A DNA stretch of 64,000 nucleotides from Halobaculum sp. MBLA0143 (GTDB lineage: Archaea; Halobacteriota; Halobacteria; Halobacteriales; Haloferacaceae), in contig NZ_JBGKAC010000001.1 of assembly GCF_041361465.1 (NCBI RefSeq), positions 62,001-126,000 on the forward strand, written 5' to 3'. A model generated the notes under the pieces. That model was given only the letters and a program-made list of their open reading frames with translations, was not told where the DNA came from and searched no databases. Every line of letters begins with the position of its first letter. The stretch's first letter is position 1. The translations under genes were made by a program, and so were the position numbers. Positions 1-64,000 of the stretch are shown one piece after another.

Positions 1-66
1 CTCATCGAGCGACGGTTGTGCCCCCGGCCTCAAGTAGCCGCCGGACGCCGGCTGGACGACGACGCT

Positions 67-402
67 TCAGAAACGGTTCCGGAGCTCCGCCCGCAGATCC
101 GACAGCTCCTGGCCCTCCATCGCCAGCAACACCAACAGGTGGTAGACCAGATCGGCACTCTCGTGGCGCAGTTCCGCCTCGTCACCGTTCTTCGCGGCCA
201 AGACGAGCTCCGTCGTCTCCTCGCCCAGCTTCTCCAACACGGCGTCTTCCCCCTTCTCGTGGGTGAACAGGGAGGCCGTGTAGGAGTCTTCGGGCAGTGT
301 CTCGCGTCGATCCTCGATGGTGGCGAACAGCTCCGCGAGGGTCTCGTCCGTGGTCGGCTCCCCGTCGGTGGTCGTCCCGCTGCCCGCCGCCTCGTCCGTC
401 AC
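67..402 (-). CDS. hisE: Phosphoribosyl-ATP pyrophosphatase
   Basis: HisE hydrolyses phosphoribosyl-ATP to phosphoribosyl-AMP and pyrophosphate, the second step of histidine synthesis. The 111-residue product has the MazG-like all-helical fold signature: EKLGEETTELVLA followed by HESADLVYHLLVLL, whose acidic residues bind magnesium in the family. Length fits a stand-alone HisE. I chose the GTG start because it overlaps the pdxT stop by four bases (GTGA), which implies translational coupling. The first 25 residues are a low-complexity acidic lead. Function is by family; confidence is high. Confidence 0.93.
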   Translation of the reverse strand: MTDEAAGSGTTTDGEPTTDETLAELFATIEDRRETLPEDSYTASLFTHEKGEDAVLEKLGEETTELVLAAKNGDEAELRHESADLVYHLLVLLAMEGQELSDLRAELRNRF

Positions 403-1028
403 GCCGCCACCTCGTCGTCCGACCCGTCTGCGTCGTCCGTCCCGTCTGCCCCGTCGGGGAAGAACGCTAGGTCGTGGACGCGGTGGTCGCCCGTCAGCTC
501 CGGGTGGAACGCGGTGGCGACGACCGGGCCCTGTCGGACGGCCACGGGGTCGCCGTCCCACCGAGCCACCACCTCGACGTCGTCGCCGACCTCGTCGACG
601 ACGGGTGCGCGGATGAACACCGCCGGGAACGGCTCGTCGAGCCCGTCGACGTCGAGGGGTGCCTCGAACGAGTCCGCCTGGCGACCGAAGGCGTTGCGGT
701 CGACCGTCACGTCCAACACGTCCAGCGTGTCCACGCGCTCGTCGTTCGCGTCCGTCGACGCGACGATCAGTCCCGCACACGTCGCCAGGATAGGCTTGTC
801 GGCGGCGACGTGATCGACGATCTCTCGGTCGATTCCCTCGTCGCCGACGAGTCGAGAGATGGTCGTCGACTCCCCGCCGGGGACGAGCAACACGTCACAC
901 TCGGGGACGACACCGGACTCTCGGATCTCGACGACCTCGGCGTCGAGCCCGTGTGCGGCGGCCGCAGAACGGATCGCCGCCGCGTGCTCCGACACGTCGC
1001 CCTGGACCGCGATGACGCCAGCCTTCAT
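399..1028 (-). CDS. pdxT: Pyridoxal 5'-phosphate synthase glutaminase subunit
   Basis: PdxT releases ammonia from glutamine and passes it to PdxS, which builds pyridoxal phosphate. Visible are the GxV-x-GD start (GVIAVQGDVSEH), the GGEST oxyanion region, the nucleophile Cys in LATCAGL and the His-x-Glu of the triad in AFHPELTGD. The 209-residue length is typical, with a short acidic tail after FFPDG that is halophile-like. It is the first gene of a two-gene unit with hisE (4-base overlap). The partner pdxS is not in the window. Confidence 0.95.
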   Translation of the reverse strand: MKAGVIAVQGDVSEHAAAIRSAAAAHGLDAEVVEIRESGVVPECDVLLVPGGESTTISRLVGDEGIDREIVDHVAADKPILATCAGLIVASTDANDERVDTLDVLDVTVDRNAFGRQADSFEAPLDVDGLDEPFPAVFIRAPVVDEVGDDVEVVARWDGDPVAVRQGPVVATAFHPELTGDHRVHDLAFFPDGADGTDDADGSDDEVAA

Positions 1029-1077
1029 ACCGTCGGCTGGGTGGCGTACGGGCGAAAACCTTCCGTTCGACCCGGGT

Positions 1078-1239
1078 TCACACCGCGAACTGTGCGATCA
1101 ACACGAGAACACCGAACGTGACACCGATCGCAACGACCGTCTTCGGGTCGAGTCTGATGGCGTTGCGGTCCTCGGCGTCGAAGTACCGAACGAGCCCGGC
1201 AGACGACATCAGTCCACCGCTGTTCTGGCCACTGCTCAT
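1078..1239 (-). CDS. Preprotein translocase subunit Sec61 beta (SecG-equivalent)
   Basis: A 53-residue tail-anchored protein of the archaeal Sec61 beta family, the small subunit of the SecYE-beta protein channel. It starts [19 protein letters not shown], a lead highly conserved in haloarchaea, and ends in one membrane helix ([20 protein letters not shown]). The start used is the internal ATG giving MSSGQ; an upstream in-frame ATG would add ten residues that are not typical of the family. It lies divergent from the thioredoxin gene. Confidence 0.93.
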
Positions 1240-1334
1240 ACCCGACAACACTCGGGGGGTGTACCTCAAGCTTTCGGAGTCGCTACACGACGTGAGAAAG
1301 CCTTATCGGCGACGGGTGCCACCTCGCTGGTGCA

Positions 1335-1601
1335 ATGACGGTTCGACTCCTCGACTTCTACGCCGACTGGTGTGGCCCCTGTAAGAACCAGGATCCGATC
1401 CTGGAGGAGCTGTCGGGCGACTACCCGGACGTGGACTTCGAGAAGGTGGACGTAGAGGCGGACCAGGAGACGGCAAACGAGTACTCCGTCCGCTCGCTGC
1501 CGACACTGGTCGTGGAGAACGACGACGGTGTCGTCCAACGGTTCGTCGGCGTCACCCAGCGCGACGACCTGGAGGAAGCGCTGGGCGACGCGGGCGCGTA
1601 G
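1335..1601 (+). CDS. Thioredoxin-family protein
   Basis: An 88-residue minimal thioredoxin that reduces or exchanges disulfides in the cytoplasm. The active site WCGPC lies near residues 12-16 and the cis-proline motif SLPTLVV near 55. No signal peptide or membrane helix. The start follows a TATA-like CCTTATC about 30 bases upstream, consistent with a leaderless message. It is shorter than bacterial TrxA (about 105), as are several archaeal thioredoxins. The specific client proteins are unknown. Confidence 0.9.
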   Translation: MTVRLLDFYADWCGPCKNQDPILEELSGDYPDVDFEKVDVEADQETANEYSVRSLPTLVVENDDGVVQRFVGVTQRDDLEEALGDAGA

Positions 1602-1659
1602 CCACAGTCGTCGCCCCGTTCTCGCAAGCGTTAACAGCCGGTAGCTCACTTCTTCCCGT

Positions 1660-1809
1660 ATGGCAAAGTTCGAGGCCGCAGAAGAACGGACGCTAGACCG
1701 GATGATCTGTATGCGGTGTAACGCCCGGAACTCCCCGCGGGCCACCCGCTGCCGGAAGTGTGGCTACGACAACCTCCGCCCGAAGGCGAAGGAGACCCGA
1801 GCGGCGTAG
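1660..1809 (+). CDS. rpl40e: 50S ribosomal protein L40e
   Basis: A 49-residue basic zinc-ribbon ribosomal protein. Cys17, Cys20, Cys31 and Cys34 form the two CxxC knuckles (CMRC and CRKC). The sequence [17 protein letters not shown] is the conserved start of the archaeal family. It is basic, unlike the acidic proteome around it, as expected for an rRNA-binding protein. It stands alone between the thioredoxin gene and a convergent metallo-hydrolase. Confidence 0.95.
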
Positions 1810-1858
1810 TCCCGCACTCCTCTCCGGCCAATCGACCCCGTGTCCAGCCACGCGGCCG

Positions 1859-2485
1859 TCACTCGTCGGGGTACTTCGGTTCGCGCCGTTCTGCCCGACG
1901 CAGGGCTCGTTCGACGACGTCGCGGAGGCTGTCGTCCGACTCCTCGGCGTCGAACACGCTCCCGTGACCGGCGCACAGCCGGGTCGCGGACGCGGGCAGT
2001 CGATCCAGGAGCGCCCGGACGCTCTCGATCAACGTCTCTCTGGACTGGCCGGTCATGTCCGTCCGGCCGAAGGAGCCGTCGTCGAAGGCACCGTCGTCGT
2101 ACACCACTAGGTCACCGGAGAAGACGGTGGTCTCGCCGACCAGCGAGACGTGGTCGTCGGCGTGGCCCGGCGTCCCCACGACCTCGTAGTCCGCGTCGCC
2201 GACGGTCACCTCGTCCCCGTCGGCCAACGGGACCGCCCGACGCGGGTGGTCGCCGGCAGCGTACAGGTCCGCGTCGAAGGCGTCCAACACGGCGTCCAAC
2301 TCGGCGACGTGGTCGCCGTGTTGGTGGGTGAGGACCACCCGATCGACGTCGTCCGTGTAACGGGCGATCTCGTTCTCGACGCCGGGCATCGCCCCCGCGT
2401 CGATCAGCGTCGGGACGCGCCCGGTGACGAGGTAGGCGTTACAGGTGAACTCCGTCGCGCCGGCGGTGACGGTGTGGACATCCAT
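1859..2485 (-). CDS. MBL-fold metallo-hydrolase
   Basis: A 208-residue metallo-beta-lactamase fold enzyme. The metal-binding motifs appear in order: THQHGDHV, GTPGHADDHVSL, FSGDLVV and a late AGHGS. This matches the glyoxalase II-like/beta-lactamase-like hydrolase subgroup, but the substrate cannot be told from sequence. The start is the ATG giving MDVHTVTAG, because the 13 residues before it are basic and non-conserved in character. No membrane segments. It is convergent with rpl40e and divergent from the transducer gene. Confidence 0.85.
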   Translation of the reverse strand: MDVHTVTAGATEFTCNAYLVTGRVPTLIDAGAMPGVENEIARYTDDVDRVVLTHQHGDHVAELDAVLDAFDADLYAAGDHPRRAVPLADGDEVTVGDADYEVVGTPGHADDHVSLVGETTVFSGDLVVYDDGAFDDGSFGRTDMTGQSRETLIESVRALLDRLPASATRLCAGHGSVFDAEESDDSLRDVVERALRRAERREPKYPDE

Positions 2486-2595
2486 GCCCCGTCTTCGCCC
2501 GCCCGACCGAAAAGCTTCGGGCACGCCCGCCGTCTACGCTCCGCTCTCTCGGCACCCCGCCTGCGCGCGCGACTCCACACACCGCCCGACTCTCC

Positions 2596-2646
2596 GTATC
2601 GGCAATCGTCGGCACACGGCCCGGCTCCCTGTATCGGCAATCGTCG
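2596..2646. repeat. Pair of 16-base direct repeats upstream of the transducer gene
   Basis: The sequence GTATCGGCAATCGTCG occurs exactly at 2596-2611 and 2631-2646, a 35-base period. It lies in the 291-base gap between the metallo-hydrolase and the transducer, upstream of a TATA-like TAATTTATG at about 2715. It may be a regulator-binding pair or a local duplication. Nothing else was seen in this gap. Confidence 0.6.
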
Positions 2647-2776
2647 CCCCTTCGGCGGATGGTCTCGTAGCCGGGGCGACGGAAGGATCCGGCGCGGTGC
2701 CGTCGGCCCCCGGGTAATTTATGCTGAATGATAGAGAGAGACAACATTCAAGACGACCGACGGTGTCGACCGGTGT

Positions 2777-4567
2777 ATGCGGCTGTTCAGCCGGGTACGC
2801 GACTGGTTCACCGACTCCGACCGCGAGGACGGGCCACCGCCCCACGAGCCCGTCGGGAGCGGCCCAGCCGCTGCACCCGCCGACACGGAACGGGACGACG
2901 GCGCGGGTAGGCTCGCGGCCGACGGCGGCTCGTCCCCCTCCACGGACGACACGCCCGCCGTCACGGTCGAGAGCGGGGACACGACCGCCCACGACGACAC
3001 GGCGTCGACGACGGACGACCCGCCGGCCACCGACGACGAGGAGACGGCGTCGACCGACGAGAGAGACGAGAGGAGTGAGAGAGACGAGGAGGCGGAAGAC
3101 GAACTGAACGTCGACGACGACCTCCTGCTCGACAGCATCGGCTCCCCGGTGTTCATGCTCGACACGGACGGGGAGGTCGTCGCCTGGAACACGACGGTCG
3201 CCGACATGACCGGCGTCACCGACGAGACGGCGCTGGGTCGAGACGGCGTGGACGACCTGTTCTACGCCGACGGTCGCTCCGACCAGACGCTCGCACAGCA
3301 GGTGTTGGAGGCGCCGGAGTCGGCCGACGAGACGTTCGACGTGCAGCTGCGCGACCCGGAGCTGCTCGTGTACGCCACCGACGAGCGGGTGGTCGACCCG
3401 TCGGGGGAGACCCACCACTGCGAGGTGACCGCTCGGCCGTTGTTCGAGGACGGGGAGTTCGTCGCCGTCGTCCAGACGGTGATCGACAACACCACCGAGG
3501 TCCGTCGGCGCGAGTCCGTCGAGAGACTCGTCGACGAGGTTCAGGCCACGCTCCGGGAGCTGATGTCGGGCAACCTCGACGCCCGGGCCAGCTTCGTGGA
3601 CGAACACGACTGTCTGGACGACGAGCTGATCGGTGTGGTCGACGAGCTCAACCAGACGGCCGAGACGTTCCAGGAGACGGCGACGGCCGTCGACAGCCAG
3701 GCCACGCGGCTCAAGCAGGCGGTCGACCGCGCGAACGAGGCCGCCCAGCGGATCGCCCAGAACGTCGGCGACCAGAACGAACTGCTGGAGGAGGGGGTCT
3801 CGGAGATGCAGACGTTCTCCGCGTCGATGGAGGAGGTCGCCGCCACGGCCGAACAGGTGGACCAGGCGGCAGAGCAGGCCCGAGAGGCCGCCCGTGACGG
3901 GCTGGAGACCTCCGAGAGCGCCCGCGAGGCGACCGACGAGGTGACGGAGATCGGCCAGGAGCTGGTGGACTCCGTCACGCAGTTGGGCGAGCGGATGGAC
4001 GAGATCGAGGAGGTCGTCGAGGTGATCTCCGACGTGGCCGACCAGACGAACCTGCTGGCGTTGAACGCCAACATCGAGGCCGCCCGGGCGGGCGAGGAGG
4101 GCGACGGGTTCGCCGTCGTCGCCGAGGAGGTCAAGAGCCTGGCAGACGAGACCCGGAGCCACACGGAAGACATCACGGAGAACATCGAACAGCTCCAGGC
4201 GGAGACGGCCGACACCGTCACCGCCGCAGAGCAGTCTCACGACCAGATCACCCACGCCGCGGCCCAGATCGAGGACGTGCTCGCGGCCTTCGAGGAGATC
4301 GCCGACGCCATCGACGAGGCCGCCGACGGCATCGCGGAGGTGTCGCGCGCCACGGACGACCAGGCGGCGACGGTGGAGGAGCTCACGTCGACCATCGAGG
4401 ACGTGCGCGAGCGCTCCGACCAGACGGAAGACGCCGCCTTAGAGATCGTGGAGGCGACGGAACAACAGGACGACGCGATCGACGACCTCTCCGACCGGGT
4501 TGCGGACCTGCGCGGTGACGCCGTCACCGACGGCGGCCACCGTGGCGCGACCGACCCGGCGGAGTGA
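2777..4567 (+). CDS. Soluble PAS-containing methyl-accepting transducer (Htr family)
   Basis: A 596-residue chemotaxis/phototaxis-type transducer that signals to CheA/CheW. Residues 1-110 are a very acidic, Ser/Thr-rich, apparently disordered lead. Residues about 115-240 form a PAS sensor domain (LLDSIGSPVFMLDTDGEVVAW onward), and 245-300 look like a HAMP-type linker. The rest is a long coiled-coil MCP domain with the hairpin tip at roughly 412-466 (ISDVADQTNLLALNANIEAA, then EGDGFAVVAEEVKSLA). I see no transmembrane helix, so it is predicted cytoplasmic, sensing an internal ligand or redox state. It stands alone; no che genes are nearby. Confidence 0.9.
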   Translation: MRLFSRVRDWFTDSDREDGPPPHEPVGSGPAAAPADTERDDGAGRLAADGGSSPSTDDTPAVTVESGDTTAHDDTASTTDDPPATDDEETASTDERDERSERDEEAEDELNVDDDLLLDSIGSPVFMLDTDGEVVAWNTTVADMTGVTDETALGRDGVDDLFYADGRSDQTLAQQVLEAPESADETFDVQLRDPELLVYATDERVVDPSGETHHCEVTARPLFEDGEFVAVVQTVIDNTTEVRRRESVERLVDEVQATLRELMSGNLDARASFVDEHDCLDDELIGVVDELNQTAETFQETATAVDSQATRLKQAVDRANEAAQRIAQNVGDQNELLEEGVSEMQTFSASMEEVAATAEQVDQAAEQAREAARDGLETSESAREATDEVTEIGQELVDSVTQLGERMDEIEEVVEVISDVADQTNLLALNANIEAARAGEEGDGFAVVAEEVKSLADETRSHTEDITENIEQLQAETADTVTAAEQSHDQITHAAAQIEDVLAAFEEIADAIDEAADGIAEVSRATDDQAATVEELTSTIEDVRERSDQTEDAALEIVEATEQQDDAIDDLSDRVADLRGDAVTDGGHRGATDPAE

Positions 4568-4605
4568 GCGGTACTGTTTACTCCGACGCGCCGCCACGCG
4601 GCAGT

Positions 4606-4854
4606 ATGCGACTGTGGCTCGTCGAACGCTCCTTCGACACGAGAAACAGCGTCACGCTCACGTACGCGACCACGGACGGTGGGCAGCGCTACCGAATCCA
4701 GGCGACCGTCGACAGACTGTCACGCGACCCCGCGACCGCGGCCGTCGCCCGCGACGAGGAGGCCGTGACGACCACGCCCGAGTCCGACCGGTCGCAGTAC
4801 GCCGCCGAGGCGACCCGGATGGCCGAGCGTCACGACCCGGACGACACGGTCTAA
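4606..4854 (+). CDS. Small conserved haloarchaeal protein
   Basis: An 82-residue protein of unknown function, starting MRLWLVERSFDTRNSVTLTYAT and ending in an acidic tail. I recognise the style as a haloarchaea-restricted family but can assign no role. The ATG at 4606 is chosen over an in-frame GTG at 4564 because MRLWLVER looks like the natural family start. Its stop overlaps the stop of the next, convergent gene by four bases. Confidence 0.7.
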   Translation: MRLWLVERSFDTRNSVTLTYATTDGGQRYRIQATVDRLSRDPATAAVARDEEAVTTTPESDRSQYAAEATRMAERHDPDDTV

Positions 4855-5003
4855 CACCAGTCACGGAGCGTCGGCGCCTCCCCCTCGCCGACGGCGAGCC
4901 AGGCGTCGTCACGCGCGATGTCGGCGATGACGAACTCGGCGCTCGCCTCGTCTAACGCCGCGACGACCTCCCCGTCGCTCACCTCCGTGGCAGGCTGTGA
5001 CAT
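4851..5003 (-). CDS. Small conserved haloarchaeal protein, 50 residues
   Basis: This short reading frame encodes MSQPATEVSDGEVVAALDEA and ends in APTLRDWC. It is acidic with halophilic composition, and a TATA-like GTTTAAG (reverse strand) lies about 25-30 bases before the ATG, which suits a leaderless gene. The middle (EFVIADIARDDAWLAV) looks like a small alpha/beta fold. No function can be assigned. It converges on the 82-residue gene with overlapping stops. Confidence 0.7.
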   Translation of the reverse strand: MSQPATEVSDGEVVAALDEASAEFVIADIARDDAWLAVGEGEAPTLRDWC

Positions 5004-5055
5004 GGTTGTGACTGCGACTCACAGCAACTTAAACACGTCGGAACGTCGCCGGCGT

Positions 5056-5475
5056 TCACGGCGATTGGACGGTGTACAGGGTCTCTCCGCCCGCGAGCGG
5101 GGTCCGGTCGACCGGGACGGTCGGGGGGTCGCCGCCGAGCGTGGTGAACTGGCAGTCGGCGTCGACGGCGTCCGCGACGGTCGCCAGCGGACGGTGTAGC
5201 TCCGGGGGACACGACAGCGCGTAGACGGCCGCGACGCGGTACGGTGCCCCCGGCCCTTCGCCACGGCGGGCGCGGCCGGCGGCCGCGACCACGTCGTCGC
5301 GGTAGAACGACACCTCGTCGGGAACGGACCGCGGGACTACGTCGGTAGCGGCGACGCTCACGCCGCGCTCGGCCAGCAGTCGCGCGACGCCGGGTCGGCG
5401 GCCGACCCCCACCTCACAGACGGAGTCGTAGTCGGACAGAGAGTCTGCGACGCGGCGACGACGGTCACTGCACAC
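5056..5475 (-). CDS. UPF0146 family protein
   Basis: A 139-residue member of UPF0146, an archaeal family resembling a truncated Rossmann methyltransferase. The glycine-rich start of the nucleotide-binding fold is visible (CEVGVGRRPGVARLLAERG), followed by an acidic strand end (VAATDVVPR) and the conserved YALSCPPELHRPL segment. The short length means a full methyltransferase catalytic domain is absent, so activity is uncertain. It is divergent from the archaemetzincin gene with a short shared promoter region. Confidence 0.85.
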   Translation of the reverse strand: MCSDRRRRVADSLSDYDSVCEVGVGRRPGVARLLAERGVSVAATDVVPRSVPDEVSFYRDDVVAAAGRARRGEGPGAPYRVAAVYALSCPPELHRPLATVADAVDADCQFTTLGGDPPTVPVDRTPLAGGETLYTVQSP

Positions 5476-5484
5476 GGGCGAGAA

Positions 5485-5491
5485 ACTTATG
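5485..5491 (+). promoter_or_regulatory. TATA element for the archaemetzincin gene
   Basis: AACTTATG lies 25-31 bases before the ATG at 5516. That spacing puts the transcription start at or next to the start codon, so a leaderless message is inferred. Confidence 0.5.
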
Positions 5492-5515
5492 AGCCACCCT
5501 CACAAAAGTAGCTCT

Positions 5516-6037
5516 ATGCTCGTCGACATCGTGCCCGTCGGGGAGGTCCCCCCGCAGGTCAAGCGGGAGGCGTCGTCTGCCCTCCGCAACATCTACGACT
5601 ACGAGGTGACCGTACACGACGAGCAGCGTGTGCCCGAGGGTGCGTACGACCGGAGCCGCGATCAGTACCGCGCCGAGCAGTTCATCGAACTCGTCTCCCG
5701 GGTCGGTGGCGGCGAGAAGAACATCGGGGTGACTGCACAGGACCTCTACTACCGCCGCCGCAACTACGTGTTCGGGCTGGCGTACCTCAACGGCGACGGC
5801 TCCGTCATCTCCACCCACCGTCTCCAGACTCCGTCCGACGGCGGTATTTCCACCAAGCCCGCCAGCGAGGTGTTCACGGACCGCGTCCGCAAGGAGATCG
5901 TCCACGAGATCGGCCACACTCTCGGGCTGGAGCACTGCGACGACAACCGCTGTGTGATGAGCTTCTCCCCGACCGTGCGCGAGGTCGACCGGAAAGAAGA
6001 GACGTTCTGCGGGACGTGTTCGCGGGAAGTGCGGTGA
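5516..6037 (+). CDS. amzA: Archaemetzincin metalloprotease
   Basis: A 173-residue zinc aminopeptidase-type metzincin. It carries the complete archaemetzincin signature: HEIGHTLGLEH with the three zinc-binding histidines and catalytic Glu, then CDDNRC and a Met turn (VMSF), and a later CGTC. The four cysteines bind a second, structural zinc in solved family members. No signal peptide, so it is cytoplasmic. The start is the ATG giving MLVDIVPVG, placed by the TATA element; an upstream ATG would add nine atypical residues. Biological substrates of the family are poorly known. Confidence 0.95.
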   Translation: MLVDIVPVGEVPPQVKREASSALRNIYDYEVTVHDEQRVPEGAYDRSRDQYRAEQFIELVSRVGGGEKNIGVTAQDLYYRRRNYVFGLAYLNGDGSVISTHRLQTPSDGGISTKPASEVFTDRVRKEIVHEIGHTLGLEHCDDNRCVMSFSPTVREVDRKEETFCGTCSREVR

Positions 6038-6101
6038 GCGGAGGCGGACCACCTGCCGCCTCGTCTCCCGTGCGACTGATCTCCAGGAAGCAACAGGACT
6101 C

Positions 6102-6107
6102 TTTATG
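6102..6107 (+). promoter_or_regulatory. TATA element for the gene at 6132
   Basis: TTTATG lies 25-30 bases before the ATG at 6132. This spacing supports ATG 6132 as the start and a leaderless message. Confidence 0.5.
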
Positions 6108-6131
6108 CTTGAAAGTTGAATATTGAAACGA

Positions 6132-6503
6132 ATGACAGACGAGTACCACATCCTGTGGGCACCCGAGCAGCGTGTCTCGGAGAGCCATGCCGAGTCCGTT
6201 CTGGAGTCGATCGACCGCCAGATCGAGGCCCAGACGAACGAGACGGTGTCCGTCGAACGTGTCGAGAGCTTCGACATCGGCGTTGGCGCTGTCGTCGGAC
6301 CGTTCCTGATCGGCGTCGGGGCGAGCCTCGCCGCCGAGGCGATCCTGACGGCGCTCAGGTCGTACCCCGACACGGAAGACACCGAAGTGTACATTCACGG
6401 TGAAATTGAGGGCGACACGGACGAGTCGATAGCCTTCGAAGTCGACGGCGCAGACGAGGTCGAGATCGAAGTAGACCTTGCCGTGGCCGACGAGGAAGAG
6501 TGA
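6132..6503 (+). CDS. Unknown protein with one hydrophobic segment and acidic C-terminus
   Basis: A 123-residue protein with no recognised family. Residues 1-50 are mixed alpha/beta in character. Residues about 51-75 (DIGVGAVVGPFLIGVGASLA) form one Gly/Ala-rich hydrophobic segment that could span the membrane. The rest is a beta-rich, strongly acidic tail. The layout (short alpha/beta part, single hydrophobic helix, short beta tail) loosely recalls small effector-associated components of bacterial conflict systems, but I see no diagnostic motif. It stands directly before, and convergent with, the protease/regulator pair. Confidence 0.6.
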   Translation: MTDEYHILWAPEQRVSESHAESVLESIDRQIEAQTNETVSVERVESFDIGVGAVVGPFLIGVGASLAAEAILTALRSYPDTEDTEVYIHGEIEGDTDESIAFEVDGADEVEIEVDLAVADEEE

Positions 6504-6509
6504 CTCTCG

Positions 6510-7280
6510 TCACACCTCGACAATCGTTCTGAGACGAGGGCTCAGGTTCTCGTGTCCTAACAGTTTGTCTACTCGACTGACTGCTTCGGGGGCGATCCGG
6601 AGCGCTGCCTCGGGCTCGATACACATCGACTCGAACACGCAGGCGAACTGCTCTGACTCTCTCCGTTCGTTCCGCAGCCCCTCAACGTCGGCCTCTGGCG
6701 GATCGTACGGCCCTTCGAGACGCTCGGCGAGCCGGCGAGCACCGCGTGACTGCGGTGGCTCGTGAAACACATCGACACCCTGTTGTGTCCGATCCTCCGG
6801 TTGGAGACTATCGTACACTGCGTGTCCGACCTCGTGTGCGAGAACTGGCCCGCGGCGACAGGCGAGAAACGGCGCCTCGGTGTCTGCCAGTTTGACCCGA
6901 TCAACCCCAGGGAGGTACCACCCGAACACCTGCTCGGGGAGGTCGGCAGCCCTGTCGACCGACGAGACGAGACCGACCGACGCCACGATTTCCACCGCCC
7001 GCTCGGCACGTTCCGCAAGCTCATCGTGTGGAATGGTGTCCACGTGCGGGAAGTCCAGGTCGCCTGCTCTCTCCCGCCACTCGTCGATATCGCGCGTCAG
7101 CGGTTCGTTGGACTGCTCGTCTCTTTGTCGACTCTCCCGGTCACGGCTCTGGTGGTATCTGGTCGCCTCCTTCCGGACCTCCTCCCCGCCCCGAAGGAGG
7201 AACGGTGAGTCTTCGGGGCCGAACCGCTCGGACCCGTCTCCGAGTTGCTCGATCTGTCCGTCCAACTCGAAACGACGCAT
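6510..7280 (-). CDS. Putative HExxH zinc metallopeptidase
   Basis: A 256-residue protein with a zinc-protease signature. HEVGH at residues 149-153 sits in the hydrophobic context PVLAHEVGHAVYDSL, and ESEQFACVFESM near 208-219 supplies a plausible third ligand (Glu), the arrangement seen in gluzincin and ImmA-like peptidases. The first 75 residues are charged and probably disordered or coiled. No signal peptide, so an intracellular target is expected. It is the second gene of a pair, starting only five bases after the stop of the HTH gene. An ImmA-type protease acting on the adjacent regulator is an inference. Confidence 0.7.
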   Translation of the reverse strand: MRRFELDGQIEQLGDGSERFGPEDSPFLLRGGEEVRKEATRYHQSRDRESRQRDEQSNEPLTRDIDEWRERAGDLDFPHVDTIPHDELAERAERAVEIVASVGLVSSVDRAADLPEQVFGWYLPGVDRVKLADTEAPFLACRRGPVLAHEVGHAVYDSLQPEDRTQQGVDVFHEPPQSRGARRLAERLEGPYDPPEADVEGLRNERRESEQFACVFESMCIEPEAALRIAPEAVSRVDKLLGHENLSPRLRTIVEV

Positions 7281-7285
7281 CTCGA

Positions 7286-7786
7286 TTACGGCTTGATTCG
7301 CCGTCGTGTCTCCACGAACTGTTCGGCGTCCTCGACACTGTCTCGTGCGGCGTACAGGTGACTGTCGACAGTGGACGGCTCGACTCCCAACACGGTCGCC
7401 GTCTCGCCGCGACTGAACTCGTGTACGTCGCGGAGCGCGTAGACGTGTGCCTGCTTCACGCCCAACACGTCTGTCTGTGACAGCTCCCAGGCGTCTCGCA
7501 GCGCCGTTCCGAGCGGCGAGAGTTCGTGTTCGAGCGATAACTGGTCGAAGGCGCGTGCGTTGTGAGCAATCACATGACTGTCACAGTCGACTGCCGTCTC
7601 CGGGACCACCATCGCACGCTGTTCGTCGTACGAACCGATCACGACATCTCTGGACGCGGTGGTGTAGTAGGCCGGCCGTCCGGTGAGTTGGCTGTCGCTG
7701 TCGGTGATTCGTCCGATCAGGAACGCCTCCTGATCGTCGTGGTACAGTCTGTATCCGTCGAAGGCCGTCTGATCTGTTAGAGACAT
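7286..7786 (-). CDS. Protein with C-terminal sigma-70 region 4-like helix-turn-helix
   Basis: A 166-residue protein. Residues about 106-155 (GVKQAHVYALRDVHEFSRGE, then TATVLGVEPSTVDSHLYAAR) match the pattern of sigma-70 region 4/LuxR-like HTH domains often used in haloarchaeal regulators. Residues 1-80 are a beta-rich domain of unknown type (YRLYHDDQEAFLIGRI...) that may sense a ligand or partner. It is the first gene of the pair with the HExxH protein. TATA-like sequences lie about 35-60 bases upstream. Role as a transcription regulator is inferred. Confidence 0.65.
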   Translation of the reverse strand: MSLTDQTAFDGYRLYHDDQEAFLIGRITDSDSQLTGRPAYYTTASRDVVIGSYDEQRAMVVPETAVDCDSHVIAHNARAFDQLSLEHELSPLGTALRDAWELSQTDVLGVKQAHVYALRDVHEFSRGETATVLGVEPSTVDSHLYAARDSVEDAEQFVETRRRIKP

Positions 7787-8019
7787 GGTTGTGTGCTCGT
7801 CCTTGTGGGTCTCCCGTGTTTGCTACTAAATGGTGGCAATTACTTAGACCTTGTGCCCACTACGGCCACGCCCGGGCTGTAGAGGTGTCCGGGATCGAGT
7901 CGACGACAGACGATCGACAACGAGCGGTGTGTACGCCGCTGCCGGAGCCCCGTCACAGAAAGGGTCTCACCCCGACAGATCCTGACCCGACCGCGTGACC
8001 TCGGAGGGGCCGCCGCCGA

Positions 8020-9849
8020 TCAGTCCGTGTAGTAGTACTCCCCGTCGCGCTTCTGTTGGCTGTCCAGCTGCGACCCGGGCTTGTTGATCCGGGGACGACC
8101 GGTGCGTTCGTCGCGCCGGAAGGTGATGTCCAAGTCCGCGAGGAACTCGTTCATGCCGTCGCGCATCCCCTGGGGTTCGCTGGCGTGACCGCGCTCGGCG
8201 GGCTCGCCGTCGAACACCATCAGCCGGTCGGCCAGGAGATCGACCATGTAGATGTCGTGGTCGATCACCATGACGGTCGCGTCGTTGTGTTCGGCGTACC
8301 GTCGGATCGCGGTCGTCGCCTGGACCCGTTGTTCCACGTCGAGGTGGGCCGACGGCTCGTCCAAGAGGTAGAGGTCGGCGTCCTCGGAGATGGTGGCGGC
8401 GATAGCGACGCGCTGCCGTTCCCCGCCCGAGAGGTCCGTCAGGCGTTGCTCCATGAGGCGGTTGAGTTGGAGCGGTCGGGCCACCTCCGTGTCCCAGTAG
8501 GAGGTGCCGAACTCGTCGGTGATCGACGAGAGGAACGTGTCCACCCGCATCTGGCGGTCGATGTCGATGTACTGTGGCTTGTAGGCGATCTCCAACTCCG
8601 TGTCGAGACTCCCCTCTGTGGGCTCCAACTGGCCGGCGAGCATCTTCGCCAGCGTCGACTTCCCGATTCCGTTGGGCCCGACGACCCCCAGCACCTCCCC
8701 CTCGTTGATCGTCCCAGGGTCGACGGACAGGGAGAAGGCGTCGTCGCCGTACGACTTCTCCAGGGCGGGGTACTCCAGGAGCGGTCGGCTGGTCGTCGAC
8801 TCCTGGGGGGCGTGTTCTTCGAACTCGATGGCCTCCTGGCGGATCCGCATGTTCTCGTTGTCGAGGTAGCCGGAGAGGTACTCGTTGATCCCGTTCCGGA
8901 CGGACTTGGGGTCCGTGACGACACCGTACGCTCCGGGCTCACCGTAGGTGACGTGGAGCGTGTCTGCCAGGAGGTCGAGGATGGCGAGATCGTGTTCGAC
9001 GGCCATCACGGCGCGGTCCTCGTCGTCGGCCAGTTCCCGGACGAGCCGGGCGGCTGTCATCCGTTGGCCGACGTCCAGGTACGGCGTGATCTCGTCGAAG
9101 AAGTAGAACTCCGCGTCTCGACAGAGGGTGGCCGTCAGGGCGACCCGTTGGAGTTCGCCGCCGGAGATGTCGTCGATGTGACTGTCCATCACGGTCTCGA
9201 TGTTCAGCCGTTCGACGGTCTCGTCCAACACGCCCCGTTCGTCGGTCGTCCGCAACAACTCCTGCACCTCGCCGTCGAACTGCTCGGGGATCTGGTCGAC
9301 GTACTGCGGCTTGCGGGCCACCTCGATCTCGCCGTCGATGATCCGCTCGACGTACGTCTGGAGCTCCGTCCCGCGGACACGTTCCAACACGGCCTCCCAG
9401 GAGGCCTCCTCGTCGTGGACGCCACGGTTCGGGACGAGTTCCCCCGCGAGCATCCGAACTGCAGTCGACTTCCCGATCCCGTTGGGGCCCAGGATACCCG
9501 TGACGCCGCCGGACTCCGGCACCGGCAGCCCGTACAGTCCGAACGCGTTCTCCCCGTAGCGGTGGATCGGATCGTCTTCCAGCTCCGACGGGAGGTTGAT
9601 GATCTCGATGGCGTCGAACGGACACTTGTCGACACAGATCCCACACGACTCACCCAGACAGATCTCCTCGGAGATCCAGATCTGGTCCGGTCCGCCCTTG
9701 TACGGTTCGTCCTGCCCGTACCGTTCCTCGCGGGTGGTGATACAGTCCTTTCCAGTTCGATTCGGCGGACAGTAGTTCGAACACTCGTAGTTACAACGGT
9801 CGGGCTGACACCGATCCAAGTCCACGACCGCGATGCTGTCGTCCGCCAC
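8020..9849 (-). CDS. rli: Ribosome recycling/translation ATPase ABCE1 (RLI)
   Basis: ABCE1 splits post-termination ribosomes into subunits. The 609-residue protein has the N-terminal double [4Fe-4S] domain (CQPDRCNYECSNYC region, then CGICVDKCPF), two ABC ATPase domains each with GPNGIGKST as the P-loop, and signature motifs DISGGELQRVALT and DLSGGERQRVAIA. Both Walker B/DE pairs (FFDEITPYLD, LLDEPSAHLD) are intact. It starts with GTG, three bases after the stop of the upstream EMC6-like gene, indicating an operon. Confidence 0.97.
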   Translation of the reverse strand: MADDSIAVVDLDRCQPDRCNYECSNYCPPNRTGKDCITTREERYGQDEPYKGGPDQIWISEEICLGESCGICVDKCPFDAIEIINLPSELEDDPIHRYGENAFGLYGLPVPESGGVTGILGPNGIGKSTAVRMLAGELVPNRGVHDEEASWEAVLERVRGTELQTYVERIIDGEIEVARKPQYVDQIPEQFDGEVQELLRTTDERGVLDETVERLNIETVMDSHIDDISGGELQRVALTATLCRDAEFYFFDEITPYLDVGQRMTAARLVRELADDEDRAVMAVEHDLAILDLLADTLHVTYGEPGAYGVVTDPKSVRNGINEYLSGYLDNENMRIRQEAIEFEEHAPQESTTSRPLLEYPALEKSYGDDAFSLSVDPGTINEGEVLGVVGPNGIGKSTLAKMLAGQLEPTEGSLDTELEIAYKPQYIDIDRQMRVDTFLSSITDEFGTSYWDTEVARPLQLNRLMEQRLTDLSGGERQRVAIAATISEDADLYLLDEPSAHLDVEQRVQATTAIRRYAEHNDATVMVIDHDIYMVDLLADRLMVFDGEPAERGHASEPQGMRDGMNEFLADLDITFRRDERTGRPRINKPGSQLDSQQKRDGEYYYTD

Positions 9850-9852
9850 GGC

Positions 9853-10161
9853 TCACACCCCAGTCGACAGCAGGATCGCGTAGGAGATGAACCAGAACGT
9901 GAACGTCATGAACCCGACGTAGAGGTTGTCCTTGATCCCGAACTCCCCGATGTCCACGCCGACGAGCTTCAGGACTGGGTACTGTGCGAACAACGCGACC
10001 GCCAACACCAGCAACGGCTGACGGCTCTGTGCCACGGACACCTCGACTCCGAACACCTGTGCGGAGACGAGCGCGGCGGCGATCCCGCCGACGCAGGCGA
10101 GGGTCGTCACCGTCACGCCCCGCATGTGATCGGAGAGTCCGGAGGCGTTCTCGGTAGCCAT
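9853..10161 (-). CDS. EMC6-like membrane protein
   Basis: A 102-residue protein with three hydrophobic segments (about residues 15-40, 47-66 and 78-100). It resembles archaeal EMC6-like proteins found next to RLI in haloarchaea. In eukaryotes EMC6 is part of a membrane-insertion complex; whether the archaeal form inserts membrane proteins is inference. It leads a two-gene operon with rli, whose GTG start follows within three bases of its stop. Confidence 0.75.
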   Translation of the reverse strand: MATENASGLSDHMRGVTVTTLACVGGIAAALVSAQVFGVEVSVAQSRQPLLVLAVALFAQYPVLKLVGVDIGEFGIKDNLYVGFMTFTFWFISYAILLSTGV

Positions 10162-10254
10162 GCGTGAGGCTGCGTGAGCCGGCGACTAAAGCAGTTCGCT
10201 CCACCGACGCCGGCCCGTGCCCTCCGTGTGTCGGACACACACGCGAGTCGTCAA

Positions 10255-10261
10255 GCTTTAA
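10255..10261 (+). promoter_or_regulatory. TATA element for the winged-helix gene
   Basis: GCTTTAA lies 27-33 bases before the ATG at 10288, consistent with a leaderless message and supporting this internal start over a longer upstream reading frame. Confidence 0.45.
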
Positions 10262-10287
10262 CACACTGGGTGTTTCGAATCGTAACG

Positions 10288-10581
10288 ATGGCCGAATCCG
10301 ACGAGGAGACACTCGACGACCTGCCGCCGAGTGCGAAGCTCGTGTTCAAGGTACTGGAGTACAACGGCTCGCTGACACAGAAAGGAATCGTCGAGGAGTC
10401 GATGCTGTCGGCGCGGACGGTGCGGTACGCGCTGGAACGGCTGGAGAACATCGGTGTCGTCGACGAGGACGTCTACTTCGCCGACGCTCGCCAGAACCTG
10501 TACCAGCTGACCGACGACGGCGTCGACAGCGTCCCGGGCGACTCCCACCCCCACGGGAAGGAGTCGGAACAGGAGGCGTAA
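10288..10581 (+). CDS. Winged helix-turn-helix (MarR-like) regulator
   Basis: A 97-residue DNA-binding protein. Residues about 12-75 form a winged helix: SAKLVFKVLEYNGSLTQKGI, then the recognition helix SARTVRYALERLENIGVV and a wing (FADARQNLYQLT). The tail is acidic. It lies divergent from the EMC6-like/RLI operon, where haloarchaea commonly carry such a gene. Target genes are unknown. Confidence 0.85.
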   Translation: MAESDEETLDDLPPSAKLVFKVLEYNGSLTQKGIVEESMLSARTVRYALERLENIGVVDEDVYFADARQNLYQLTDDGVDSVPGDSHPHGKESEQEA

Positions 10582-10635
10582 CCGACCACCCGTCACCGTC
10601 GCCCGCGACGACCGCCAGTGGCGACGCGGTGACAG

Positions 10636-12096
10636 TCACTCCAGTGCTCGTTCGACGCTCGCGGCGACCGCCCGTGCTCGGTCTGCGGTCTGTTCTCGGA
10701 GGTGTCCGGCGGCGACTGCCTCGTCTAACTCCGCGTCGTCGACCCGTCTGACGACGCCGTCCGAACCACGCACCACGTCGACGTGGAGGTCGACGTAACG
10801 CACCCCGTCCGGGAACACCTCGACGGGCGTACAGACGTTGACGTACGTCCCCTTCCGCTCGCCGTCCGCGCTCCGGTACACCGTCGGGTACCACCACCGT
10901 CCCTCGCGGAACTTCGTCACGGCCACGTCCCCCTGCTCGCGGGGCACGTCCAAGGCGTCGTACGTGCCGCCGGCGGACATCGCGCGTTCGAGCGCGACCG
11001 TCCCGTCCGACTCCTTGTCGGTCACCTCGCCGCGCCCCAGCGACACGAGCCGCCCGTCCGGCTTCCCGTGGTCGATCCCGATTCGGTCGCCGACCGTCGG
11101 ACCGTACTGGTCGGTCACGACGGTGAACGGGAACTCGTCGTCGTCCGTCTCGTCGAACGAACACAACGCCTCCGCCAGGTCGACGCCGCCGCTGGCCGCC
11201 CGCGAGGCCGCCTTCGTCCGGTGGTGGCCCGGCATCGTGCTCGTCACCGCCCGGCGGTGGTCGTCCAGCGCGAACCGAGACGCCCGACCGAACCACACCC
11301 AGTCCGTCACGGTCGGAGTCGAGAGCGTCGCCGGCGCCGCCGGCGGTGTCTCCGTCGCCGTCTCGATCTCTCCCGCCGTCTCGCTCGCCCGGTCGAGACT
11401 CGCCTCCAGCGCGTCCAGCCCCGCCTCGGACGCGTCGCGGTTCCACTCGACCCCCCAGCCGTCCGGCGTCGACGTGTCGAGCAGGTCCGTCATCCCGGCG
11501 AGCTCCCTGGCGGCGGCCTCGTCGCCGCCGCGGACGCGGGTGTCCGACCGGCCGGCGACGAGTCGCCCCAGCCCGCCCGGCGCCGACAGCTGTGTCGTCA
11601 GCTCCGGGCGGTCGTCCCCCCACGGCGCGGTCGCCGCAGTCACCTGGACGATCAACGTGTCGTCGACGGTGACGTGGTCGTCCGTCTCGCCGTACGGGAG
11701 GTAGCCCGTCGCGTCGTGACCGCCGGGGGCGTCGACGCCGAGATCGACGACGGCGCCACCGCCCAGCGTCTCCGTCACCTGGCCGTGGTACACCGCGTGC
11801 TGCGGGACCGGGTCGCGCCAGGCCAACGTGTCGACGGCGACGGTCAGCGTCGATCGGAGTTCGTCGACGGCCGTCGGCGTCCCGTGGACGGCGACGCCCT
11901 GGCGGTCCGGCCCGGTCTCGATCAGGGCGTCGAACGGCGCGACCGGGAACTCCCGGTCGAACCGCCGCCGGATCGGCGGCGACGCCTGTGTCACGTCGTG
12001 ACCCGCCTCGCCCAACAGCCGAGTGATCGCGGTCGTGTAGATGCCGCGAACCTTCACCCGGCGCGGCTCCGTCGCGTCACCGGCGGCTTCGGTCAC
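10636..12096 (-). CDS. Probable ribonuclease / AU-rich RNA-binding protein FAU-1
   Basis: FAU-1 family proteins bind AU-rich RNA and are implicated in 5S rRNA maturation. The 486-residue protein has an S1-like RNase E/G-type N-terminal part (YHGQVTETLGGGAVVDLGVD, residues about 85-175) and a C-terminal DUF402 domain (about 340-480, with PTVYRSADGERKGTYVNVCT and VRYVDLHVDVV). The GTG start giving VTEAAGDATEPRR is preferred; the open frame extends far upstream only because of GC-rich codon bias. The middle segment (about 210-270) is a variable, halophile-type linker. It is divergent from the RaSEA gene. Confidence 0.85.
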   Translation of the reverse strand: MTEAAGDATEPRRVKVRGIYTTAITRLLGEAGHDVTQASPPIRRRFDREFPVAPFDALIETGPDRQGVAVHGTPTAVDELRSTLTVAVDTLAWRDPVPQHAVYHGQVTETLGGGAVVDLGVDAPGGHDATGYLPYGETDDHVTVDDTLIVQVTAATAPWGDDRPELTTQLSAPGGLGRLVAGRSDTRVRGGDEAAARELAGMTDLLDTSTPDGWGVEWNRDASEAGLDALEASLDRASETAGEIETATETPPAAPATLSTPTVTDWVWFGRASRFALDDHRRAVTSTMPGHHRTKAASRAASGGVDLAEALCSFDETDDDEFPFTVVTDQYGPTVGDRIGIDHGKPDGRLVSLGRGEVTDKESDGTVALERAMSAGGTYDALDVPREQGDVAVTKFREGRWWYPTVYRSADGERKGTYVNVCTPVEVFPDGVRYVDLHVDVVRGSDGVVRRVDDAELDEAVAAGHLREQTADRARAVAASVERALE

Positions 12097-12273
12097 GCTT
12101 CCCCCGTTCGGCCCCGTCTCGTCTGCCCGTGTGTGTCGTGGTCGCGCATTCGAGGCGTGGTTCGCCGGCGACGGGCTTGAACGGTTGCGGTTCGGGACGG
12201 CGGAAGCCGAGCGCTGCGCTCCCGGGAGGGCCGGACCCGACTCCTTTTGCCCACGCGCTGCCACCGTCCGACA

Positions 12274-13377
12274 ATGAGTCAGTCGGAGCCGACACCCGAG
12301 GTGTACGAACAGGACCGCGGGATGGACGCCCACAACGAGGTGATGCGGGAGATTCGCGCCGAGAAGGACGCCAGCTACGACCCACACGAGCCCACCCGAG
12401 TGTGGCTCGACGAGGACAACACCCCGGACGGCGTGGTCCAGTCGCTGACGATCATCCTCAACACCGGCGGCTGTCGGTGGGCTCGCGCCGGCGGCTGTAC
12501 GATGTGTGGCTACGTCGCCGAGAGCGTAGAGGGTGGATCGGTCACCCACGACGCGTTGATGGACCAGATCCAGGTCTGTCTCGACCACGAGCGCGAGGAG
12601 GCCGACGAGCCCGCGGAGCTGATCAAGATCTACACCTCCGGGTCGTTCTTGGACGAACGCGAGGTGAGCGCCGAGACCCGCCGCGCCATCGCCTCCGAGT
12701 TCGCCGACCGCGAACGGATCGTCGTGGAGTCGTTGCCGGACTTCGTCGCCGCCGACAAGCTCCGCGACTTCACCGACCGCGGAATCGCGACCGACGTGGC
12801 CGTCGGGCTGGAGACCGCCACCGACCGCGTCCGCCACGACTGTGTCAACAAGTACTTCGACTTCGCCGACTTCGAGACCGCCTGTACGACGGTCCGGACA
12901 GTCGACGCCGACCCCGACACCGCCGACGCCGGCGTGAAGGCGTACCTCCTCATGAAGCCGCCGTTCCTCTCGGAGGCGGAGGCCGTAGAGGACATGGTGT
13001 CGTCCGTCCGTCGGTGTGGCGCCGTCGACGGCTGTCACACGGTGTCGATGAACCCCTGTAACGTCCAGCGCTACACGATGGTCGACGAACTCCACTTCCG
13101 GGGGGGCTACCGCCCGCCGTGGCTCTGGTCGGTCGCGGCCGTTCTGGAGCGGACGACGGACACGGACGCCATCGTCGTCTCCGACCCCGTCGGCCACGGC
13201 TCCGACCGCGGCGCCCACAACTGCGGCGAGTGTGACGACCGCGTCCAGAAGGCGATCAAGGACTTCAACCTCCGCCAGGACCCGAGCGTGTTCGACCAGG
13301 TGTCGTGTGACTGCGAGCGCACCTGGGAGCTGGTGTGTGAGGAAGGGAGCAGCTACGCGCAGCCGATCGTGGACTGA
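12274..13377 (+). CDS. Archaeosine biosynthesis radical SAM protein RaSEA
   Basis: RaSEA is the radical S-adenosylmethionine partner of ArcS in converting the tRNA position-15 lysine adduct to archaeosine. The 367-residue protein shows the family's wide cluster motif: Cys67, Cys75 and Cys78 in GGCRWARAGGCTMCGY, instead of the standard CxxxCxxC. A Cys-rich C-terminal part follows (NCGECDDRVQKAI; CDCERTWELVC). The ATG at 12274 gives MSQSEPTPEVYEQD and lies about 28 bases after a TATA-like CTTTTGC. ArcS is not in the window. Confidence 0.92.
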   Translation: MSQSEPTPEVYEQDRGMDAHNEVMREIRAEKDASYDPHEPTRVWLDEDNTPDGVVQSLTIILNTGGCRWARAGGCTMCGYVAESVEGGSVTHDALMDQIQVCLDHEREEADEPAELIKIYTSGSFLDEREVSAETRRAIASEFADRERIVVESLPDFVAADKLRDFTDRGIATDVAVGLETATDRVRHDCVNKYFDFADFETACTTVRTVDADPDTADAGVKAYLLMKPPFLSEAEAVEDMVSSVRRCGAVDGCHTVSMNPCNVQRYTMVDELHFRGGYRPPWLWSVAAVLERTTDTDAIVVSDPVGHGSDRGAHNCGECDDRVQKAIKDFNLRQDPSVFDQVSCDCERTWELVCEEGSSYAQPIVD

Positions 13378-13433
13378 GTGGGTCGTTCCCGCGTCAGGTA
13401 TATGTGACTACGCGATTCGTTCTATGCGAGAAG

Positions 13434-13844
13434 ATGGTCACGAAGTCTCGAATAGACGAAATATACGAGATGGAGAAGGTGATCGAGGAGGACTGGACCT
13501 GGGAGCGACGCGGCTCGAACCACGTCGGCGAGGCGACGGTGTACTGCATGAACGAGGATGTCACGCTCGTCCTGAAGGCGTGGAAGCGGGAGTCGTACGG
13601 GTTCTGTCTCCTCTACAAGAGCTCCAAGGTCGTCCGCCGCTGGGACAACTCCACACCACACACCAATCCCGACGGAAAGGTAATCAACGAGCCACACAAA
13701 CACTACTGGGATGAGGAGTACGAGGACAAGTTCGCGTACGCCGTCGACGACGTTGCGACCGACAACGTCGATCAGGCGTTCTGGGACTTCCTCGACGAGT
13801 GCAACATCGAACTCAAAGGGTCGTACCAGGAGGAACTCGCATGA
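13434..13844 (+). CDS. Unknown protein, first gene of a DUF1828-type module (TumE/DUF6978-like)
   Basis: A 136-residue protein. The middle and end carry the pattern VVRRWDNSTPHTN, a HKH cluster, then FAYAVDD and WDFLDECNI. This resembles the RxDN...H...HxH layout of TumE/DUF6516 or DUF6978-like proteins, some of which are annotated in toxin-antitoxin contexts. The match is by eye only. The ATG at 13434 follows a TATA-like GGTATATG by about 31 bases. Its stop overlaps the next ATG by four bases (ATGA), so the two proteins are probably made in fixed ratio. A toxin or defence role is inference. Confidence 0.6.
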   Translation: MVTKSRIDEIYEMEKVIEEDWTWERRGSNHVGEATVYCMNEDVTLVLKAWKRESYGFCLLYKSSKVVRRWDNSTPHTNPDGKVINEPHKHYWDEEYEDKFAYAVDDVATDNVDQAFWDFLDECNIELKGSYQEELA

Positions 13845-14620
13845 ACTGTGACCGCCTGATCACGGCGCTCGCCGGGAGGCTCGAAGAGGCAACGATCGCA
13901 CAGAGTGATGGGAACGAGTGCAAGCTCACCGTTCCATTCGAGCGAGTCGATCACGACGCTATCTCGCTGTGGGTCCGGTCGACCGATGGGGGATACCACA
14001 TCACGGACCAAGGAGAGACGTACGGAATGCTCTACCTCTCTAACGTCACACTCGATCAAGAGCGGCGGAAACGCCGACTCAACAGCATCAGAGAGCGCTA
14101 CGATCTGGAGAGTGCCAAGTACGAGATCAGTCTCTACGCAAACGACAACGACCTTGGACAACGGCTGTTGGACGCGATTCAGGCAGTACAGTCGATCTCA
14201 CACCTCCTGTTCACTCGCCAGAAGTACACACAGTCGGACTTCCAGAGTGATGTCGGCGAGTACCTGTCGTCCGAAGGGTACAGCTACAACACGAACTCCA
14301 AAGTCACCGGTGCGAGCGACGACCACCGGGTCGACTTCGAGGTGACGGCCGAGCGTCGGGCACTCGTCGAGACGCTCCACGCCGAGAACGTCTCTACGGT
14401 CCGGAACATGGCCCAGCGGACTGCGTTCAAGTGGATCGACCTGCGCACGGCAGACCCACAGTTGACGCTCGTCTCCGTCGTTGACGACGAGTCCGGTGAG
14501 TACGACGCTCGTGCAGAGCGGATTCTCGACCAGTACTCCGACGAGCTCGTCACTTGGTCTGGACGTGCCCGGCTGTCGGACGTGCTCGGCAACCCCGACA
14601 CCCAGGCAGGCGCAGACTGA
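13841..14620 (+). CDS. DUF1828/DUF1829-like protein, second gene of the module
   Basis: A 259-residue protein. The N-terminal domain (residues about 18-110) fits DUF1828: a polar VPFERVDHDAISLWV strand, then GGYHITDQGETYGML and LDAIQAVQSISHLLF. The C-terminal domain (about 120-240) fits DUF1829, with KVTGASDDHRVDFEV and a strand-rich end. Both families are of unknown function and are often seen in mobile or phage-linked gene sets. It is translationally coupled to the 136-residue protein. Codon choice is AT-richer than in flanking core genes, suggesting acquisition. Confidence 0.65.
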   Translation: MNCDRLITALAGRLEEATIAQSDGNECKLTVPFERVDHDAISLWVRSTDGGYHITDQGETYGMLYLSNVTLDQERRKRRLNSIRERYDLESAKYEISLYANDNDLGQRLLDAIQAVQSISHLLFTRQKYTQSDFQSDVGEYLSSEGYSYNTNSKVTGASDDHRVDFEVTAERRALVETLHAENVSTVRNMAQRTAFKWIDLRTADPQLTLVSVVDDESGEYDARAERILDQYSDELVTWSGRARLSDVLGNPDTQAGAD

Positions 14621-14679
14621 CTCCCCGTCTGTCTCCGGGGTCGGTACTGTTTCCAACGGTGGAGACGACTGGAGACACG

Positions 14680-15783
14680 ATGGAAATCGAGCCGTTCGCC
14701 CTCGAACGCTGGTTCGACGAACACGAACACGACGCCGACATCATGCTCGCGGAGTCGGGCATCCGATCGCTGCCCGCCGACCGCTTCGATCTCGACCCGG
14801 GGAAGCTCGGGTACGTCATCCCGACGGACGGCGACCCGGAGTTCCGCGCCGAGATCGCGGCGCGCTACGGCCGCGGTCCCGACGAGATCGCGTTCACCGT
14901 CGGCACCCAGGAGGCGAACTTCCTGACGTTCCTCGCGACGCTGTCTTCGCCCGCGCCACCGGGGGGCGACGGCCCCGGGACCGGCACGGACGCCGTCGTC
15001 GTCACGCCGACGTACCAGGCGCTGTACAGCGTCCCGGACGCCATCGGCGACGCCATGAGCGTCCCCCTCGAACCGCCGACGTGGGAACTGTCTGTCGACC
15101 GCGTCGCCGAGGCCGTCGACGACGACACCGCGGTGATCGTCCTCAACAACCCCAACAACCCTACCGGTCGCTACCACGACGAGGGTCGGGTCCGGGCGCT
15201 GTACGACCTCGCGGCCGAACACGACGCCTACCTCCTGTGTGACGAGGTGTACCGCGGGCTCGCCGACGACCCGCTCCCGCCGGTTGCGAGCCTCGGCGAC
15301 CACGGGATCTCGACCACCAGTCTGACGAAGGCGTACGGACTCGCCGGCGCCCGCTTCGGCTGGCTCGCCGGCTCGCCCGGAGTCGTCGACGCCGCCGTCC
15401 GGTGGAAAGACTACACCACGATCTCCCCGTCGTTGTTCGGCCAACACGTCGCCGAGCAGGCCCTCGGCGATCGAGAGGGCGACATCCTCTCGGAGAACCG
15501 TGCGTTGGCCCGCGAACACCACGACATCGTCGCCGACTGGATCGCAGACCACGACTTGGACTGGCACGACCCGGTCGGCGTCAACGCCTTCCTGACGGTT
15601 CCCGACGGGTTCGACGGCTCCCGCGCGTTCTGCCGGGCGGTCGTCGAAGAGGCGTCCGTCGTGCTCGCGCCCGGCGACGCCTTCGGCTGCGACGACTACT
15701 TCCGGCTCGGCTTCGGCCACGAGACCGAGCAGCTAGAGGAGGGGCTGGCGCGCGTGGGCGAGGTGATCGAGTCGCGGCGGTGA
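14680..15783 (+). CDS. PLP-dependent aminotransferase class I/II
   Basis: A 367-residue fold-type I aminotransferase. Visible are the cofactor-phosphate region (TQEANFL), the substrate/cofactor motif LNNPNNPTGRYHDEG, the conserved CDEVYRGL aspartate-tyrosine, and the Schiff-base Lys in STTSLTKAYGLAGARFGWLAG region. It resembles haloarchaeal aspartate/capreomycidine-type aminotransferases, but the amino donor cannot be set from sequence. The ATG at 14680 is used, since the upstream frame is low-complexity. Single-gene unit. Confidence 0.88.
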   Translation: MEIEPFALERWFDEHEHDADIMLAESGIRSLPADRFDLDPGKLGYVIPTDGDPEFRAEIAARYGRGPDEIAFTVGTQEANFLTFLATLSSPAPPGGDGPGTGTDAVVVTPTYQALYSVPDAIGDAMSVPLEPPTWELSVDRVAEAVDDDTAVIVLNNPNNPTGRYHDEGRVRALYDLAAEHDAYLLCDEVYRGLADDPLPPVASLGDHGISTTSLTKAYGLAGARFGWLAGSPGVVDAAVRWKDYTTISPSLFGQHVAEQALGDREGDILSENRALAREHHDIVADWIADHDLDWHDPVGVNAFLTVPDGFDGSRAFCRAVVEEASVVLAPGDAFGCDDYFRLGFGHETEQLEEGLARVGEVIESRR

Positions 15784-16152
15784 AGGGTGGGCCGCTGACT
15801 CTTCCCGACCGATGTCCAGTCTCTGGTCGAGTAGGCCGACCGGGTCGGCCGAGACGACCGCTGGCTGTGAGTACGAGAGTCGATACACTGTCTATCGTCG
15901 GGAGCAGTCCCCTCTCTGTCCGACTGACGAGGGGGTTCGTTCAGTTTCGAGAGTATCCCCGTGGGTTCGGGACTTGGCAGTGCAGTGGTCACCCCCGCCT
16001 CCGAGACGGAGGCCACACACCGACCGGCTCGGCCTCTCTGTCGAGCGACATCTCTACGGACTACCGACAGTCTGACTGCACCGACCTGTCGGGCACAGAC
16101 AGTACACGACTCACCGAGAAAGTACTTGTACCACTGCTCGTCAACACCAGAC
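15784..16152. other. Intergenic stretch without a recognisable gene
   Basis: The 369 bases between the aminotransferase and the lipoprotein hold no frame with haloarchaeal protein character. Near its end AAAGTACTTGTA (about 16119-16130) is a possible TATA region for the lipoprotein gene. No repeat or hairpin stood out. Confidence 0.5.
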
Positions 16153-17013
16153 GTGAGGCGTCGTCAGGTGCTCGCAGCGCTCGGCGCTGCCACCTTCGTA
16201 CCCACGGCGGGTTGTGTTGCCGACACCAGTCGGACCGGTGACGAGAGCACACGTACTGACGAGAGTACACATACCGACGGGAACACACTCACTGACGAGA
16301 CCGACACACCCACGCCGACAGACTCCGGACCACGACGACTCGCTCCGGGAGCGTCCACGACGGTCGCCGGTGGAGTGTCGCTCACGATTGCAGACCCGAG
16401 GGTGCGGCGTTCCGTCGTCACACGGCAGTCGTCGTTCTTCGCTGTTCGACGCGAGAGTGGAGTTCAGTTCGTCGTCGTGGACGTGGCGGGTGACACCAAC
16501 TTCGAGCCGTCGTCGTTCGTCCTGGAACGCGATGGAACGATCCAGTCGCCGCCGCAAGTTCAACAGTCCGTCCGTAGCACCACACGAAGCTGTAGCGGGA
16601 CGTGTATCGGGATTCCCGTCGACGCCGAGGCCGCAGCGTCTGCCGCCGTCGCGTACCGTCCGGACGGCGTCGTTCGCGGAGTCTGGGAACTCGACGACTC
16701 GACCGTCGCCGCGTTCCCGAGAGTCCCCGACGTACGCCTGCGGGACGCGGTCGTCACAGACGAGAGCGGTGACGTGGGGGTCGAACTCACGGTCGACAAC
16801 GTCGGGGAGAGAGACGGCGTCTTCTCCGGTGTCGTCGCACCTGCGTGGCTGAACGATGCCGGCGAACCGGTCGGCTTCGGAGTTCCCCGAAACGAGACCG
16901 TGGTGGAGACGGTCGTTCCGAGCGGTATCCAGCAGCTCGATCCCGACAGTGCCGGGCTCTCCACGACTCCGGCCCCCGATACACGGTACTTCGAAATCGG
17001 ACCGGACCCCTGA
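16153..17013 (+). CDS. Tat-exported lipoprotein of unknown function
   Basis: A 286-residue secreted lipoprotein. It begins MRRRQVLAALGAATFVPTAG followed by Cys21, a twin-arginine-type signal with a lipobox typical of haloarchaea. A Thr/Asp-rich linker with repeated (T)DES-T-TD units follows (residues about 24-60). The rest is predicted beta-rich, with ELTVDNVGERDGVFSG resembling the beta-sandwich (DUF4352-like) domains of extracellular archaeal proteins. Starts with GTG at 16153, chosen because the signal begins there. Substrate or binding role unknown. Confidence 0.75.
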   Translation: MRRRQVLAALGAATFVPTAGCVADTSRTGDESTRTDESTHTDGNTLTDETDTPTPTDSGPRRLAPGASTTVAGGVSLTIADPRVRRSVVTRQSSFFAVRRESGVQFVVVDVAGDTNFEPSSFVLERDGTIQSPPQVQQSVRSTTRSCSGTCIGIPVDAEAAASAAVAYRPDGVVRGVWELDDSTVAAFPRVPDVRLRDAVVTDESGDVGVELTVDNVGERDGVFSGVVAPAWLNDAGEPVGFGVPRNETVVETVVPSGIQQLDPDSAGLSTTPAPDTRYFEIGPDP

Positions 17014-17209
17014 CCAGTGTCGCCCCACCGGTATCCGGCGCGGAGAGTGTCTGAACGGGAGTCGAACTCTGGCCGTCGCGCCGCCTCGGCCCTCGACTCG
17101 AGCTCCGCACGTCGACAACCACACGCACCCGCGCTTCGTTCCTCGCGGTGAGACTCGCTTCGCTCGTCTCACACGCTCGTCACTCGCCGGCCAGGTCCGC
17201 GGAGAAGTA

Positions 17210-17289
17210 CGCCCGAGGCGGGATTTGAACCTCGGTCGCTCGTTCGCTGGCGCTCACTCGCTCCCCGGTTCAAATCCCGCGTACCGCCT
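17210..17289. repeat. Partial copies of the tRNA-Asp 3' end, direct and inverted (att-like)
   Basis: CGCCCGAGGCGGGATTTGAACC at 17211-17232 region repeats the 3' end of the tRNA-Asp gene at 17352-17373, in the same orientation. About 35 bases further on, GGTTCAAATCCCGC (about 17268-17281) is the inverted copy of the T-arm part. The remainder is simple TCGCTCG-type sequence. No cloverleaf can be drawn, so this is not a second tRNA. Integrases commonly leave such 3'-end copies, so a relic attachment site is a reasonable reading. Confidence 0.6.
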
Positions 17290-17350
17290 TTCTCGATTCC
17301 GTGACTCGCTCCTCGCTACGCTCGTCGCTCGTCACTTTGGAATCGAGAAA
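17289..17350. repeat. 12-base inverted repeat next to tRNA-Asp
   Basis: TTTCTCGATTCC at 17289-17300 is the exact reverse complement of GGAATCGAGAAA at 17339-17350. The arms flank simple TCGCTCG-rich sequence and end at the 3' boundary of the tRNA-Asp gene. It could form a hairpin that terminates or processes the tRNA transcript, or mark recombination. Confidence 0.65.
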
Positions 17351-17351
17351 A

Positions 17352-17424
17352 CGCCCGAGGCGGGATTTGAACCCGCGTCACGACCGTGACAGGGTCGTAT
17401 GATGGGCCACTACACCACCCGGGC
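17352..17424 (-). tRNA. tRNA-Asp (anticodon GTC)
   Basis: The 73-base gene, read on the minus strand, starts GCCCGGGTGGTGTAGTGGCC and ends with GGGTTCAAATCCC then GCCTCGGGC plus discriminator G. The seven-base acceptor stem pairs GCCCGGG with CTCGGGC (one G-T type pair), and the anticodon loop is CTGTCAC with GTC in place. No intron and no encoded CCA. Its 3' end is duplicated upstream at about 17211. Confidence 0.95.
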
Positions 17425-17685
17425 ACTTCGCATCCCTCAGTACCGCCGGGTAACTGATAAGGCTTCTTATCCGTGACGACAGTGTGGACTTTCCACACAC
17501 CGTGCCACAACCTACTTACGTCCCGACCGCCTCGGTTAGGTCGTATCGCTGCGGTTTCCCTAGCACCCCGTATCTACGGCGGTCCGCAAGCGTTAACTGC
17601 GACACCTCACAACGTCGCCGTAGCACCTCGTGCAGACTTCTCTCCACAATCCGACGGCCGACGGAGCAAACGACAGGACCGAGAC

Positions 17686-17916
17686 ATGGTAGACGTAAGC
17701 CAACACGACTTCGTGCCAGACCACACCATCCTCGACGACCCGGACGACGTCGAGGAGGTGTTAGAAGAGTACAACGTGAAGAAGACTGATCTCCCGAAGA
17801 TCAAGCGGAAGGACCCGGCGCTCCCGCGCGACGCCGAGGCGGGCGACGTGGTCCGTATCGAACGAGACTCCCGAACGACCGACACAGCAGTCGTCTACAG
17901 GCTGGTGGTCGAGTGA
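17686..17916 (+). CDS. rpoH: DNA-directed RNA polymerase subunit H
   Basis: RpoH is the archaeal equivalent of eukaryotic Rpb5 C-terminal domain. The 76-residue product shows the conserved DFVPDHTIL start, the [20 protein letters not shown] core and [23 protein letters not shown] end. It opens the RNA polymerase operon and its stop overlaps the likely GTG of rpoB2 by four bases. The 260 bases between the tRNA-Asp gene and rpoH hold the operon promoter region; I cannot pin one TATA box there. Confidence 0.96.
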
Positions 17917-19496
17917 CAGACAGCAACATGGATCGAGAGACACGCCGAACGGTCTCGCGTGAGTACTTCACGCAGGAACGGCTCGCAGAACACCACTTCC
18001 GGTCGTTCAACTCCTTCCTCGGCCGGGGGATGCAGGAAGTGGTCGACGAGAAGGAGACCATCGACACGGACATCGGCGACAAGGAGGGCCAGGAGCCGGT
18101 GTACGTCGAGCTGGGGGACGTGCGTGTCACGACTCCACGCGTACGTGAAGCGGACGGCTCCGAGGAACTCCTGTTCCCCCAGGAGGCGCGCCTGCGGAAC
18201 ATCACCTACGCCGCTCCGGTGTTCATGGAGATGTCCATCGTCCGCGGCGGTGAGGAGGAACCGGAGACCGTCGTCAACGAGACGGAGACGAAGGTCGGCC
18301 GGATGCCGATCATGGTCGGCTCCCAGAACTGCAACATCGCGGACTTCGACGACGACGAGCTCGTCGAGATCGGCGAGGACCCGGTCGACCCCGGCGGCTA
18401 CTTCATCGTCAACGGCTCCGAGCGCGTGCTGATGACGAGCGAGGACCTCGCGCCCAACAAGATCCTCGCGGAGTACGACTCGAAGTACGGCGACGAGATC
18501 CAGGTTGCCAAGACGTTCTCCCAGCGGCGTGGCTACCGCGCGCTCGTCCTCTGTGAGCGCAACCGAGAGGGGCTGCTGGAGGTGTCGTTCCCGTCCGTCT
18601 CCGGCTCGGTGAACTTCGTGACCCTCGTGCGGGCACTCGGCCTGGAGTCCGACGAGGAGATCGTCCACCGCGTCTCCGACGACCCGGAGATCGTGAAGTT
18701 CATGCTGGAGAACCTGGAGGAGGCCAGTGTCCAGACGGAACAGGAGGCCATCGAGACGCTGGGCGAACGCGTCGCCTCCGGCCAGGGGAAGAACTACCAG
18801 CTCAAGCGCGCCAACTACGTGATCGACCGGTACCTCCTGCCCCACCTCCACGAAGACGGGGTCGACGAGGAGGATGTCCGGATCAACAAGGCGTACTACC
18901 TCTGCCGGATGGCCGAGGCGTGTTTCGAACTCGCCTTGGACCGCCGGGAGGAGGACGACAAGGACCACTACGCCAACAAACGGCTGAAGGTCTCTGGCGA
19001 CCTGATGAAGGACCTGTTCCGGACGGCGCTCAACAAGCTGGCTCGGGACGTGAAGTACCAGCTGGAGCGTGCGAACATGCGGAACCGACAGCTCACCGTG
19101 AACACGGTCGTCCGGTCGGACGTGCTGACCGAGCGGCTGGAGCACCCGATCGCCACCGGTAACTGGGTCGGCGGTCGCTCCGGCGTCTCCCAGCTCGTCG
19201 ACCGGACGGACTACATGGGTGTGTTGTCACACCTCCGACGGCTCCGGTCGCCGTTGTCCCGCAGCCAGCCCCACTTCGAGGCGCGTGACCTCCACGCGAC
19301 CCAGTGGGGTCGGATCTGTCCCTCCGAGACGCCGGAGGGGCCGAACTGTGGGCTCGTGAAGAACTTCGCGCAGGCGATGGAGCTGTCACAGAACGTCGAG
19401 GACGAACAGGGGCTGAAACGAGAACTGGCGTCGATGGGTGTCGAGGGGATCCCCGGCATCGAGGGCGTCGAGCGGGCTGGACCCGCAGACGACTGA
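17913..19496 (+). CDS. rpoB2: DNA-directed RNA polymerase subunit B''
   Basis: The N-terminal half of the split second-largest polymerase subunit. At 527 residues it holds the protrusion, lobe and fork regions, ending with [20 protein letters not shown], the conserved fork segment. Halophiles and methanogens split B at this point. The start used is GTG 17913, coupled to rpoH; an ATG at 17928 (MDRETRR) is a credible alternative. A Glu-rich, halophilic surface is evident. The next subunit follows within six bases. Confidence 0.96.
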
Positions 19497-19502
19497 CAAC
19501 AC

Positions 19503-21329
19503 ATGGCACAGGCACAAGACGCGAAAGTGTACGTCAACGGGAGTCTGGTCGGTACACACCCGGACCCCCACCAACTGGCAGAACAGATCCGCGAGGCGCG
19601 CCGGCGTGGCGACGTCTCGGACATGGTGAACGTCTCGGTGAAGGAACGCACCGGCGAGGTGATCGTCAACGCAGACGCCGGGCGGGCGCGGCGCCCGCTG
19701 ATCGTCGTCCAGGACGGCGAGCCGTTGCTGGACGAGGAACACGTCCGGGCGCTGGAAGACCAGGAGATCGACTTCCAGGATCTCGTCCAGGCGGGTGTCG
19801 TGGAGTTCATCGACGCCGAGGAGGAGGAGGACATCCTCGTCGCCGTCGACGAGGAAGACGTGACACCCGACACGACCCACCTGGAGATCGACCCGCAGCT
19901 GATCTTCGGGATCGGCGCCGGGATGATCCCGTACCCGGAGCACAACGCCAGTCCACGGATCACGATGGGGGCGGGGATGATGAAGCAGTCGCTGGGGCTG
20001 CCGGCCGCCAACTACCGCATCCGGCCGGACACGCGCCAGCACCTCCTCCACTACCCCCAGCTGTCGATGGTGAAGACCCAGACGACCGAACAGATCGGCT
20101 TCGACGAGCGGCCGGCGGCCCAGAACTTCGTCGTCGCGGTCATGTCCTACGAGGGGTTCAACATCGAGGACGCCCTCGTGATGAACAAGGGGTCGGTCGA
20201 CCGCGCGATGGCGCGGTCGCACTTCTTCCGGACGTACGAGGGTGAGGAACGACGCTACCCCGGCGGCCAGGAGGACCGGTTCGAACTGCCCTCCCAGGAC
20301 GTACGCGGCGCTCGCGGCGAAGACGCCTACACCCACCTGGACGAGGACGGGCTCGTCAACCCGGAGACGAAGGTAGACGAGAACTCCGTCCTGCTCGGCA
20401 AGACCTCCCCGCCTCGGTTCCTCGAAGAGCCGGACGACATGGGCGGGCTCTCTCCGCAGAAGCGCCGGGAGACCAGCGTGACGATGCGGTCGGGCGAGTC
20501 CGGCGTCGTCGACACGGTCACCCTGATGGAGGGTGAAGACGGCTCCAAGCTGTCGAAGGTGTCCGTCCGCGACGAGCGGATCCCGGAGCTCGGCGACAAG
20601 TTCGCCTCCCGACACGGTCAGAAGGGGGTCGTCGGCCACCTCGCTCAGCAGGAGGACATGCCGTTCACGGAGGAGGGCGTGGTGCCGGACCTGATCCTCA
20701 ACCCGCACGCGCTCCCGTCGCGGATGACGGTCGGTCACGTGCTGGAGATGCTGGGCGGCAAGGTCGGCTCGCTGCGCGGCTCGCGTGTCGACGGCACCCC
20801 GTTCCAGGGTGAGGAAGAAGAGGAACTCCGTGGCGCCTTGGAGGACCACGGGTTCGAGTCGTCCGGCAAGGAAGTGATGTACTCCGGCGTCACCGGGGAG
20901 AAGATCGAGGCGGACATCTTCGTCGGCACCATCTTCTACCACAAGCTGTACCACATGGTGTCGAACAAGCTCCACGCCCGGTCGCGGGGGCCGGTCCAAG
21001 TGCTCACCCGACAGCCGACCGAGGGGCGCGCCCGCGAGGGTGGGCTCCGTGTCGGGGAGATGGAACGCGAAGTGCTGATCGGTCACGGGGCGGCGATGGC
21101 GCTGAAAGAACGGCTGCTGGACTCCTCGGACAAGGAGACCGTCTACGTCAGCGAGGAGACGGGGATGGTCGCCGTGGAGGACGTCGAGCAACGCCGGATC
21201 TACGACCCGGTCAGCGGCAACGAAGACGACATCCACGAACTGGAGATCAGCTACGCCTTCAAGCTCCTCTTAGACGAGATGAAGGCGCTCGGCATCCGAC
21301 CGAAGCTCGAACTCGAGGACGCAGTCTGA
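19503..21329 (+). CDS. rpoB1: DNA-directed RNA polymerase subunit B'
   Basis: The C-terminal half of the second-largest subunit, 608 residues. It contains the catalytic hybrid-binding and wall regions (NQ-type motif region [33 protein letters not shown], which lines the active site), and ends with the clamp-anchor segment [20 protein letters not shown]. The order B''-B'-A'-A'' is the standard archaeal polymerase operon. No insertion or intein is seen. Confidence 0.97.
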
Positions 21330-21332
21330 CAC

Positions 21333-24260
21333 ATGGCAGGACAAACACCAAAGGAGATCGGCGGGATCAGTTTCGGGCTGATGGACCCGGAGACGTACCG
21401 GGACATGTCGGCGACGAAGGTGATCACCGCGGACACGTACGACGACGACGGCTACCCGATCGACATGGGGCTGATGGACCCCCGACTCGGGGTCATCGAC
21501 CCCGGACTGGAGTGTCGCACCTGCGGCAAACACTCCGGCTCGTGTAACGGCCACTTCGGCCACATCGAGCTCGCGGCGCCGGTGATCCACGTCGGCTTCA
21601 CGAAGCTCATCCGGCGGCTGCTCCGCGCGACCTGTCGGGAGTGTGGCCAGATCGCGCTGATGGACGACGACAAGGAGAAGTACCGCGACAAGCTCGACCG
21701 GACGGCTGATCTGGGCGGCGACACGATGGACGTGCTCAAGAGCGCCGTCCGAGAGGCTCGCAAGGCCGACCGGTGTCCCCACTGTGGCGAAGAACAGGCG
21801 GACATCAAACACGAGAAGCCGACGACCTACTACGAGGTCCAGGACGTGTTGTCGGGCGAGTACTCGGAGCTGATCGCCGAGGCGATGCAGCCCGGCGAGG
21901 ACTCCGACGGCACCTCTCCGCACGACCTCGCAGAGGAGACTGGAATCGCCCTGGACCGGATCAACCAGATCATGTCCGGGGAGTTCCGCCCCCGGGAGGA
22001 CGACCGGAAGGCCATCGAGAAGGCGTTGGACGTCGACCTCACGGAGGAGGACATGAACAAGCTGATGGCCTCGGACATCCGCGACTGGTTCGAGGACATC
22101 CCGGGCGAGGACATCGAGGCCATCGGCGTCGACCCCGACCAGGCCCGGCCCGAGTGGATGATCCTGACGGTGCTGCCGGTGCCGCCGGTGACGGCGCGAC
22201 CGTCGATCACGCTGGACAACGGCCAGCGTTCCGAAGACGACCTCACCCACAAGCTGGTGGACATCATCCGGATCAACCAACGGTTCATGGAGAACCGTGA
22301 GGCCGGCGCTCCCCAGCTCATCATCGAGGACCTCTGGGAGCTGCTCCAGTACCACGTCACGACGTTCATCGACAACGAGATCAGTGGGACGCCGCCGGCG
22401 CGCCACCGCTCCGGCCGCCCGCTGAAGACGCTGTCCCAGCGGCTGAAGGGGAAGGAGGGTCGGTTCCGTGGCTCCCTGTCCGGCAAGCGGGTGAACTTCT
22501 CCGCCCGGACCGTCATCAGCCCGGACCCGACGCTGTCGCTGAACGAGGTCGGGGTGCCCGAACGGGTCGCCGAGGAGATGACCCAGACGATGAACGTCTC
22601 CGAGCGCAACCTGGATCAGGCACGACAGTACGTCTCCAACGGGCCCGAGGCACACCCCGGTGCCAACTACGTGAAGCGGCCGGACGGCCGGCGGCTGAAG
22701 GTGACGGAGAAGAACTGCGAGGAGCTGGCAGAGAAGGTCGAGGCCGGCTGGGAGGTGAACCGTCACCTCGTGGACGGTGACATCGTGATCTTCAACCGCC
22801 AGCCGTCGCTCCACCGGATGTCGATTATGGCCCACGAGGTCGTGGTGATGCCGTACAAGACGTTCCGGCTGAACACGACCGTCTGTCCGCCGTACAACGC
22901 GGACTTCGACGGCGACGAGATGAACATGCACGCGCTCCAGAACGAGGAGGCGCGTGCGGAAGCCCGTGTCCTGATGCGCGTCCAAGAACAGATGCTGTCG
23001 CCGCGGTTCGGCGAGAACATCATCGGCGCGATCCAGGACCACATCTCCGGGATGTACCTCCTCACCCACGACAACCCCCAGTTCAACGAGACACAGGCGT
23101 TGGACCTGCTCCGGCAGACCTCCATCGACGAGCTGCCGGCGCCGGACGGGGAAGACGAGGAGACCGGTCGGCCGTACTGGACCGGCCAGACGATCTTCTC
23201 ACAGCTCCTCCCGGACGACCTGGACCTGGAGTTCGTCTCCGAGGCGGGCGACGATGTCGTCATCGAGGACGGCGAACTGAAGCAGGGGACCATCGACTCC
23301 GCGGGCGTGGGCGACTTCGGCAGCGACATCGTCGACACCCTGACCAAGGTGTACTCGAAGACCCGCGCTCGGGTGTTCGTCAACGAGGTCGCCGCGCTGG
23401 CGATGCGGACGATCATGCACTTCGGCTTCTCCATCGGGATCGACGACGAGTCGCTCCCGCCGGAGGCGGACGCCCAGATCGACGAGGCGATCCAGAACTC
23501 CCGCGACCGGGTGAACGAGCTGATCGAGACGTACGAGAACGACGAGATCGACTCGCTGCCCGGCCGGACAGTCGACGAGACGCTGGAGATGAAGGTGATG
23601 CAGACGCTGTCGCAGGCGCGTGACTCCGCCGGCGACATCGCCGAGGACTACCTCGACGAGGAGAACCCGGCGATCATCATGGCCGCCTCCGGCGCGCGTG
23701 GGTCGATGCTGAACCTCACGCAGATGGCCGGGCTGGTCGGCCAGCAGTCCGTCTCCGGCGAACGGATCAACCGTGGCTACGAGAACCGGACGCTGTCGCA
23801 CTTCCCGGAACACGACCTGTCGGCGGACGCCCACGGGTTCGTGGAGAACTCCTACCGCTCGGGCCTGTCGCCCAAGGAGTTCTTCTTCCACGCGATGGGT
23901 GGCCGCGAGGGGCTGGTCGACACGGCCGTCCGGACCTCGAAGTCCGGCTACCTCCAGCGCCGGCTGATCAACGCGTTGTCGGAGCTGGAGGCGCAGTACG
24001 ACGGCACCGTCCGGAACACCTCCGGGACGGTCGTCCAGTTCGAGTTCGGCGAGGACGGCACCTCGCCGGTGAAGGTGTCCTCCTCGGAGGAGGGTGACAT
24101 CGACGTCGACCAGATCGCAGAGCGGATCGTCGACGCGGAGTTCGAGTCCGAGGCGGACAAAGAACGGTTCATCGGCAGCCGCGAACCGCCGACGAACCTC
24201 TCGGAGTACGCCGGCCCGGGCCTCGACAAGGCCGGCACGGGGGTGGGCTCGGATGACTGA
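21333..24260 (+). CDS. rpoA1: DNA-directed RNA polymerase subunit A'
   Basis: The N-terminal two-thirds of the largest subunit, 975 residues. It carries the clamp zinc knuckle ([20 protein letters not shown]), a second Cys pair (CRECGQ and CPHCGEE) and the catalytic [12 protein letters not shown] with its three magnesium-binding aspartates. Bridge-helix and trigger-loop-preceding regions follow, including [17 protein letters not shown]. The end GSDD overlaps the start of rpoA2 by eight bases. An acidic insertion around residues 160-225 is haloarchaea-like. Confidence 0.97.
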
Positions 24261-26085
24261 CCCCGCCGCCGACCGCTACGACCACGTCGACGAGGAGGTC
24301 GAACTCGTCGTCGAGGACACGGAGCTCCCCCGTCGCCTGAAGGATCAGGTGTACGAGACCATCGAGGACCGCGAGGGCGTCACCACGGAAGAGGCCGACG
24401 AGATCGCCCAGGCGACGGAGTCGCGGTACGTCGACACGCGTGTCGACCCGTTGGACCCCGTCGGCACCGTCAGCGCACAGAGCATCGGGGAACCCGGGAC
24501 GCAGATGTCGATCCCGCACGACGAGCGTGTCGTCGTCCGTCGCGGCGGGCAGACCGACGTGACGGCAATCGGCCCGTTGGTCGACGAGGTCGTCGCGTCC
24601 AACGAGTCGCGCACGGTCGACGACCACGAGGTCGCGCTCGCGCCAGACTCGCTGGAAGTGCCGAGTCTCCGTCCTGACGGGACGCTGACTTGGAAGACGG
24701 TCGAAGAAGTAAGCCGCCACGACGCGCCGGCGGAACTGCTGGAGTTCGAACTGGCGTCCGGTCGGTCCGTCCGCGCGACGAAGGCGCACTCGTTCGTCGT
24801 CGAGCGTGACGACGAGATCGTCCCGATCCGCGGCGACGAACTCGAAGTCGGAGCCGAGCTTCCCGTCACAGGCGAGTTCGACTCCGAGACGGACTCTGTC
24901 GGTCTCGACGCCTTCGAGACGGTCGCCACAGATGGTGCGGGCGCGGTCGCGGTTTCCGAGACCGACGAGATCCGCGGCGATGTCGACTGGGACCGGATCA
25001 CGAACATCCGCACGGTCGAGACGGAGTACGACTACGTCTACGACTTCTCCGTCGCCGGACTGGAGACGTTCACGACGGCCGAGGGTGTCGTGACCCACAA
25101 CACGATGAACACGTTCCACTTCGCGGGCGTCGCGGAGATGGACGTGACCCAGGGGCTGCCCCGACTGATCGAGCTCGTGGACGCCCGGAAGGAGCCGGAC
25201 ACGCCGGTGATGGTGGTCCGGCTGGAGGGTGAGTACGCGGAAAACCGCGAGAAGGCCCACGAGGTCGTCTGGCAGATCGAGGCGACGAAGATCCTCGCAC
25301 TGGGCGACGTGTCCACGAACGTCGCGGACATGCGGGTGTCCGTCGACCTGAACGAGGAGACGTTGTTGGAACGGTGGCCGACCCACGACGACGCGACGGA
25401 GGTCGCGGGGATGATCGCCGAGACGATCGAGTCGAACCTGGGCGTCGAGACGGTCCAGCGCGGCACGGTCGTCCAGTTCGGTCCGGACGAACCCAGCTAC
25501 CGGGAACTGCTCCAGTTGGTCGAACAGCTCCGGGAGATCACGTTCAAGGGGATCGAAGAGGTCTCCCGCGTGGTCATCCGGAAGGAGGAGGCCGAAGACG
25601 GCGGCGACGAGGAGTTCGTCCTCTACACGGAGGGGTCGGCGTTCAGCGACGCGTTGGAGATCGAGGGCGTCGACGCCTCCCGGACGACGTGTAACAACAT
25701 CCACGAGATCTACCGGACGCTGGGCGTGGAGGCTGCACGGGAGTCCATCATCGACGAGACGATGGACACCCTGGAAGAGCAGGGGCTGGGCGACGTGAAC
25801 GTCCGCCACCTGATGCTCGTCGCGGACATCATGACGAACCAGGGGACGGTAGAGTCCATCGGTCGTCACGGGATCTCCGGGTCGAAGGAGTCCGTCCTCG
25901 CGCGGGCGGCGTTCGAGGTGACGGTCAACCACCTGCTCGACGCCGCGATCCAGGGCGAGGTGGACGACTTAGACGGCGTGATCGAGAACGTGATCGCCGG
26001 CAAGCCGGTCGCCATCGGCACCGGCGACGTCGACCTCCGGATGGGGTCGACCGGCGACGTAACACAGCCGTCGGCGGACGACTGA
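24253..26085 (+). CDS. rpoA2: DNA-directed RNA polymerase subunit A'' precursor with mini-intein
   Basis: The C-terminal part of the largest subunit. The precursor is 610 residues; removing a 198-residue intein (Ser86-Asn283) leaves a 412-residue subunit, the usual size. The host sequence [16 protein letters not shown] is interrupted exactly before [18 protein letters not shown], the trigger-loop segment essential for catalysis. Splicing is therefore required for a working polymerase. The start overlaps rpoA1 by eight bases, and nusA follows about 100 bases downstream. Confidence 0.96.
24508..25101 (+). mobile_element. In-frame mini-intein inside rpoA2 (trigger-loop site)
   Basis: The 198-residue insert begins with Ser ([14 protein letters not shown]) in block A. 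It has block B with the TxxH motif ([10 protein letters not shown], His at intein residue 94) and block F ([17 protein letters not shown]), and ends GVVTHN before a Thr of the host. All splicing residues (Ser1, Thr-x-x-His, His-Asn, +1 Thr) are present. Between blocks B and F there is only about 80 residues, with no LAGLIDADG-type endonuclease, so it can splice but probably no longer home. Base composition does not stand out from the host gene, suggesting long residence. Confidence 0.92.
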
Positions 26086-26185
26086 CGCGGGTCGGGTCGG
26101 CCTCGCCCGGCCACTTCCGTGACGAACAGCCACACAGACACACGCGATTCCGTTCACTCACAGTTCACTCTCAGTCTCACCGACC

Positions 26186-26605
26186 ATGCGCATCGAACTC
26201 ACCGACGAGGCCCGACGGTACGCGAGCCGCTTCGCCGACGTGACCGGCGTGACGCCGAACGACTGTCTCGTCCGCGAGGACGGCGACCGACTGGTGGTAG
26301 TCGTCCCGGCCGGACAGAAGGGCGAGGCGGTCGGCCCGGCGGGTGCGACCGTCGCCCGGGCGGAGGAGCTGCTGTCGACGGAGATCGACGTGGTGGAAGA
26401 CGCCGAGACGGCGGCGGCGTTCGTCGCCAACGCGCTGGCGCCCGCGGCAGTCCGGGGCGTCACCGTCTCCAGCCAGGGGGTGGCGTTCGCGGAGGTACGA
26501 CCGGCAGACCGTGGCGTCGCCATCGGCGAGGACGGCCGGACCATCGAGATGGCCAGAGAGCTCGTCGCGCGTCACCACGACGTGGACGACGTGGAGTTGG
26601 CGTGA
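26186..26605 (+). CDS. nusA: NusA-like transcription termination/antitermination factor
   Basis: A 139-residue archaeal NusA consisting of two KH domains only. The first holds VPAGQKGEAVGPAGATVARA (GxxG-type loop) and the second ADRGVAIGEDGRTIEMARELV. It lacks the N-terminal and S1 domains of bacterial NusA, as is normal for archaea. It closes the polymerase operon. In most haloarchaea rps12 and rps7 follow immediately; here the next gene is an unrelated one on the other strand. Confidence 0.92.
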   Translation: MRIELTDEARRYASRFADVTGVTPNDCLVREDGDRLVVVVPAGQKGEAVGPAGATVARAEELLSTEIDVVEDAETAAAFVANALAPAAVRGVTVSSQGVAFAEVRPADRGVAIGEDGRTIEMARELVARHHDVDDVELA

Positions 26606-26619
26606 GACCACCTGCGCTG

Positions 26620-27042
26620 TCAGAAGTAGAGCCCGACGAACGCCACCCCGCCGCCCAGCAGCCCGAGCGCGTCGACGAGCACGGACTGGCGGTGGTGGCG
26701 TTCGTCGGCCGCTTCCTCGGCGAACGCCGGGGCGAGCCGGACGCTGGCGTAGCCGGCGGCGGCGACGGCGACGAGCCCCGCGAGGACGGAGACCACGACG
26801 AACGTGTCGAACCCGTCCAACAGACCGACGGTGACGACCGCGAGCGTGCCGACGGCGCTCGACGCGAAGCCGAACTGGTACTGTCGCGGAAACAGATCCG
26901 CTAGCACCTCTCGGGCGGACTCGCGGGCGAGGAGGTCGAACGACCGCGGCACCGCGAGAAACGAGAGAGCGAGCGTCGCGCCGAGCCAGAGCCCGAAGGC
27001 GAGCCCGGCGACCAGTCGCGCGAGCGAGGCCAGCGTCTCCAT
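26620..27042 (-). CDS. DUF4149-like membrane protein
   Basis: A 140-residue protein with four hydrophobic helices (about residues 5-30, 55-77, 80-100 and 120-140). The first contains FGLWLGATLALSFLAVPRSF, resembling the DUF4149/TMEM205 family start. Function unknown. The ATG at 27042 is chosen over an upstream one because the added residues are Arg-rich and non-membrane. It converges on nusA. Confidence 0.75.
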   Translation of the reverse strand: METLASLARLVAGLAFGLWLGATLALSFLAVPRSFDLLARESAREVLADLFPRQYQFGFASSAVGTLAVVTVGLLDGFDTFVVVSVLAGLVAVAAAGYASVRLAPAFAEEAADERHHRQSVLVDALGLLGGGVAFVGLYF

Positions 27043-27123
27043 GTCCGCCCGTCCGGCCGGCCGGCGCTTCAACGTCCCGCTTCCGACGCGGTCAGGCCGC
27101 CGGAGGGGGGCGGAGCGTCCGTC

Positions 27124-27318
27124 TCAGCGCCCGCGCTGGAACACGCCCTGCGCGCTCGGGCGGTCGGTCGCCTCGTGCGTCTCTCCGGCGTGTCCCTCCG
27201 TCTCCTCGGTCTCCTCCGACGGCGTCTCTGCCGGTGGCCCACGGGTGAACACACCCTGTGCAGTCACTGTCTCTCGTCGGTGCCGTTCCGTGTCGTCCGC
27301 GTCCGTGTTGTCTGTCAT
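27124..27318 (-). CDS. Small acidic protein with two AQGVFxRG motifs
   Basis: A 64-residue hydrophilic protein beginning MTDNTDADDTERHRRETV. It carries the motif AQGVF-x-RG twice: TAQGVFTRGPP near the middle and SAQGVFQRGR at the very C-terminus, separated by a Glu/Thr-rich spacer. The repeated motif argues for real coding and a repeated binding function. No known family is recognised. Two palindromes lie upstream (27353-27369 and 27411-27426). Confidence 0.6.
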   Translation of the reverse strand: MTDNTDADDTERHRRETVTAQGVFTRGPPAETPSEETEETEGHAGETHEATDRPSAQGVFQRGR

Positions 27319-27352
27319 CGTTGGGGCGAGTGGGCACGGGCTCCCGCGGCCC

Positions 27353-27369
27353 GTGTTACTCTGTAACAC
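27353..27369. promoter_or_regulatory. Perfect palindrome GTGTTAC-TCT-GTAACAC
   Basis: Seven-base perfect arms separated by three bases, 35 bases upstream of the small AQGVFxRG protein gene. It sits either just upstream of that gene's TATA region or, if the TATA-like GTTTATTATC (about 27387-27396, minus strand) is used, within its 5' leader. An operator or a short RNA hairpin are both possible. Confidence 0.55.
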
Positions 27370-27410
27370 AGCGCACGCGCTACAGGATAATAAACTCACT
27401 GGCGAGTACC

Positions 27411-27426
27411 CAATCTTGCGAGATTG
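27411..27426. promoter_or_regulatory. Perfect palindrome CAATCT-TGCG-AGATTG
   Basis: Six-base perfect arms with a self-complementary-like TGCG centre, in the AT-rich gap between two divergent genes (27318 minus and 27554 plus). A regulator-binding site for either gene is plausible. Confidence 0.5.
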
Positions 27427-27553
27427 ACCCGTTTGTGCTGTCTGCATAACTTTCGGCCCAAATTAGGATGAACGGGATAGACGCAATTGATCGATCCGCT
27501 GATCGACCTACCGCTCCGACAGATTTTTTTTACCGGCTGCCTGACTGGCGACC

Positions 27554-28267
27554 ATGACGAGTCAACAAACTTCGACGGCTAATTCTGGCACTCAGCCAGA
27601 TGGAGATGGGTGGGTGAGAGGTAGCTACACGATGCGTGGAAGCGACTCTAGTTCTGACGGAGTCAATGGAACTATCGTCACTGGTGCAGAGATGAGAGAG
27701 GAGGCTGGCGTTGCCCCCGGCGAGGAGGCAGAACTGTACGTTGTAAACAGCGGAAGCGCCGTGAGGACTGTCAGAAGCTTCCACAACACGGGGAACACCG
27801 TCACCATCCCGCTTGAGGTGCGTCAGAAGCTTTCGCTGTCCGAGGGTGACGAGATCGAGTTCTGGGTCCGGGATCATGATGACGACGACACACAGGCGGA
27901 GCTGCAGGATCCCGACGTACACAGCAGACCAGCAAGCGATGAGGACGACGTACTCTACCTGCTGACTAATCTTGACCCGATGAAGTACCACCTTGTTCTC
28001 TCGCAATCCCCAGAGGTGACCATGTGTGGGAAATCACTCGGGGGAGCCGAGTTCCGCGTCAGCGAAGAAGAGCCCGGTGAGATCCTGGACAGGTGTCTCA
28101 ACTGTGTGCTTGAGTCCGACCGACCGATGCGGAAGGACGAACTAGTCCAGTGGCTCGCCGACGAGGTCGGCTTCGACAACACGACAGGCTCGAGTGGGAA
28201 CCTCAACAAGGAACAGATGAGAGAGACTGTGGAGCACATCCGCTCCCTCCGTGGAGGTGATAGATGA
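27554..28267 (+). CDS. AbrB-like swapped-hairpin domain protein
   Basis: A 237-residue protein. Residues about 78-102 (NTGNTVTIPLEVRQKLSLSE followed by GDEIEFWV) match the AbrB/SpoVT looped-hairpin DNA-binding pattern, the usual antitoxin or regulator fold. The N-terminal 75 residues are Ser/Gly-rich. The C-terminal half has two Cys pairs (TMCGKSLGG and DRCLNCVLE) that could bind metal. A T-rich TATA-like run lies about 23-30 bases upstream. Codon use is AT-richer than flanks. It overlaps the next gene by four bases. Confidence 0.65.
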   Translation: MTSQQTSTANSGTQPDGDGWVRGSYTMRGSDSSSDGVNGTIVTGAEMREEAGVAPGEEAELYVVNSGSAVRTVRSFHNTGNTVTIPLEVRQKLSLSEGDEIEFWVRDHDDDDTQAELQDPDVHSRPASDEDDVLYLLTNLDPMKYHLVLSQSPEVTMCGKSLGGAEFRVSEEEPGEILDRCLNCVLESDRPMRKDELVQWLADEVGFDNTTGSSGNLNKEQMRETVEHIRSLRGGDR

Positions 28268-28500
28268 CTGACCTCCCGCTGGTGCCGCTGTTGAGACAGG
28301 TGAACTCAGAGTTGGCCTTCACCGCCGCTATTGGGTTCCTACTCATGATCGCGGGCTCGCGTCTGTCGACCGGTCTACTCCGGATTCTGCTGGTGTGCTC
28401 CGGCCTCATCGTCCTGCTTCTCTCGGTCGTCGTGATGATCGTGTTCAAACTCGACAGAGAAAGTCAGGCCAATCAGACGAATAGGCAACCTGACGACTAA
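28264..28500 (+). CDS. Small two-helix membrane protein paired with the AbrB-like gene
   Basis: A 78-residue protein with two hydrophobic helices (about residues 17-37 and 39-62: AFTAAIGFLLMIAG and ILLVCSGLIVLLLSVVVMIV) and a charged, Gln/Asn-rich tail. No known family. Its ATGA overlaps the stop of the AbrB-like gene, so the two form a coupled pair. A small membrane protein downstream of an AbrB-fold gene could be a toxin, an effector or a sensor partner; this is inference. Confidence 0.6.
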   Translation: MTDLPLVPLLRQVNSELAFTAAIGFLLMIAGSRLSTGLLRILLVCSGLIVLLLSVVVMIVFKLDRESQANQTNRQPDD

Positions 28501-28527
28501 AGCGACGCCATATCCTAATCTCTTTTT
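28501..28527. terminator. T-rich intergenic terminator between convergent genes
   Basis: CTCTTTTTTC lies just after the stop of the small membrane protein and before the stop of the convergent oxidoreductase. Oligo-T runs terminate archaeal transcription, so this probably ends the plus-strand message. Confidence 0.45.
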
Positions 28528-30642
28528 TCAGTCGGCGGCCGCAGAGGAGTCGCCCGTCGCGTCATTGGCGACGACGGCTCCGTTCTGTTCGAGCGCCTCA
28601 CACAGCAGTTCCGCGATGTCGACGATCTCGATGTCGTCCTCGTAGTCCCCGGTCTTGCGGCCGTCCTCGTACATCGTCCCGCACATCGGGCAGGCGACGA
28701 CGAACTTCTCGACGGCGTCGCCGGCGTCCGTGTCCTCCAGGGCCTCGCGGAGGCGTTCCTCGCTGGGCTTGGTGTGTTGGTCGTTGTCCGTCCAGAGCCC
28801 GCCGCCGCCGCCGCCACAACAGAAGGAGTCCGAGCGGTTGCGCGGCATCTCGTGGAGGTCGACACCGGTCGCCCGGATCAGCTCCCGCGGGGCCTCGTAC
28901 ACGTCGTTCATCCGGCCGAGGTGACACGGGTCGTGGTAGGTGGCGGTGTAGTCCAACTCCGACCCGGAGAGGCCGAGCCGGCCGTCGTCGACGAGGTCCT
29001 CGATCACCTCAGTGTAGTGGAACACGGGGTCGTCGAACTCCGAGACGGCGGGGTACTCGTTGCGGAACGTGTTCATCGAGTGTGGGTCGGTCGTCACCAC
29101 CGTCTCGAACTCGCACTTCGAGAACGCCTCGGTGTTGTCCTCGACGAGCATCTCGAACAACCCCTCCTCGCCGACCCGACGCACGTCGTTGCCGTCGTGT
29201 TGTTCGTCCTCGTAGAGGATACCGTAACTGATGCCGGCGCGCTCGAACAGCCGGGCCAGCGACCGGGCGACCCGTTGATTCTGCTCGTCGTAGCTGGGGT
29301 ACTCCCCGACGTACCAGAGGAACTCGACGGACTGTTCGCGGGCGTCCGGCACCTCGAAGTTGAGGTCGTCCGTCCAGTCCGGCCGGTTGCGGGCGGGGTC
29401 GCCGAACGTGTTGCCGTTCTGGAACACGTTCATCATCGCGTCCTGGATCTCCGGCTCCATCTGGCCAGTCTCCGTCAGCCGGCGGTTCATCTGTGTGAAC
29501 TCCGAGACGTGTTCGATGTCCACCGGACAGGCGTCCATACACGCCATACAGGACATACACGCGTTCATCGACTCCGCGTCGACGACGCTGTCGCCGCCGT
29601 CGGCGACGATCTCCACCTCCTCCGTCCGGCCGGCGTCCAGGTCCTGTCGGTACTGTTTCAGGTCGAGGATCACGTCCCGCGGGTCGAGGTCACGACCGGA
29701 GGCCTTGGCCGGACAGGCGGACGAACACCGGCCACACTTCGTGCAGGCGTCCTGGTCGAGCAGGTGTCGCCAGGAGAAGTCGTCGATGTCGCCGTAGCCG
29801 ATCTCCTGGGGGTCGGCGTCGTCCGGGACGCCCGGCAGACGGACCCCCGCCTTCTCGTCGCGGGTGACGACGTTCGCGAACGACGACAGCATGTGGAACG
29901 GCTTGGCGAACGGAATCAGGGCGATGAAGCCGAAGGCGAGCAACGAGTGGCTCCACCACGTCCAGTGGTACAGCGTCTCCGCGAGCCCCGGCCCGACGCC
30001 CAGCTCGGCGAAGACTCCCGCCAGGAAGAAGCCGACGAACGACACCTGCTCGTAGGCGGCGAACTCCGCGGAGCCGACGATCCGGAACGCCTCCAGCACG
30101 TAGCCGCCCACGCCGAGGACGAACAACGTCCAGACGAAGGCGTCGTCCTCCAGCGAGGTGTGTTTCCCCCAGAGCCGTCCTTCGCGTTCGGCGTACCGGC
30201 GGTAGATTGCCATCCCGACACCGACGACGAACAACAGTCCCATCGCGTCCATCACGAAGGAGTACGAGAGGTAGAAGTCGCCGACGAAGAAGGACTCACC
30301 CGTGACGAGCCGGTAGAAGTCGATGTCGATCCCGAGGATCGTCGTCCCGATCAACAGGGTGAGGAACCCCCAGACGATGAACGAGTGCATCACGCCCGCG
30401 TACAGGTCGCGGTCGAACTGGTTGCGGTTCGAGGCCACGATGCTCGCAGCCGTCGTCACCCGCTTCGGGAGGTCGTCTAGACGCGGGAACCAGTCGTCGG
30501 CACCCCGTCGGTAGCGCGCGAACCGGCCGTAGGTCCCGTAGGCGAACAACAGGATCGCAGTCGCCGCGAGGTAGTAGAAGACGGCCTTGCCCAACGGGCC
30601 GATCGTCCAGAACGTCTCGCGTGTCACCTGTTCCGCTGGCAT
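28528..30642 (-). CDS. Membrane-bound HdrD-like iron-sulfur oxidoreductase (fused)
   Basis: A 704-residue fusion. Residues 1-250 hold about five to six membrane helices with His-containing segments (MHSFIVWGF; HWTWWSHSLLAFGF) like the cytochrome b/NarI-type HdrE anchor. Residues about 290-390 carry two [4Fe-4S] ferredoxin motifs (CTKCGRCSSACP and CMSCMACMDACP). The C-terminal third has CCG cysteine-rich features (CHLGR, FCCGGGGGG, CPMCGTMYEDG). It probably passes electrons between a cytosolic donor and quinone. Haloarchaea lack methanogenesis, so disulfide reduction of coenzyme M-B is not expected. Confidence 0.85.
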   Translation of the reverse strand: MPAEQVTRETFWTIGPLGKAVFYYLAATAILLFAYGTYGRFARYRRGADDWFPRLDDLPKRVTTAASIVASNRNQFDRDLYAGVMHSFIVWGFLTLLIGTTILGIDIDFYRLVTGESFFVGDFYLSYSFVMDAMGLLFVVGVGMAIYRRYAEREGRLWGKHTSLEDDAFVWTLFVLGVGGYVLEAFRIVGSAEFAAYEQVSFVGFFLAGVFAELGVGPGLAETLYHWTWWSHSLLAFGFIALIPFAKPFHMLSSFANVVTRDEKAGVRLPGVPDDADPQEIGYGDIDDFSWRHLLDQDACTKCGRCSSACPAKASGRDLDPRDVILDLKQYRQDLDAGRTEEVEIVADGGDSVVDAESMNACMSCMACMDACPVDIEHVSEFTQMNRRLTETGQMEPEIQDAMMNVFQNGNTFGDPARNRPDWTDDLNFEVPDAREQSVEFLWYVGEYPSYDEQNQRVARSLARLFERAGISYGILYEDEQHDGNDVRRVGEEGLFEMLVEDNTEAFSKCEFETVVTTDPHSMNTFRNEYPAVSEFDDPVFHYTEVIEDLVDDGRLGLSGSELDYTATYHDPCHLGRMNDVYEAPRELIRATGVDLHEMPRNRSDSFCCGGGGGGLWTDNDQHTKPSEERLREALEDTDAGDAVEKFVVACPMCGTMYEDGRKTGDYEDDIEIVDIAELLCEALEQNGAVVANDATGDSSAAAD

Positions 30643-30727
30643 ATCCGAACGCGAGGCTGCCGCGTGGATAAACCTTGGTACGTACTGCCGTCAGTCTCTT
30701 TGGCCTCCGCCGACTGTCTCCGTCTCG

Positions 30728-31321
30728 ATGGACGAGAAGACGGCCGAACTCCGGGATATCTTCGTCGAGACGACGGGTGAAGAGAGCGTCACGGAAGACC
30801 AGTCGGCCGACCGTGGCTCGTTGCTGGACGACCCGGACGACGACCGCGTCCGGGCGGTCCTGGCGACGCTCCGCGAGGAGACGGCCGTCGAGACGGACCT
30901 GCCGCTGGACGCTCACGAACGGGTCGTGCGGCTGTTCTTCGAGGGGCTGTCGGACGCGGAGATCGCCACCGAACTCGACTGTTCGGCGGAGGCGGTGTTC
31001 CGGGCCCGGTTGGACGCTCACCTCGTGGCGCCTTCGGACCGCGAGACCACGCTCGACCGGGACAGACTCCGTCGGCTCGTCCGCGAAGAGATCTCGCTCG
31101 CCGAGCGGGCGGCGGCCGTCGACGCCGACGAGACGACCGTCACATGCCAGTCGGCGGTGATCGAGGCGGAGATAGCGTCCACGCGGCACAACCACCGGTT
31201 CCGCGACGAGTTGGCGACGCTGCTGTCCGACGCGCCGCTGGCGGACAAGCTCGCGTCGGGTGCCCGCGAGGACGGACTCCGCGAGGCGACCGAAGACATA
31301 GAGACGGACGTTCAGCTGTAG
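30728..31321 (+). CDS. cmi4: Conditioned medium-induced protein 4 family (Cmi4)
   Basis: A 197-residue acidic cytoplasmic protein matching, from memory, the haloarchaeal family annotated as conditioned medium-induced protein 4. The N-terminal part (AELRDIFVETTGEESVTEDQ) and an HTH-like central helix pair (LSDAEIATELDCSAEAVFRARL) are visible, so it may be a regulator. Its biochemical role is unknown. Start at ATG 30728. It converges on uspA with a one-base gap. Confidence 0.7.
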   Translation: MDEKTAELRDIFVETTGEESVTEDQSADRGSLLDDPDDDRVRAVLATLREETAVETDLPLDAHERVVRLFFEGLSDAEIATELDCSAEAVFRARLDAHLVAPSDRETTLDRDRLRRLVREEISLAERAAAVDADETTVTCQSAVIEAEIASTRHNHRFRDELATLLSDAPLADKLASGAREDGLREATEDIETDVQL

Positions 31322-31322
31322 T

Positions 31323-31766
31323 TCAGTCCTCGCGCCGGACGAACGTCACGGGACACGGGGCAGACAGGAGTACGTCCTGTGCGGTCGACCCGAAGACGGC
31401 CTTCCCGGTCGGCGAGCGGTCGCGGCCGCCGACGACGACTCGATTGGCGGCCAGCTCCTCGGCGACCGTGGCGACGACGCTGCCCGGATCCCCCACCCGA
31501 CCGTCCACGGCGACGCTCACGCCGGACGACTCCAGGGCGCGTCTGACCGCCCGGACGGAGTCGAGCCGCTGTGCCAGGTCGCTCGTCGACCCGTCCGTGT
31601 AGCCCAACTGCGCCGCGGTCTCGTCTGCCGCCTCCTGTGTTCGGAAGGCGTGGACGATCGTCAGCTCCGCGCCGGCGTCTGCCAGTTCGACGCCGATCTC
31701 CGCCAGCCGCCGTGTTCTGTCGCCCTCGTCTCGCCCCACCGCGATCACTGCCGACTCGATGCTCAT
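31323..31766 (-). CDS. Universal stress protein, UspA family
   Basis: A 147-residue single-domain Usp. The alpha/beta Rossmann-like order is visible, with the nucleotide-binding pattern G-x2-G-x9-G(S) region GGRDRSPTGKAVFGSTAQDVL and the final strand PCPVTFVRRED. ATP-binding type by motif. Role in stress survival is known for the family; specific function is unknown. A promoter with an adjacent palindrome lies upstream. Confidence 0.88.
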   Translation of the reverse strand: MSIESAVIAVGRDEGDRTRRLAEIGVELADAGAELTIVHAFRTQEAADETAAQLGYTDGSTSDLAQRLDSVRAVRRALESSGVSVAVDGRVGDPGSVVATVAEELAANRVVVGGRDRSPTGKAVFGSTAQDVLLSAPCPVTFVRRED

Positions 31767-31788
31767 ACCACTCGTTGGGGCCGCTCGA

Positions 31789-31824
31789 ACAAAAGGCTAC
31801 CGAATATTTACTCGATAGTGAATA
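31789..31824 (-). promoter_or_regulatory. uspA promoter with adjacent palindrome
   Basis: On the minus strand CCTTTTGT (31789-31796) lies 23-30 bases before the uspA ATG. Just upstream, 31805-31824 reads TATTTACTCGATAGTGAATA, an inverted repeat TATTxACT-N4-AGTxAATA with seven of eight arm positions paired. Its place directly before the TATA/BRE suggests a regulator site, activating or repressing. Confidence 0.55.
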
Positions 31825-31930
31825 ACGATCTCCAGACGACTGCGTAGGGGTGACGCAGACGGCAGTGACAGCCCCGAACGGGGGGTGTGGCGCCACGGTG
31901 GCCGTACGACGACACGGTCGGTACCCGGTC

Positions 31931-32000
31931 GGTCGTCGGAGAGCCGTCGCTAGCGGTCGTCAGAGAAACGTCGCTGGCGGTCGTCGGAGAGACGGCGAGA
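31931..32000. repeat. 24-base tandem repeat, about three copies
   Basis: Units at 31931-31954, 31955-31978 and 31979-32000 share GGTCGTC-x-GAGA-xx-x-CG-x-CG. They lie between uspA and the heptulosonate synthase stop. No protein of normal character is encoded. The rest of the 251-base gap holds the uspA promoter only. Confidence 0.6.
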
Positions 32001-32017
32001 CGGAGCGCAGACGGGCG

Positions 32018-32821
32018 TCAGCCCTGTAGCTCTGCGAGGTGGAGCGCGTCTTCGGCGTCGGCGTCGTCGTGGACGACGGCGGAGACGGCGCGGGTGATAG
32101 CCTCCGGGTCGTCGTGCTGGAAGATCGACCGCCCCATCGACACGCCGGCGGCGCCGGCGTCCATCGCCCCCCGGACGGCCACCAGCGTCTCGCGGTCCCC
32201 GTCCGGCTCTCCGCCGGCGATGACGACCGGGAGCGCCGTCGACTCACAGACGTGCCGGAAGCTGTCCGGGTCACCGGAGTAACCCGTCTTCACCACGTCT
32301 GCGCCCACCTCCTCGGCCAGTCGGACGGCGTGACCGAGGTACTCGGCGTCGTGCTCTGGGTCGTCACCCTCCAAGTTGGCGCCGCGGGCGTACGCCATCG
32401 CCAGCGTCGGTACCCCGTAGTCGGCGGCCGTCTCCGTCAGCTCCGCGAGGAACGCCATCTGTTCGCGCTCGTAGTCGGAGCCGACGTTGATGTGCATGGA
32501 GACGGCGTCGGCGCCGGCCCGGATCGCCCCCTCCACGCTGCCGGTCGGCCGTTTGTCGTTGGCGTCCGGGCCGACCGCGGTGGAGGCGTTGAGGTGGACG
32601 ACGTAGCCGGCGTCGTTCGCGTTGGGGTGGACGCGGGGCGCGATCCCCTTCTGCGTGAGGACGGCGTCGGCGCCGCCGCGTGTCACCGCGTCGATCGTGT
32701 CGCCGATGTGTTTCAGTCCGTCGACGGCACCCAGGGTGATCCCGTGGTCCATCGGGACGATCAGGAACCGATCGTCCGTGGAGATGCGGTCGAGTCGTGC
32801 GGCGTGTCCAGCGTGGTTCAT
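32018..32821 (-). CDS. 2-amino-3,7-dideoxy-D-threo-hept-6-ulosonate synthase
   Basis: A 267-residue class I aldolase-like enzyme, which in archaea begins the alternative route to dehydroquinate and aromatic amino acids. Features are the start PMDHGITLGAVDGL, the Schiff-base Lys in DVVKTGYSG, and GG and phosphate-binding loops (VIAGGEPDG; GVSMGRSIFQ). Haloarchaea use this instead of the DAHP pathway. It follows trpA by 49 bases on the same strand, so it probably shares the tryptophan operon. Fructose-bisphosphate aldolase is a weaker alternative. Confidence 0.88.
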   Translation of the reverse strand: MNHAGHAARLDRISTDDRFLIVPMDHGITLGAVDGLKHIGDTIDAVTRGGADAVLTQKGIAPRVHPNANDAGYVVHLNASTAVGPDANDKRPTGSVEGAIRAGADAVSMHINVGSDYEREQMAFLAELTETAADYGVPTLAMAYARGANLEGDDPEHDAEYLGHAVRLAEEVGADVVKTGYSGDPDSFRHVCESTALPVVIAGGEPDGDRETLVAVRGAMDAGAAGVSMGRSIFQHDDPEAITRAVSAVVHDDADAEDALHLAELQG

Positions 32822-32870
32822 GCGGTAGTCTGCGGTCAGCGGCGGGAAGTTCCTTGCGAACGATCCCCGA

Positions 32871-33722
32871 TCAAGACCCTTCGGGTCGCGGCACGCGTCG
32901 CTCGTAGCCCCGACGCGCTCCCTCCGTCAGCTCCTCGGCGAGCGCGGTCAGATCCGCCGCGACCGCCTCCGGGTCGCGGTCCCGTTCGTAGCCGTCTGCG
33001 ACGATCTCTACGAGCGCCGAGCCGACGATGATCCCGTCTGCACCCGCCTCGACGATCTCTGCCGCCTGGTCGCCGTCGGAGATGCCGAACCCGACCGCCT
33101 TCGGCACGTCGTAGTCGGCGAGTCGTTCGAGCGACTCCGCCGTCCGGTCGGACGGCTCCACGTCGGCGCCGGTGACACCCAACCGCGCCTGGACGTACAG
33201 GTAGCCCGAGGAGATCTCGACGAGCTTCGCCAGCCGCTCGTCTTCCGTCGTCGGGGCGACGATGGAGACGAGATCCAGCCCGAACTCGTCACAGGCGCGC
33301 CGCAGCGGTCCGGCCTCCTCGGCCGGCAGGTCCGGCACGACGAACCCGGACAGCCCCGCCTCGACCGCCCGCCGCACCGCCGGACGCGGGCGTTCCTCAC
33401 CGTCTTCGGTCTCGCCGTACTGGTACAGGAGGTTGTAGTACGTCATGCAGACGAGCGGCACGTCCACGTCCAGCTCCTCGACGAACTCGAAGAACCGCTC
33501 TGGGGTGATCCCGGCGTCCAACGAGCGCACGACCGCCTCCTGAATCGTCGTCCCTTCCGCGATGGGCTCCGAGAAGGGGAGTCCCAGTTCGATGGCGTCG
33601 GCACCCCCCTCGGCAAGCGCCTCCACGTACCGCAGCGAGTCCTCGTAGTTCGGGTCCCCGACCGCGAGGTACGGGACGAACGCCGGGCCGTCGCCGAACG
33701 CCGAGTCCAACTCACTCGTCAT
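32871..33722 (-). CDS. trpA: Tryptophan synthase alpha chain
   Basis: TrpA cleaves indole-3-glycerol phosphate to indole and glyceraldehyde phosphate. The 283-residue TIM barrel has the catalytic Glu in [17 protein letters not shown] and the catalytic Asp in a GxD region, plus phosphate loops ([23 protein letters not shown]). Its ATG overlaps the trpB stop by four bases, so the two subunits are coupled. Acidic C-terminal extension as common in haloarchaea. Confidence 0.97.
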
Positions 33723-35002
33723 AGACCACCCGTGAACTCCGACATCTCCGGCGCGTTCTCCAGGTCGCGTTGCTCCGTCTCCTCTAGGGCGGCCGCGAGG
33801 TCCTTGTCGCCGCGCCCGGAGACGTTGACGACGACTAGATCACCCAGTTCGTCGTGGTGCTCCTCCAAGTACCCGAAGGCGTGGGCCGTCTCCAACGCCG
33901 GGATGATCCCTTCGCGCTGTGAGAGCCGGTGGAACCCTTCCAGCGCAGCGTCGTCGTCGACGTTCACGGGTGTGACGCGCCCCTCGTCGACCAGGTGGGC
34001 CAGCTCCGGCCCGACGCCGGCGTAGTCCAGCCCGGAAGAGACGGAGTGACTCTCTACGATCTGGCCGTCGCCGTCCTGGAGCAGTTTCGTCCGGGCGCCG
34101 TGGAGCACCCCCTCCGTCCCGGTCGACAGCGACGCGGAGTTGGGTGCGACCCCCTCCTCCTCGTCGACCGCCAGCGACGAGCCGCCCGCCTCGACCGCGT
34201 ACAGATTCACCCCGGGGTCGTCCACGAAGTGGTGGAACGTCCCCATCGTGTTCGACCCGCCGCCGGCACACGCCAACACGCCGTCCGGGAGCCGGCCGGT
34301 CTCGCGTTGGAGCTGGTCGCGGGCCTCCTCGGAGATGATCGCGTGGAAGTCACGCACCATCACCGGGAACGGGTGCGGGCCGACGATGGAGCCGATCACG
34401 TAGTGGGTCGTCTCCACCGTCGTCGCCCAGTCGCGCATCGTCTCGGAGATGGCCTCCTTCAGCGTCCCGCGCCCGGTCGTCACCGGCACCACCTCCGCGC
34501 CGTTGATCTTCATCCGGAACACGTTGGGTCGCTGGCGGGTGATGTCCCGTTCGCCCATGTAGATCTCACACGGCATGTCCAGGTGGGCCGCGGCCATCGC
34601 CGTCGCCGTGCCGTGTTGGCCGGCGCCCGTCTCGGCGATGATCCGGTCTTTCCCCATGTACTTCGCCAGCAGGACCTGGCCGAGCGCGTTGTTCAGCTTG
34701 TGGGCGCCGCCGTGGAGCAGGTCCTCCCGTTTGAGGTAGACGTCCGTGTCGTACCGCTCCGAGAGGTTCTCCGCGTACTGGAGCGGGGTCGGTCGACCGC
34801 CGAAGTCCCGAATCCGTCGTCGGAACTCGTCTCTGAACCCGTCCTCGTTGTTCAGCACGTACCGCTCGTAGGCGTCTTCCAGTTCGCGCAGCGCCGGCAT
34901 CAGCGCCTCCGGCACGTACCGACCGCCGTACTCGCCGAACTTGCCGTCGCCCGCTCGTGTGCGATCCGTCTGTGTCGTGGGTGTGTGCTCTGCGTCGCTC
35001 AT
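33719..35002 (-). CDS. trpB: Tryptophan synthase beta chain
   Basis: TrpB joins indole and serine with pyridoxal phosphate. The 427-residue protein has the PLP lysine in [11 protein letters not shown], the phosphate loop [10 protein letters not shown] and the conserved [10 protein letters not shown]. It is a trpB1-type (with trpA in the same operon). The first 20 residues ([13 protein letters not shown]) are a low-complexity lead. It overlaps trpC by four bases. Confidence 0.97.
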
Positions 35003-35865
35003 CTGTCGCCCCTCGTGTCTGTCACGTCCGTCGTTTCGGCCTCCGCCGTCGTAAATCGACGGGTGTTGTCCGTCACCAGTTCGCGTGCTGCCGTCTCGTC
35101 TGTGGCCGCCTCGACCCCGTCGACGACGGCCGACCCGATCAGGAGCGCGTCCGCGCCGGCAGCCCGCATCCGTTCCGCGTCGGTCGCCGTCGACAGCCCG
35201 CTCTCGGCCAGCAGCGTCACGTCCTCGGGGGCGTCCGGCGCGACCCGCTCGAACGTCCCCAAGTCTACCTCCAAGGCCGCCAGGTCGCGGTTGTTGACGC
35301 CGATCACGGACGCGCCCGCCTCCACTGCGGCCGACAGCTCTGCCGGCGTGTGAACCTCCACCAGCGGCTCCATCCCTCGGTCGCGGGCGGCGGCGACCAT
35401 CGTCGCTAGGTCGTCGGCGCCGTGGCCGGCCGCGTCCGGCTCCGGCCCCAGGAACCGCGCGATCAGTAAGACGAGGTCGGCCGCGACGGCGTCCAACTGC
35501 GACTCCCGGAGCAGGAAGTCCTTCCGCAACACCGGCACGTCGACGGCCGACCGGACGGCCCGCAAGGCGTCGACGGAGCCGCCGAAGTGGTCCGGCTCCG
35601 TCAGGACGGAGATTCCGGTCGCCCCGCCGGCGACCATCGCCTCCGCCAGCGCCGCCGGGTCGGCCTCCCGTGTCCCGTCCGTCGTCGGACTGGTCGGTTT
35701 CACCTCCGCCACCACCGGCACGCGGCCGTCCGCCTCCGTGGCCGCGACCGCCTCCGGCAGCGACCGTGCGTCGGCGACGCGTCCGGCACCCTCCCCGTGG
35801 TCTCGGTCCGCGGTCGCGGCGAGGATCGACGCGACCGCCGGCGCGAGATCCCGTGACGTGTTCAT
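34999..35865 (-). CDS. trpC: Indole-3-glycerol-phosphate synthase
   Basis: TrpC closes the indole ring of carboxyphenylamino-deoxyribulose phosphate. The 288-residue TIM barrel has the [10 protein letters not shown] strand with the catalytic Lys, the VLRKDFLL strand with the second Lys and Glu in VEVHT and [19 protein letters not shown] is the phosphate loop. It opens the trpCBA-heptulosonate operon, and a TATA element lies 26-33 bases upstream, indicating a leaderless start. Confidence 0.96.
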
Positions 35866-35890
35866 CCGTGTACGTCAGTGGCGTTATCTG

Positions 35891-35898
35891 TACAAAAG
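35891..35898 (-). promoter_or_regulatory. TATA element of the trpCBA operon
   Basis: On the minus strand CTTTTGTA lies 26-33 bases before the trpC ATG at 35865. It shares the short divergent region with the DUF5783-like gene at 35959. Confidence 0.5.
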
Positions 35899-35958
35899 AG
35901 TTGCGTCGCTCGCGGGCGCGACCGCCGAACTTACGACCGGACCGACCGAACGCCGAAC

Positions 35959-36285
35959 ATGGCCGAGTTCGACCCCGAGAAGTTCGAGGAGAAGTACGCC
36001 CACTACTTCACGGAGCTCCAGCGGGCGTACAAGAACGCCTTCGAGAGCATGAACGACCAGTACGACTCGGAGCTGATCCACGGGATCGACCAACAGATCC
36101 TGAACGAGTCGGAGCCGTTCTACGACGAGGAGACCGGGTTCCGGGTGGAGCTGCCGGACGACCCGACCGAACGGCTGACGGCGGTCGTCGTCGACGACGA
36201 GAAGCTCCGGGAGACGCTGGACCGGTACGTCGACGAGATCGAGACACACCTGTACGAGGTGTTCGACATCCAGCCGCCGGAGTGA
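35959..36285 (+). CDS. DUF5783-like haloarchaeal protein
   Basis: A 108-residue acidic protein starting [20 protein letters not shown], a pattern I recall as the haloarchaeal DUF5783 family. It is mostly alpha-helical with no membrane segment. Function unknown. It is divergent from trpC and convergent with tbsP. Confidence 0.7.
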
Positions 36286-36306
36286 CGGACGGTCGTGCCG
36301 TGGTCG

Positions 36307-37122
36307 TCAGTAGACGACGTTGGTGACGAGGTTCGACAGCCCGTTCCGGTCGACTTGGTCCCGGTAGTCGTCGGTGAACACGAGCCGCTGGCGGGGCCGA
36401 CCCATGTCCAGTGTCACCTTCTCCGTCGTGATGACGCCCATCTCCTCCAGCTTCCCCTTCTTCCGGGAGAAGGTCGCCTTGCTGGCGAGGCCGATGTCCT
36501 CGCCCCACTTGCTCACGTCGTAGTGGAGCAGTTCGTGTTTGGCAGCGACCAACAACGACGCCATCACCTCGTCCAGCTCCGAGGTGTCGCGCGCGTCGGC
36601 CGCGCTGTCGAGCACGTGGTCGAAGTCACCCCGCGCCTCCGGGGCGAACTCCGTGTCCATCGTCTCGCGCACGGTCGTCAGCGACGGGGTGCGGAGGTCG
36701 AACGACTCGGCCGCGTCCCAGTTGCGCTCACACCAGCCGTACACGTCCGTCACGAACTCCTCGGCGCGCGTGATGGCGGTCCCCGCGGCCGTGTCCACTT
36801 GGACCGGCACGTACACCGAATCGGGGGTGGCGAACACCGTGGTGTTGTCCGTCGGTTCGCGTTCGGCGAGCGCCAGGCTGCCGGCGTCGATCAGGTCCGC
36901 GGCACGCGAGGCGACGAGGAAGTCACGCCGCACCTTCCGCAGCTCCTCGCCGACGCCGAGGACGCGCACCTCCGGGAGATCGCCGTCGTAGTCCCCGGCC
37001 GACGCGACGAGCTGTTCGACGTCGTCGGCGGTGGCGTTGGTTAGGTACACCGTCCCGTCCGCCTCGGCGAACAGGTCCGCGAGCGTTCCCTCTGGGCCGT
37101 CCGGTACGAATTCTGCACTCAT
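36307..37122 (-). CDS. tbsP: Transcription regulator TbsP (DUF5821 family)
   Basis: A 271-residue regulator. The C-terminal part holds a winged helix (SKWGEDIGLASKATFSRKKG, then KLEEMGVITTEKVTLDMGRP and RQRLVFT). The N-terminal part is an alpha/beta domain (TVYLTNATADDVEQLVA). It matches the family named TbsP in Haloferax, which acts with TrmB in control of glycolytic and gluconeogenic genes. Start ATG 37122, placed by TATA-like GTATTAAGT at 37151-37159 on the minus strand. Confidence 0.8.
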   Translation of the reverse strand: MSAEFVPDGPEGTLADLFAEADGTVYLTNATADDVEQLVASAGDYDGDLPEVRVLGVGEELRKVRRDFLVASRAADLIDAGSLALAEREPTDNTTVFATPDSVYVPVQVDTAAGTAITRAEEFVTDVYGWCERNWDAAESFDLRTPSLTTVRETMDTEFAPEARGDFDHVLDSAADARDTSELDEVMASLLVAAKHELLHYDVSKWGEDIGLASKATFSRKKGKLEEMGVITTEKVTLDMGRPRQRLVFTDDYRDQVDRNGLSNLVTNVVY

Positions 37123-37239
37123 TGCCGTACAGCCTCTACGCACCCATGTTACTTAATACCACTGGTGGGGACGTGTAATACATTCGTAAGTACCCGCTCC
37201 TGCATAATTGAGACTGGTAATTAACGATGTATGTCACAA

Positions 37240-37247
37240 GATATAAG
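37240..37247 (+). promoter_or_regulatory. TATA element for the small secreted peptide gene
   Basis: GATATAAG lies 25-32 bases before the ATG at 37272, supporting that internal start and a leaderless message. The region is AT-rich and shared with the divergent tbsP promoter. Confidence 0.5.
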
Positions 37248-37271
37248 TTCTGTCGGCTGTACCGTGGGAAC

Positions 37272-37478
37272 ATGGCACAAGGGAAGCTCGAACGGCTGCT
37301 CTCGTCGCGGCTCACAGGTGCACTGCTGGCTCGTCCCCGACTGGCGATGCTGGTCGTGTTCCTCGTCCTGTTGGTGGCGTTCCAGGGTGGGGCCGCGGCG
37401 CTGGACGGGGGGTCTGGAGGGTGTGAGTACTTCTGTATGGACACACAGGACAACTCTAGCACGAACAGCGGACCCTGA
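37272..37478 (+). CDS. Small secreted or membrane peptide with Cys pair
   Basis: A 68-residue protein. Residues 1-20 are basic (MAQGKLERLLSSRLTGALLA), residues about 23-41 are hydrophobic (LAMLVVFLVLLVAFQGGAAA) and the end has GGCEYFCMDTQD. It looks like a signal-anchor with possible cleavage after AAA-LDGG. It resembles the short DUF7503-type haloarchaeal peptides. It converges on the CHAT protein gene with three bases between stops. Function unknown. Confidence 0.6.
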   Translation: MAQGKLERLLSSRLTGALLARPRLAMLVVFLVLLVAFQGGAAALDGGSGGCEYFCMDTQDNSSTNSGP

Positions 37479-37481
37479 CCG

Positions 37482-39719
37482 TCAGACGCCGTCTATCTCC
37501 TCCAGAATCGTCTCGGCCCAGTAGAGGTCTCCTTCGTGCACGACTGGTCCTCCGAATCCGTTCAGGTAGCGCTTCAGCTCAGAAAGATCTTTCATGTATA
37601 TTCGAGACGTTCCCAACAGGTGTTGTGGGTCGCTGTCTTCTTCGAGCGAATCGTGCACCTCTGCACCCGTGATCCACGGCGAGGACTGCTCGATTAACAA
37701 CGAGTACGTGCCGTCGTCGTTCGTCGAAATGAAGAACGCTTCCGGCACCAGGGAGTCGTTCTGTGTCAGGACGTGTGTCCCGTCGCCGACGACGGCGTAG
37801 TCTTTCGGTGTCAGCAGTTGGCCGCGGGTGTAGTCTAACGCCCGCTCGATACAGAATCCGTTCATGATGAGCCGGGCGAACGCTACCCCGACTTTCACCG
37901 CGTCGTCGTTGGTGACACTCTCGAAGGTGACGCCGCCGCCGACGCTCCCTTTCCGGACGAGCTGTCTCCCCTCCGGGAAGGAGCCACAGGCGTTGAGGAA
38001 GAACGTCTGGGCGTTCGACTCCCGGAGCGTCGACGCCGAGAAGAACCCGTTCGTACACTCCAATCCCTTCTCGTCCCGGTGGCCGATAAAGTGGACCAGA
38101 TCGTTGCGCCGTTCGAAGATCCGAGCCAACTCGCTCGTCGAGACGTTCTCTCGCAGCGTCAGGTCGATGTTCAGGTCCTGTGCCCGGCGCCGGTAGTGGC
38201 CGACGATCTCCTCCGTCTCGTCGCGCATGTCCGCCTCGTCGGCGTCCGACAGCCCGAGACTCCGCTGGCCGCTGTCGTTGACGACCGCCACGACGGACAG
38301 GTCCGAATCCGGATCGTCGAGGTACTTCTGGCGGTTCTCGTACGCCTCCGGCAGCGTCTTGAACACGTCGATGGGCACCTTCTCGGCGAGCCAGCCGTGT
38401 GTCTTCCCGGGTCCGAGTGTCGGCTTGACCAGATCAACGTTGGAGATCTCCCGCGTGACACGCAGCGTCTCGTCGGTCCCTTCGACACGAGGGTGTTCCG
38501 TCGGCCCCGAGCGGCTGGGGGGACGCTCGACGGCAGACTCCGCCGGGTGGCTCTTGGTCCCATCGGCGTGCCAAGCGTTCTCCCAGTCCACGTCGTAGCC
38601 ATCGTTGACGGTGAGCCGGAGCCACTCTTTCTTCGACAGCGACTCCGACTCCGGCGCGAACAGGTGCGGGACGTTCGACAGGAGGTGCGGCAGCGTCTCG
38701 ACGGTGTCGTACGTCGGCGCGACGTGCATCCCGAGGTGCCACTCCGGGAAGGCGTCCCGCACGTCCGCGAACGGGACTTCGAGGTAGCGGGTGACTCGCT
38801 CCGACATCGACGCGTCGTACATCCTGTCCGTGTCGAGCCCGAGCTCGTCGCCGACCCACGAGACTGACAGCTCCCCGCCGTGTGGGCCAGCACTGCGCGC
38901 GAGACAGTCGAGGTGGAAGGTTCGCTCCAGCAACGCAGCGACATCGTGTTGATACTGCCGGCCACGTCCCAACCGTTCGATACACCCGTCTACGTCGAGG
39001 TACGGGTCGATTCCCGAGACGACCTCGAATCGTGCTCCGAGATAGTGTGCCAGCGACGCGCCGGTCGTGAGGTACGTCAAGTCCGGCGGCACGACGAGTT
39101 CGATCCCGGTGTTCGGGCGATTCTCCCGGATCGACCGCGGGACGTGTGTCGTCTCCCCGAACTCGACGTACGGCGGCTGCTCGCGCATCGATGGCCACGT
39201 CCGATCCGGCGATGTCGTGTCGTTGCCGACCGCCAGCGCCGACAGCGCCGTCGCCACCCCCTCCGGCGTCCGTTCGACGGTCACCAGCTCGTCGGGCACG
39301 TCCACGCGGCTCTCGAACCCGATGGACACCCGACGCGACTCCGGGAACTCGATCCAGGCCCGCCGGGAACTCTCTATCCGTAGCGTCGCCGGCCCGTGGA
39401 ACCGGACGAACGCTCGAACCCCAGCCCCGATGCGGACCAGGTACGACTCGGCGTCGAGCTGGAGCCGGCCGTCACTCAGAGTGATCTGCTCTCCCCCCGA
39501 CAACGGAATAGCGACGAGGAGGACCGGCGGGAACCCCAGTGTCGACGCCGACCCGGCCACCGTCACGTCCGGGTCGTCCGGTCCGGTGTCCTGCTCCGAC
39601 AGCGCCGCCGCTACCGAAGGCGGGTCCTCGGTCCCACCCCACCCCTCCGTCTCCACTGTCACGGTGTTCTTCGCGGCGTCGACGACCCGGAAGCCACCGT
39701 TCGTCCACTGGAGGCGCAC
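37482..39719 (-). CDS. Large protein with C-terminal CHAT (caspase-like) domain
   Basis: A 745-residue protein. The C-terminal part (about 420-680) fits a CHAT protease: DLVHFIGHRDEKG gives the catalytic His547 (HFIGH at 543-547) and FFLNACGSFPEG gives Cys578, with the hydrophobic strand spacing of caspase-like folds. The first 400 residues look like two beta-rich domains of no known family (LSDGRLQLDAESYLVRIGAG...). No signal peptide or membrane helix. It starts with GTG at 39719. No TPR, STAND or gasdermin-type partner is next to it, so the target is unknown. A role in controlled proteolysis or defence is inferred. Confidence 0.75.
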   Translation of the reverse strand: MRLQWTNGGFRVVDAAKNTVTVETEGWGGTEDPPSVAAALSEQDTGPDDPDVTVAGSASTLGFPPVLLVAIPLSGGEQITLSDGRLQLDAESYLVRIGAGVRAFVRFHGPATLRIESSRRAWIEFPESRRVSIGFESRVDVPDELVTVERTPEGVATALSALAVGNDTTSPDRTWPSMREQPPYVEFGETTHVPRSIRENRPNTGIELVVPPDLTYLTTGASLAHYLGARFEVVSGIDPYLDVDGCIERLGRGRQYQHDVAALLERTFHLDCLARSAGPHGGELSVSWVGDELGLDTDRMYDASMSERVTRYLEVPFADVRDAFPEWHLGMHVAPTYDTVETLPHLLSNVPHLFAPESESLSKKEWLRLTVNDGYDVDWENAWHADGTKSHPAESAVERPPSRSGPTEHPRVEGTDETLRVTREISNVDLVKPTLGPGKTHGWLAEKVPIDVFKTLPEAYENRQKYLDDPDSDLSVVAVVNDSGQRSLGLSDADEADMRDETEEIVGHYRRRAQDLNIDLTLRENVSTSELARIFERRNDLVHFIGHRDEKGLECTNGFFSASTLRESNAQTFFLNACGSFPEGRQLVRKGSVGGGVTFESVTNDDAVKVGVAFARLIMNGFCIERALDYTRGQLLTPKDYAVVGDGTHVLTQNDSLVPEAFFISTNDDGTYSLLIEQSSPWITGAEVHDSLEEDSDPQHLLGTSRIYMKDLSELKRYLNGFGGPVVHEGDLYWAETILEEIDGV

Positions 39720-39736
39720 GTCTGTGCTACCGTGTA

Positions 39737-39775
39737 GTCGACGTATCGTACTTTTGCTTTCTTGTCTACGTATCG
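39737..39775. promoter_or_regulatory. Direct repeat upstream of the CHAT and truA genes
   Basis: GTCGACGTATCG (39737-39748) and GTCTACGTATCG (39764-39775) differ at one base and lie 27 bases apart in the gap between the divergent CHAT gene and truA. They may bind a regulator serving one or both genes. Confidence 0.45.
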
Positions 39776-39856
39776 ATTCTGATACTCTGAAAGTCTACGG
39801 CGGTGATAACTACGAATCTCCGTAAGCGGGAAGCCGACGGCGGTCGGTGTTCGGGT

Positions 39857-40672
39857 GTGCGAGCCTACCGTGTCGCCTACGACGGCCGCCCGTTCCACGG
39901 GTTCCAGCGCCAGCCGGACGTGTCGACCGTCGCCGACGCGTTGTTGGACGCGCTCGTCGAGTTGGACCTCCTGGCTGCCGGCGGCGACGGTCCAACCCGG
40001 CCGACTCCGCCGGGGTACGCCGCCGCCGGCCGAACGGACGCGGGCGTGTCGGCGCTGGCACAGACTGTCGCCTTCGAGGCGCCCGACTGGCTCTCGCCGC
40101 GCGCGCTGAACGCCCACCTCCCGGAGAGCGTCCGGGCGTGGGCCGTCGCCGACGCCCCCGACGCGTTCCACGCGACACACGACGCCGTCCGCCGGGCGTA
40201 CGTCTACCACCTCCACGCGCCCGCAGCCGACCCCGATCGAGCACGGACGGCGGCCGCCCGCCTCTCCGGCAGTCACGACTTCCACAACCTCACCCCGGAC
40301 GAGACGGGAACCCGCCGCGACCTCGACTGTCGCGTCGAGTCCGGCCGGACGCTCCGGGTCCGTGTCGCCGCCGACGGCTTCCCCCGGCAGCTCGTCCGCC
40401 GGCTCGTCGCCGTCGTTCGGGCGTTCGCCGCCGGGGAGTGCGACGACGACCGACTCGACCGACTCCTCTCGGCGACGGCCGTCGACGGTCCCGAAGGCGT
40501 CGCCCCCGCCCCGCCGGCGGCGTTGTTGCTGGCGCGGGTCGACTACCCCGAGCTCTCGTTCACCCCGAACGAGACAGCCGTCGCGGACGTGCGCCAGTTG
40601 TTCCGGGAGCGGCGTCGCCGCGGGCTGGCCAGCGCCGGCGTCGCCGACAGCGCCCTAGACGACCTGGGGTAG
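39857..40672 (+). CDS. truA: tRNA pseudouridine synthase A
   Basis: TruA makes pseudouridine at tRNA positions 38-40. The catalytic Asp is in AAAGRTDAGVSALAQTVAF, and the conserved FHGFQRQP and LVRRLVAVV segments are visible. 271 residues from a GTG start at 39857; an earlier frame extension lacks family character. It is divergent from the CHAT gene. Confidence 0.95.
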   Translation: MRAYRVAYDGRPFHGFQRQPDVSTVADALLDALVELDLLAAGGDGPTRPTPPGYAAAGRTDAGVSALAQTVAFEAPDWLSPRALNAHLPESVRAWAVADAPDAFHATHDAVRRAYVYHLHAPAADPDRARTAAARLSGSHDFHNLTPDETGTRRDLDCRVESGRTLRVRVAADGFPRQLVRRLVAVVRAFAAGECDDDRLDRLLSATAVDGPEGVAPAPPAALLLARVDYPELSFTPNETAVADVRQLFRERRRRGLASAGVADSALDDLG

Positions 40673-40693
40673 CCCGCGGCCGAGCGGGGCCGC

Positions 40694-41551
40694 TCACGGC
40701 TCTCGGACGACCGGCAGCGACTCCGGGACACGGAACGATCCCCCCAGCCAGTCGCCGGCGACGAGCGCCTCGAAGACCGCCCCCGTCGCCGGCCGCTCCC
40801 CCAGCAACGCGGCCCCGTAGGTGATCGGCTTCCCGCGGACGACCTGTCCGGACGGGAGTTCGTACGACTGTGTCGCGTAGTGGTCGGCCAGCCGCGGGAC
40901 CGCGAGGTTCACTCGCGGCGGGAGTGGCCGGAACGAGACCCCGTGGTCGACGGCCATGTTGCGGTAGGCGACGGCGGCGTCGACAGAACCAGTCTCCACG
41001 AGCGCGAGCAGCTCCGTCTCCGGGACCAACTGATCCGGCGACAGCAACGCCGGGTACTCCCGCTCCCACCGCTCGGCGGCCAGCGCCAGCGCGAACAACG
41101 TCCGGTAGCCCAGTGGGTCCGCGTCCGGGTCCGTCCGGGCGAGTCGTGCCTCGTCGGCGAACAACGGGTCCAACGGCACCGGCGCGTCGCCGACCCGCCG
41201 CCCGACCGGGGTGTCCGCGTGCGCGACCACCAGCGAGTTGGCCGCGAACGCAGTGTAGCGGTCCGCGAGCCCCTCGAACAACACCGGGTCCGCCAGGACG
41301 AGCAGATCCGGCTCCCGCAGGCCTTCGGCGACTAACCGGGCGCAGGCGGCCGACCCACGCGTCTCGACGCTCAGGTCGACGTCCACCTCCTCCCGGAACC
41401 GAACGTCGAGCGCGCGCTGGAGACTCCCGGCCGCGAGCACGGACACGGAGTCGTCGTCGCGGCCCGCACAGCCGGCTGCCAGAGTCCCGGCGACGGCCGC
41501 GCCACCGGCCAGTGCACGGCGCCTGCTCACTCGATGCGAGTGATCCGTCAC
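40694..41551 (-). CDS. Extracellular solute-binding lipoprotein (ModA/WtpA-like)
   Basis: A 285-residue periplasmic-type binding protein of the molybdate/tungstate class. The Tat-type signal RRRALAGGAAVAGTLAAGC has a lipobox, so it is membrane-anchored outside the cell. SVLAAGSLQRALD is the typical first strand and loop of ModA-like proteins, and DADPLGYRTLFAL and VDAAVAYRNMA fit the hinge and second lobe. The GTG start at 41551 is tentative; GTG 41560 is close by. No permease or ATPase gene is adjacent, so the transporter partner is elsewhere. Confidence 0.8.
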   Translation of the reverse strand: MTDHSHRVSRRRALAGGAAVAGTLAAGCAGRDDDSVSVLAAGSLQRALDVRFREEVDVDLSVETRGSAACARLVAEGLREPDLLVLADPVLFEGLADRYTAFAANSLVVAHADTPVGRRVGDAPVPLDPLFADEARLARTDPDADPLGYRTLFALALAAERWEREYPALLSPDQLVPETELLALVETGSVDAAVAYRNMAVDHGVSFRPLPPRVNLAVPRLADHYATQSYELPSGQVVRGKPITYGAALLGERPATGAVFEALVAGDWLGGSFRVPESLPVVREP

Positions 41552-41693
41552 TGCCTGCACCGTTCGTTCGCTGCGTATCTGTCTCTTTCTGTTCGGAGTA
41601 TCGGCCACGACGACGGTGGTTACCCTCCGTGTCGGATTCCGAGACGAGATACAGTGTGTCAAAGTTGAAGTTACACGGTGTGAACTCTGTCCC

Positions 41694-42290
41694 GTGAGCT
41701 ACCTCACCGACCCCGACGAGTTCTTCGCACAGCGCGCAGACGACCCAGACTGGCTCCTGCCGGTCCTGCTCGTGTTCTCCGCCGGGTTCCTGCCGGCCAT
41801 CGGCTCCTGGTACGCCATCCAACAGATCTTCTCTGGGGGTGGGGTGGGAATAATCGTGGCCGTGTTCGGCTCGGCGGGGGCGCTCGTCGGCGTGTTCCTG
41901 CTGTGGATCGTCGGTGCGGCGGTGTTCCACGGCGTGTCGGCGGTCTTCGACGGCGAGGGGTCGTTCTGGCGGACGCTGTGGCTCTCCGGGTGGGGGTACG
42001 TCCCGTCCGTGATCGCCGGCGGCGCGACCATGGTGGCGCTCCTGCTGGCCGCGTCGACGCTCCCGCCTGCCACGACCGGCCAGGAGTTCGTCCAGGTCAA
42101 CATGCAGCTCCAGACGCACCAGTACGTCCAGTGGGCGTCGTACTTCGGGCTCGTCATGTCCGTCTGGCAGGGTGTGATCTGGGCGTTCGCCGTCCGACAC
42201 GCTCGCGGGCTGGAGCTGCGCGAGGGCGCAATCGCCGTCGCCCCGTTCGTCCTCGCCAACCTCGGGTTGACGCTGCGGGGGCTCCTGTAG
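41694..42290 (+). CDS. Yip1-family membrane protein
   Basis: A 198-residue integral membrane protein starting VSYLTDPDEFFAQRADDPDW. About five hydrophobic helices follow. The layout (soluble lead DPDEFF..R, then five helices) matches the Yip1 domain family of haloarchaea. Function in archaea is unknown. GTG start at 41694. Confidence 0.75.
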   Translation: MSYLTDPDEFFAQRADDPDWLLPVLLVFSAGFLPAIGSWYAIQQIFSGGGVGIIVAVFGSAGALVGVFLLWIVGAAVFHGVSAVFDGEGSFWRTLWLSGWGYVPSVIAGGATMVALLLAASTLPPATTGQEFVQVNMQLQTHQYVQWASYFGLVMSVWQGVIWAFAVRHARGLELREGAIAVAPFVLANLGLTLRGLL

Positions 42291-42302
42291 CGGTCAGGCG
42301 GC

Positions 42303-43211
42303 TCAGCCCCCATCCGGCGGCGGGGTCGCGCCGGCGTGCTCACACGCCCGGCTGCCGGCTTCGACCCCGCGGCGGACGGCCGCCCGAAGCGTCGGCGCCC
42401 TGCCGATCGCCGCCGCGAACGTGCCGGCGAGAGCGTCGCCCGCGCCGGTCGTGTCGACGACCGGCACCGTCGGCGCCGCGACTCGGAACACCGGGGTGTC
42501 GAGGCCGCCGACGAACGCCGTCGCTCCGCCGGCGCCGTCCGTCCGGACGACCGTCGCCCCCCGTTCGGCGGCGGCCGTCAGCGGGGCACGCAGTCGGTCG
42601 AACTCCGTCTCGTTCGGGACGAACACGTCGACGGCGGGGTGTTCGACCAACGGCTCGGCGCCCGCCGCCGGCGACGGATCGACGACCACGGTCGGCCCGT
42701 CGGCCGGGAGCGCGTCCAACAACGCGGTCGTCGCCTCGACGGGCACCTCGTTCTGGAGGAGGACGGCGTCGGCTCGTCGGAAGCGGTCGATCCGTTCGAC
42801 GGCGTCGTCGGCGTCCAATCGGTCGTTGGCCCCCGCGAGCACGGCGATCCGGTTCTCGCCGTCTGGCGCCACCCAGACGTACGCAGCGCCGGTCGCCTCA
42901 CCCCGGACGGCCAGACGCGCCTCGACGCCCGCGGCCGCCAGGCGGTCGGCGAGCCAGTCGGGGGCGTCCGTGCCGACGGCACCACACAGCAGGGTGTCGG
43001 CGCCGGTCCGGGCGGCGGCGACCGCCTGGTTCGCTCCCTTCCCACCGAGGGCGGTGTCGTCCGTCCGGAACCCCGTCGGCGGCACGGAGACGACGCGCGT
43101 CTCCCCGGCCGCGGGGACGGCCGAGTCGTCGTCCAGTCGGGTGATCTCGTCCGCGTCGACGCGACACAGCCGGTCGACGTTGACGCTGCCGAAGACGGCG
43201 ACGCGGCTCAC
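42303..43211 (-). CDS. PfkB-family carbohydrate kinase (ribokinase-like)
   Basis: A 302-residue kinase. The PfkB signatures are visible: VFGSVNVDRL at the start, the GGKGANQAVAAARTGAD signature near residue 50, and the catalytic DTTGAGDALAGTFAAA near 250. The presence of both signatures and NVD near the start fits ribokinase rather than fructokinase, but the sugar is uncertain. The GTG start overlaps the thioesterase stop by four bases. Confidence 0.88.
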   Translation of the reverse strand: MSRVAVFGSVNVDRLCRVDADEITRLDDDSAVPAAGETRVVSVPPTGFRTDDTALGGKGANQAVAAARTGADTLLCGAVGTDAPDWLADRLAAAGVEARLAVRGEATGAAYVWVAPDGENRIAVLAGANDRLDADDAVERIDRFRRADAVLLQNEVPVEATTALLDALPADGPTVVVDPSPAAGAEPLVEHPAVDVFVPNETEFDRLRAPLTAAAERGATVVRTDGAGGATAFVGGLDTPVFRVAAPTVPVVDTTGAGDALAGTFAAAIGRAPTLRAAVRRGVEAGSRACEHAGATPPPDGG

Positions 43212-43609
43212 GACTCCGGCGGGTCGGCGTAGTCGGCGGCGGCAGTGCGGAGCCGGTCCGGCAGCGCCGCCGGCTCCCCGTCCGCGCCGACGGTGACGAG
43301 GACGGTCTCCCCTTCGGCGACGGTCCGGCCGTCCCGGCGGACCTCGTAGGCGAACGTACAGCTCGTCTCCCCGGTCTCGGGGGTCCACACGAGGACGGTC
43401 ACCGGATCCGTCCCGGCGAGCGGCGCGTGAAACTCCAGAGACAACGACGCGAGCACGGCGTCTGCCTCCGACAGCTCGACGCCGACGGCCTCGCGGAAGA
43501 AGTCGTTGCGGGCCGTCTCCAGGTAGCTGGCGTAGACGGCGTTGTTGACGTGGCCCATCGGGTCTAAGTCACGGTACCGCACCGCAACGGTCGTCTCGAA
43601 CGGTGACAC
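43208..43609 (-). CDS. Acyl-CoA thioesterase, 4HBT family
   Basis: A 133-residue hot-dog fold thioesterase. The catalytic pattern DLDPMGHVNNAVYASYLETAR contains the conserved Asp, and the later strands (SLEFHAPLAGTDPVTV; SCTFAYEVRRDGRTVAEGE) complete the fold. GTG start at 43609, after a basic upstream stretch. It heads a coupled pair with the PfkB kinase; a functional link is not evident. Confidence 0.85.
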   Translation of the reverse strand: MSPFETTVAVRYRDLDPMGHVNNAVYASYLETARNDFFREAVGVELSEADAVLASLSLEFHAPLAGTDPVTVLVWTPETGETSCTFAYEVRRDGRTVAEGETVLVTVGADGEPAALPDRLRTAAADYADPPES

Positions 43610-43663
43610 GAACCACCGTTGTGCGGGGGCGGTCTTGATGTCGGCGGTCCGTCGGCTCCCGAC

Positions 43664-43670
43664 ATTATAA
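43664..43670 (+). promoter_or_regulatory. TATA element for the gene at 43696
   Basis: ATTATAA lies 26-32 bases before the ATG at 43696 and fits a leaderless message. Confidence 0.5.
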
Positions 43671-43695
43671 GTCGACGTCGCCCCCACTGAGTCGT

Positions 43696-44277
43696 ATGGA
43701 CTACAGCCTCGTGATCGACGAGACGGAGACGACAGTCCCGGGCGGGACGGGTCTCCTCCTGTTGCACCCGAGCATCGGCGAGACGGACCGGATCGACACG
43801 GACTTCCTCCGGACGGACACCGACAACTTCCTCGTCGTCTCCACCCGGACCACTGCACGCGAGGTGGAACAGAAGCTCGAACACTACGAGGTAGACGAGT
43901 CGACCGCGGAGATTCTCGACACGATCTCGGTCGACAGGGGGTACTCCCGGCGGGGGAGCGACCACCTCCACTACGTCTCTGCGCCCGACGACTTGGACGG
44001 CGTCGTGAACAACGTCGACGCGTTCCTCGCGCGCCACGACGGCAAACGCCGGGTGAGCGTCGACTCCCTCACGGAGATGGCGTACTACGCCGACGTCGAC
44101 AGCGTGTACGACGCCACCGACCGACTGCTAGACGTGCTCGCCGACCACGACGCAGTCGGCCTGTTCCACCTCTCGAAGGAGGTTCACGACGAGGCTACGC
44201 TCGACCGTTTCCGGGAGTTGTTCGACGGCGTGATCGACCTGGACGACGACGGCGACGCGACCGTGACGCTCTCCTGA
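43696..44277 (+). CDS. RecA-superfamily-like haloarchaeal protein (DUF7090-like)
   Basis: A 193-residue protein like a KaiC/GvpD-type RecA fold that lacks the P-loop: GGTGLLLLHPSIGETDRI replaces the Walker A loop. The strand order FLVVSTRTTAREVEQKL and RRVSVDSLTEMAYYADV fits the RecA core. It probably does not hydrolyse ATP. I recall a haloarchaeal DUF7090 family of this type, but the family number is from memory. Function unknown. Confidence 0.7.
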   Translation: MDYSLVIDETETTVPGGTGLLLLHPSIGETDRIDTDFLRTDTDNFLVVSTRTTAREVEQKLEHYEVDESTAEILDTISVDRGYSRRGSDHLHYVSAPDDLDGVVNNVDAFLARHDGKRRVSVDSLTEMAYYADVDSVYDATDRLLDVLADHDAVGLFHLSKEVHDEATLDRFRELFDGVIDLDDDGDATVTLS

Positions 44278-44316
44278 GACGGGGTTCGCCGTCGCCCCGC
44301 GCGGTGACCGACAGAC

Positions 44317-45396
44317 TCAGAAGACGACCGGCGCACCGTCTTCGACCCGGACTCCGACCCGTTCCCCGGTGTCGACACCGGTGTCACGCCCCTGGACGAC
44401 CACCTGTAGGGTCGTCACACTCCCCTCTGGCTCGAGAACGTAGTTCGTCTGGTCACCCTGGAAGAACCGCTCGCGGACGGTCGCGGCACACACGCCGCCC
44501 TCACACAGGTGGAACTCCTCCGGACGGATGGAGACTGTCACTTCGTCGCCGTCGTCGGCGTCCGGGGCGGGCACGGTGAACCCGTCGTCGACCACCGCCA
44601 CCGGCTCGCCGTCCCGGCGTTCGACCGTCGCCGAGAGCAGGTTCGTGTCTCCGATGAAGTCGGCGACGAACTCGCTCGCGGGACTGCGGTAGATCTCCTC
44701 CGGCGGGCCGACCTGTTCGAGACGGCCCTCGTTCATCACCGCGATCCGGTCCGACAGGCTCATGGCCACCTCCTGATCGTGGGTGACGTAGAAGGAGGCC
44801 CCCTGTGTCTTCTCGTGAATCCGTCTGAGCTCCACCTGCATCAGTTTCCGCAGCTTGCGGTCCAACGACGAGAGCGGTTCGTCCAGCAACAACACGGACG
44901 GCTCGTTCACGAGCGCCCGTGCGAGGGCGACGCGTTGTTGCTGCCCGCCGGAGAGATCCGACGGGCTCCGGTCTGCGTAGCCGGCGAGGTCGACCAGTTC
45001 GAGGTACCCCTCCACGAGCTGTTCACGCCTCGTCTCGTCGACACCGTCCTTCTTCAGCCCGTAGCCGACGTTCTCGCCGGTCGACATGTGCGGGAACAAC
45101 GACAGCTGCTGAAATACGAGGTTCGTCTCCCGCGCCTCCGGCGGGGTTCCGGACATCGACCGGCCGTCGATGTAGACGTCACCGTCCGTCGGCCGTTCGA
45201 ACCCGCTTATCATCCGGAGCGTGGTCGTCTTCCCGCACCCCGACGGTCCGACGAGCGTGAAGAACTCCCCGCGTCGAACGGAGAAGTCGACTCCTTCGAC
45301 GGCCGTCACGTCGCCGAACTCCTTGCGGACCCCGTCGAGTTCTACCAGCGTGTCTACGTCCGTCGACATCGTCTGTTCCTCTGTCACACGATACAT
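44317..45396 (-). CDS. potA: ABC transporter ATP-binding protein, polyamine type
   Basis: The 359-residue ATPase powers the importer formed with the permease genes nearby. It has the P-loop GPSGCGKTT, Q-loop, signature LSGGQQQRVALARAL, Walker B LLLDEPLSSLD and the switch His (YVTHDQ), followed by a C-terminal TOBE domain (EVTVSIRPEEFHLCEGG). It belongs to the PotA/FbpC/CysA group. It is divergent from potD, sharing a 96-base promoter region. Confidence 0.93.
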   Translation of the reverse strand: MYRVTEEQTMSTDVDTLVELDGVRKEFGDVTAVEGVDFSVRRGEFFTLVGPSGCGKTTTLRMISGFERPTDGDVYIDGRSMSGTPPEARETNLVFQQLSLFPHMSTGENVGYGLKKDGVDETRREQLVEGYLELVDLAGYADRSPSDLSGGQQQRVALARALVNEPSVLLLDEPLSSLDRKLRKLMQVELRRIHEKTQGASFYVTHDQEVAMSLSDRIAVMNEGRLEQVGPPEEIYRSPASEFVADFIGDTNLLSATVERRDGEPVAVVDDGFTVPAPDADDGDEVTVSIRPEEFHLCEGGVCAATVRERFFQGDQTNYVLEPEGSVTTLQVVVQGRDTGVDTGERVGVRVEDGAPVVF

Positions 45397-45459
45397 TAAC
45401 CTACCGGAGACACTGGTAGCGCTCTCACTGACTGTCGTCTATCTCTCGACAGGATAGGA

Positions 45460-45465
45460 TTTATA
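45460..45465 (+). promoter_or_regulatory. TATA element of the potDBC operon
   Basis: TTTATA lies 28-33 bases before the ATG at 45493, an optimal haloarchaeal spacing for a nearly leaderless message. Confidence 0.6.
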
Positions 45466-45492
45466 TCGAGAGGGTAGTAACGGCTACGCAGT

Positions 45493-46611
45493 ATGTCCGA
45501 GACAAGCGTTACCGACACGCACGAGCCGACGAGCAGCCGACGCCGGTATCTCGCGGCCGTCGGTGCCGCCGGGGTCGCGGCGACCGCCGGCTGCGCCGGC
45601 AGCAGCGGGACGACGACGATCAACGTTCTGACCTGGGAGGAGTACGCCGATCCGGAGATCAGAGACCGGATCGAGTCGGAGCTGGACGTGAGCCTGGAGG
45701 TCACGAAGTCGACGTCCTCCTCGAAGATGTTCTCCTCGTGGAACTCCGGCCAGTCGGAGCAGTACGACATCGCCATCCCGAACAACAACTACGTCCCGAA
45801 GATGATGGACGCCGACCTGGCCGCGCCCGTCGAAACGGACGTGATGTCGAACTACGGCGACATCTACGACCGGTTCGACGCGTTCGCCGACACGCAGTTC
45901 ACCGACGGGAACGAGATGTACGGCGTCCCGATCCGGTTCGGCTGGTACGGCTACTCGTACGACTCCCGTGAGATCTCCGAGGACCACGAGGAGAGCTACG
46001 ACATGCTGTTCGACGAGGAGTACAGCGGGAACATCGTCATGTACAACGACCACTTCAAGTCGATGTCGGCGACGGCGTTGTACCTGGGGTACCAGGACGC
46101 CTTCGAGGGGTCGTCGATCACGCTCTCGGAAGACCAGCTCGCAGAGGTGAAACGGACGATGATCGATCAGAAGGAGATGCTCCAAGGGTACATCGCCGCC
46201 GACCCGACGTACATCAAGCAGTTCAAGCAGGGGAGCTTCACGATCGGCCAGTCCGGTCGCAACGAGATCGTCGAGATGTGGTCGAACGACAACACGTGGC
46301 CGCGGATGGCGACGCCGAAAGAGGGGTCGTTGGCGTGGTTCGAGGCCGCGGTCGTCTCGGCCGACTCCGAGAACAAGACCACGGCCTGGGAGGTGGTCAA
46401 CGAGTACATCGGCGCAGAGAACGGCGCGACTCTGGCGAAGGTCGGCTTCTCCCCGTCGGTCAACCCGTCGACACAACAGAACCTCTCGGAGGAGGAAAAC
46501 GAGATGTTCGGCTCCATCGACCCGTCCCGGCTCGACGGGATGATCCCGTTCAAAGCCGTCGAGAACGAGGAGGCATGGCTCACCGCCTGGGAGGAGATCA
46601 AGTCCGCCTGA
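45493..46611 (+). CDS. potD: ABC transporter substrate-binding lipoprotein (polyamine type)
   Basis: A 372-residue binding protein. It has a Tat-type signal with SRRRYLAAVGAAGVAATAGC and lipobox Cys, so it is anchored outside the membrane. The domain fits PotD/PotF: NVLTWEEYADPEI near the first strand, KMFSSWNSGQ, then GVPIRFGWYGYSYDSRE and WPRMATPKEGSLAWFEAAVV. Substrate is probably spermidine/putrescine or a related cation, but thiamine or iron-type ligands cannot be excluded. Confidence 0.9.
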   Translation: MSETSVTDTHEPTSSRRRYLAAVGAAGVAATAGCAGSSGTTTINVLTWEEYADPEIRDRIESELDVSLEVTKSTSSSKMFSSWNSGQSEQYDIAIPNNNYVPKMMDADLAAPVETDVMSNYGDIYDRFDAFADTQFTDGNEMYGVPIRFGWYGYSYDSREISEDHEESYDMLFDEEYSGNIVMYNDHFKSMSATALYLGYQDAFEGSSITLSEDQLAEVKRTMIDQKEMLQGYIAADPTYIKQFKQGSFTIGQSGRNEIVEMWSNDNTWPRMATPKEGSLAWFEAAVVSADSENKTTAWEVVNEYIGAENGATLAKVGFSPSVNPSTQQNLSEEENEMFGSIDPSRLDGMIPFKAVENEEAWLTAWEEIKSA

Positions 46612-46735
46612 GTGACGCCGACACGCGACGCGACGACCCGACTTCGACCGAGACTCTCTCACCGACCAGACACCGATAGATGACACGACCCACGACACAC
46701 GACGATCCGACGGTCACGACGGACGAGACGTAACG

Positions 46736-47650
46736 ATGGGGACACACAACGACACCGACGACGACACGCCGTTTCTCCGAACGGAGCTGGGGAAACTGCT
46801 GTCGACGACCGGTCCAGCGGGCGTGTGGCTCGGACTGCTGTTGGCGCTGCCGTTGACGTTCATGGTGACCGTGAGCTTCGTGAGCGTCGACGACAGCTAC
46901 GACATCGTCTGGCAGGCGTCACTGGGGAACTACAGCCAGCTGTTCGCGGGACAGGGTGCGTTCTGGGAGAGCTCCTTCTTCGAGTCGCTGGTGTTGTCGT
47001 ACGGTATCGCGGCCGTGACGACAGTGCTGTGTCTCGTGTTGGCGTTCCCGTTGGCGTACCTGTTGGCACGGAAGGGCGGTCGACTGTTCAAGATCGTCGT
47101 CTTCCTGGTGTTGTTGCCGTTCTTCACGATGTACCTGGTGCGGGCGTACTCGTGGCTGTTGATGTTCGGTCCCAGTGGCGTGTTGAACGACGCGCTCCTC
47201 CGGGCGGGAGTCGTCTCGGAGCCGCTGGCGATCTTCGACTTCGGTGTGCCCGCGATCGTCGTCGGCCTCACGCACGCCTACTTCCCGTACATGTTGTTGT
47301 CGCTGTACGCCAGTCTCGACGGGATCGACTTCTCGCTCGTCGAGGCAGCCCGCGACCTGGGTGCGTCTCGGGTGGAGGTGTTGACGGACGTGATCCTCCC
47401 GTTGTCGCTGCCGGGGATCATCAGCGGCAGCCTGTTCGTGTTCGTCCCGGCGCTGGGGGCGTTCGTCACGCCGCGGTTCCTCGGACAGGGGAAGGTGTTG
47501 ATGATCGGCCAACTGATCGAGGAACGGATCAACTCACTGTACGCCATCGGCTACGGGAGCGCGGCGTCGATGTTCATCGTCGTGACCATCGTCGCCGCCT
47601 TCGCCGTGGCGTTCCGGTACGTGAGCGTCGACGAACTGGGGGGTGTCTGA
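46736..47650 (+). CDS. potB: ABC transporter permease (PotB type)
   Basis: A 304-residue permease with six predicted helices and the EAA loop (EAARDLGASRVEVLTDVILPLSLPG) that docks to the ATPase. The acidic lead (TDDDTPFLRTEL) is cytoplasmic. It starts 124 bases after potD and overlaps potC by eight bases at its end. Confidence 0.93.
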   Translation: MGTHNDTDDDTPFLRTELGKLLSTTGPAGVWLGLLLALPLTFMVTVSFVSVDDSYDIVWQASLGNYSQLFAGQGAFWESSFFESLVLSYGIAAVTTVLCLVLAFPLAYLLARKGGRLFKIVVFLVLLPFFTMYLVRAYSWLLMFGPSGVLNDALLRAGVVSEPLAIFDFGVPAIVVGLTHAYFPYMLLSLYASLDGIDFSLVEAARDLGASRVEVLTDVILPLSLPGIISGSLFVFVPALGAFVTPRFLGQGKVLMIGQLIEERINSLYAIGYGSAASMFIVVTIVAAFAVAFRYVSVDELGGV

Positions 47651-48572
47651 CGTGGCGACAGACGTCGACACCGGTGAGCCGACGGACGAACACGTCGGCC
47701 AGACCGGGACCGCCGGCGCGGGGAGACTGCTCGACCACGGCCGCCGCGAGTGGCTCTACAGCCGCCTGTTGTACCTCGTCGCCGGGCTCCTGTTGGTGTT
47801 TCTGTGGGTCCCGTTGGCGGTGATGATCTTCCTCTCGTTCGCGCGCAACGCCAGCACGCTGTTCCCGTTCGAGGGGTTCACCCTCCAACACTACACCGCG
47901 ACGTTCGCCGACGCGGGGCTGATGCGTGCGTTGTTCAACAGTGCCCAGGTGGCGACCCTGTCGGCGAGTATCGCCACCGTGCTCGGTGTGTTGGCGTCAC
48001 TCGCGTTGGCACGCCGGGAGTTCCGGCTCGAGCAACTGTTCCGCACGTTCGGTATCGTCCCGATGATCGTTCCGGGCGTGGTGTTCGGGATGGCGATGCT
48101 GATCTACTTCCGAACGCTGCTGTCCGCGCTGCCGGTCGTCGGCGACCTGTTCGTCCCCGGGTTCCTCACGCTGGTGTTGACCCACTCGGTCTACGGGTTC
48201 CCGTTCGTGTTGTTGCTCGTCTCCGCACGACTGTACACGTTCGACGAGTCGTTGGAGGAGGCGGCCCGCGATCTGGGTGCCGGCCCGTTGGAGACGTTCC
48301 GCGACGTGACGCTGCCGGTGGTCGCGCCGGCGGTCGGTGCTGGCTTCCTGTTCGCCTGGATTCGGTCGTTCGAGGACTTCATCCGGGCGTTCTTCGTCAA
48401 GGGGACGATGGACGTGTTGACGACGTCGATGTTCTCGATGATCAAGTACGGGGCCGCCCCGAAGATGAACGCCATCTCCTCGTTCGTCGTGTTCGTCGTC
48501 GCCTGTGTGCTCGCGGTCGCGATGAACCTCGGCAACGTCACCGACTACGTCGCTGGCGGCCCGGAGGAGTAG
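47643..48572 (+). CDS. potC: ABC transporter permease (PotC type)
   Basis: A 309-residue permease with six predicted helices and an EAA loop (EEAARDLGAGPLETFRDVTLPVV). The GTG at 47643 gives an eight-base overlap with potB; GTG 47652 is a close alternative. With potA, potD and potB it completes an importer of the polyamine class. Confidence 0.93.
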   Translation: MSDVATDVDTGEPTDEHVGQTGTAGAGRLLDHGRREWLYSRLLYLVAGLLLVFLWVPLAVMIFLSFARNASTLFPFEGFTLQHYTATFADAGLMRALFNSAQVATLSASIATVLGVLASLALARREFRLEQLFRTFGIVPMIVPGVVFGMAMLIYFRTLLSALPVVGDLFVPGFLTLVLTHSVYGFPFVLLLVSARLYTFDESLEEAARDLGAGPLETFRDVTLPVVAPAVGAGFLFAWIRSFEDFIRAFFVKGTMDVLTTSMFSMIKYGAAPKMNAISSFVVFVVACVLAVAMNLGNVTDYVAGGPEE

Positions 48573-48575
48573 CTC

Positions 48576-49427
48576 TCACTCCTCCAGCTGCTCGTACGTC
48601 TTGTGCGCCCACTCGACGGCGAAGTCGGCGCCGTGATCGCGGTAGGCGGCGGTGTCGAGCGCGCCGAACGGCGCCGGCAGCTCCAACCCGTGTTTCACCG
48701 CGGCACAGGCGTACTCCGTGGCCTCGGGGAACGTCGTCTCCCCTCGCGCGATCTCGCCTGCGAGGTCGTCCAGCCGCCCGGCGAGCCGGTCGCCGGCGTC
48801 GACCCAGGCGTCGAACAACGCCGGGTGGGTCGGCAGCTCCCCGACCGACTCCGTCCCCGACACGTCGGCCAGCGCCGTCGCCGGGTCGGTCTCCGAGTCG
48901 GGGTCCCAGGACGCGAACACCTCACGCGTGTGGAGTCCGGCCCAGGCGTCGAACAGTGCGGCCGCGAGCTGGTAGGTGTCGGCCGGGTCCGTCGGTGTCG
49001 TCTCGGCGAGGTCGGTGTACGACGTGCCGAAGAACGGGAGGAACTGCTCGGGAACGCCGACGGCTAGCTCCACGAACGCCTCCGCCAGGAGGAACTGGAG
49101 GAAGTCGTCGGGCGTCCCCTCCGCACGGCGCTTCACCAGGACGGTCGGCGGCGTCGTCTGGCGGCTCCAGACGACGGTGCCGTCGCCGGGCGTCCCGATC
49201 GTGAAGTCCGTGCCAGCGTACCGACGCAGGATCTGGGGAGCGTCCGGCGGCAGCCACTCCGTCGGGTACGTGGCGGGGTCCAGCCCGTCGGCGAGCAGGC
49301 CCAGTTCCTCTGCGGTCTCTGGCGGGAGCGTCTCGAAGTCGGCGGCCACGTCGAGCACGAGACAGTCGGGGGCGTACGCCTCCTGGACGGCAGCAGCCGG
49401 CCCGGAGAGTGAACGGCTCTCGAACAC
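48576..49427 (-). CDS. DUF7089-like haloarchaeal protein
   Basis: A 283-residue acidic, mainly helical protein of unknown function. It begins VFESRSLSGPAAAVQEAYAP, a start I recall for the haloarchaeal DUF7089 family. Aromatic/acidic helical repeats end in HKTYEQLEE. No membrane helix. GTG start at 49427; the open frame upstream is basic shadow. It is convergent with potC. Confidence 0.7.
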   Translation of the reverse strand: MFESRSLSGPAAAVQEAYAPDCLVLDVAADFETLPPETAEELGLLADGLDPATYPTEWLPPDAPQILRRYAGTDFTIGTPGDGTVVWSRQTTPPTVLVKRRAEGTPDDFLQFLLAEAFVELAVGVPEQFLPFFGTSYTDLAETTPTDPADTYQLAAALFDAWAGLHTREVFASWDPDSETDPATALADVSGTESVGELPTHPALFDAWVDAGDRLAGRLDDLAGEIARGETTFPEATEYACAAVKHGLELPAPFGALDTAAYRDHGADFAVEWAHKTYEQLEE

Positions 49428-49477
49428 GACCGGACGGACGGGCTCCGGAGACAAAAGGTGGCGCTCTCGGGCCGGGG

Positions 49478-49567
49478 TCAGGCGAACGCCTCTAGGAACA
49501 CGATGGCGATAGCCAGCAGGGCGCTTGCGCCGACGACCCCCAAGACGACCTTCGTTGCCTGCGACAT
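49478..49567 (-). CDS. 29-residue single-helix membrane peptide
   Basis: A short gene for MSQATKVVLGVVGASALLAI and then AIVFLEAFA. It is one hydrophobic helix with a short polar lead. Such tiny peptides recur in haloarchaea near this gene. Its position 113 bases before the divergent KH gene start, and its clean composition, support reality. Role unknown. Confidence 0.55.
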   Translation of the reverse strand: MSQATKVVLGVVGASALLAIAIVFLEAFA

Positions 49568-49679
49568 ACTCCGACACTGTCGCCCCCCGCCTGTTAAAGG
49601 CTTCAGTTCGTCGCCACCGCGGGCGGCAGTCTCGGGCGCGGAACGAACGCTTAACTCCGTCCACGAGGTAGCTGGATGC

Positions 49680-50234
49680 ATGCAACACGTGAAGGTTCCC
49701 GACGACCGAGTCGGCGTTCTCATCGGCGAGGGGGGTGAGACGATGCGACGGATCGAGAACCGGGCGGAGGTGCGTCTCGACATCGACTCCGAGACGGGCT
49801 CCGTCGGGATCGAGTCCGTGGGTGACCCCGTCACGGGGATGGTCGCTCCGGACATCGTTCGTGCGATCGGACGTGGGTTCACGCCGGACGCTGCGCTGTC
49901 GTTGTTGGATCACGATCTCCGACGCTTCGACCTGGTCGACCTCGCGGCCGAGACCCGCAACAAGAACGACCTCCGCCGCCAGAAGGGGCGGCTGATCGGC
50001 GAGGACGGCCGCACCCGCGAGCTGATGGAGGAACTGTCGGGCGCCGAGGTCGTCATCAAGGGGTCCACACTGGGCGTCATCGGCCAGCCGGAGGAGGTAG
50101 AGACCGTCCGCCGTGCCGCCGGGATGATCTTAGACGGCGCTCCCCACGGCGCGGTGTACTCGTTCCTCGAACGGAAACACAACGAGATCCACGGTGCGCC
50201 GGACCTGTCGCCGCCGAGTGCCGACGAGCCGTAG
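49680..50234 (+). CDS. KH-domain RNA-binding protein (Pno1/Dim2-like)
   Basis: A 184-residue protein with two KH domains. The first is KVPDDRVGVLIGEGGETMRR with the GxxG loop GEGG; the second holds GRLIGEDGRTRELMEEL and the motif SGAEVVIKGSTLGVIG. This is the archaeal Pno1/Dim2 type that helps small-subunit ribosome assembly with Rio kinase. Start ATG 49680. In many haloarchaea it is next to rio1, which is not here. Confidence 0.88.
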   Translation: MQHVKVPDDRVGVLIGEGGETMRRIENRAEVRLDIDSETGSVGIESVGDPVTGMVAPDIVRAIGRGFTPDAALSLLDHDLRRFDLVDLAAETRNKNDLRRQKGRLIGEDGRTRELMEELSGAEVVIKGSTLGVIGQPEEVETVRRAAGMILDGAPHGAVYSFLERKHNEIHGAPDLSPPSADEP

Positions 50235-50239
50235 CGTGG

Positions 50240-50551
50240 TTACAGGTCCGCAGGGTCGACTCCGTCTTCCTTCATCCCCGCCACGTAGTCGTCGACTTCT
50301 CCCGGGCGGTCTACCGCGTACAGCCAGTTTCCGTCGGCTCGCTCCCAATTCAGTGGAGAGTGGTCGTCCTCACCCACCTTCCGTAGCATCGTTCTAGCGA
50401 TCTCGTCGTCGAAGTCACCCTTCGTCAGCGTACTCTCGATAATCTCTCGTTCGGTGACCTGTCGGCACAGCGAGTGCTGAAGCGTCACTACGTTCGAGAG
50501 GAGCGCCCTCACGAACCCGCGTCTCGACTCTACACCCCCGCCGAATCCCAT
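50240..50551 (-). CDS. Small unknown protein with winged-helix-like C-terminus
   Basis: A 103-residue protein from ATG 50551. The C-terminal part TEREIIESTLTKGDFDDEIA, then RTMLRKVGEDDHSPLNWERA, has the look of a winged helix. A start at the GTG before TEREII (shortening by about 45 residues) is possible, as the first part is less typical. No family recognised. It is convergent with the KH gene and divergent from the membrane gene at 50587. Confidence 0.5.
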   Translation of the reverse strand: MGFGGGVESRRGFVRALLSNVVTLQHSLCRQVTEREIIESTLTKGDFDDEIARTMLRKVGEDDHSPLNWERADGNWLYAVDRPGEVDDYVAGMKEDGVDPADL

Positions 50552-50586
50552 CGTACATGGACTTGTTTCTGGAGAAGAAGTAGCTA

Positions 50587-51447
50587 ATGGTCCCCAGACG
50601 GGATAGACTGAAAAACCGGGAGGAGACAGTTTTTGTAGAGACTGTGAACTCAAGAGACATCCTCCCGCTCGGTGTCGTGTTGATAGCCCTGTCGCTCGTT
50701 GTCGTCGTCGGTCTGTTCCTCCGTGGGCGTGGGGTTCGAAACTGGCTCCAGATCGTCGAAATCGGCTCTAGCGTTGTGCTCTCTGCGTCGCTAGTGTTCG
50801 TGTACCTGAGCCAGAACAAGATTCTTCGGAAACACCGCCGAATGATGAGCGCCGGGTACTCACCTGTTGTCACTGTCAGAGACGTATCGTTGGTGGAGCG
50901 CGCCGGTAGTAAGTTCCCCGGTAGCGAACAGGGTTTGCTCCAGACTCTCGAGGTGACTGCTACTAACCGAGGTAACGACATTGCGGCGAATTTGGAGCTA
51001 CGGTGTGTTCTCGACGACGGAGAGCAAGAGTCGAGTGGCCTCTTATGTAGAGGTTCCTCAAACACTACAGAACCACGAACTGTCTCTCTCCACCTCGAAG
51101 AAGAGTCAGACGGAGTCTACAGAGACGGCGGACCGGCGTTGCCTCCGACGATGGAGGAGTCGACGACACTGTACGGCCATGCCGGCGTGAACGCCGACGG
51201 AAGGTACTGCACGATCCCCAGAGCGGTCAAGAGAGCTGCGGAACGGGGCGCAGACAGAGTCCGTCTCGGCTTCGTCCTGCGGTACGACGATGCCTCTGGA
51301 AAGACGTACTCCGTTCTCCTCCGAGGGTTCGGGATAGACGACCCCGGAGAAGGAGTGTCGTTCGACGACCTGGCGAAAACGGGAACTGAACTCTACCGAC
51401 GCGACCTCGACGGACGCATCGACGAAGAGCTCCAATCGGCCGAGTAG
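50587..51447 (+). CDS. Unknown membrane-anchored protein
   Basis: A 286-residue protein with two hydrophobic helices (about residues 28-46 and 55-75) and a large soluble C-terminal domain. The C-terminal domain is beta-rich (SPVVTVRDVSLVERAG...; YSVLLRGFGIDDPG). No family recognised. AT-richer codon use than neighbours. It is divergent from the small gene at 50240-50551 and converges on the gene at 51457. Confidence 0.6.
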   Translation: MVPRRDRLKNREETVFVETVNSRDILPLGVVLIALSLVVVVGLFLRGRGVRNWLQIVEIGSSVVLSASLVFVYLSQNKILRKHRRMMSAGYSPVVTVRDVSLVERAGSKFPGSEQGLLQTLEVTATNRGNDIAANLELRCVLDDGEQESSGLLCRGSSNTTEPRTVSLHLEEESDGVYRDGGPALPPTMEESTTLYGHAGVNADGRYCTIPRAVKRAAERGADRVRLGFVLRYDDASGKTYSVLLRGFGIDDPGEGVSFDDLAKTGTELYRRDLDGRIDEELQSAE

Positions 51448-51456
51448 GCACACAGA

Positions 51457-52197
51457 CTACTCGGAGTCTGTCTCGTTGAGCGGCTCTCCCGCCTCTCCAG
51501 CGTCGACGGTCCGTGTCGCCCGTGCTGGGAGTCCACCCGGATCGGTCACGTCCCCCGACCCGCTCCCGCTGATGTCGACCGGAAGGTTGAATGTGTACTT
51601 CAACAGGAGTTCTCCCATGTGTGCGGCCATTCGGACACACTCGACTGTGTCGCTGAGCCGACTGATGGAGAAGTCATCCTCGTACGGGAACAGTCTGTGG
51701 TAGACACTGAATTCGGTGATCCCACTCCCCTCTCGGACAGCGCCGACAGAGTGCTTCAGTCCCGCTCTGGTGAACACTGCAGTCAACTGCAGGATAAGGT
51801 TGCGACGACTCTCGTGTGGTAGCGCGTCCAACACCTCGACGGCAGCAGCGAATCGACGCTGTCTCGAGTCGTCGAACCTCTCTACCCCTGGAACGACAGA
51901 CTGAACGGGGTGTGAGTCGTCGACTGTCGGCGGTGCGTACTCGTCGATGTCCGTCTCGGAGAGACTCTCTGCAACGTCCCTCCAGAGACGGTACGTCGCT
52001 TGAAGACGGAAGAAACGTTCCCCCTCCGTTGCGACGACGGTGTAGTCGGGACCCACGGGCTCTTCAACGTGTACCAGCCGTTGCCGTGGTTTGTCGTCGC
52101 TACTCTCCAGGTCGTACGGTTCGACCTCCCCAGCAAAGTCTGATAGAAAACCAACGACGGTGTCGGTAGCCTCCTCGAACGTCTCGCCGTCGGTCAT
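51457..52197 (-). CDS. Unknown protein, operon partner of ArsR-like regulator
   Basis: A 246-residue protein of mixed alpha/beta character with no membrane segment. Residues about 25-75 are acidic beta-like (YTVVATEGERFFRLQATYRL), and the middle is helical (ALPHESRRNLILQLTAVFTR). It may be the ligand-responsive partner of the regulator whose gene is three bases upstream. No family recognised. Confidence 0.6.
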   Translation of the reverse strand: MTDGETFEEATDTVVGFLSDFAGEVEPYDLESSDDKPRQRLVHVEEPVGPDYTVVATEGERFFRLQATYRLWRDVAESLSETDIDEYAPPTVDDSHPVQSVVPGVERFDDSRQRRFAAAVEVLDALPHESRRNLILQLTAVFTRAGLKHSVGAVREGSGITEFSVYHRLFPYEDDFSISRLSDTVECVRMAAHMGELLLKYTFNLPVDISGSGSGDVTDPGGLPARATRTVDAGEAGEPLNETDSE

Positions 52198-52200
52198 CGA

Positions 52201-52653
52201 TCAGGTCTCGACAGCGACTGTCGCCTCTGGGTGACTCTTGGCCAGCCGCTGAGCTTCGGCCACCTTCTCGTCGTTCGCCAGCGACTGCCACTCGGGACGG
52301 TCCTCCTGCTTGTGCACGTCCTCGTTGTGAAGACGGCGTGTGTACTCCAGGAGCCCCGTCTGTGCCTGCCGGAGACCCTGGACGACCGAGTCCTCTAAGT
52401 CGATCCGGTACTCCTTCGGGCGGCCGTCGGACACTTCGACGACACCGAGGTCCTCGAACACCTCGATGTTGCGGCTCACTGTACTCTGATTTACACCCGC
52501 ACGCTCAGCCAGTTCAGTCTGATCCAGCGCGACGTACGAGTCTCTCATCAGCACGTCCAGCATCTTGACGCGCGCTTTGGTCTCCAGCAGGCGCACGAAC
52601 GCGGAACTCTCCGCGACACTACTGGGACTCGACTGCACGACTGGATCTGTCAT
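52201..52653 (-). CDS. ArsR-like winged-helix regulator
   Basis: A 150-residue DNA-binding protein. Residues about 20-85 form a winged helix: KARVKMLDVLMRDSYVALDQ, then ELAERAGVNQSTVSRNIEVF and EDLGVVEVSDGRPKEY. The C-terminal tail is charged. ATG 52653 follows a TATA-like GCTTTATG (26-33 bases upstream) and a purine-rich GAGGAGAG close to the start. It is the first gene of a coupled pair. Confidence 0.75.
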   Translation of the reverse strand: MTDPVVQSSPSSVAESSAFVRLLETKARVKMLDVLMRDSYVALDQTELAERAGVNQSTVSRNIEVFEDLGVVEVSDGRPKEYRIDLEDSVVQGLRQAQTGLLEYTRRLHNEDVHKQEDRPEWQSLANDEKVAEAQRLAKSHPEATVAVET

Positions 52654-52768
52654 CACACTCTCCTCTAATGCATCACTGCATAAAGCTATTTTGGAGGCTT
52701 GCCGAGCTGTTCACAGCGGCTCTCACTCACACTGTCACTCTCTGAGCCACGGTGACACTATCTCACTG

Positions 52769-53629
52769 TCACTTCCTCAGCCGCGGCGACACCAGCGTCT
52801 CGGTCGTCCCGTGGCCGTCGCCGAAGTCGTACTCGAAGCGGACGGGACACTCCTCGCCCAGCCGGATGTCGACAGTCGCGTCGTTCGGGACGACCCGGCT
52901 CACGTCCGCGAGGTAGTTCAGCGAGAACAACGAGTCGGCGACGCCCGGCGCCAGCGACGGGAGGTCGTCCGGGCCGTAGCGGAGCCGAACCTCGTCCGTG
53001 TCCCCCTCGGCGTCGACGGTGAACGCGGGCTCGTCGGGGTCGACGCCGAGACGGACGTAGTCACCGATCAGGTCGACCGCCCGGACGAGCCGGTCCAGTT
53101 CGGACGCGGGGAGCGAACAGCCGGCGTCGTACGGGAACGACAGCTCCTCGCGGGCGGGCGGCTCCTGAACGCGCTCGGGGTCGATCACGGCGACGGTGTA
53201 CGACAGCCCGGGCAGTCGCACGTCTAAGCTCAGCGTCTCGGGGTCGAGCGCGAGCGTCACCGGGCCGTCGTCGGCGACGGACACGAGCTCGGCGAGCCGG
53301 TCGGCGTCGACGCCGACGGTCGTCCCGTCGCCGGCGTACGACACACAGCCGTCGGCGTCCAACTCCACGGTCGTGAGCGCGACCCGTGCGGGGTCCGTGG
53401 CGACGACCCGGAGCCCGTCCGGCTCGAAGTGGAGTCGACACTCCTCGACGACCGCCGACACCACGTCGAGGAGCCGCGTCAGTCGGTCGACCGCGACGGT
53501 CACCGCGACCCCGTTCGACGCTGTCTCGCTCGTGGGACCGTCTGTTGCTGCCTCGTCCGTGGGTTCGTTCGACACCGTCTCACTCCCCGCCGTCGCCTCG
53601 CTCTCCGTAACCGTCTCGTGGTCTGGCAC
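52769..53629 (-). CDS. Divergent PCNA-like sliding clamp
   Basis: A 286-residue protein with the two-domain clamp fold. The core aligns by eye with haloarchaeal PCNA: RLTRLLDVVSAVVEECRLHF, then DGLRVVATDPARVALTTVEL, LSLDVRLPGLSYTVAVIDPERV and the end DYLADVSRVVPNDATVD...VRFEYDFGDGHGT...VSPRLRK. It lacks the canonical MFKAIVSA start and has an N-terminal extension of about 42 residues, rich in Ser/Thr/Glu. A second, standard PCNA would then be expected elsewhere. It is divergent from the gene at 53743. Confidence 0.8.
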   Translation of the reverse strand: MPDHETVTESEATAGSETVSNEPTDEAATDGPTSETASNGVAVTVAVDRLTRLLDVVSAVVEECRLHFEPDGLRVVATDPARVALTTVELDADGCVSYAGDGTTVGVDADRLAELVSVADDGPVTLALDPETLSLDVRLPGLSYTVAVIDPERVQEPPAREELSFPYDAGCSLPASELDRLVRAVDLIGDYVRLGVDPDEPAFTVDAEGDTDEVRLRYGPDDLPSLAPGVADSLFSLNYLADVSRVVPNDATVDIRLGEECPVRFEYDFGDGHGTTETLVSPRLRK

Positions 53630-53690
53630 GACTCCTCGTCGGACCGGAAGCGACTTGAGTCCTGTCGTAACTCAACTGGTAGATAATCCG

Positions 53691-53743
53691 AAACAGATTA
53701 CAAAGATAGAAGTAGTGTGACAATCATAACCCAAAACAGATTA
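53691..53743. repeat. Direct repeat AAACAGATTA before the gene at 53743
   Basis: AAACAGATTA occurs at 53691-53700 and 53734-53743, the second copy ending on the ATG. The region is AT-rich, with divergent promoters of the PCNA-like gene and the gene at 53743. Confidence 0.45.
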
Positions 53744-54300
53744 TGACTGGCGACGAGACGGAGACGCGCGACCGTGGATTCTTGACGCCCGCAGACAGGG
53801 AGTACCTCCGAGGGGAACGGGAGCCGGGCAGCGTCCAGTCGGAGCGCAACACCCGTGCCAGGGTGCGCGACCGGACCCACGAGGCGCTGTACGACTTCCC
53901 CGTCGTGATCGAGCAGCTAGAACAGCGTGACCGGGAGATACTCTGTGAACGGCTGGACGGGGAGGGGGCCGCGGCGTTCGACGCACTGACGGCGGCCGTC
54001 GCCTTCCTCCACCGGGTCGTCGACGGGACGGAGCTGTCGTTCGAGACGGTGCTCGCGGAGGGGATCAACGTCGCCGCGGCGGCCGACGACCGCGCTGCCA
54101 CTGTCGAATTGGACGTGACGTACACGGCGCTGACGGCCGAGACGATCCGCCAGAAGGCACGACGGGGGGAGTCGTTGTCGCTGACCGAGGTGGCGTTCGC
54201 GGACGAGAGCGACGAGGTCGACCTGGCGACCGTCCTGGAGGCCGACGAGGAGCCGACGGTGGACGACGGCCGGATCCAGGCCCGAGTGACGGACTTCTGA
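53743..54300 (+). CDS. Unknown protein with haloarchaeal RGFLTPADREYLRGE-type domain
   Basis: A 185-residue protein. Residues about 10-60 contain RGFLTPADREYLRGEREPGS and ERNTRARVRDRTHEALYDFP, a domain start I recall in many haloarchaeal proteins of unknown role. The rest is mainly helical and acidic. No membrane helix. It is divergent from the PCNA-like gene. Confidence 0.65.
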   Translation: MTGDETETRDRGFLTPADREYLRGEREPGSVQSERNTRARVRDRTHEALYDFPVVIEQLEQRDREILCERLDGEGAAAFDALTAAVAFLHRVVDGTELSFETVLAEGINVAAAADDRAATVELDVTYTALTAETIRQKARRGESLSLTEVAFADESDEVDLATVLEADEEPTVDDGRIQARVTDF

Positions 54301-54406
54301 TCGGCGCCGGAGCCGACCCGAAGTGGTATAAATACTGTGTGTGACGGGTTCACAGTGGGCGCGAGACGGTGACGGGAGCCGGTTCTCCGGCCGGTAGCGA
54401 AAGGTA

Positions 54407-54412
54407 TTTATA
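54407..54412 (+). promoter_or_regulatory. Strong TATA/BRE promoter of the thermosome gene
   Basis: CGAAAGGTATTTATAGAAC (54399-54417 region) has BRE-like CGAAAG then TTTATA, 27-32 bases before the ATG at 54439, like the known strong cct promoters of haloarchaea. A second TATA-like TATAAATA at 54327-54334 lies further up. Confidence 0.65.
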
Positions 54413-54438
54413 GAACTGTGGACAATCATAGAGCGAAC

Positions 54439-56127
54439 ATGGCACAACGCATGGGTAACCAGCCGATGATCGTGCTCTCGGAGGAGAGTCAGCGTACCTC
54501 CGGAGAGGACGCGCAGTCGATGAACATCACCGCCGGCAAGGCAGTCGCCGAGTCCGTACGGACCACACTCGGTCCGAAGGGGATGGACAAGATGCTCGTC
54601 TCCGACTCCGGCGACGTGGTCGTGACGAACGACGGTGTCACGATCCTCAAGGAGATGGACATCGACCACCCGGCAGCGAACATGATCGTCGAAGTCTCCG
54701 AGACCCAGGAGGACGAGGTCGGAGACGGAACGACGACGGCCGTCGTCGTCGCCGGCGAACTGCTGGAGCAGGCCGAGGAACTGCTCGACTCGGACGTCCA
54801 CGCGACGACCATCGCGCAGGGGTACCGACAGGCCGCCGAGCGCGCGAAGGAGATCGTCACGGAGGAGGCGATCGATGTCTCCGCCGAGGACCGTGAGACG
54901 CTCGAGCAGATCGCCTCGACGGCGATGACCGGGAAGGGCGCAGAGTCCGCCCGGGACACGCTCGCCGAGCTCGTCGTGGACGCCGTCTTGGCCGTCCGCG
55001 ACGACGAGGGGATCGACACGGACAACGTCTCCGTCGAGACGGTCGTCGGCGGCTCCATCGGCAACTCCGAGCTGATCGAGGGTGCCATCGTCGACAAGGA
55101 ACGCGTCGACGAGAACATGCCGTACGCGGTCGAGGACGCCGACGTGGCGCTGTTCGACGGCGCACTCGAGGTGAAGGAGACGGAGATCGACGCCGAAGTC
55201 AACGTCACGGATCCGGACCAGCTCCAGCAGTTCCTCGACCAGGAGGAAGAACAGCTGCGCGAGATGGTCGACGACCTCGTCGACGTCGGCGCCGACGTGG
55301 TGTTCGTCGGTGACGGCATCGACGACATGGCCCAGCACTACCTCGCACAGGAGGGCATCCTCGCCGTCCGGCGTGCGAAAGACTCCGACCTCCGTTCGTT
55401 GGCCCGCGCCACGGACGGACGCGTCGTCTCGAACCTCGACGACCTGAGCGAGGACGACCTCGGCTTCGCCGGCTCCGTCGCCCAGAAGGACATCGGCGGC
55501 GACGAGCGCATCTTCGTCGAGGACGTCGAGGAGGCCAAGTCCGTGACGATGGTGCTGCGCGGCGGCACGGAGCACGTCGTCGACGAAGTCGAGCGTGCGG
55601 TCGAAGACTCCCTGGGTGTCGTCCGGACGACCCTGGAGGACGGCCACGTCGTCCCCGGCGGCGGTGCACCGGAGACGGAGCTCGCCCTCCAGCTGCGTGA
55701 CTTCGCCGACTCCGTCGGCGGCCGCGAACAGCTGGCCGTCGAGGCGTTCGCGGACGCGCTGGAAGTCATCCCGCGCACCCTCGCAGAGAACGCCGGACTG
55801 GACCCGATCGACTCGCTGGTCGACCTGCGCGCCCGCCACGACGGCGGCGAGTTCGGTGCCGGGCTGGACGCCTACACCGGTGAGGTCGTCGGCATGAACG
55901 ACGACGGCGTCGTCGAGCCGCTCCGAGTGAAGACGCAGGCCATCGAGAGCGCCACGGAGGCCGCGACGATGATCCTCCGGATCGACGACGTGATCGCCGC
56001 CGGCGACATGAAGGGCGGCGGCACTGGCGACGACGACGACCCGGCCGGCGGCCCCGGCGGTGCCGGTGGCATGGGCGGCGGCATGGGCGGCATGGGCGGT
56101 ATGGGTGGCATGGGCGGCGCGATGTAG
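54439..56127 (+). CDS. Thermosome (group II chaperonin) subunit
   Basis: A 562-residue ATP-dependent chaperonin subunit. Motifs are [32 protein letters not shown], the catalytic [15 protein letters not shown], and [12 protein letters not shown]. The C-terminal tail is a Gly-Met repeat ([15 protein letters not shown]), typical of haloarchaeal thermosomes. Which of the several paralogs it is (alpha, beta or gamma) cannot be told. Start ATG 54439. Confidence 0.97.
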
Positions 56128-56189
56128 ACGCCGGCCACGACCACACCACGCCGACCGACCACCGCAGCGTAGTCGACTACCCGTCTCCG

Positions 56190-56196
56190 TTTTTTT
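56190..56196 (+). terminator. Oligo-T terminator after the thermosome gene
   Basis: A run of seven T residues lies about 60 bases after the stop codon, the normal archaeal termination signal. Confidence 0.5.
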
Positions 56197-56259
56197 CGAC
56201 ACGGCGCCCGCCGAACGACCAGGCAATCCCTCTCCTCCCGACACTGACGAGTGCGAACG

Positions 56260-56265
56260 TTTATA
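56260..56265 (+). promoter_or_regulatory. TATA element for the 46-residue peptide gene
   Basis: TTTATA lies about 67 bases before the ATG at 56332, so the message would have a leader of about 40 bases rather than be leaderless. An ATG near the predicted start site (56289) opens a different frame. Confidence 0.45.
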
Positions 56266-56331
56266 CGAGATGGTATTTGTCAGTTAGTATGAAAAATACT
56301 CAACAGTGGACGGGTCCAGTTACCACACGTC

Positions 56332-56472
56332 ATGCGAGAGACGCTGTCGAACTACGGTTCGGCGTACGGGACACGAGTGTTGCTGCTGTTGGTCGTGCTG
56401 GCGGTGGTCTCACTCGCTGCGGAGCCGGCGGCCGCGAAGTACACCTGTCCGGAGTGGTACGTGCACTGCTGA
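56332..56472 (+). CDS. Small secreted peptide with C-terminal Cys pair
   Basis: A 46-residue protein starting MRETLSNYGSAYGTRVLLLL. It has a basic/polar lead, a hydrophobic stretch (VLLLLVVLAVVSLAA) and an AAA cleavage-like site, leaving KYTCPEWYVHC. The mature end of about 11 residues has two cysteines and aromatics. It is similar in design to the peptide at 37272, which also ends with a Cys pair after a hydrophobic signal. Function unknown. Confidence 0.55.
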   Translation: MRETLSNYGSAYGTRVLLLLVVLAVVSLAAEPAAAKYTCPEWYVHC

Positions 56473-56490
56473 CCGGGCGTCCCGACAGTC

Positions 56491-56862
56491 TCAGCCGAAC
56501 AGCTTCCCGAGGTACAACACGACGGCGACCGACTGGACGAACAGCCCGGTGGCGTAGCGCGTCACGACCGTCTCTCGGCCGACGTCGTCCAGTTCTGCGT
56601 CGTCGGTCAACTCCGACCGGAGTCCGACGGCGGTGCGTCCGTCGCGGCCCGTCGGGGGGCCGTCGTCGTCGTCCGGCTCCATCGAACGGGTCTGGCTGAG
56701 CAAGAGCCCGGCGGTACCGGCGGCCGCGACCGTCGAGACGAGGAGCACGGCGAGTCCGGGCTCGGCGCCGACGGCGACCGCGACCGCGGCGACGACCGCC
56801 AGCGTCCCGGCCGGCGCGACCAGCCCCTGGACGAGAATCCCCCGCAGCCGGTGTCGGTTCAC
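56491..56862 (-). CDS. Unknown haloarchaeal membrane protein
   Basis: A 123-residue protein with three hydrophobic segments (two at about 10-60 and one near the C-terminus, TGLFVQSVAVVLYLGKLF). A charged loop lies between. GTG start at 56862 gives VNRHRLRGILVQGLVAPAG. No family recognised. Confidence 0.55.
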   Translation of the reverse strand: MNRHRLRGILVQGLVAPAGTLAVVAAVAVAVGAEPGLAVLLVSTVAAAGTAGLLLSQTRSMEPDDDDGPPTGRDGRTAVGLRSELTDDAELDDVGRETVVTRYATGLFVQSVAVVLYLGKLFG

Positions 56863-56967
56863 GCCACCGTCTGAGTGGCGCCGGGTGAAAAGCGCCCCGA
56901 CCGGAGCGTCGGCCGTGGCGCTGGCGTGGTCCAAACTGTTACACGCCCCGACACCGAGAGACCCGGC

Positions 56968-58113
56968 ATGGGCACGGACCAGACGGACCCAGTCGAGGGG
57001 TCTGCCGACGGCAACGACGACGACGTCGACCTCTACGAGGTGGCGACCTGGGAAGAACGGAGCCGGCTGGACGGGTTCGCCGTCGCGCTGTACCGGTTCG
57101 GGACGGCGACGGCCCGCGGGCTGGTGATCCTGGTGGGGCTCGTCCTGTTGTTCGGGATCGGAGCGTTCTCGGCGGTGACGAGCCCGGTGGTCGGCGTGCT
57201 GACGGTGTTGTCGGCAGTGCCGGCGGTGCTGCTCGCCGGCTACGTCTACGTCTCGGACGTGACCGCCAACGAGCCGCCGGCGTTGTTGCTGGGAACGTTC
57301 CTATTGAGCGTGGTGACGGCGACGTTCGCGGCCGTGCTCAACGGGCTCGCACAGGGACTGTTCGCGGGGGTCGGGGCGGTCGGCTTCCTCCTGTTCTTCT
57401 ACCTGTTCGTCGGCCCGGTGGAGGAGACGGTGAAGCTGCTCGCCGTGCGGCTGTACGCCTACCGCGACGACCGGTTCGGCGCGGTCGTGGACGGGGCCGT
57501 CTACGGGGCGATGGCGGGACTCGGGTTCGCGTTCATCGAGAACGCGTTGTACATCGAACGGGGGCTGATGGGGACGGAGCTGGGCGGCGGCCTCGCGTTC
57601 ATCGCGGCCGGCTCACAGATCACGCTCACCCGCGCGCTGGCGGGGCCGGGACACGTCATCTACTCCGCGTTCGCCGGCTACTACCTCGGGCTGGCGAAGT
57701 TCAACAACGACGACTGGGGGCCGATCGTGATCAAGGGGCTCGTGATCGCGTCCCTGATCCACGCCACGTACAACTCGACGGTCGGACTCGGGTCGGCGGT
57801 GCTCGCCGCCCTGGGGCTGCCGGAGCTCGTGGCTACCTTCGCGTACATTCTGCTGTACGACGCACTGTTCGGGGCGTTGCTGCTCCGGAAGATCCACAAC
57901 TATCGCCGGACGTACGAGCGGGTCGAGGCGGGCGGTGTCGGTGAGGCCGCGACCGGTGTCGCAGACGAGCCGACCGACGGGGAGAGCGGGGAGTCGACCG
58001 GGTCCGCCGCCTCGGAAGGACCGGGACCCGGACGAACGCACGAAGAGCGGCGGGGCCGTCACGCACCCGACGACGCGGTCGCGGCAGACGGCGACGACCC
58101 CAGCCGGGAGTGA
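56968..58113 (+). CDS. PrsW-family intramembrane metalloprotease
   Basis: A 381-residue protein of the PrsW/CAAX-protease-like group. The motifs are present in order: VEETVKLLAVR (EExxK), GFAFIENALY (FxxxEN), a His in GPGHVIYSAF and IHATYN. Eight or so membrane helices surround them. The N-terminal 35 and C-terminal 65 residues are acidic, disordered and cytoplasmic. In bacteria PrsW cleaves an anti-sigma factor; archaeal substrates are unknown. Start ATG 56968. Confidence 0.88.
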   Translation: MGTDQTDPVEGSADGNDDDVDLYEVATWEERSRLDGFAVALYRFGTATARGLVILVGLVLLFGIGAFSAVTSPVVGVLTVLSAVPAVLLAGYVYVSDVTANEPPALLLGTFLLSVVTATFAAVLNGLAQGLFAGVGAVGFLLFFYLFVGPVEETVKLLAVRLYAYRDDRFGAVVDGAVYGAMAGLGFAFIENALYIERGLMGTELGGGLAFIAAGSQITLTRALAGPGHVIYSAFAGYYLGLAKFNNDDWGPIVIKGLVIASLIHATYNSTVGLGSAVLAALGLPELVATFAYILLYDALFGALLLRKIHNYRRTYERVEAGGVGEAATGVADEPTDGESGESTGSAASEGPGPGRTHEERRGRHAPDDAVAADGDDPSRE

Positions 58114-58224
58114 GCGGTGACGCCAGTCTCCTCGTCTGCGTGCCACTGTCCCCACCGCCCCGTCGTCTCGCCCCTCTGTCGTCTGCCGTCCGTTCGTCGC
58201 GTGTGACACAGTCAAGCCCCGTCA

Positions 58225-58240
58225 TTATCGGGGACGATAA
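58225..58240. promoter_or_regulatory. Palindrome upstream of the archaellum operon
   Basis: TTATC (58225-58229) and GATAA (58236-58240) form perfect arms around six bases, and CCCCG/CGGGG also flank part of it. The site is about 13 bases upstream of the TATTAA (58253-58258) promoter of arlCE. It fits an activator or repressor operator for motility control. Confidence 0.5.
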
Positions 58241-58252
58241 CCGACGGAGAGG

Positions 58253-58258
58253 TATTAA
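58253..58258 (+). promoter_or_regulatory. TATA element of arlCE
   Basis: TATTAA lies 28-33 bases before the ATG at 58286, fitting a nearly leaderless message. Confidence 0.5.
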
Positions 58259-58285
58259 GTAGGCCGCGTGACGGAGTAGTCGGTA

Positions 58286-59956
58286 ATGGGTCTCCTCACT
58301 GTACTGCCGGAAGCGGGGGCGGCTGCCCCGTGGTCTGAACTGTGGCTTCTGGCCTCGCTCGGACTGTTCGGGAGCAGCCTCCTCGATCGTTTCCGCGAGG
58401 AAGAAGAGACCGCCGAGAGCGACGGCGGGTCGCTGCTGGACGACGATGGGGGCGGCGGTGGCGGTGGCGGCCTCGGCGGCGGTGACGACGGCGGTGGCTT
58501 CGACGACGGCGGTCTCGGCGGGGGTGACGGCGGCGATCTCGGCGGGATGACCGAGGGGGACGACGAGGACGACGACCTCGGTGACCTCGGCGGGATGGGC
58601 GGTGACTTCGACGACGACCCGTTCGCCGAAGACGAGGACGACCAGACGGCCGAGCTCGCCAACCGTGTCGACGAACTGGAAAACGAGGTGGCGAACCTCT
58701 CCTCGACGGTGAACACGGTGCGTTCGGAGAACGAGGAGATCTCCGAACAGGTGGAAGACATCGCGGAGGACGTCCGGAACCTGTTGGACATCTACGAGAT
58801 GGTCACCCGCGGTATCAACCCGTTCGTCGACGAGGGTGGCGGCGGCGGCGGGATGGGCGGCGAGATGGGTGACGGCTCCTCGTTCGGGCTGTTCGACGAG
58901 GAGGACGGCGACGGCGGCGGCGACGACGACGACGAACTGGACGAAGACATCGCCGACGCCGACGCCGAGGGGTTCTTCGACGAAGACCTCGCGGACGAAG
59001 ACCCCATCGACGAGCCGGACGACGCCTTCGAGGAGGCGGACGAGGGAGAGGGGGAAGACCACGAAGAGGAGACGGACGAGGAGTTCGGCGGCGACTTCGA
59101 CGACGACCTCGACGAGGAGTTCGGCGACGGCGACGACGACTTCGGCGACTTCGAGGAACCGGACGACGAGGAGGCGGACGCGGACGAACCCGACTCAGAG
59201 GAAAACATGGCGAGCGACTCAAACGGCAAGAGTTTCAGTGAACTGAAAGACGAGTACGAGTCCGGCGACGCAGACTGGGCCGAGGGGGACGAGGAGGAGC
59301 AGGACGCCTTCGAGTCCGACGACGCCGGCGGAGACGACCTCGGGATGCCCGAGGAGTCGGACGACGATCTCGGCGGGATGGACGACGATCTCGGCGGGAT
59401 GAACGACGATCCCGGCGGGATGGACGACGATCCCGGCGGGATGGGCGGTGACTTCGGCGGGATGGACGGTGACCTCGGAGGAGCGGACGAGTCGGCCGAG
59501 GAGCCGTCGGAGACGGCGACACAGACGGACCCGACGGAGACACCAGACCAGGAGGGCGGCTTCGAGTTCGTCGGTGACGACGACCTCTCGGAGGGCCGAC
59601 AGAAGCCGTACCTCGAACAGCTCCCCGGCGACTACGTCGGGGACCTGATGGTGATGGAGTGGCTGGAGTACCTCGTAGAGGAGGGTGACACCACGGACGC
59701 GGTCCGTGCGATCAACTACTACGAGCGCGTGGAGTGGCTCTCCCCGGAGGTGGCAGAACAGCTGAAGTCGTTCCTCTCCGGCTTCGGCGAGATCGACCGC
59801 AACCTGATCGACCGGCCGGGGACGGCGAAGCTGGACCTCCAGCACCACACCCAGAGCCTGAAGTACATCATGCAGCTGACCAACGCGACTGCCGAGTCGG
59901 TCGTTCTCGACCGGTGGCCTCAGCTCTCGGAGGGTCGCCATGGGAATCAGCGTTAG
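58286..59956 (+). CDS. arlCE: Archaellum accessory protein ArlCE (FlaC-FlaE fusion)
   Basis: A 556-residue fusion. Residues about 110-180 are a FlaC-like coiled coil (ELANRVDELENEVANLSSTV...LLDIYEMVTRGINPFVDE), and residues about 430-545 are the FlaD/E domain (KPYLEQLPGDYVGDLMVMEW, VEWLSPEVAEQLKSFLSGFG). Between and before them are highly acidic Gly-rich segments, including a heptad repeat. In haloarchaea ArlCE and ArlD link the motor to the chemotaxis adaptor CheF. It opens the arl operon. Confidence 0.9.
   Translation: MGLLTVLPEAGAAAPWSELWLLASLGLFGSSLLDRFREEEETAESDGGSLLDDDGGGGGGGGLGGGDDGGGFDDGGLGGGDGGDLGGMTEGDDEDDDLGDLGGMGGDFDDDPFAEDEDDQTAELANRVDELENEVANLSSTVNTVRSENEEISEQVEDIAEDVRNLLDIYEMVTRGINPFVDEGGGGGGMGGEMGDGSSFGLFDEEDGDGGGDDDDELDEDIADADAEGFFDEDLADEDPIDEPDDAFEEADEGEGEDHEEETDEEFGGDFDDDLDEEFGDGDDDFGDFEEPDDEEADADEPDSEENMASDSNGKSFSELKDEYESGDADWAEGDEEEQDAFESDDAGGDDLGMPEESDDDLGGMDDDLGGMNDDPGGMDDDPGGMGGDFGGMDGDLGGADESAEEPSETATQTDPTETPDQEGGFEFVGDDDLSEGRQKPYLEQLPGDYVGDLMVMEWLEYLVEEGDTTDAVRAINYYERVEWLSPEVAEQLKSFLSGFGEIDRNLIDRPGTAKLDLQHHTQSLKYIMQLTNATAESVVLDRWPQLSEGRHGNQR
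59360..59481 (+). repeat. 21-base coding repeat in arlCE
   Basis: Five and a half near-exact copies of GACGACGATCTCGGCGGGATG run from 59360 to about 59481, giving (D/N/G)D(D/G)(L/P/F)GGM heptads in the protein. This suggests recent slippage expansion within the acidic linker. Confidence 0.75.
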
Positions 59957-60395
59957 CGCCTCCACGGCCGTGATCTTCCTGGGGGTGTTCGTCGCGGCCG
60001 GCACCCTCTACCCGGCAGTCGCCAACGGCACCGAGCGGGTGATGGACGCCCGGCAGATCACGGCCGACCGGACGCTCGCGGAGAAGAACACGGGGATCAA
60101 CATCACCGCAGTGGAGTACAACACTACCGGCAACGAGGTGCTGGAAGTCCGCGTCGAGAACACGGGGACGACGACTATCTCCGTCCCGGAGACGAATCTA
60201 CTCGTCGACGGGAGCCCCAACTCCACCCGCGGCAGCTACAATGCTCTGGTCGGCGGGACGACGGACTCCGACGTGTTGCTCCCCGGTGAGGAGCTAGAGA
60301 TCGCGGTCAACCCGGGCCTCCCGGCTGGCGTCCGCCCGGACCGGGTGAAGCTCGTCGTCGACCACGGCGTGAGCGAGTTCGAGGAGGTGCCCTGA
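59940..60395 (+). CDS. arlF: Archaellum stator protein ArlF
   Basis: A 151-residue protein with an N-terminal membrane helix (STAVIFLGVFVAAGTLYPA) and a beta-sandwich domain outside (VLEVRVENTGTTTISVPETN; LEIAVNPGLP). With ArlG it anchors the motor to the S-layer. Its start overlaps arlCE by 17 bases. Confidence 0.92.
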   Translation: MGISVSASTAVIFLGVFVAAGTLYPAVANGTERVMDARQITADRTLAEKNTGINITAVEYNTTGNEVLEVRVENTGTTTISVPETNLLVDGSPNSTRGSYNALVGGTTDSDVLLPGEELEIAVNPGLPAGVRPDRVKLVVDHGVSEFEEVP

Positions 60396-60847
60396 TGGCT
60401 GGCGCGTCCGTCTCGGAGATGATCCTGTTCATCGCCGCGCTGATCGTGGCGGCGTCAGTCGCCGGCACGCTGACCACCCAGGTCGACCGGGTGAGCGACT
60501 CGTTGAGCGCCCGATCGCTGGACGTGTCGAACGAGATCCGGGCGGACGTGACCGTGATCTCCGACGCCGGCGCTCGGGTGTACGACCGCAACGGCAACGG
60601 CAACGTGACGCTGTACGTGCGGAACACCGGCTCGTCTGACCTGCCAGCGGACCCCGGCAGCGTCGACGTGCTGTTCGACGGCGCCTACCAGTCGGAGGTG
60701 TCCGTCACTGTCGTCAGCGGGGGTCCGGGCTGGTCGCGTGGCGGCGTGGTGCAGATCAGCTTCCAGCCGAGTTCGGTGCCGAGCGGCGACCACAGAGTCA
60801 AACTGATCGTTCGCGAAGACGAGGAGCTGTTCCAGTTCAGAACATGA
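60395..60847 (+). CDS. arlG: Archaellum stator protein ArlG
   Basis: A 150-residue protein with an N-terminal helix (SEMILFIAALIVAASVAGTL) and a beta-sandwich exterior domain (GNGNVTLYVRNTGSSDLPAD). In known archaella ArlG forms filaments capped by ArlF. It starts on the last base of the arlF stop and overlaps arlH by four bases. Confidence 0.92.
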   Translation: MAGASVSEMILFIAALIVAASVAGTLTTQVDRVSDSLSARSLDVSNEIRADVTVISDAGARVYDRNGNGNVTLYVRNTGSSDLPADPGSVDVLFDGAYQSEVSVTVVSGGPGWSRGGVVQISFQPSSVPSGDHRVKLIVREDEELFQFRT

Positions 60848-61605
60848 GCAGTAGAGATCAACAGTCGAGCCTCCTGTCGATCGGGATGCCGGACCGCGAC
60901 CAGCTCAACAAGGAGTTGGGCGGTGGCATCCCGCGTGGGAGTATCGTCCTGATGGAGGGTGACTACGGCGCCGGCAAGTCCGCGATCACACAGCGGATGA
61001 GCTACGGACTCGTCAACGAGGGCGCGCAGGTGACGCTCCTGTCGACGGAGCTGACAGTGTCGGGGTTCATCGACCAGATGCACTCGTTGAACTACGACGT
61101 GACGAAGCCCCTGTTGGAGGAGGATCTGTTGTTCCTGGCGGCGGACTTCGACACCGGCGGGGCCTTCTCCGACGAGGAGGGCGACCGGATGGAGCTGCTC
61201 AAACGACTGATGGAGGCGGAGGTGATGTGGGACGCGGACGTGGTGTTCGTCGACACGTTCGACTCCATCCTCCGGAACGACCCGACGTTCGAGGCGCTGG
61301 TGCGACAGAACGAGGAGCGACAGGCGGCCCTGGAGATCATCTCCTTCTTCAGGGACCTGATCTCCGAGGGGAAGACGGTCGTCCTGACGGTGGACCCTTC
61401 GGCCGTCGGCGAGGAGGCGATCGGTCCGTTCCGGTCCATCGCCGACGTGTTCTTGAAGCTCCAGATGGTAGAAGTGGGTAACGATGTCCGCCGGAGCATC
61501 TCGGTGAAACGGTTCGCCGGGATGGGGAGCCAGGTCGGTGACAATATCGGCTTCTCCGTCCGGTCGGGCACTGGAATCGTGATCGAGTCGAGAACGGTGG
61601 CGTGA
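60844..61605 (+). CDS. arlH: Archaellum motor regulator ATPase ArlH
   Basis: A 253-residue KaiC-like protein with an intact P-loop (EGDYGAGKSAITQRM) and a Walker B-like strand (ADVVFVDTFDSI). It binds ATP and sits on the ArlI ring. The lead SSLLSIGMPDRDQLNKELGG is the usual ArlH start. Confidence 0.94.
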   Translation: MSSRDQQSSLLSIGMPDRDQLNKELGGGIPRGSIVLMEGDYGAGKSAITQRMSYGLVNEGAQVTLLSTELTVSGFIDQMHSLNYDVTKPLLEEDLLFLAADFDTGGAFSDEEGDRMELLKRLMEAEVMWDADVVFVDTFDSILRNDPTFEALVRQNEERQAALEIISFFRDLISEGKTVVLTVDPSAVGEEAIGPFRSIADVFLKLQMVEVGNDVRRSISVKRFAGMGSQVGDNIGFSVRSGTGIVIESRTVA

Positions 61606-61660
61606 TGCCGGTCGCCGCCGGCGGACGGCGGCGACACACACACGAGAGAGGCAACAACGC

Positions 61661-63334
61661 ATGACCGACCAAGGCAACGCGAACCCGTCGAGCCAACTCC
61701 AAGAGCTGGCAATGCGCCGGCCTCACCTCCGCGAGCACCTCCAGAAGTTCAAACAGATCACGGGGGAGTACCCGATGTTCGTGGAGGAACCGGACGACGA
61801 ACACGAGGTTCGGCGGCCGAACCTGGTCTACCCGGTCGGCGGACCGATCTTCGTCCACGTGTACGGCGACTACGGACAGGACACCACCTACTACGCCATC
61901 GAGCCCACGCTGACCGGCAACGAGGAGGAGGTGTTGGACGGGATGAAAGACGAACTCCTCCAGAAGTCTGGCCACGCGCCGGCGCCGGAAGACGAGGGTG
62001 AGTACGACGACCTGATCGAGGAGATGTTGGAGGAGATGACGATCATCGAAGACGAGTCGGCCACCAGCGGGCCGGTCGCCCGGATCCGAAACTGGGGGCG
62101 GACGGAGGTGTCCCGCCAGATGTACGAGAACATCCGGTACCGGCTCAACCGCGACATCGTCGGGTTCGGGCCGTTGGAGCCGATCATGCGGGACCCGGCC
62201 AACGAGGACATTCACGTCATCGGTCCCAGCGAGTGTCACGTCGACCACGCCGTCTTCGGGATGCTGGAGACGACCGTCGACTTCGGCACCCCGAAGGAGT
62301 TCGACAACTGGCTCCGGAACATGGGCGAGCGGATGGGCGACCCGGTGTCCGACTCGAACCCCATCGTGGACAGCACGCTGCCGGACGGCTCGCGTATCAA
62401 CATCATCTACTCCGACGACGTGTCGGTGAAGGGGTCGTCGCTGACCATCCGGCAGAGCGAGGACACGCCGTTGTCGATCAACCAGATCACGAAGTGGGGG
62501 ACGCTCTCGCCGAAGCTGGCGGCGTACCTCTGGCTGTGTCTGGAGAACGAACAGACCGTGTTCGTCGTCGGGGAGACGGCGTCGGGGAAGACGACGACAC
62601 TGAACTCCTCGCTGTCGTTCATCCCACGGGACTCGAAGATCTACACCGCGGAAGACACCGCGGAGGTCGTCCCGCCACACAGCACCTGGCAGCAGTTGCT
62701 CACCCGCGAGGACGGCGGGGAGGAGGAGGGGTCGGACGTGGACATGTTCGACTTGGTCGCGGCGGCGCTGCGGTCGCGCCCGGACTACATCATCGTGGGC
62801 GAGGTGCGTGGCGCCGAGGGGCGGATGGCGTTCCAGGCCGCCCAGACGGGCCACCCCGTCATGCTCACCTTCCACGCGTCGGACATCGTCTCGATGATCC
62901 AACGGTTCACCTCCGACCCGATCAACGTCCCGGAGACGTTCATGGGGATCGCGGACGTGGCGTTGTTCCAGAACCGTGTCAAGCAGGGCGACGACGTGCT
63001 CCGCCGGGTCACCTCCGTCCAGGAGATCGAGGGGTACTCCGACGAGATGGACGGGGTCGTCACCCGGCAGGTGTTCGACTGGGACCCGGTGGAAGACGAG
63101 ATCGTGTTCCGCGGCATGAACAACTCCTACGTCCTGGAAGAACAGATTGCGGCGCTGCTGGGGTACGCAGACACCCGCGACATCTACGACGACCTGGAGT
63201 TCCGGGCGGAGCTGATGGAACGGATGATCCAGGAGGGAATCTTGGAGTACCACGAGGTCAACGAGACGATCGAGGCGTTCCAACGGGACGGGGTGGAGGG
63301 GCTCCCGTTCGACATGCACAGGTCGACGAGGTAG
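61661..63334 (+). CDS. arlI: Archaellum assembly and rotation ATPase ArlI
   Basis: A 557-residue type II/IV secretion ATPase. The N-terminal domain is followed by the P-loop GETASGKTTT, Walker B-like IIVGEVRGAEGR and His box (GHPVMLTFHASD). It powers archaellum assembly and rotation. It starts 55 bases after arlH. Confidence 0.96.
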   Translation: MTDQGNANPSSQLQELAMRRPHLREHLQKFKQITGEYPMFVEEPDDEHEVRRPNLVYPVGGPIFVHVYGDYGQDTTYYAIEPTLTGNEEEVLDGMKDELLQKSGHAPAPEDEGEYDDLIEEMLEEMTIIEDESATSGPVARIRNWGRTEVSRQMYENIRYRLNRDIVGFGPLEPIMRDPANEDIHVIGPSECHVDHAVFGMLETTVDFGTPKEFDNWLRNMGERMGDPVSDSNPIVDSTLPDGSRINIIYSDDVSVKGSSLTIRQSEDTPLSINQITKWGTLSPKLAAYLWLCLENEQTVFVVGETASGKTTTLNSSLSFIPRDSKIYTAEDTAEVVPPHSTWQQLLTREDGGEEEGSDVDMFDLVAAALRSRPDYIIVGEVRGAEGRMAFQAAQTGHPVMLTFHASDIVSMIQRFTSDPINVPETFMGIADVALFQNRVKQGDDVLRRVTSVQEIEGYSDEMDGVVTRQVFDWDPVEDEIVFRGMNNSYVLEEQIAALLGYADTRDIYDDLEFRAELMERMIQEGILEYHEVNETIEAFQRDGVEGLPFDMHRSTR

Positions 63335-63337
63335 CCG

Positions 63338-64000
63338 ATGAGCGCCGAGGTGGGGACGGAGGAGGGTGGGAACTTCCTCCCGGACTCCGTCGGGGAGCTG
63401 TTGGAGGAGGTCGGCGAGGCGTACGACCAACTGGACATCCCGAAGCGACGGTACGTCGGCTACGTCCTCCTCCCGGCGGCGTTGTTCTTCCTCGTCAGTC
63501 TGATCGTCGCGGTCGTGACGGACCTGGCGGTGTTGATCCGACTCCCGGTCGCGGGGCTGGGGGGGTTGTTGTTCGTCGCGGCCGCGATCTACCCGAAGCT
63601 GTACCTCAACAGCCGGAAGGTGTCGATCGAGAACAAGCTCCACCTCGTGATGACCCACATGACCGTCCTGTCGACGACGAACATCGACCGGATGGAGGTG
63701 TTCCGGACGCTGGCGGACGAGGAGGAGTACGACGCGGCCGCAGACGAGATCAGGCAGGTCGTCCACCTGGTCGACACCTGGAACCAGTCGTTGGACGACG
63801 CGCTCCGACGCCGGGCCCAGCAGGTGCCCTCGGACAACCTCTCGGACTTCTTCGATCGGCTGGGCTACACCATCGGCGCCGGCCAGGAGCTGTCGGAGTT
63901 CCTCCTGTCCGAACAGGACGCCGTGATGCAGAACTACATCACCGTGTACGAGGGAGCCCTCGGCAACCTGGAGGTGATGAAGGACCTGTACATGTCGATG
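63338..64000 (+). CDS. arlJ: Archaellum membrane platform protein ArlJ (truncated by window end)
   Basis: The first 221 codons of ArlJ. The visible part has two membrane helices (about residues 40-90: YVGYVLLPAALFFLVSLIVA and LPVAGLGGLLFVAAAIY) and the start of the T2SF-type cytoplasmic domain (VMTHMTVLSTTNIDRMEVFR). ArlJ is the membrane core of the motor. Start ATG is three bases after the arlI stop; the rest lies beyond 64000. Confidence 0.93.
   Translation, partial: MSAEVGTEEGGNFLPDSVGELLEEVGEAYDQLDIPKRRYVGYVLLPAALFFLVSLIVAVVTDLAVLIRLPVAGLGGLLFVAAAIYPKLYLNSRKVSIENKLHLVMTHMTVLSTTNIDRMEVFRTLADEEEYDAAADEIRQVVHLVDTWNQSLDDALRRRAQQVPSDNLSDFFDRLGYTIGAGQELSEFLLSEQDAVMQNYITVYEGALGNLEVMKDLYMSM

Follow-up and report, generated by a model that had tools for sequence, protein, structure and literature searches.

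Tail-to-tail pairing of a CHAT-like protease gene with a membrane micropeptide gene in haloarchaea

In the window (the whole 64,000-nucleotide stretch of Halobaculum sp. MBLA0143 DNA analyzed here), the gene of a predicted caspase-fold protease of the CHAT type converges on the gene of a small membrane peptide, and we found this tail-to-tail arrangement to be a conserved trait extending over nearly the whole haloarchaeal group. The strongest evidence for a family-wide partnership came from the reverse test, in which all 40 sampled loci of the peptide family DUF7503, taken from 40 genomes, lay tail to tail with a CHAT homologue. The enzyme is of a known kind, and what is new is that a convergent arrangement with a membrane micropeptide gene has been conserved. 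We give about an even chance to the proposal that the two genes form a conserved system, where a cytoplasmic CHAT protease gates a dedicated membrane micropeptide that is most likely its substrate.

Results

Layout of the locus

The stop codons of the peptide and CHAT genes are 3 bases apart, and the TbsP-like gene is divergent from the peptide gene and downstream of the CHAT gene (Table 1).

Table 1 Coordinates of the features at the CHAT-peptide locus, counted from the first letter of the window
Feature	Position	Strand	Basis
CHAT-like (caspase-fold) cysteine protease gene	37482..39719	-	ORF with GTG start, 745 aa; fold match; Pfam matches of homologues
Convergent 68-aa membrane/signal-anchored micropeptide, ending Gly-Pro	37272..37478	+	Family-wide linkage, coding selection, anatomy
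TATA-like element GATATAAGTT	37240..37249	+	~30 nt before the start codon of the peptide gene
TbsP-like transcriptional regulator	36307..37122	-	Pfam TbsP_N and HTH_TbsP_C matches
CHAT N-terminal domain, residues 1-386 (predicted)	38562..39719	-	AlphaFold2 model
CHAT catalytic domain, residues 427-745 (predicted)	37485..38441	-	Model, pLDDT profile, Foldseek
HFIGH motif, residues 543-547 (H543, presumed catalytic H547)	38079..38093	-	Homologue conservation
Presumed catalytic Cys578 in LNACGS	37986..37988	-	Homologue conservation

A reading made earlier from the sequence only had also placed a divergent direct repeat ahead of the protease gene. No repeat is present at 37100-37300, and all that precedes the CHAT gene is one imperfect 12-nt pair (39737 and 39764), of a class that the repeat-finding tool flags as often due to chance; nothing supports a direct repeat with a function here. 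An AATTAAC element at 37219-37225 (+ strand) precedes the TATA-like box by about 20 nt. The same element is found upstream of the peptide genes of loci L069 and L120, and it is a possible candidate operator. A gene at 40694-41662 (- strand) encodes a substrate-binding protein (SBP_bac_11) that resembles the tungstate-binding WtpA but scores far under the WtpA cut-off.

Fold and conservation of the CHAT protein

AlphaFold2 modeled the window CHAT protein with a pLDDT of 84.4 and a pTM of 0.85 (57-sequence alignment), as two domains separated by a linker that the pLDDT profile marks as disordered (residues 387-426). When searched against the PDB with Foldseek, the best match was SAVED-CHAT (E 1.5e-6), followed by gingipain R (2.7e-5), separase (8e-5), and then TPR-CHAT and caspases; by this model, the C-terminal domain has a caspase/CHAT-like alpha/beta fold. 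The structure prediction proposed in the sequence-only reading thus came out caspase-like for the catalytic part, while the first ~400 residues, which it had assigned to no known family, were confidently modeled with no confident known relative. Residues 1-387 (pLDDT 89.9) form a beta-rich part and an alpha/beta part, for which the best Foldseek match in the PDB had an E of only 5e-3 and a TM below 0.2.

The motifs on which that reading was founded, HFIGH at 543-547 and NACGS around Cys578 of the 745-residue protein, were borne out. H543, G546, H547, C578, and S580 are invariant in the 57-sequence alignment and kept at 95-97% in 93 full-length homologues, so the H...GH/NAC spacing is not a product of chance, and H547 and C578 are the presumed catalytic dyad. 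C555 is also nearly invariant among the homologues.

Direct searches of both window proteins (protease and peptide) against Pfam, NCBIfam, PADLOC, and PDB sequences gave nothing significant. The window CHAT protein accordingly had no match to the Pfam CHAT family (PF12770), which was matched by 10 of 24 homologues (best E 2.1e-5). No TPR was matched by Pfam in the protein or its homologues, and no membrane segment is evident in the protein. In plasmid annotation, most CHAT homologues are called "hypothetical protein" and only rarely caspase family or CHAT domain; in the two annotated loci inspected, the peptide was present by sequence yet unlisted in a gene table that declares itself incomplete.

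Anatomy and selection of the peptide

The window peptide carries a single strongly hydrophobic segment (ARPR...GGAAA...NSGP) and ends in ...NSSTNSGP. Against the nearest relatives from its own genus, it shows a dN of 0.37-0.42 and a dS of 1.0-1.2, and the ORF is therefore coding. The earlier description of a 68-residue signal-anchored peptide that converges on the protease with 3 bases between them was upheld. Purifying selection acts on the peptides, with a median dN/dS of 0.23 in the core ones.

Members of the family (43-100 aa) follow one plan: xP-R/K, a hydrophobic stretch of ~20 residues closed by AxA, a tail without charges, and Gly-Pro at the C-terminus. The Pro anchor is present in 132 of 138 peptides, directly followed by R or K in 89%. 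The hydrophobic segment has residue-specific positions (P, L, F, Q-A-G); small residues at its end make up an AxA-like site, with A or V at +19 in 83% and A at +21 in 80%, and a short variable tail follows. An exact GP terminus was found in 117 of the 138 peptides, and GP plus 1-9 residues in 18 more, where the composition of the tails would give a GP terminus in 0.6%. In the 75 short peptides, charged residues make up 1.6% of the tail, which is striking for haloarchaeal sequence, and pN/pS rises from 0.27 in the hydrophobic part, the most constrained, to 0.42 in the tail, the least constrained.

The short peptides are members of Pfam DUF7503 (PF24335), with E down to 6e-22. No match to this family was obtained for the window peptide in a Pfam search, but it has the xP-R/K start, the ~20 hydrophobic residues, the GP end, and the convergence with CHAT that are typical of DUF7503; it is a divergent relative of that family, longer than the DUF7503 peptides. 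The cysteines by which the sequence-only reading had characterized the peptide did not prove to be a defining trait, as the two Cys recur only in close relatives (L059, L064, L069, and L049) and not family-wide.

Upstream of 120 homologous peptide genes, the sequence is richest in A/T between -34 and -26 relative to the ATG, where archaeal mRNAs with short leaders should have such a peak. The TATA-like GATATAAGTT lies at that distance in the window, and therefore supports both the ATG at 37272 as the start and near-leaderless transcription.

Pairing of the two genes across haloarchaea

CHAT homologues were found in 29 of the 40 related genomes searched, with 11 CHAT genes in the genome of the window. 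Of the 96 homologous genes in the first set, 64 had a convergent ORF for a small membrane peptide whose end is GP or GP plus a few residues, where the same ORF search at randomly chosen positions of these loci succeeded 24 times in 3131 (0.8%). Peptides were then scored for 219 distinct homologues (203 active, 15 dead, and one with too little flank): a convergent small membrane peptide adjoins 137 of the 203 whose active-site residues are intact and whose flanks could be read. The co-occurrence of peptide and CHAT that the sequence-only reading had proposed to check is therefore real, and its view that opposite strands weaken the case for a partnership was overturned: the tail-to-tail order is itself the conserved trait, in these 137 loci as in the 40 DUF7503 loci.

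From the side of the peptide, ~86% of the haloarchaeal genomes (250 of 292) have DUF7503, mostly as a single copy, a near-universal distribution that argues against a classical defence island. It was also found in the control genome of Haloferax volcanii, and none was found in the CHAT-less genomes searched (G008, G013, and G023). The dependence is asymmetric, as no sampled peptide lacked a CHAT gene while CHAT without an adjacent peptide does occur. The stop-to-stop gap ranges from -17 to +260 in the 40 DUF7503 loci and from -35 to +310 over the wider homologue set; in most loci the two stops touch or overlap, and an overlap of exactly 4 nt is frequent. Four homologues come from outside Halobacteria, from one other family of the same phylum (L261-L264, in genomes G312, G321, G330, and G339); they have no recognizable peptide, and two of them keep the dyad by alignment.

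Dead homologues and loci without a peptide

The peptide adjoins 137 of 203 active CHAT genes versus 1 of 15 dead ones (Fisher p 4e-6). The catalytic losses amount to only five independent events on the tree, none against the trend, and the association is therefore suggestive. The C-to-S homologue L056 kept its peptide. Dead CHAT paralogues with an N-terminal domain and without a peptide (L269, L271, L272, L275, L276, L279, L280, L048, L080, and L091) are probably pseudo-proteases, an active copy being encoded elsewhere in several of their genomes. Conversely, 66 catalytically intact homologues have no recognizable adjacent peptide, which implies that the enzyme does not need a neighboring copy to work. 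A TbsP gene adjoins 46 of these, and a search for a hidden peptide in such loci revealed none that could be recognized.

TbsP-like regulator and other neighbors

In the clade of the window, 91 loci have a TbsP-type gene on the CHAT strand, no more than 1.2 kb beyond the 3' end of CHAT (L039, L041, L042, L049, L052, and L128 among those with such a neighbor). The peptide is present or absent there as one unit: 45 loci carry it in reverse between CHAT and TbsP, and 46 lack it. CHAT, peptide, and TbsP-like regulator are thus a three-gene cassette in this clade. The window protein scores 274 bits on the NCBIfam TbsP model (NF047393), below the equivalog cut-off of 300, and is therefore probably a TbsP paralogue, while the neighbor in L128 exceeds the cut-off (418.7 bits).

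No constant third gene was found in the core DUF7503 loci. DUF7504 and HalX response regulators recur near a minority of them, and DUF7504 (PF24336) directly adjoins a minority of the core CHAT-DUF7503 pairs (e.g., L140:5577-6329); such neighborhoods suggest that DUF7503 and DUF7504 may belong to one pathway. A kinship of TbsP with DUF7504 found no support in profile comparison, which gave it a probability of only 0.3%. Near the core loci, no import or receptor gene is constant; the recurring neighbor clusters include no CRISPR or CBASS genes, the PADLOC models of known anti-phage defence had no match in the two window proteins, and no homologues were found in phages or viral contigs.

Discussion

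In the proposed mechanism, the peptide would insert with its N-terminus inside and its short, uncharged, Gly-Pro-ended tail outside, a topology suggested by the R/K that flank the hydrophobic segment and by the lack of charge in the tail, and signal peptidase might clip it at the AxA site. The N-terminal domain of CHAT would sense a signal, and the protease would gate the peptide, most likely by cutting it as a dedicated substrate, so that the membrane peptide is switched on or off. In the clade of the window, the TbsP-like regulator would probably control transcription of the peptide. Substrates of CHAT proteases are often encoded beside the protease (PMC9729208); this neighbor rule, the asymmetric dependence, and the missing peptide beside dead enzymes are what point to a protease-substrate relation. 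Against cutting by CHAT, the protease lacks an evident membrane segment, the predicted cytoplasmic part of the peptide amounts to only ~15 residues, and the tail with the GP end, the most invariant feature, is predicted to lie outside the cell, so cytoplasmic cutting leaves it unexplained. Nor does the mechanism account for the conserved tail-to-tail order or for the active CHAT genes that have no peptide beside them. A wider reading, possible although we doubt it, is that of a near-universal haloarchaeal signaling or killing switch of a novel type: a caspase-fold protease would process a dedicated single-span, GP-ended micropeptide, duplication in some genera would have given many diverging CHAT-peptide-regulator cassettes, and the protease family might also include the gene for the caspase-like activity of H. 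volcanii.

The peptide could instead be a membrane anchor or allosteric regulator of CHAT, tethering the protease to the membrane or keeping it inactive, the true substrate being encoded elsewhere. The hydrophobic segment as the best-conserved part of the peptide, its residue-specific positions, which suggest a specific contact, and the peptide retained by the C-to-S homologue all fit such a role, but the absence of a peptide beside 14 of 15 dead homologues speaks for catalysis rather than mere binding, and many active homologues manage without an adjacent peptide; we consider it unlikely. The peptide as a secreted signal seems to us quite improbable: signal peptidase would free a GP-ended oligopeptide of 8-10 residues (for the window peptide, a piece of ~25 residues with two Cys) to be sensed by the CHAT N-domain or a TbsP-like regulator. 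While the AxA-like site, the variable tail, the X-Pro end, and, in one clade, a TbsP-like gene transcribed away from that of the peptide are what such a signal would have, the core is conserved residue by residue, unlike a plain signal peptide, the tail that would carry the message is the least constrained part, and no import or receptor gene is constantly nearby.

A regulated-death or anti-virus system, in which a triggered CHAT makes the peptide membrane-disrupting, as with CHAT proteases and bacterial gasdermins, would account for the fold kinship with SAVED-CHAT and TPR-CHAT and for expansions such as that in the window's genome. Its usual single copy in most haloarchaeal genomes rather resembles core physiology, however, and the lack of a PADLOC match, a viral homologue, or a constant third gene in the core loci makes this reading unlikely as well. 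Finally, the convergence could matter at the mRNA level only, the overlapping 3' ends exerting mutual antisense control over proteins that do not interact. The abutting or 4-nt-overlapping stops would suit this, but the gap is variable, the peptide sequence itself is conserved and under selection, and the peptide comes and goes as a unit in the TbsP loci, so we regard it as very unlikely.

These results offer a caspase-fold family that is common among haloarchaea, a group amenable to genetics, and that already comes with a partner. DUF7503 gains a partner, and the TbsP family is now linked to a protease cassette. Convergent genes are usually taken to be unlinked, yet such a pair can form a functional unit that is conserved. 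We found no literature on DUF7503 or on a haloarchaeal CHAT-peptide pair in a search that fell short of subscription papers, and an earlier description is possible.

Comparison with known systems

Caspase-like activity has been reported in H. volcanii with no gene known, and archaeal genomes are said to be without clear caspase homologues (PMC3615174). Both this activity and the CHAT family are haloarchaeal, and H. volcanii has DUF7503, beside which a CHAT gene would be expected; the family thus supplies a candidate gene for a long-unexplained activity, and H. volcanii makes the link directly testable. The Pfam entry for DUF7503 assigns neither a function nor a partner, and the window peptide is longer, carries two Cys, and does not match its model.

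Like other CHAT proteases (PF12770; SAVED-CHAT, 8tl0; TPR-CHAT/Csx29, 7y84 and 8d9g), the haloarchaeal proteins have a predicted caspase/separase fold with an H...C dyad, a separate N-terminal half joined by a linker, and a candidate substrate encoded next door. Unlike in SAVED-CHAT and TPR-CHAT, the N-domain confidently matches neither SAVED nor TPR, and unlike for TPR-CHAT/Csx29, the partner of gRAMP/Cas7-11, no CRISPR genes are among the recurring neighbors. The partner also differs from that of known CHAT systems in being a convergent membrane peptide of 43-100 aa, and the pair in being near-universal in haloarchaea. A further analogy may be the bacterial gasdermin with its adjacent CHAT protease (PMC9729208): the haloarchaeal peptide, with its one span, is far too small for a gasdermin and its gene is convergent rather than operonic, but both arrangements would place a caspase-like protease beside a membrane-acting partner.

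Follow-up and report, generated by a model that had tools for sequence, protein, structure and literature searches.

A second PCNA paired with an uncharacterised gene carrying a PIP-like tail in Halobaculum and other Halobacteriales

As a rule, the sliding clamp is a single essential hub that many clients share. Multiple PCNAs in haloarchaea are already known: the available text of a 2012 study describes four duplicate copies, one of them traced to phage PhiCh1, and mentions no partner gene for any of them (PMC3404096). In another euryarchaeon, Thermococcus kodakarensis, a second PCNA, PCNA2 (TK0582), is dispensable, and the accessible part of a review mentions no gene dedicated to it (PMC3984812). 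The canonical haloarchaeal clamp is represented by Haloferax volcanii PcnA (PDB 3ifv/3hi8). The consensus of the PIP motif is given in excerpted sources as QxxI/L/MxxFF/Y (PMC2737543; PMC4929162), and known or possible PIP motifs occur in several archaeal proteins, at the C-terminus in NucS and NreA.

Here we describe a locus of Halobaculum sp. MBLA0143 where a second PCNA, hereafter clamp2, lies divergently to an uncharacterised gene, hereafter U185. As an additional PCNA in a haloarchaeal genome, clamp2 resembles the copies reported in 2012, and it compares, by description, with the dispensable PCNA2 of T. kodakarensis. The window, i.e. the whole stretch of DNA analysed, is 64,000 nucleotides long, and the features concerned are the following:

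52769–53629, minus strand: clamp2, second PCNA of 286 amino acids with a GTG start (open reading frame, Pfam, AlphaFold and Foldseek)
53504–53629, minus strand: N-terminal extension of clamp2, residues 1–42, acidic, rich in Ser, Thr and Glu and predicted to be disordered (composition and AlphaFold)
53123–53191, minus strand: interdomain connector loop region of clamp2 (109–129 in H. volcanii numbering), remodelled relative to canonical PCNA (alignment)
53630–53742, no strand: divergent intergenic region of 113 bp, common to clamp2 and U185
53665–53670, minus strand: TTACGA element preceding the clamp2 start by 41 nt, with identical spacing in the closest orthologue (genome G160)
53743–54300, plus strand: U185, uncharacterised partner gene of 185 amino acids, divergent to clamp2
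54277–54297, plus strand: C-terminal PIP-like motif QARVTDF of U185, residues 179–185

A sequence-only reading of the window had proposed a whole-length PCNA with an acidic extension of 42 residues, and this description holds. The protein passes both Pfam cut-offs (PCNA_N, 22.7 bits against 20.3; PCNA_C, 25.5 against 23), PCNA_N alone being reported at this locus in whole-genome DNA profile searches. AlphaFold models the protein with a PCNA fold (mean pLDDT 84.5; below 50 for residues 1–38), and the top Foldseek match of that model is the H. volcanii PCNA 3ifv, with a TM-score of 0.96 by target length. The first 42 residues contain 10 D/E and no K/R. Against NCBIfam NF002222, the DNA polymerase sliding clamp subfamily matched by canonical haloarchaeal PCNAs, clamp2 scores 190.9 bits, under the curated cut-off of 207, while the canonical PCNA of genome G388 scores 364.2.

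The same reading took the protein for a second clamp and proposed searching the rest of the genome for the canonical one. A canonical PCNA of 247 amino acids, starting at an ATG, is indeed encoded elsewhere in the genome (C1:2916618-2917340), so that clamp2 is not simply the fast-evolving main clamp of its host. The two proteins are identical at 98 of 245 aligned residues (40%). The accompanying premise that haloarchaea normally have a single PCNA is no firm rule, since at least two PCNA matches turned up in 61 of the 170 genomes searched from this family, a count read by eye in which 54 were confirmed and some matches represent split fragments or a remnant.

The GTG start of clamp2 is probably right, because TTACGA precedes it by 41 nt and precedes the ATG of the G160 orthologue by the same distance. 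An internal GTG sits at the canonical start, and the extension was also considered as an annotation error; this was rejected given the equal spacing and the orthologous tails that begin at ATG. An N-terminal tail is present in most clamps of the clamp2 group, usually exceeding canonical PCNA by 10–35 residues. Its length nevertheless ranges from 0 to about 50 residues, being longest in G000, G160 and G396 and absent or nearly so in G155, G356, G181 and G259, so that the extension distinguishes the second clamp only in part. Given the poor conservation of its sequence, we take the tail to be a flexible acidic appendage. An acidic extension of about 75 residues from an ATG is also found in a different extra PCNA (loci L010, L021 and L027; also L073, L075, L089 and L334), carried by plasmids and contigs of Halorubrum, Halobellus, Halorarius and Natronomonas and not part of the clamp2 clade; the annotated PCNA start in Natronomonas marina omits it.

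The constant feature of the group, missed by the sequence-only reading, is the partner gene across the promoter. Full-length U185 was found in 43 of 392 Halobacteriales genomes (about 11%; E 4.6e-95 to 1.6e-56), spread over 10 family-level groups of the order; one further genome has a partial copy and 24 more have weak matches only (E about 1e-34 or worse). Within the family, 14 of 170 genomes have a strong match (E 7.5e-45 or better, the next best being 9.2e-19). The order-wide search and five additional genomes from the family search yielded 49 genomes with U185, its copy being intact in 48 and decayed in one, and in all 49 a clamp lies divergently adjacent to it; in G332 both genes have decayed. 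The two start codons are 41–345 nt apart by automatic reading of the 49 genomes. In Halomicrococcus gelatinilyticus the pair resides on a 359-kb megaplasmid, annotated as 'DNA polymerase sliding clamp' and 'hypothetical protein' and nothing more.

U185 falls into no known family: it has no significant Pfam or NCBIfam match and no PHROGs match, and no relative with a solved structure was found by sequence. Its structure model is too poor for use (pLDDT 47). The N-terminal region is arginine-rich, with helices predicted at low confidence. A broad haloarchaeal family (L187-L202) possesses this N-terminal region without the PIP-like tail, and the four members scanned have no Pfam family over cut-off.

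The C-terminus of U185 is conserved. The tail Q-x-x-[V/M]-T-x-[F/Y] is present in all 48 intact copies (47 aligned, plus that of G356), each of its four defined positions, Q, V or M, T, and F or Y, being filled in 47 of 47 aligned sequences; nine residues follow the motif in G298 and one in G259, and the stretch preceding it is variable and gapped. G455, the copy that has diverged furthest (41% identical), retains Q-x-x-M-T-x-F with changed preceding residues. The tail is missing in all 16 translated distant relatives of U185. As a control, a loose form of the motif was found at 41 of 1,715 non-redundant, heuristically called ORF ends from the sequences gathered for the analysis, and 39 of these 41 belong to U185. 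Compared with the PIP consensus, the Q, the hydrophobic residue and the first aromatic are present in 47/47; the tail deviates by V in place of I/L/M in 44/47 and by the missing second aromatic, mostly owing to the end of the chain. The C-terminus of the host FEN1, QTGLDDWT, is in the same register. U185 thus carries a PIP-like tail lacking the last aromatic, through which it is predicted to bind a clamp. To that extent it resembles the archaeal proteins with known or possible PIP motifs, and differs from them in having no notable Pfam, NCBIfam or PHROGs match and in being tied to a second clamp and not to the main one.

The sequence-only reading had also called for a comparison of subunit-interface residues. 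We compared 47 clamp2 with 30 canonical sequences in H. volcanii numbering, taking the roles of interface, pore and pocket residues from the available portion of PMC2737543. The interface residues R72, Y106 and D172 are retained in 47, 47 and 46 of the 47 clamp2 sequences, respectively, and are common to both PCNAs of the host. At pore position 205, R replaces K in 39 of 47. The pocket differs: M46 and M239, each invariant in the 30 canonical sequences, are replaced in clamp2 mainly by A (15) and S (13), with M kept in 12, and by L (20), V (11) and F (8), respectively, along with others, and position 122 has lost its constant I. Such a pattern is what would be expected of a clamp that still forms rings and no longer serves the same clients. 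Clamp2 is like the canonical PCNA in fold, two-domain organisation and R72/Y106/D172, and unlike it in its identity to the host copy, remodelled pocket, N-terminal tail and U185 pairing.

A phylogeny of both kinds of clamp, likewise proposed beforehand, separates clamp2 from the canonical PCNAs. Near-copies were removed before building the two trees, neither of which includes G356. In the 95-row tree, 37 of 39 paired clamps and two unlabelled copies form a clade with 99% support, apart from canonical, plasmid and viral PCNAs, and a single change explains all 39 (support 79). In the 91-row tree, 34 of 36 paired clamps fall in a clade with 99% support, and two changes are required to explain the group. 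The clamps of G155 and G181 are not members of the 99% clade, and their connector loop is canonical-like, so the pocket change is not universal. An early FastTree of 206 rows with a midpoint root had given no single clean group and included unlabelled clamp2 copies. As the clamp2 profile score fails to separate clamp2 from canonical PCNA, clamp2 copies lacking U185 were sought by tree instead of by profile, among 29 PCNAs from 12 genomes with extra PCNAs and no strong U185: none of the 29 fell inside the clamp2 clade of the 91-row tree, and U185 was present at none of their loci. Further PCNAs were noted along the way. Five genomes of genus g19 (L235-L239) have no strong U185 and share a second PCNA of about 248 amino acids, which, in the two genomes represented in the tree, does not join the 99% clamp2 clade. 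In genome G011 of genus g6, a distant PCNA-like gene is present three times, at identical scores (C1:70802, 2786820 and 2808920).

The pair occupies differing genomic places. In seven genomes of two genera, those of the window and G160 in one genus and members of genus g6 in the other, it lies syntenically between a KH-domain gene and a thermosome gene. In the window itself, three genes separate the KH gene from clamp2 (50587-52656; 286 aa on the plus strand, and 246 aa and a 151-aa winged-helix protein on the minus strand); they have no counterpart in the G160 or other Halobaculum loci compared, and the winged-helix protein bears a weak resemblance to CARF/Csa3-type regulators. The pair is flanked by nucS and mutS in two genomes, G261 and G294 (loci L346, 5769-11044, and L351), whose NucS proteins end in PPE without a C-terminal PIP motif; in Halorussus aquaticus it adjoins mutS. 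At L359 (5507-8667; G388), clamp2, U185 and canonical pcnA are neighbours, beside an RlmE-like methyltransferase gene with a TRAM domain. In a comparison of 34 loci, only the pair itself recurs widely; next in frequency are the thermosome (6 loci) and KH (5 loci) genes of the window's own group. The nucS-mutS neighbourhood of one genus is only a hint at mismatch or lesion repair, because the neighbours differ in other genera. A defence system was also considered and set aside, PADLOC giving no match for either gene.

Both genes are under purifying selection, with dN/dS of 0.18–0.30 for clamp2 in seven close pairs (0.59 in G000/G160) and of 0.07–0.28 for U185 in eight pairs; for the canonical PCNA the values are 0.09–0.11 in three pairs, about two to three times lower than those of clamp2 in close pairs. 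A pseudogene was rejected on the strength of these ratios and the conserved pairs. The distances of clamp2 and U185 are correlated (Mantel r 0.81, a value reached in 0 of 2,000 permutations), which shared species history also predicts. The two genes were lost together in G159, a genome of the same genus with an incomplete assembly (74%): the equivalent of window positions 52893-54314, comprising most of clamp2 and all of U185, is missing, and only the last ~47 codons of clamp2, with no U185, remain between KH and thermosome. One deletion thus removed both. In six g6 genomes without the pair, the KH gene adjoins the thermosome gene in five, and about 1 kb separates them in G012.

Taken as a whole, we consider it reasonably likely, if well short of certain, that the window carries one copy of a non-essential, exchangeable module of a clamp and its client, probably serving conditional DNA repair or replication. 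Clamp2 and U185 would form a two-gene module transcribed apart from one common intergenic region. Judging by its fold and conserved interface, clamp2 most likely rings DNA as PCNA does, and with its partner groove rebuilt the usual clients would probably fit it less well. U185 most likely docks on clamp2 by its PIP-like tail, and would thereby carry its body, predicted to be helical, to DNA. Because the module appears dispensable and gained or lost as a unit, it probably has a conditional function alongside the essential PCNA, for example in repair or in tolerating replication stress. The special repair or replication role suggested by the sequence-only reading fits the evidence. More tentatively, and with rather less than even confidence, the pair may be a self-contained second clamp system, exchangeable across Halobacteriales, whose private PIP tail and rebuilt pocket co-evolved, running parallel to and insulated from the essential PCNA network.

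Other explanations were weighed. U185 could act chiefly on the canonical PCNA, inhibiting or regulating it, with clamp2 as decoy or antidote, in an addiction-like or regulatory pair. The patchy occurrence of the two-gene unit in differing places, its joint loss, and the absence of any U185 without an adjoining clamp (49/49) would agree with this, as would a tail that could suit any PCNA, the canonical-like loop in the paired clamps of G155 and G181, and the small PCNA inhibitor TIP proposed in Thermococcales, as the available text of PMC4929162 has it. We nonetheless judge it unlikely: PADLOC recognises neither gene, the changed pocket of most clamp2 proteins favours specificity for clamp2, and purifying selection over the whole length of U185 (dN/dS 0.07–0.28) exceeds the need of a bare blocking peptide. 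To a similarly low degree we credit the idea, close to the mixed rings envisaged before, that clamp2 is a regulatory subunit in rings with canonical PCNA, as in crenarchaeal heterotrimers, one altered pocket per ring being occupied by U185. The conservation of R72, Y106 and D172 would permit this, but conserved interfaces suit homotrimers equally, and the supposed partner evolves more slowly than clamp2 (dN/dS 0.09–0.11 against 0.18–0.59).

Still less probable is that U185 is a transcription factor of the common promoter, its tail being a feedback sensor or a coincidence. The divergent arrangement and the arginine-rich N-terminal region with its low-confidence helices are compatible with such a role; however, no DNA-binding domain is recognised by Pfam or NCBIfam, and the tail is kept in every intact copy and missing in the 16 distant relatives. 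Finally, although PCNA is frequent on haloviruses and plasmids and the pair occurs once on a megaplasmid, we regard as very improbable that clamp2 is an ordinary viral or plasmid PCNA retained by chance in the chromosome, as in the trees the proteins of phiH1, PhiCh1 and CGphi46 cluster with canonical PCNAs and not with clamp2, 50,697 phage records contain no U185 match, no relative of U185 or clamp2 was confirmed in viral contigs, and the locus is syntenic in the seven genomes of two genera that include the window.

We return to the exchangeable module of clamp and client as the preferred reading. In the literature covered, which mostly lies outside subscription journals, we found no recognisable description of a clamp paired with a U185-like gene. 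The pairing offers a testable function for an uncharacterised family present in 43 of 392 Halobacteriales genomes, and haloarchaea in which genetic engineering is routine make the module accessible to experiment, both for the role of a clamp with a single partner and for the evolution of clamp-client specificity. A dispensable second clamp with one client would be a natural experiment in splitting the clamp hub.
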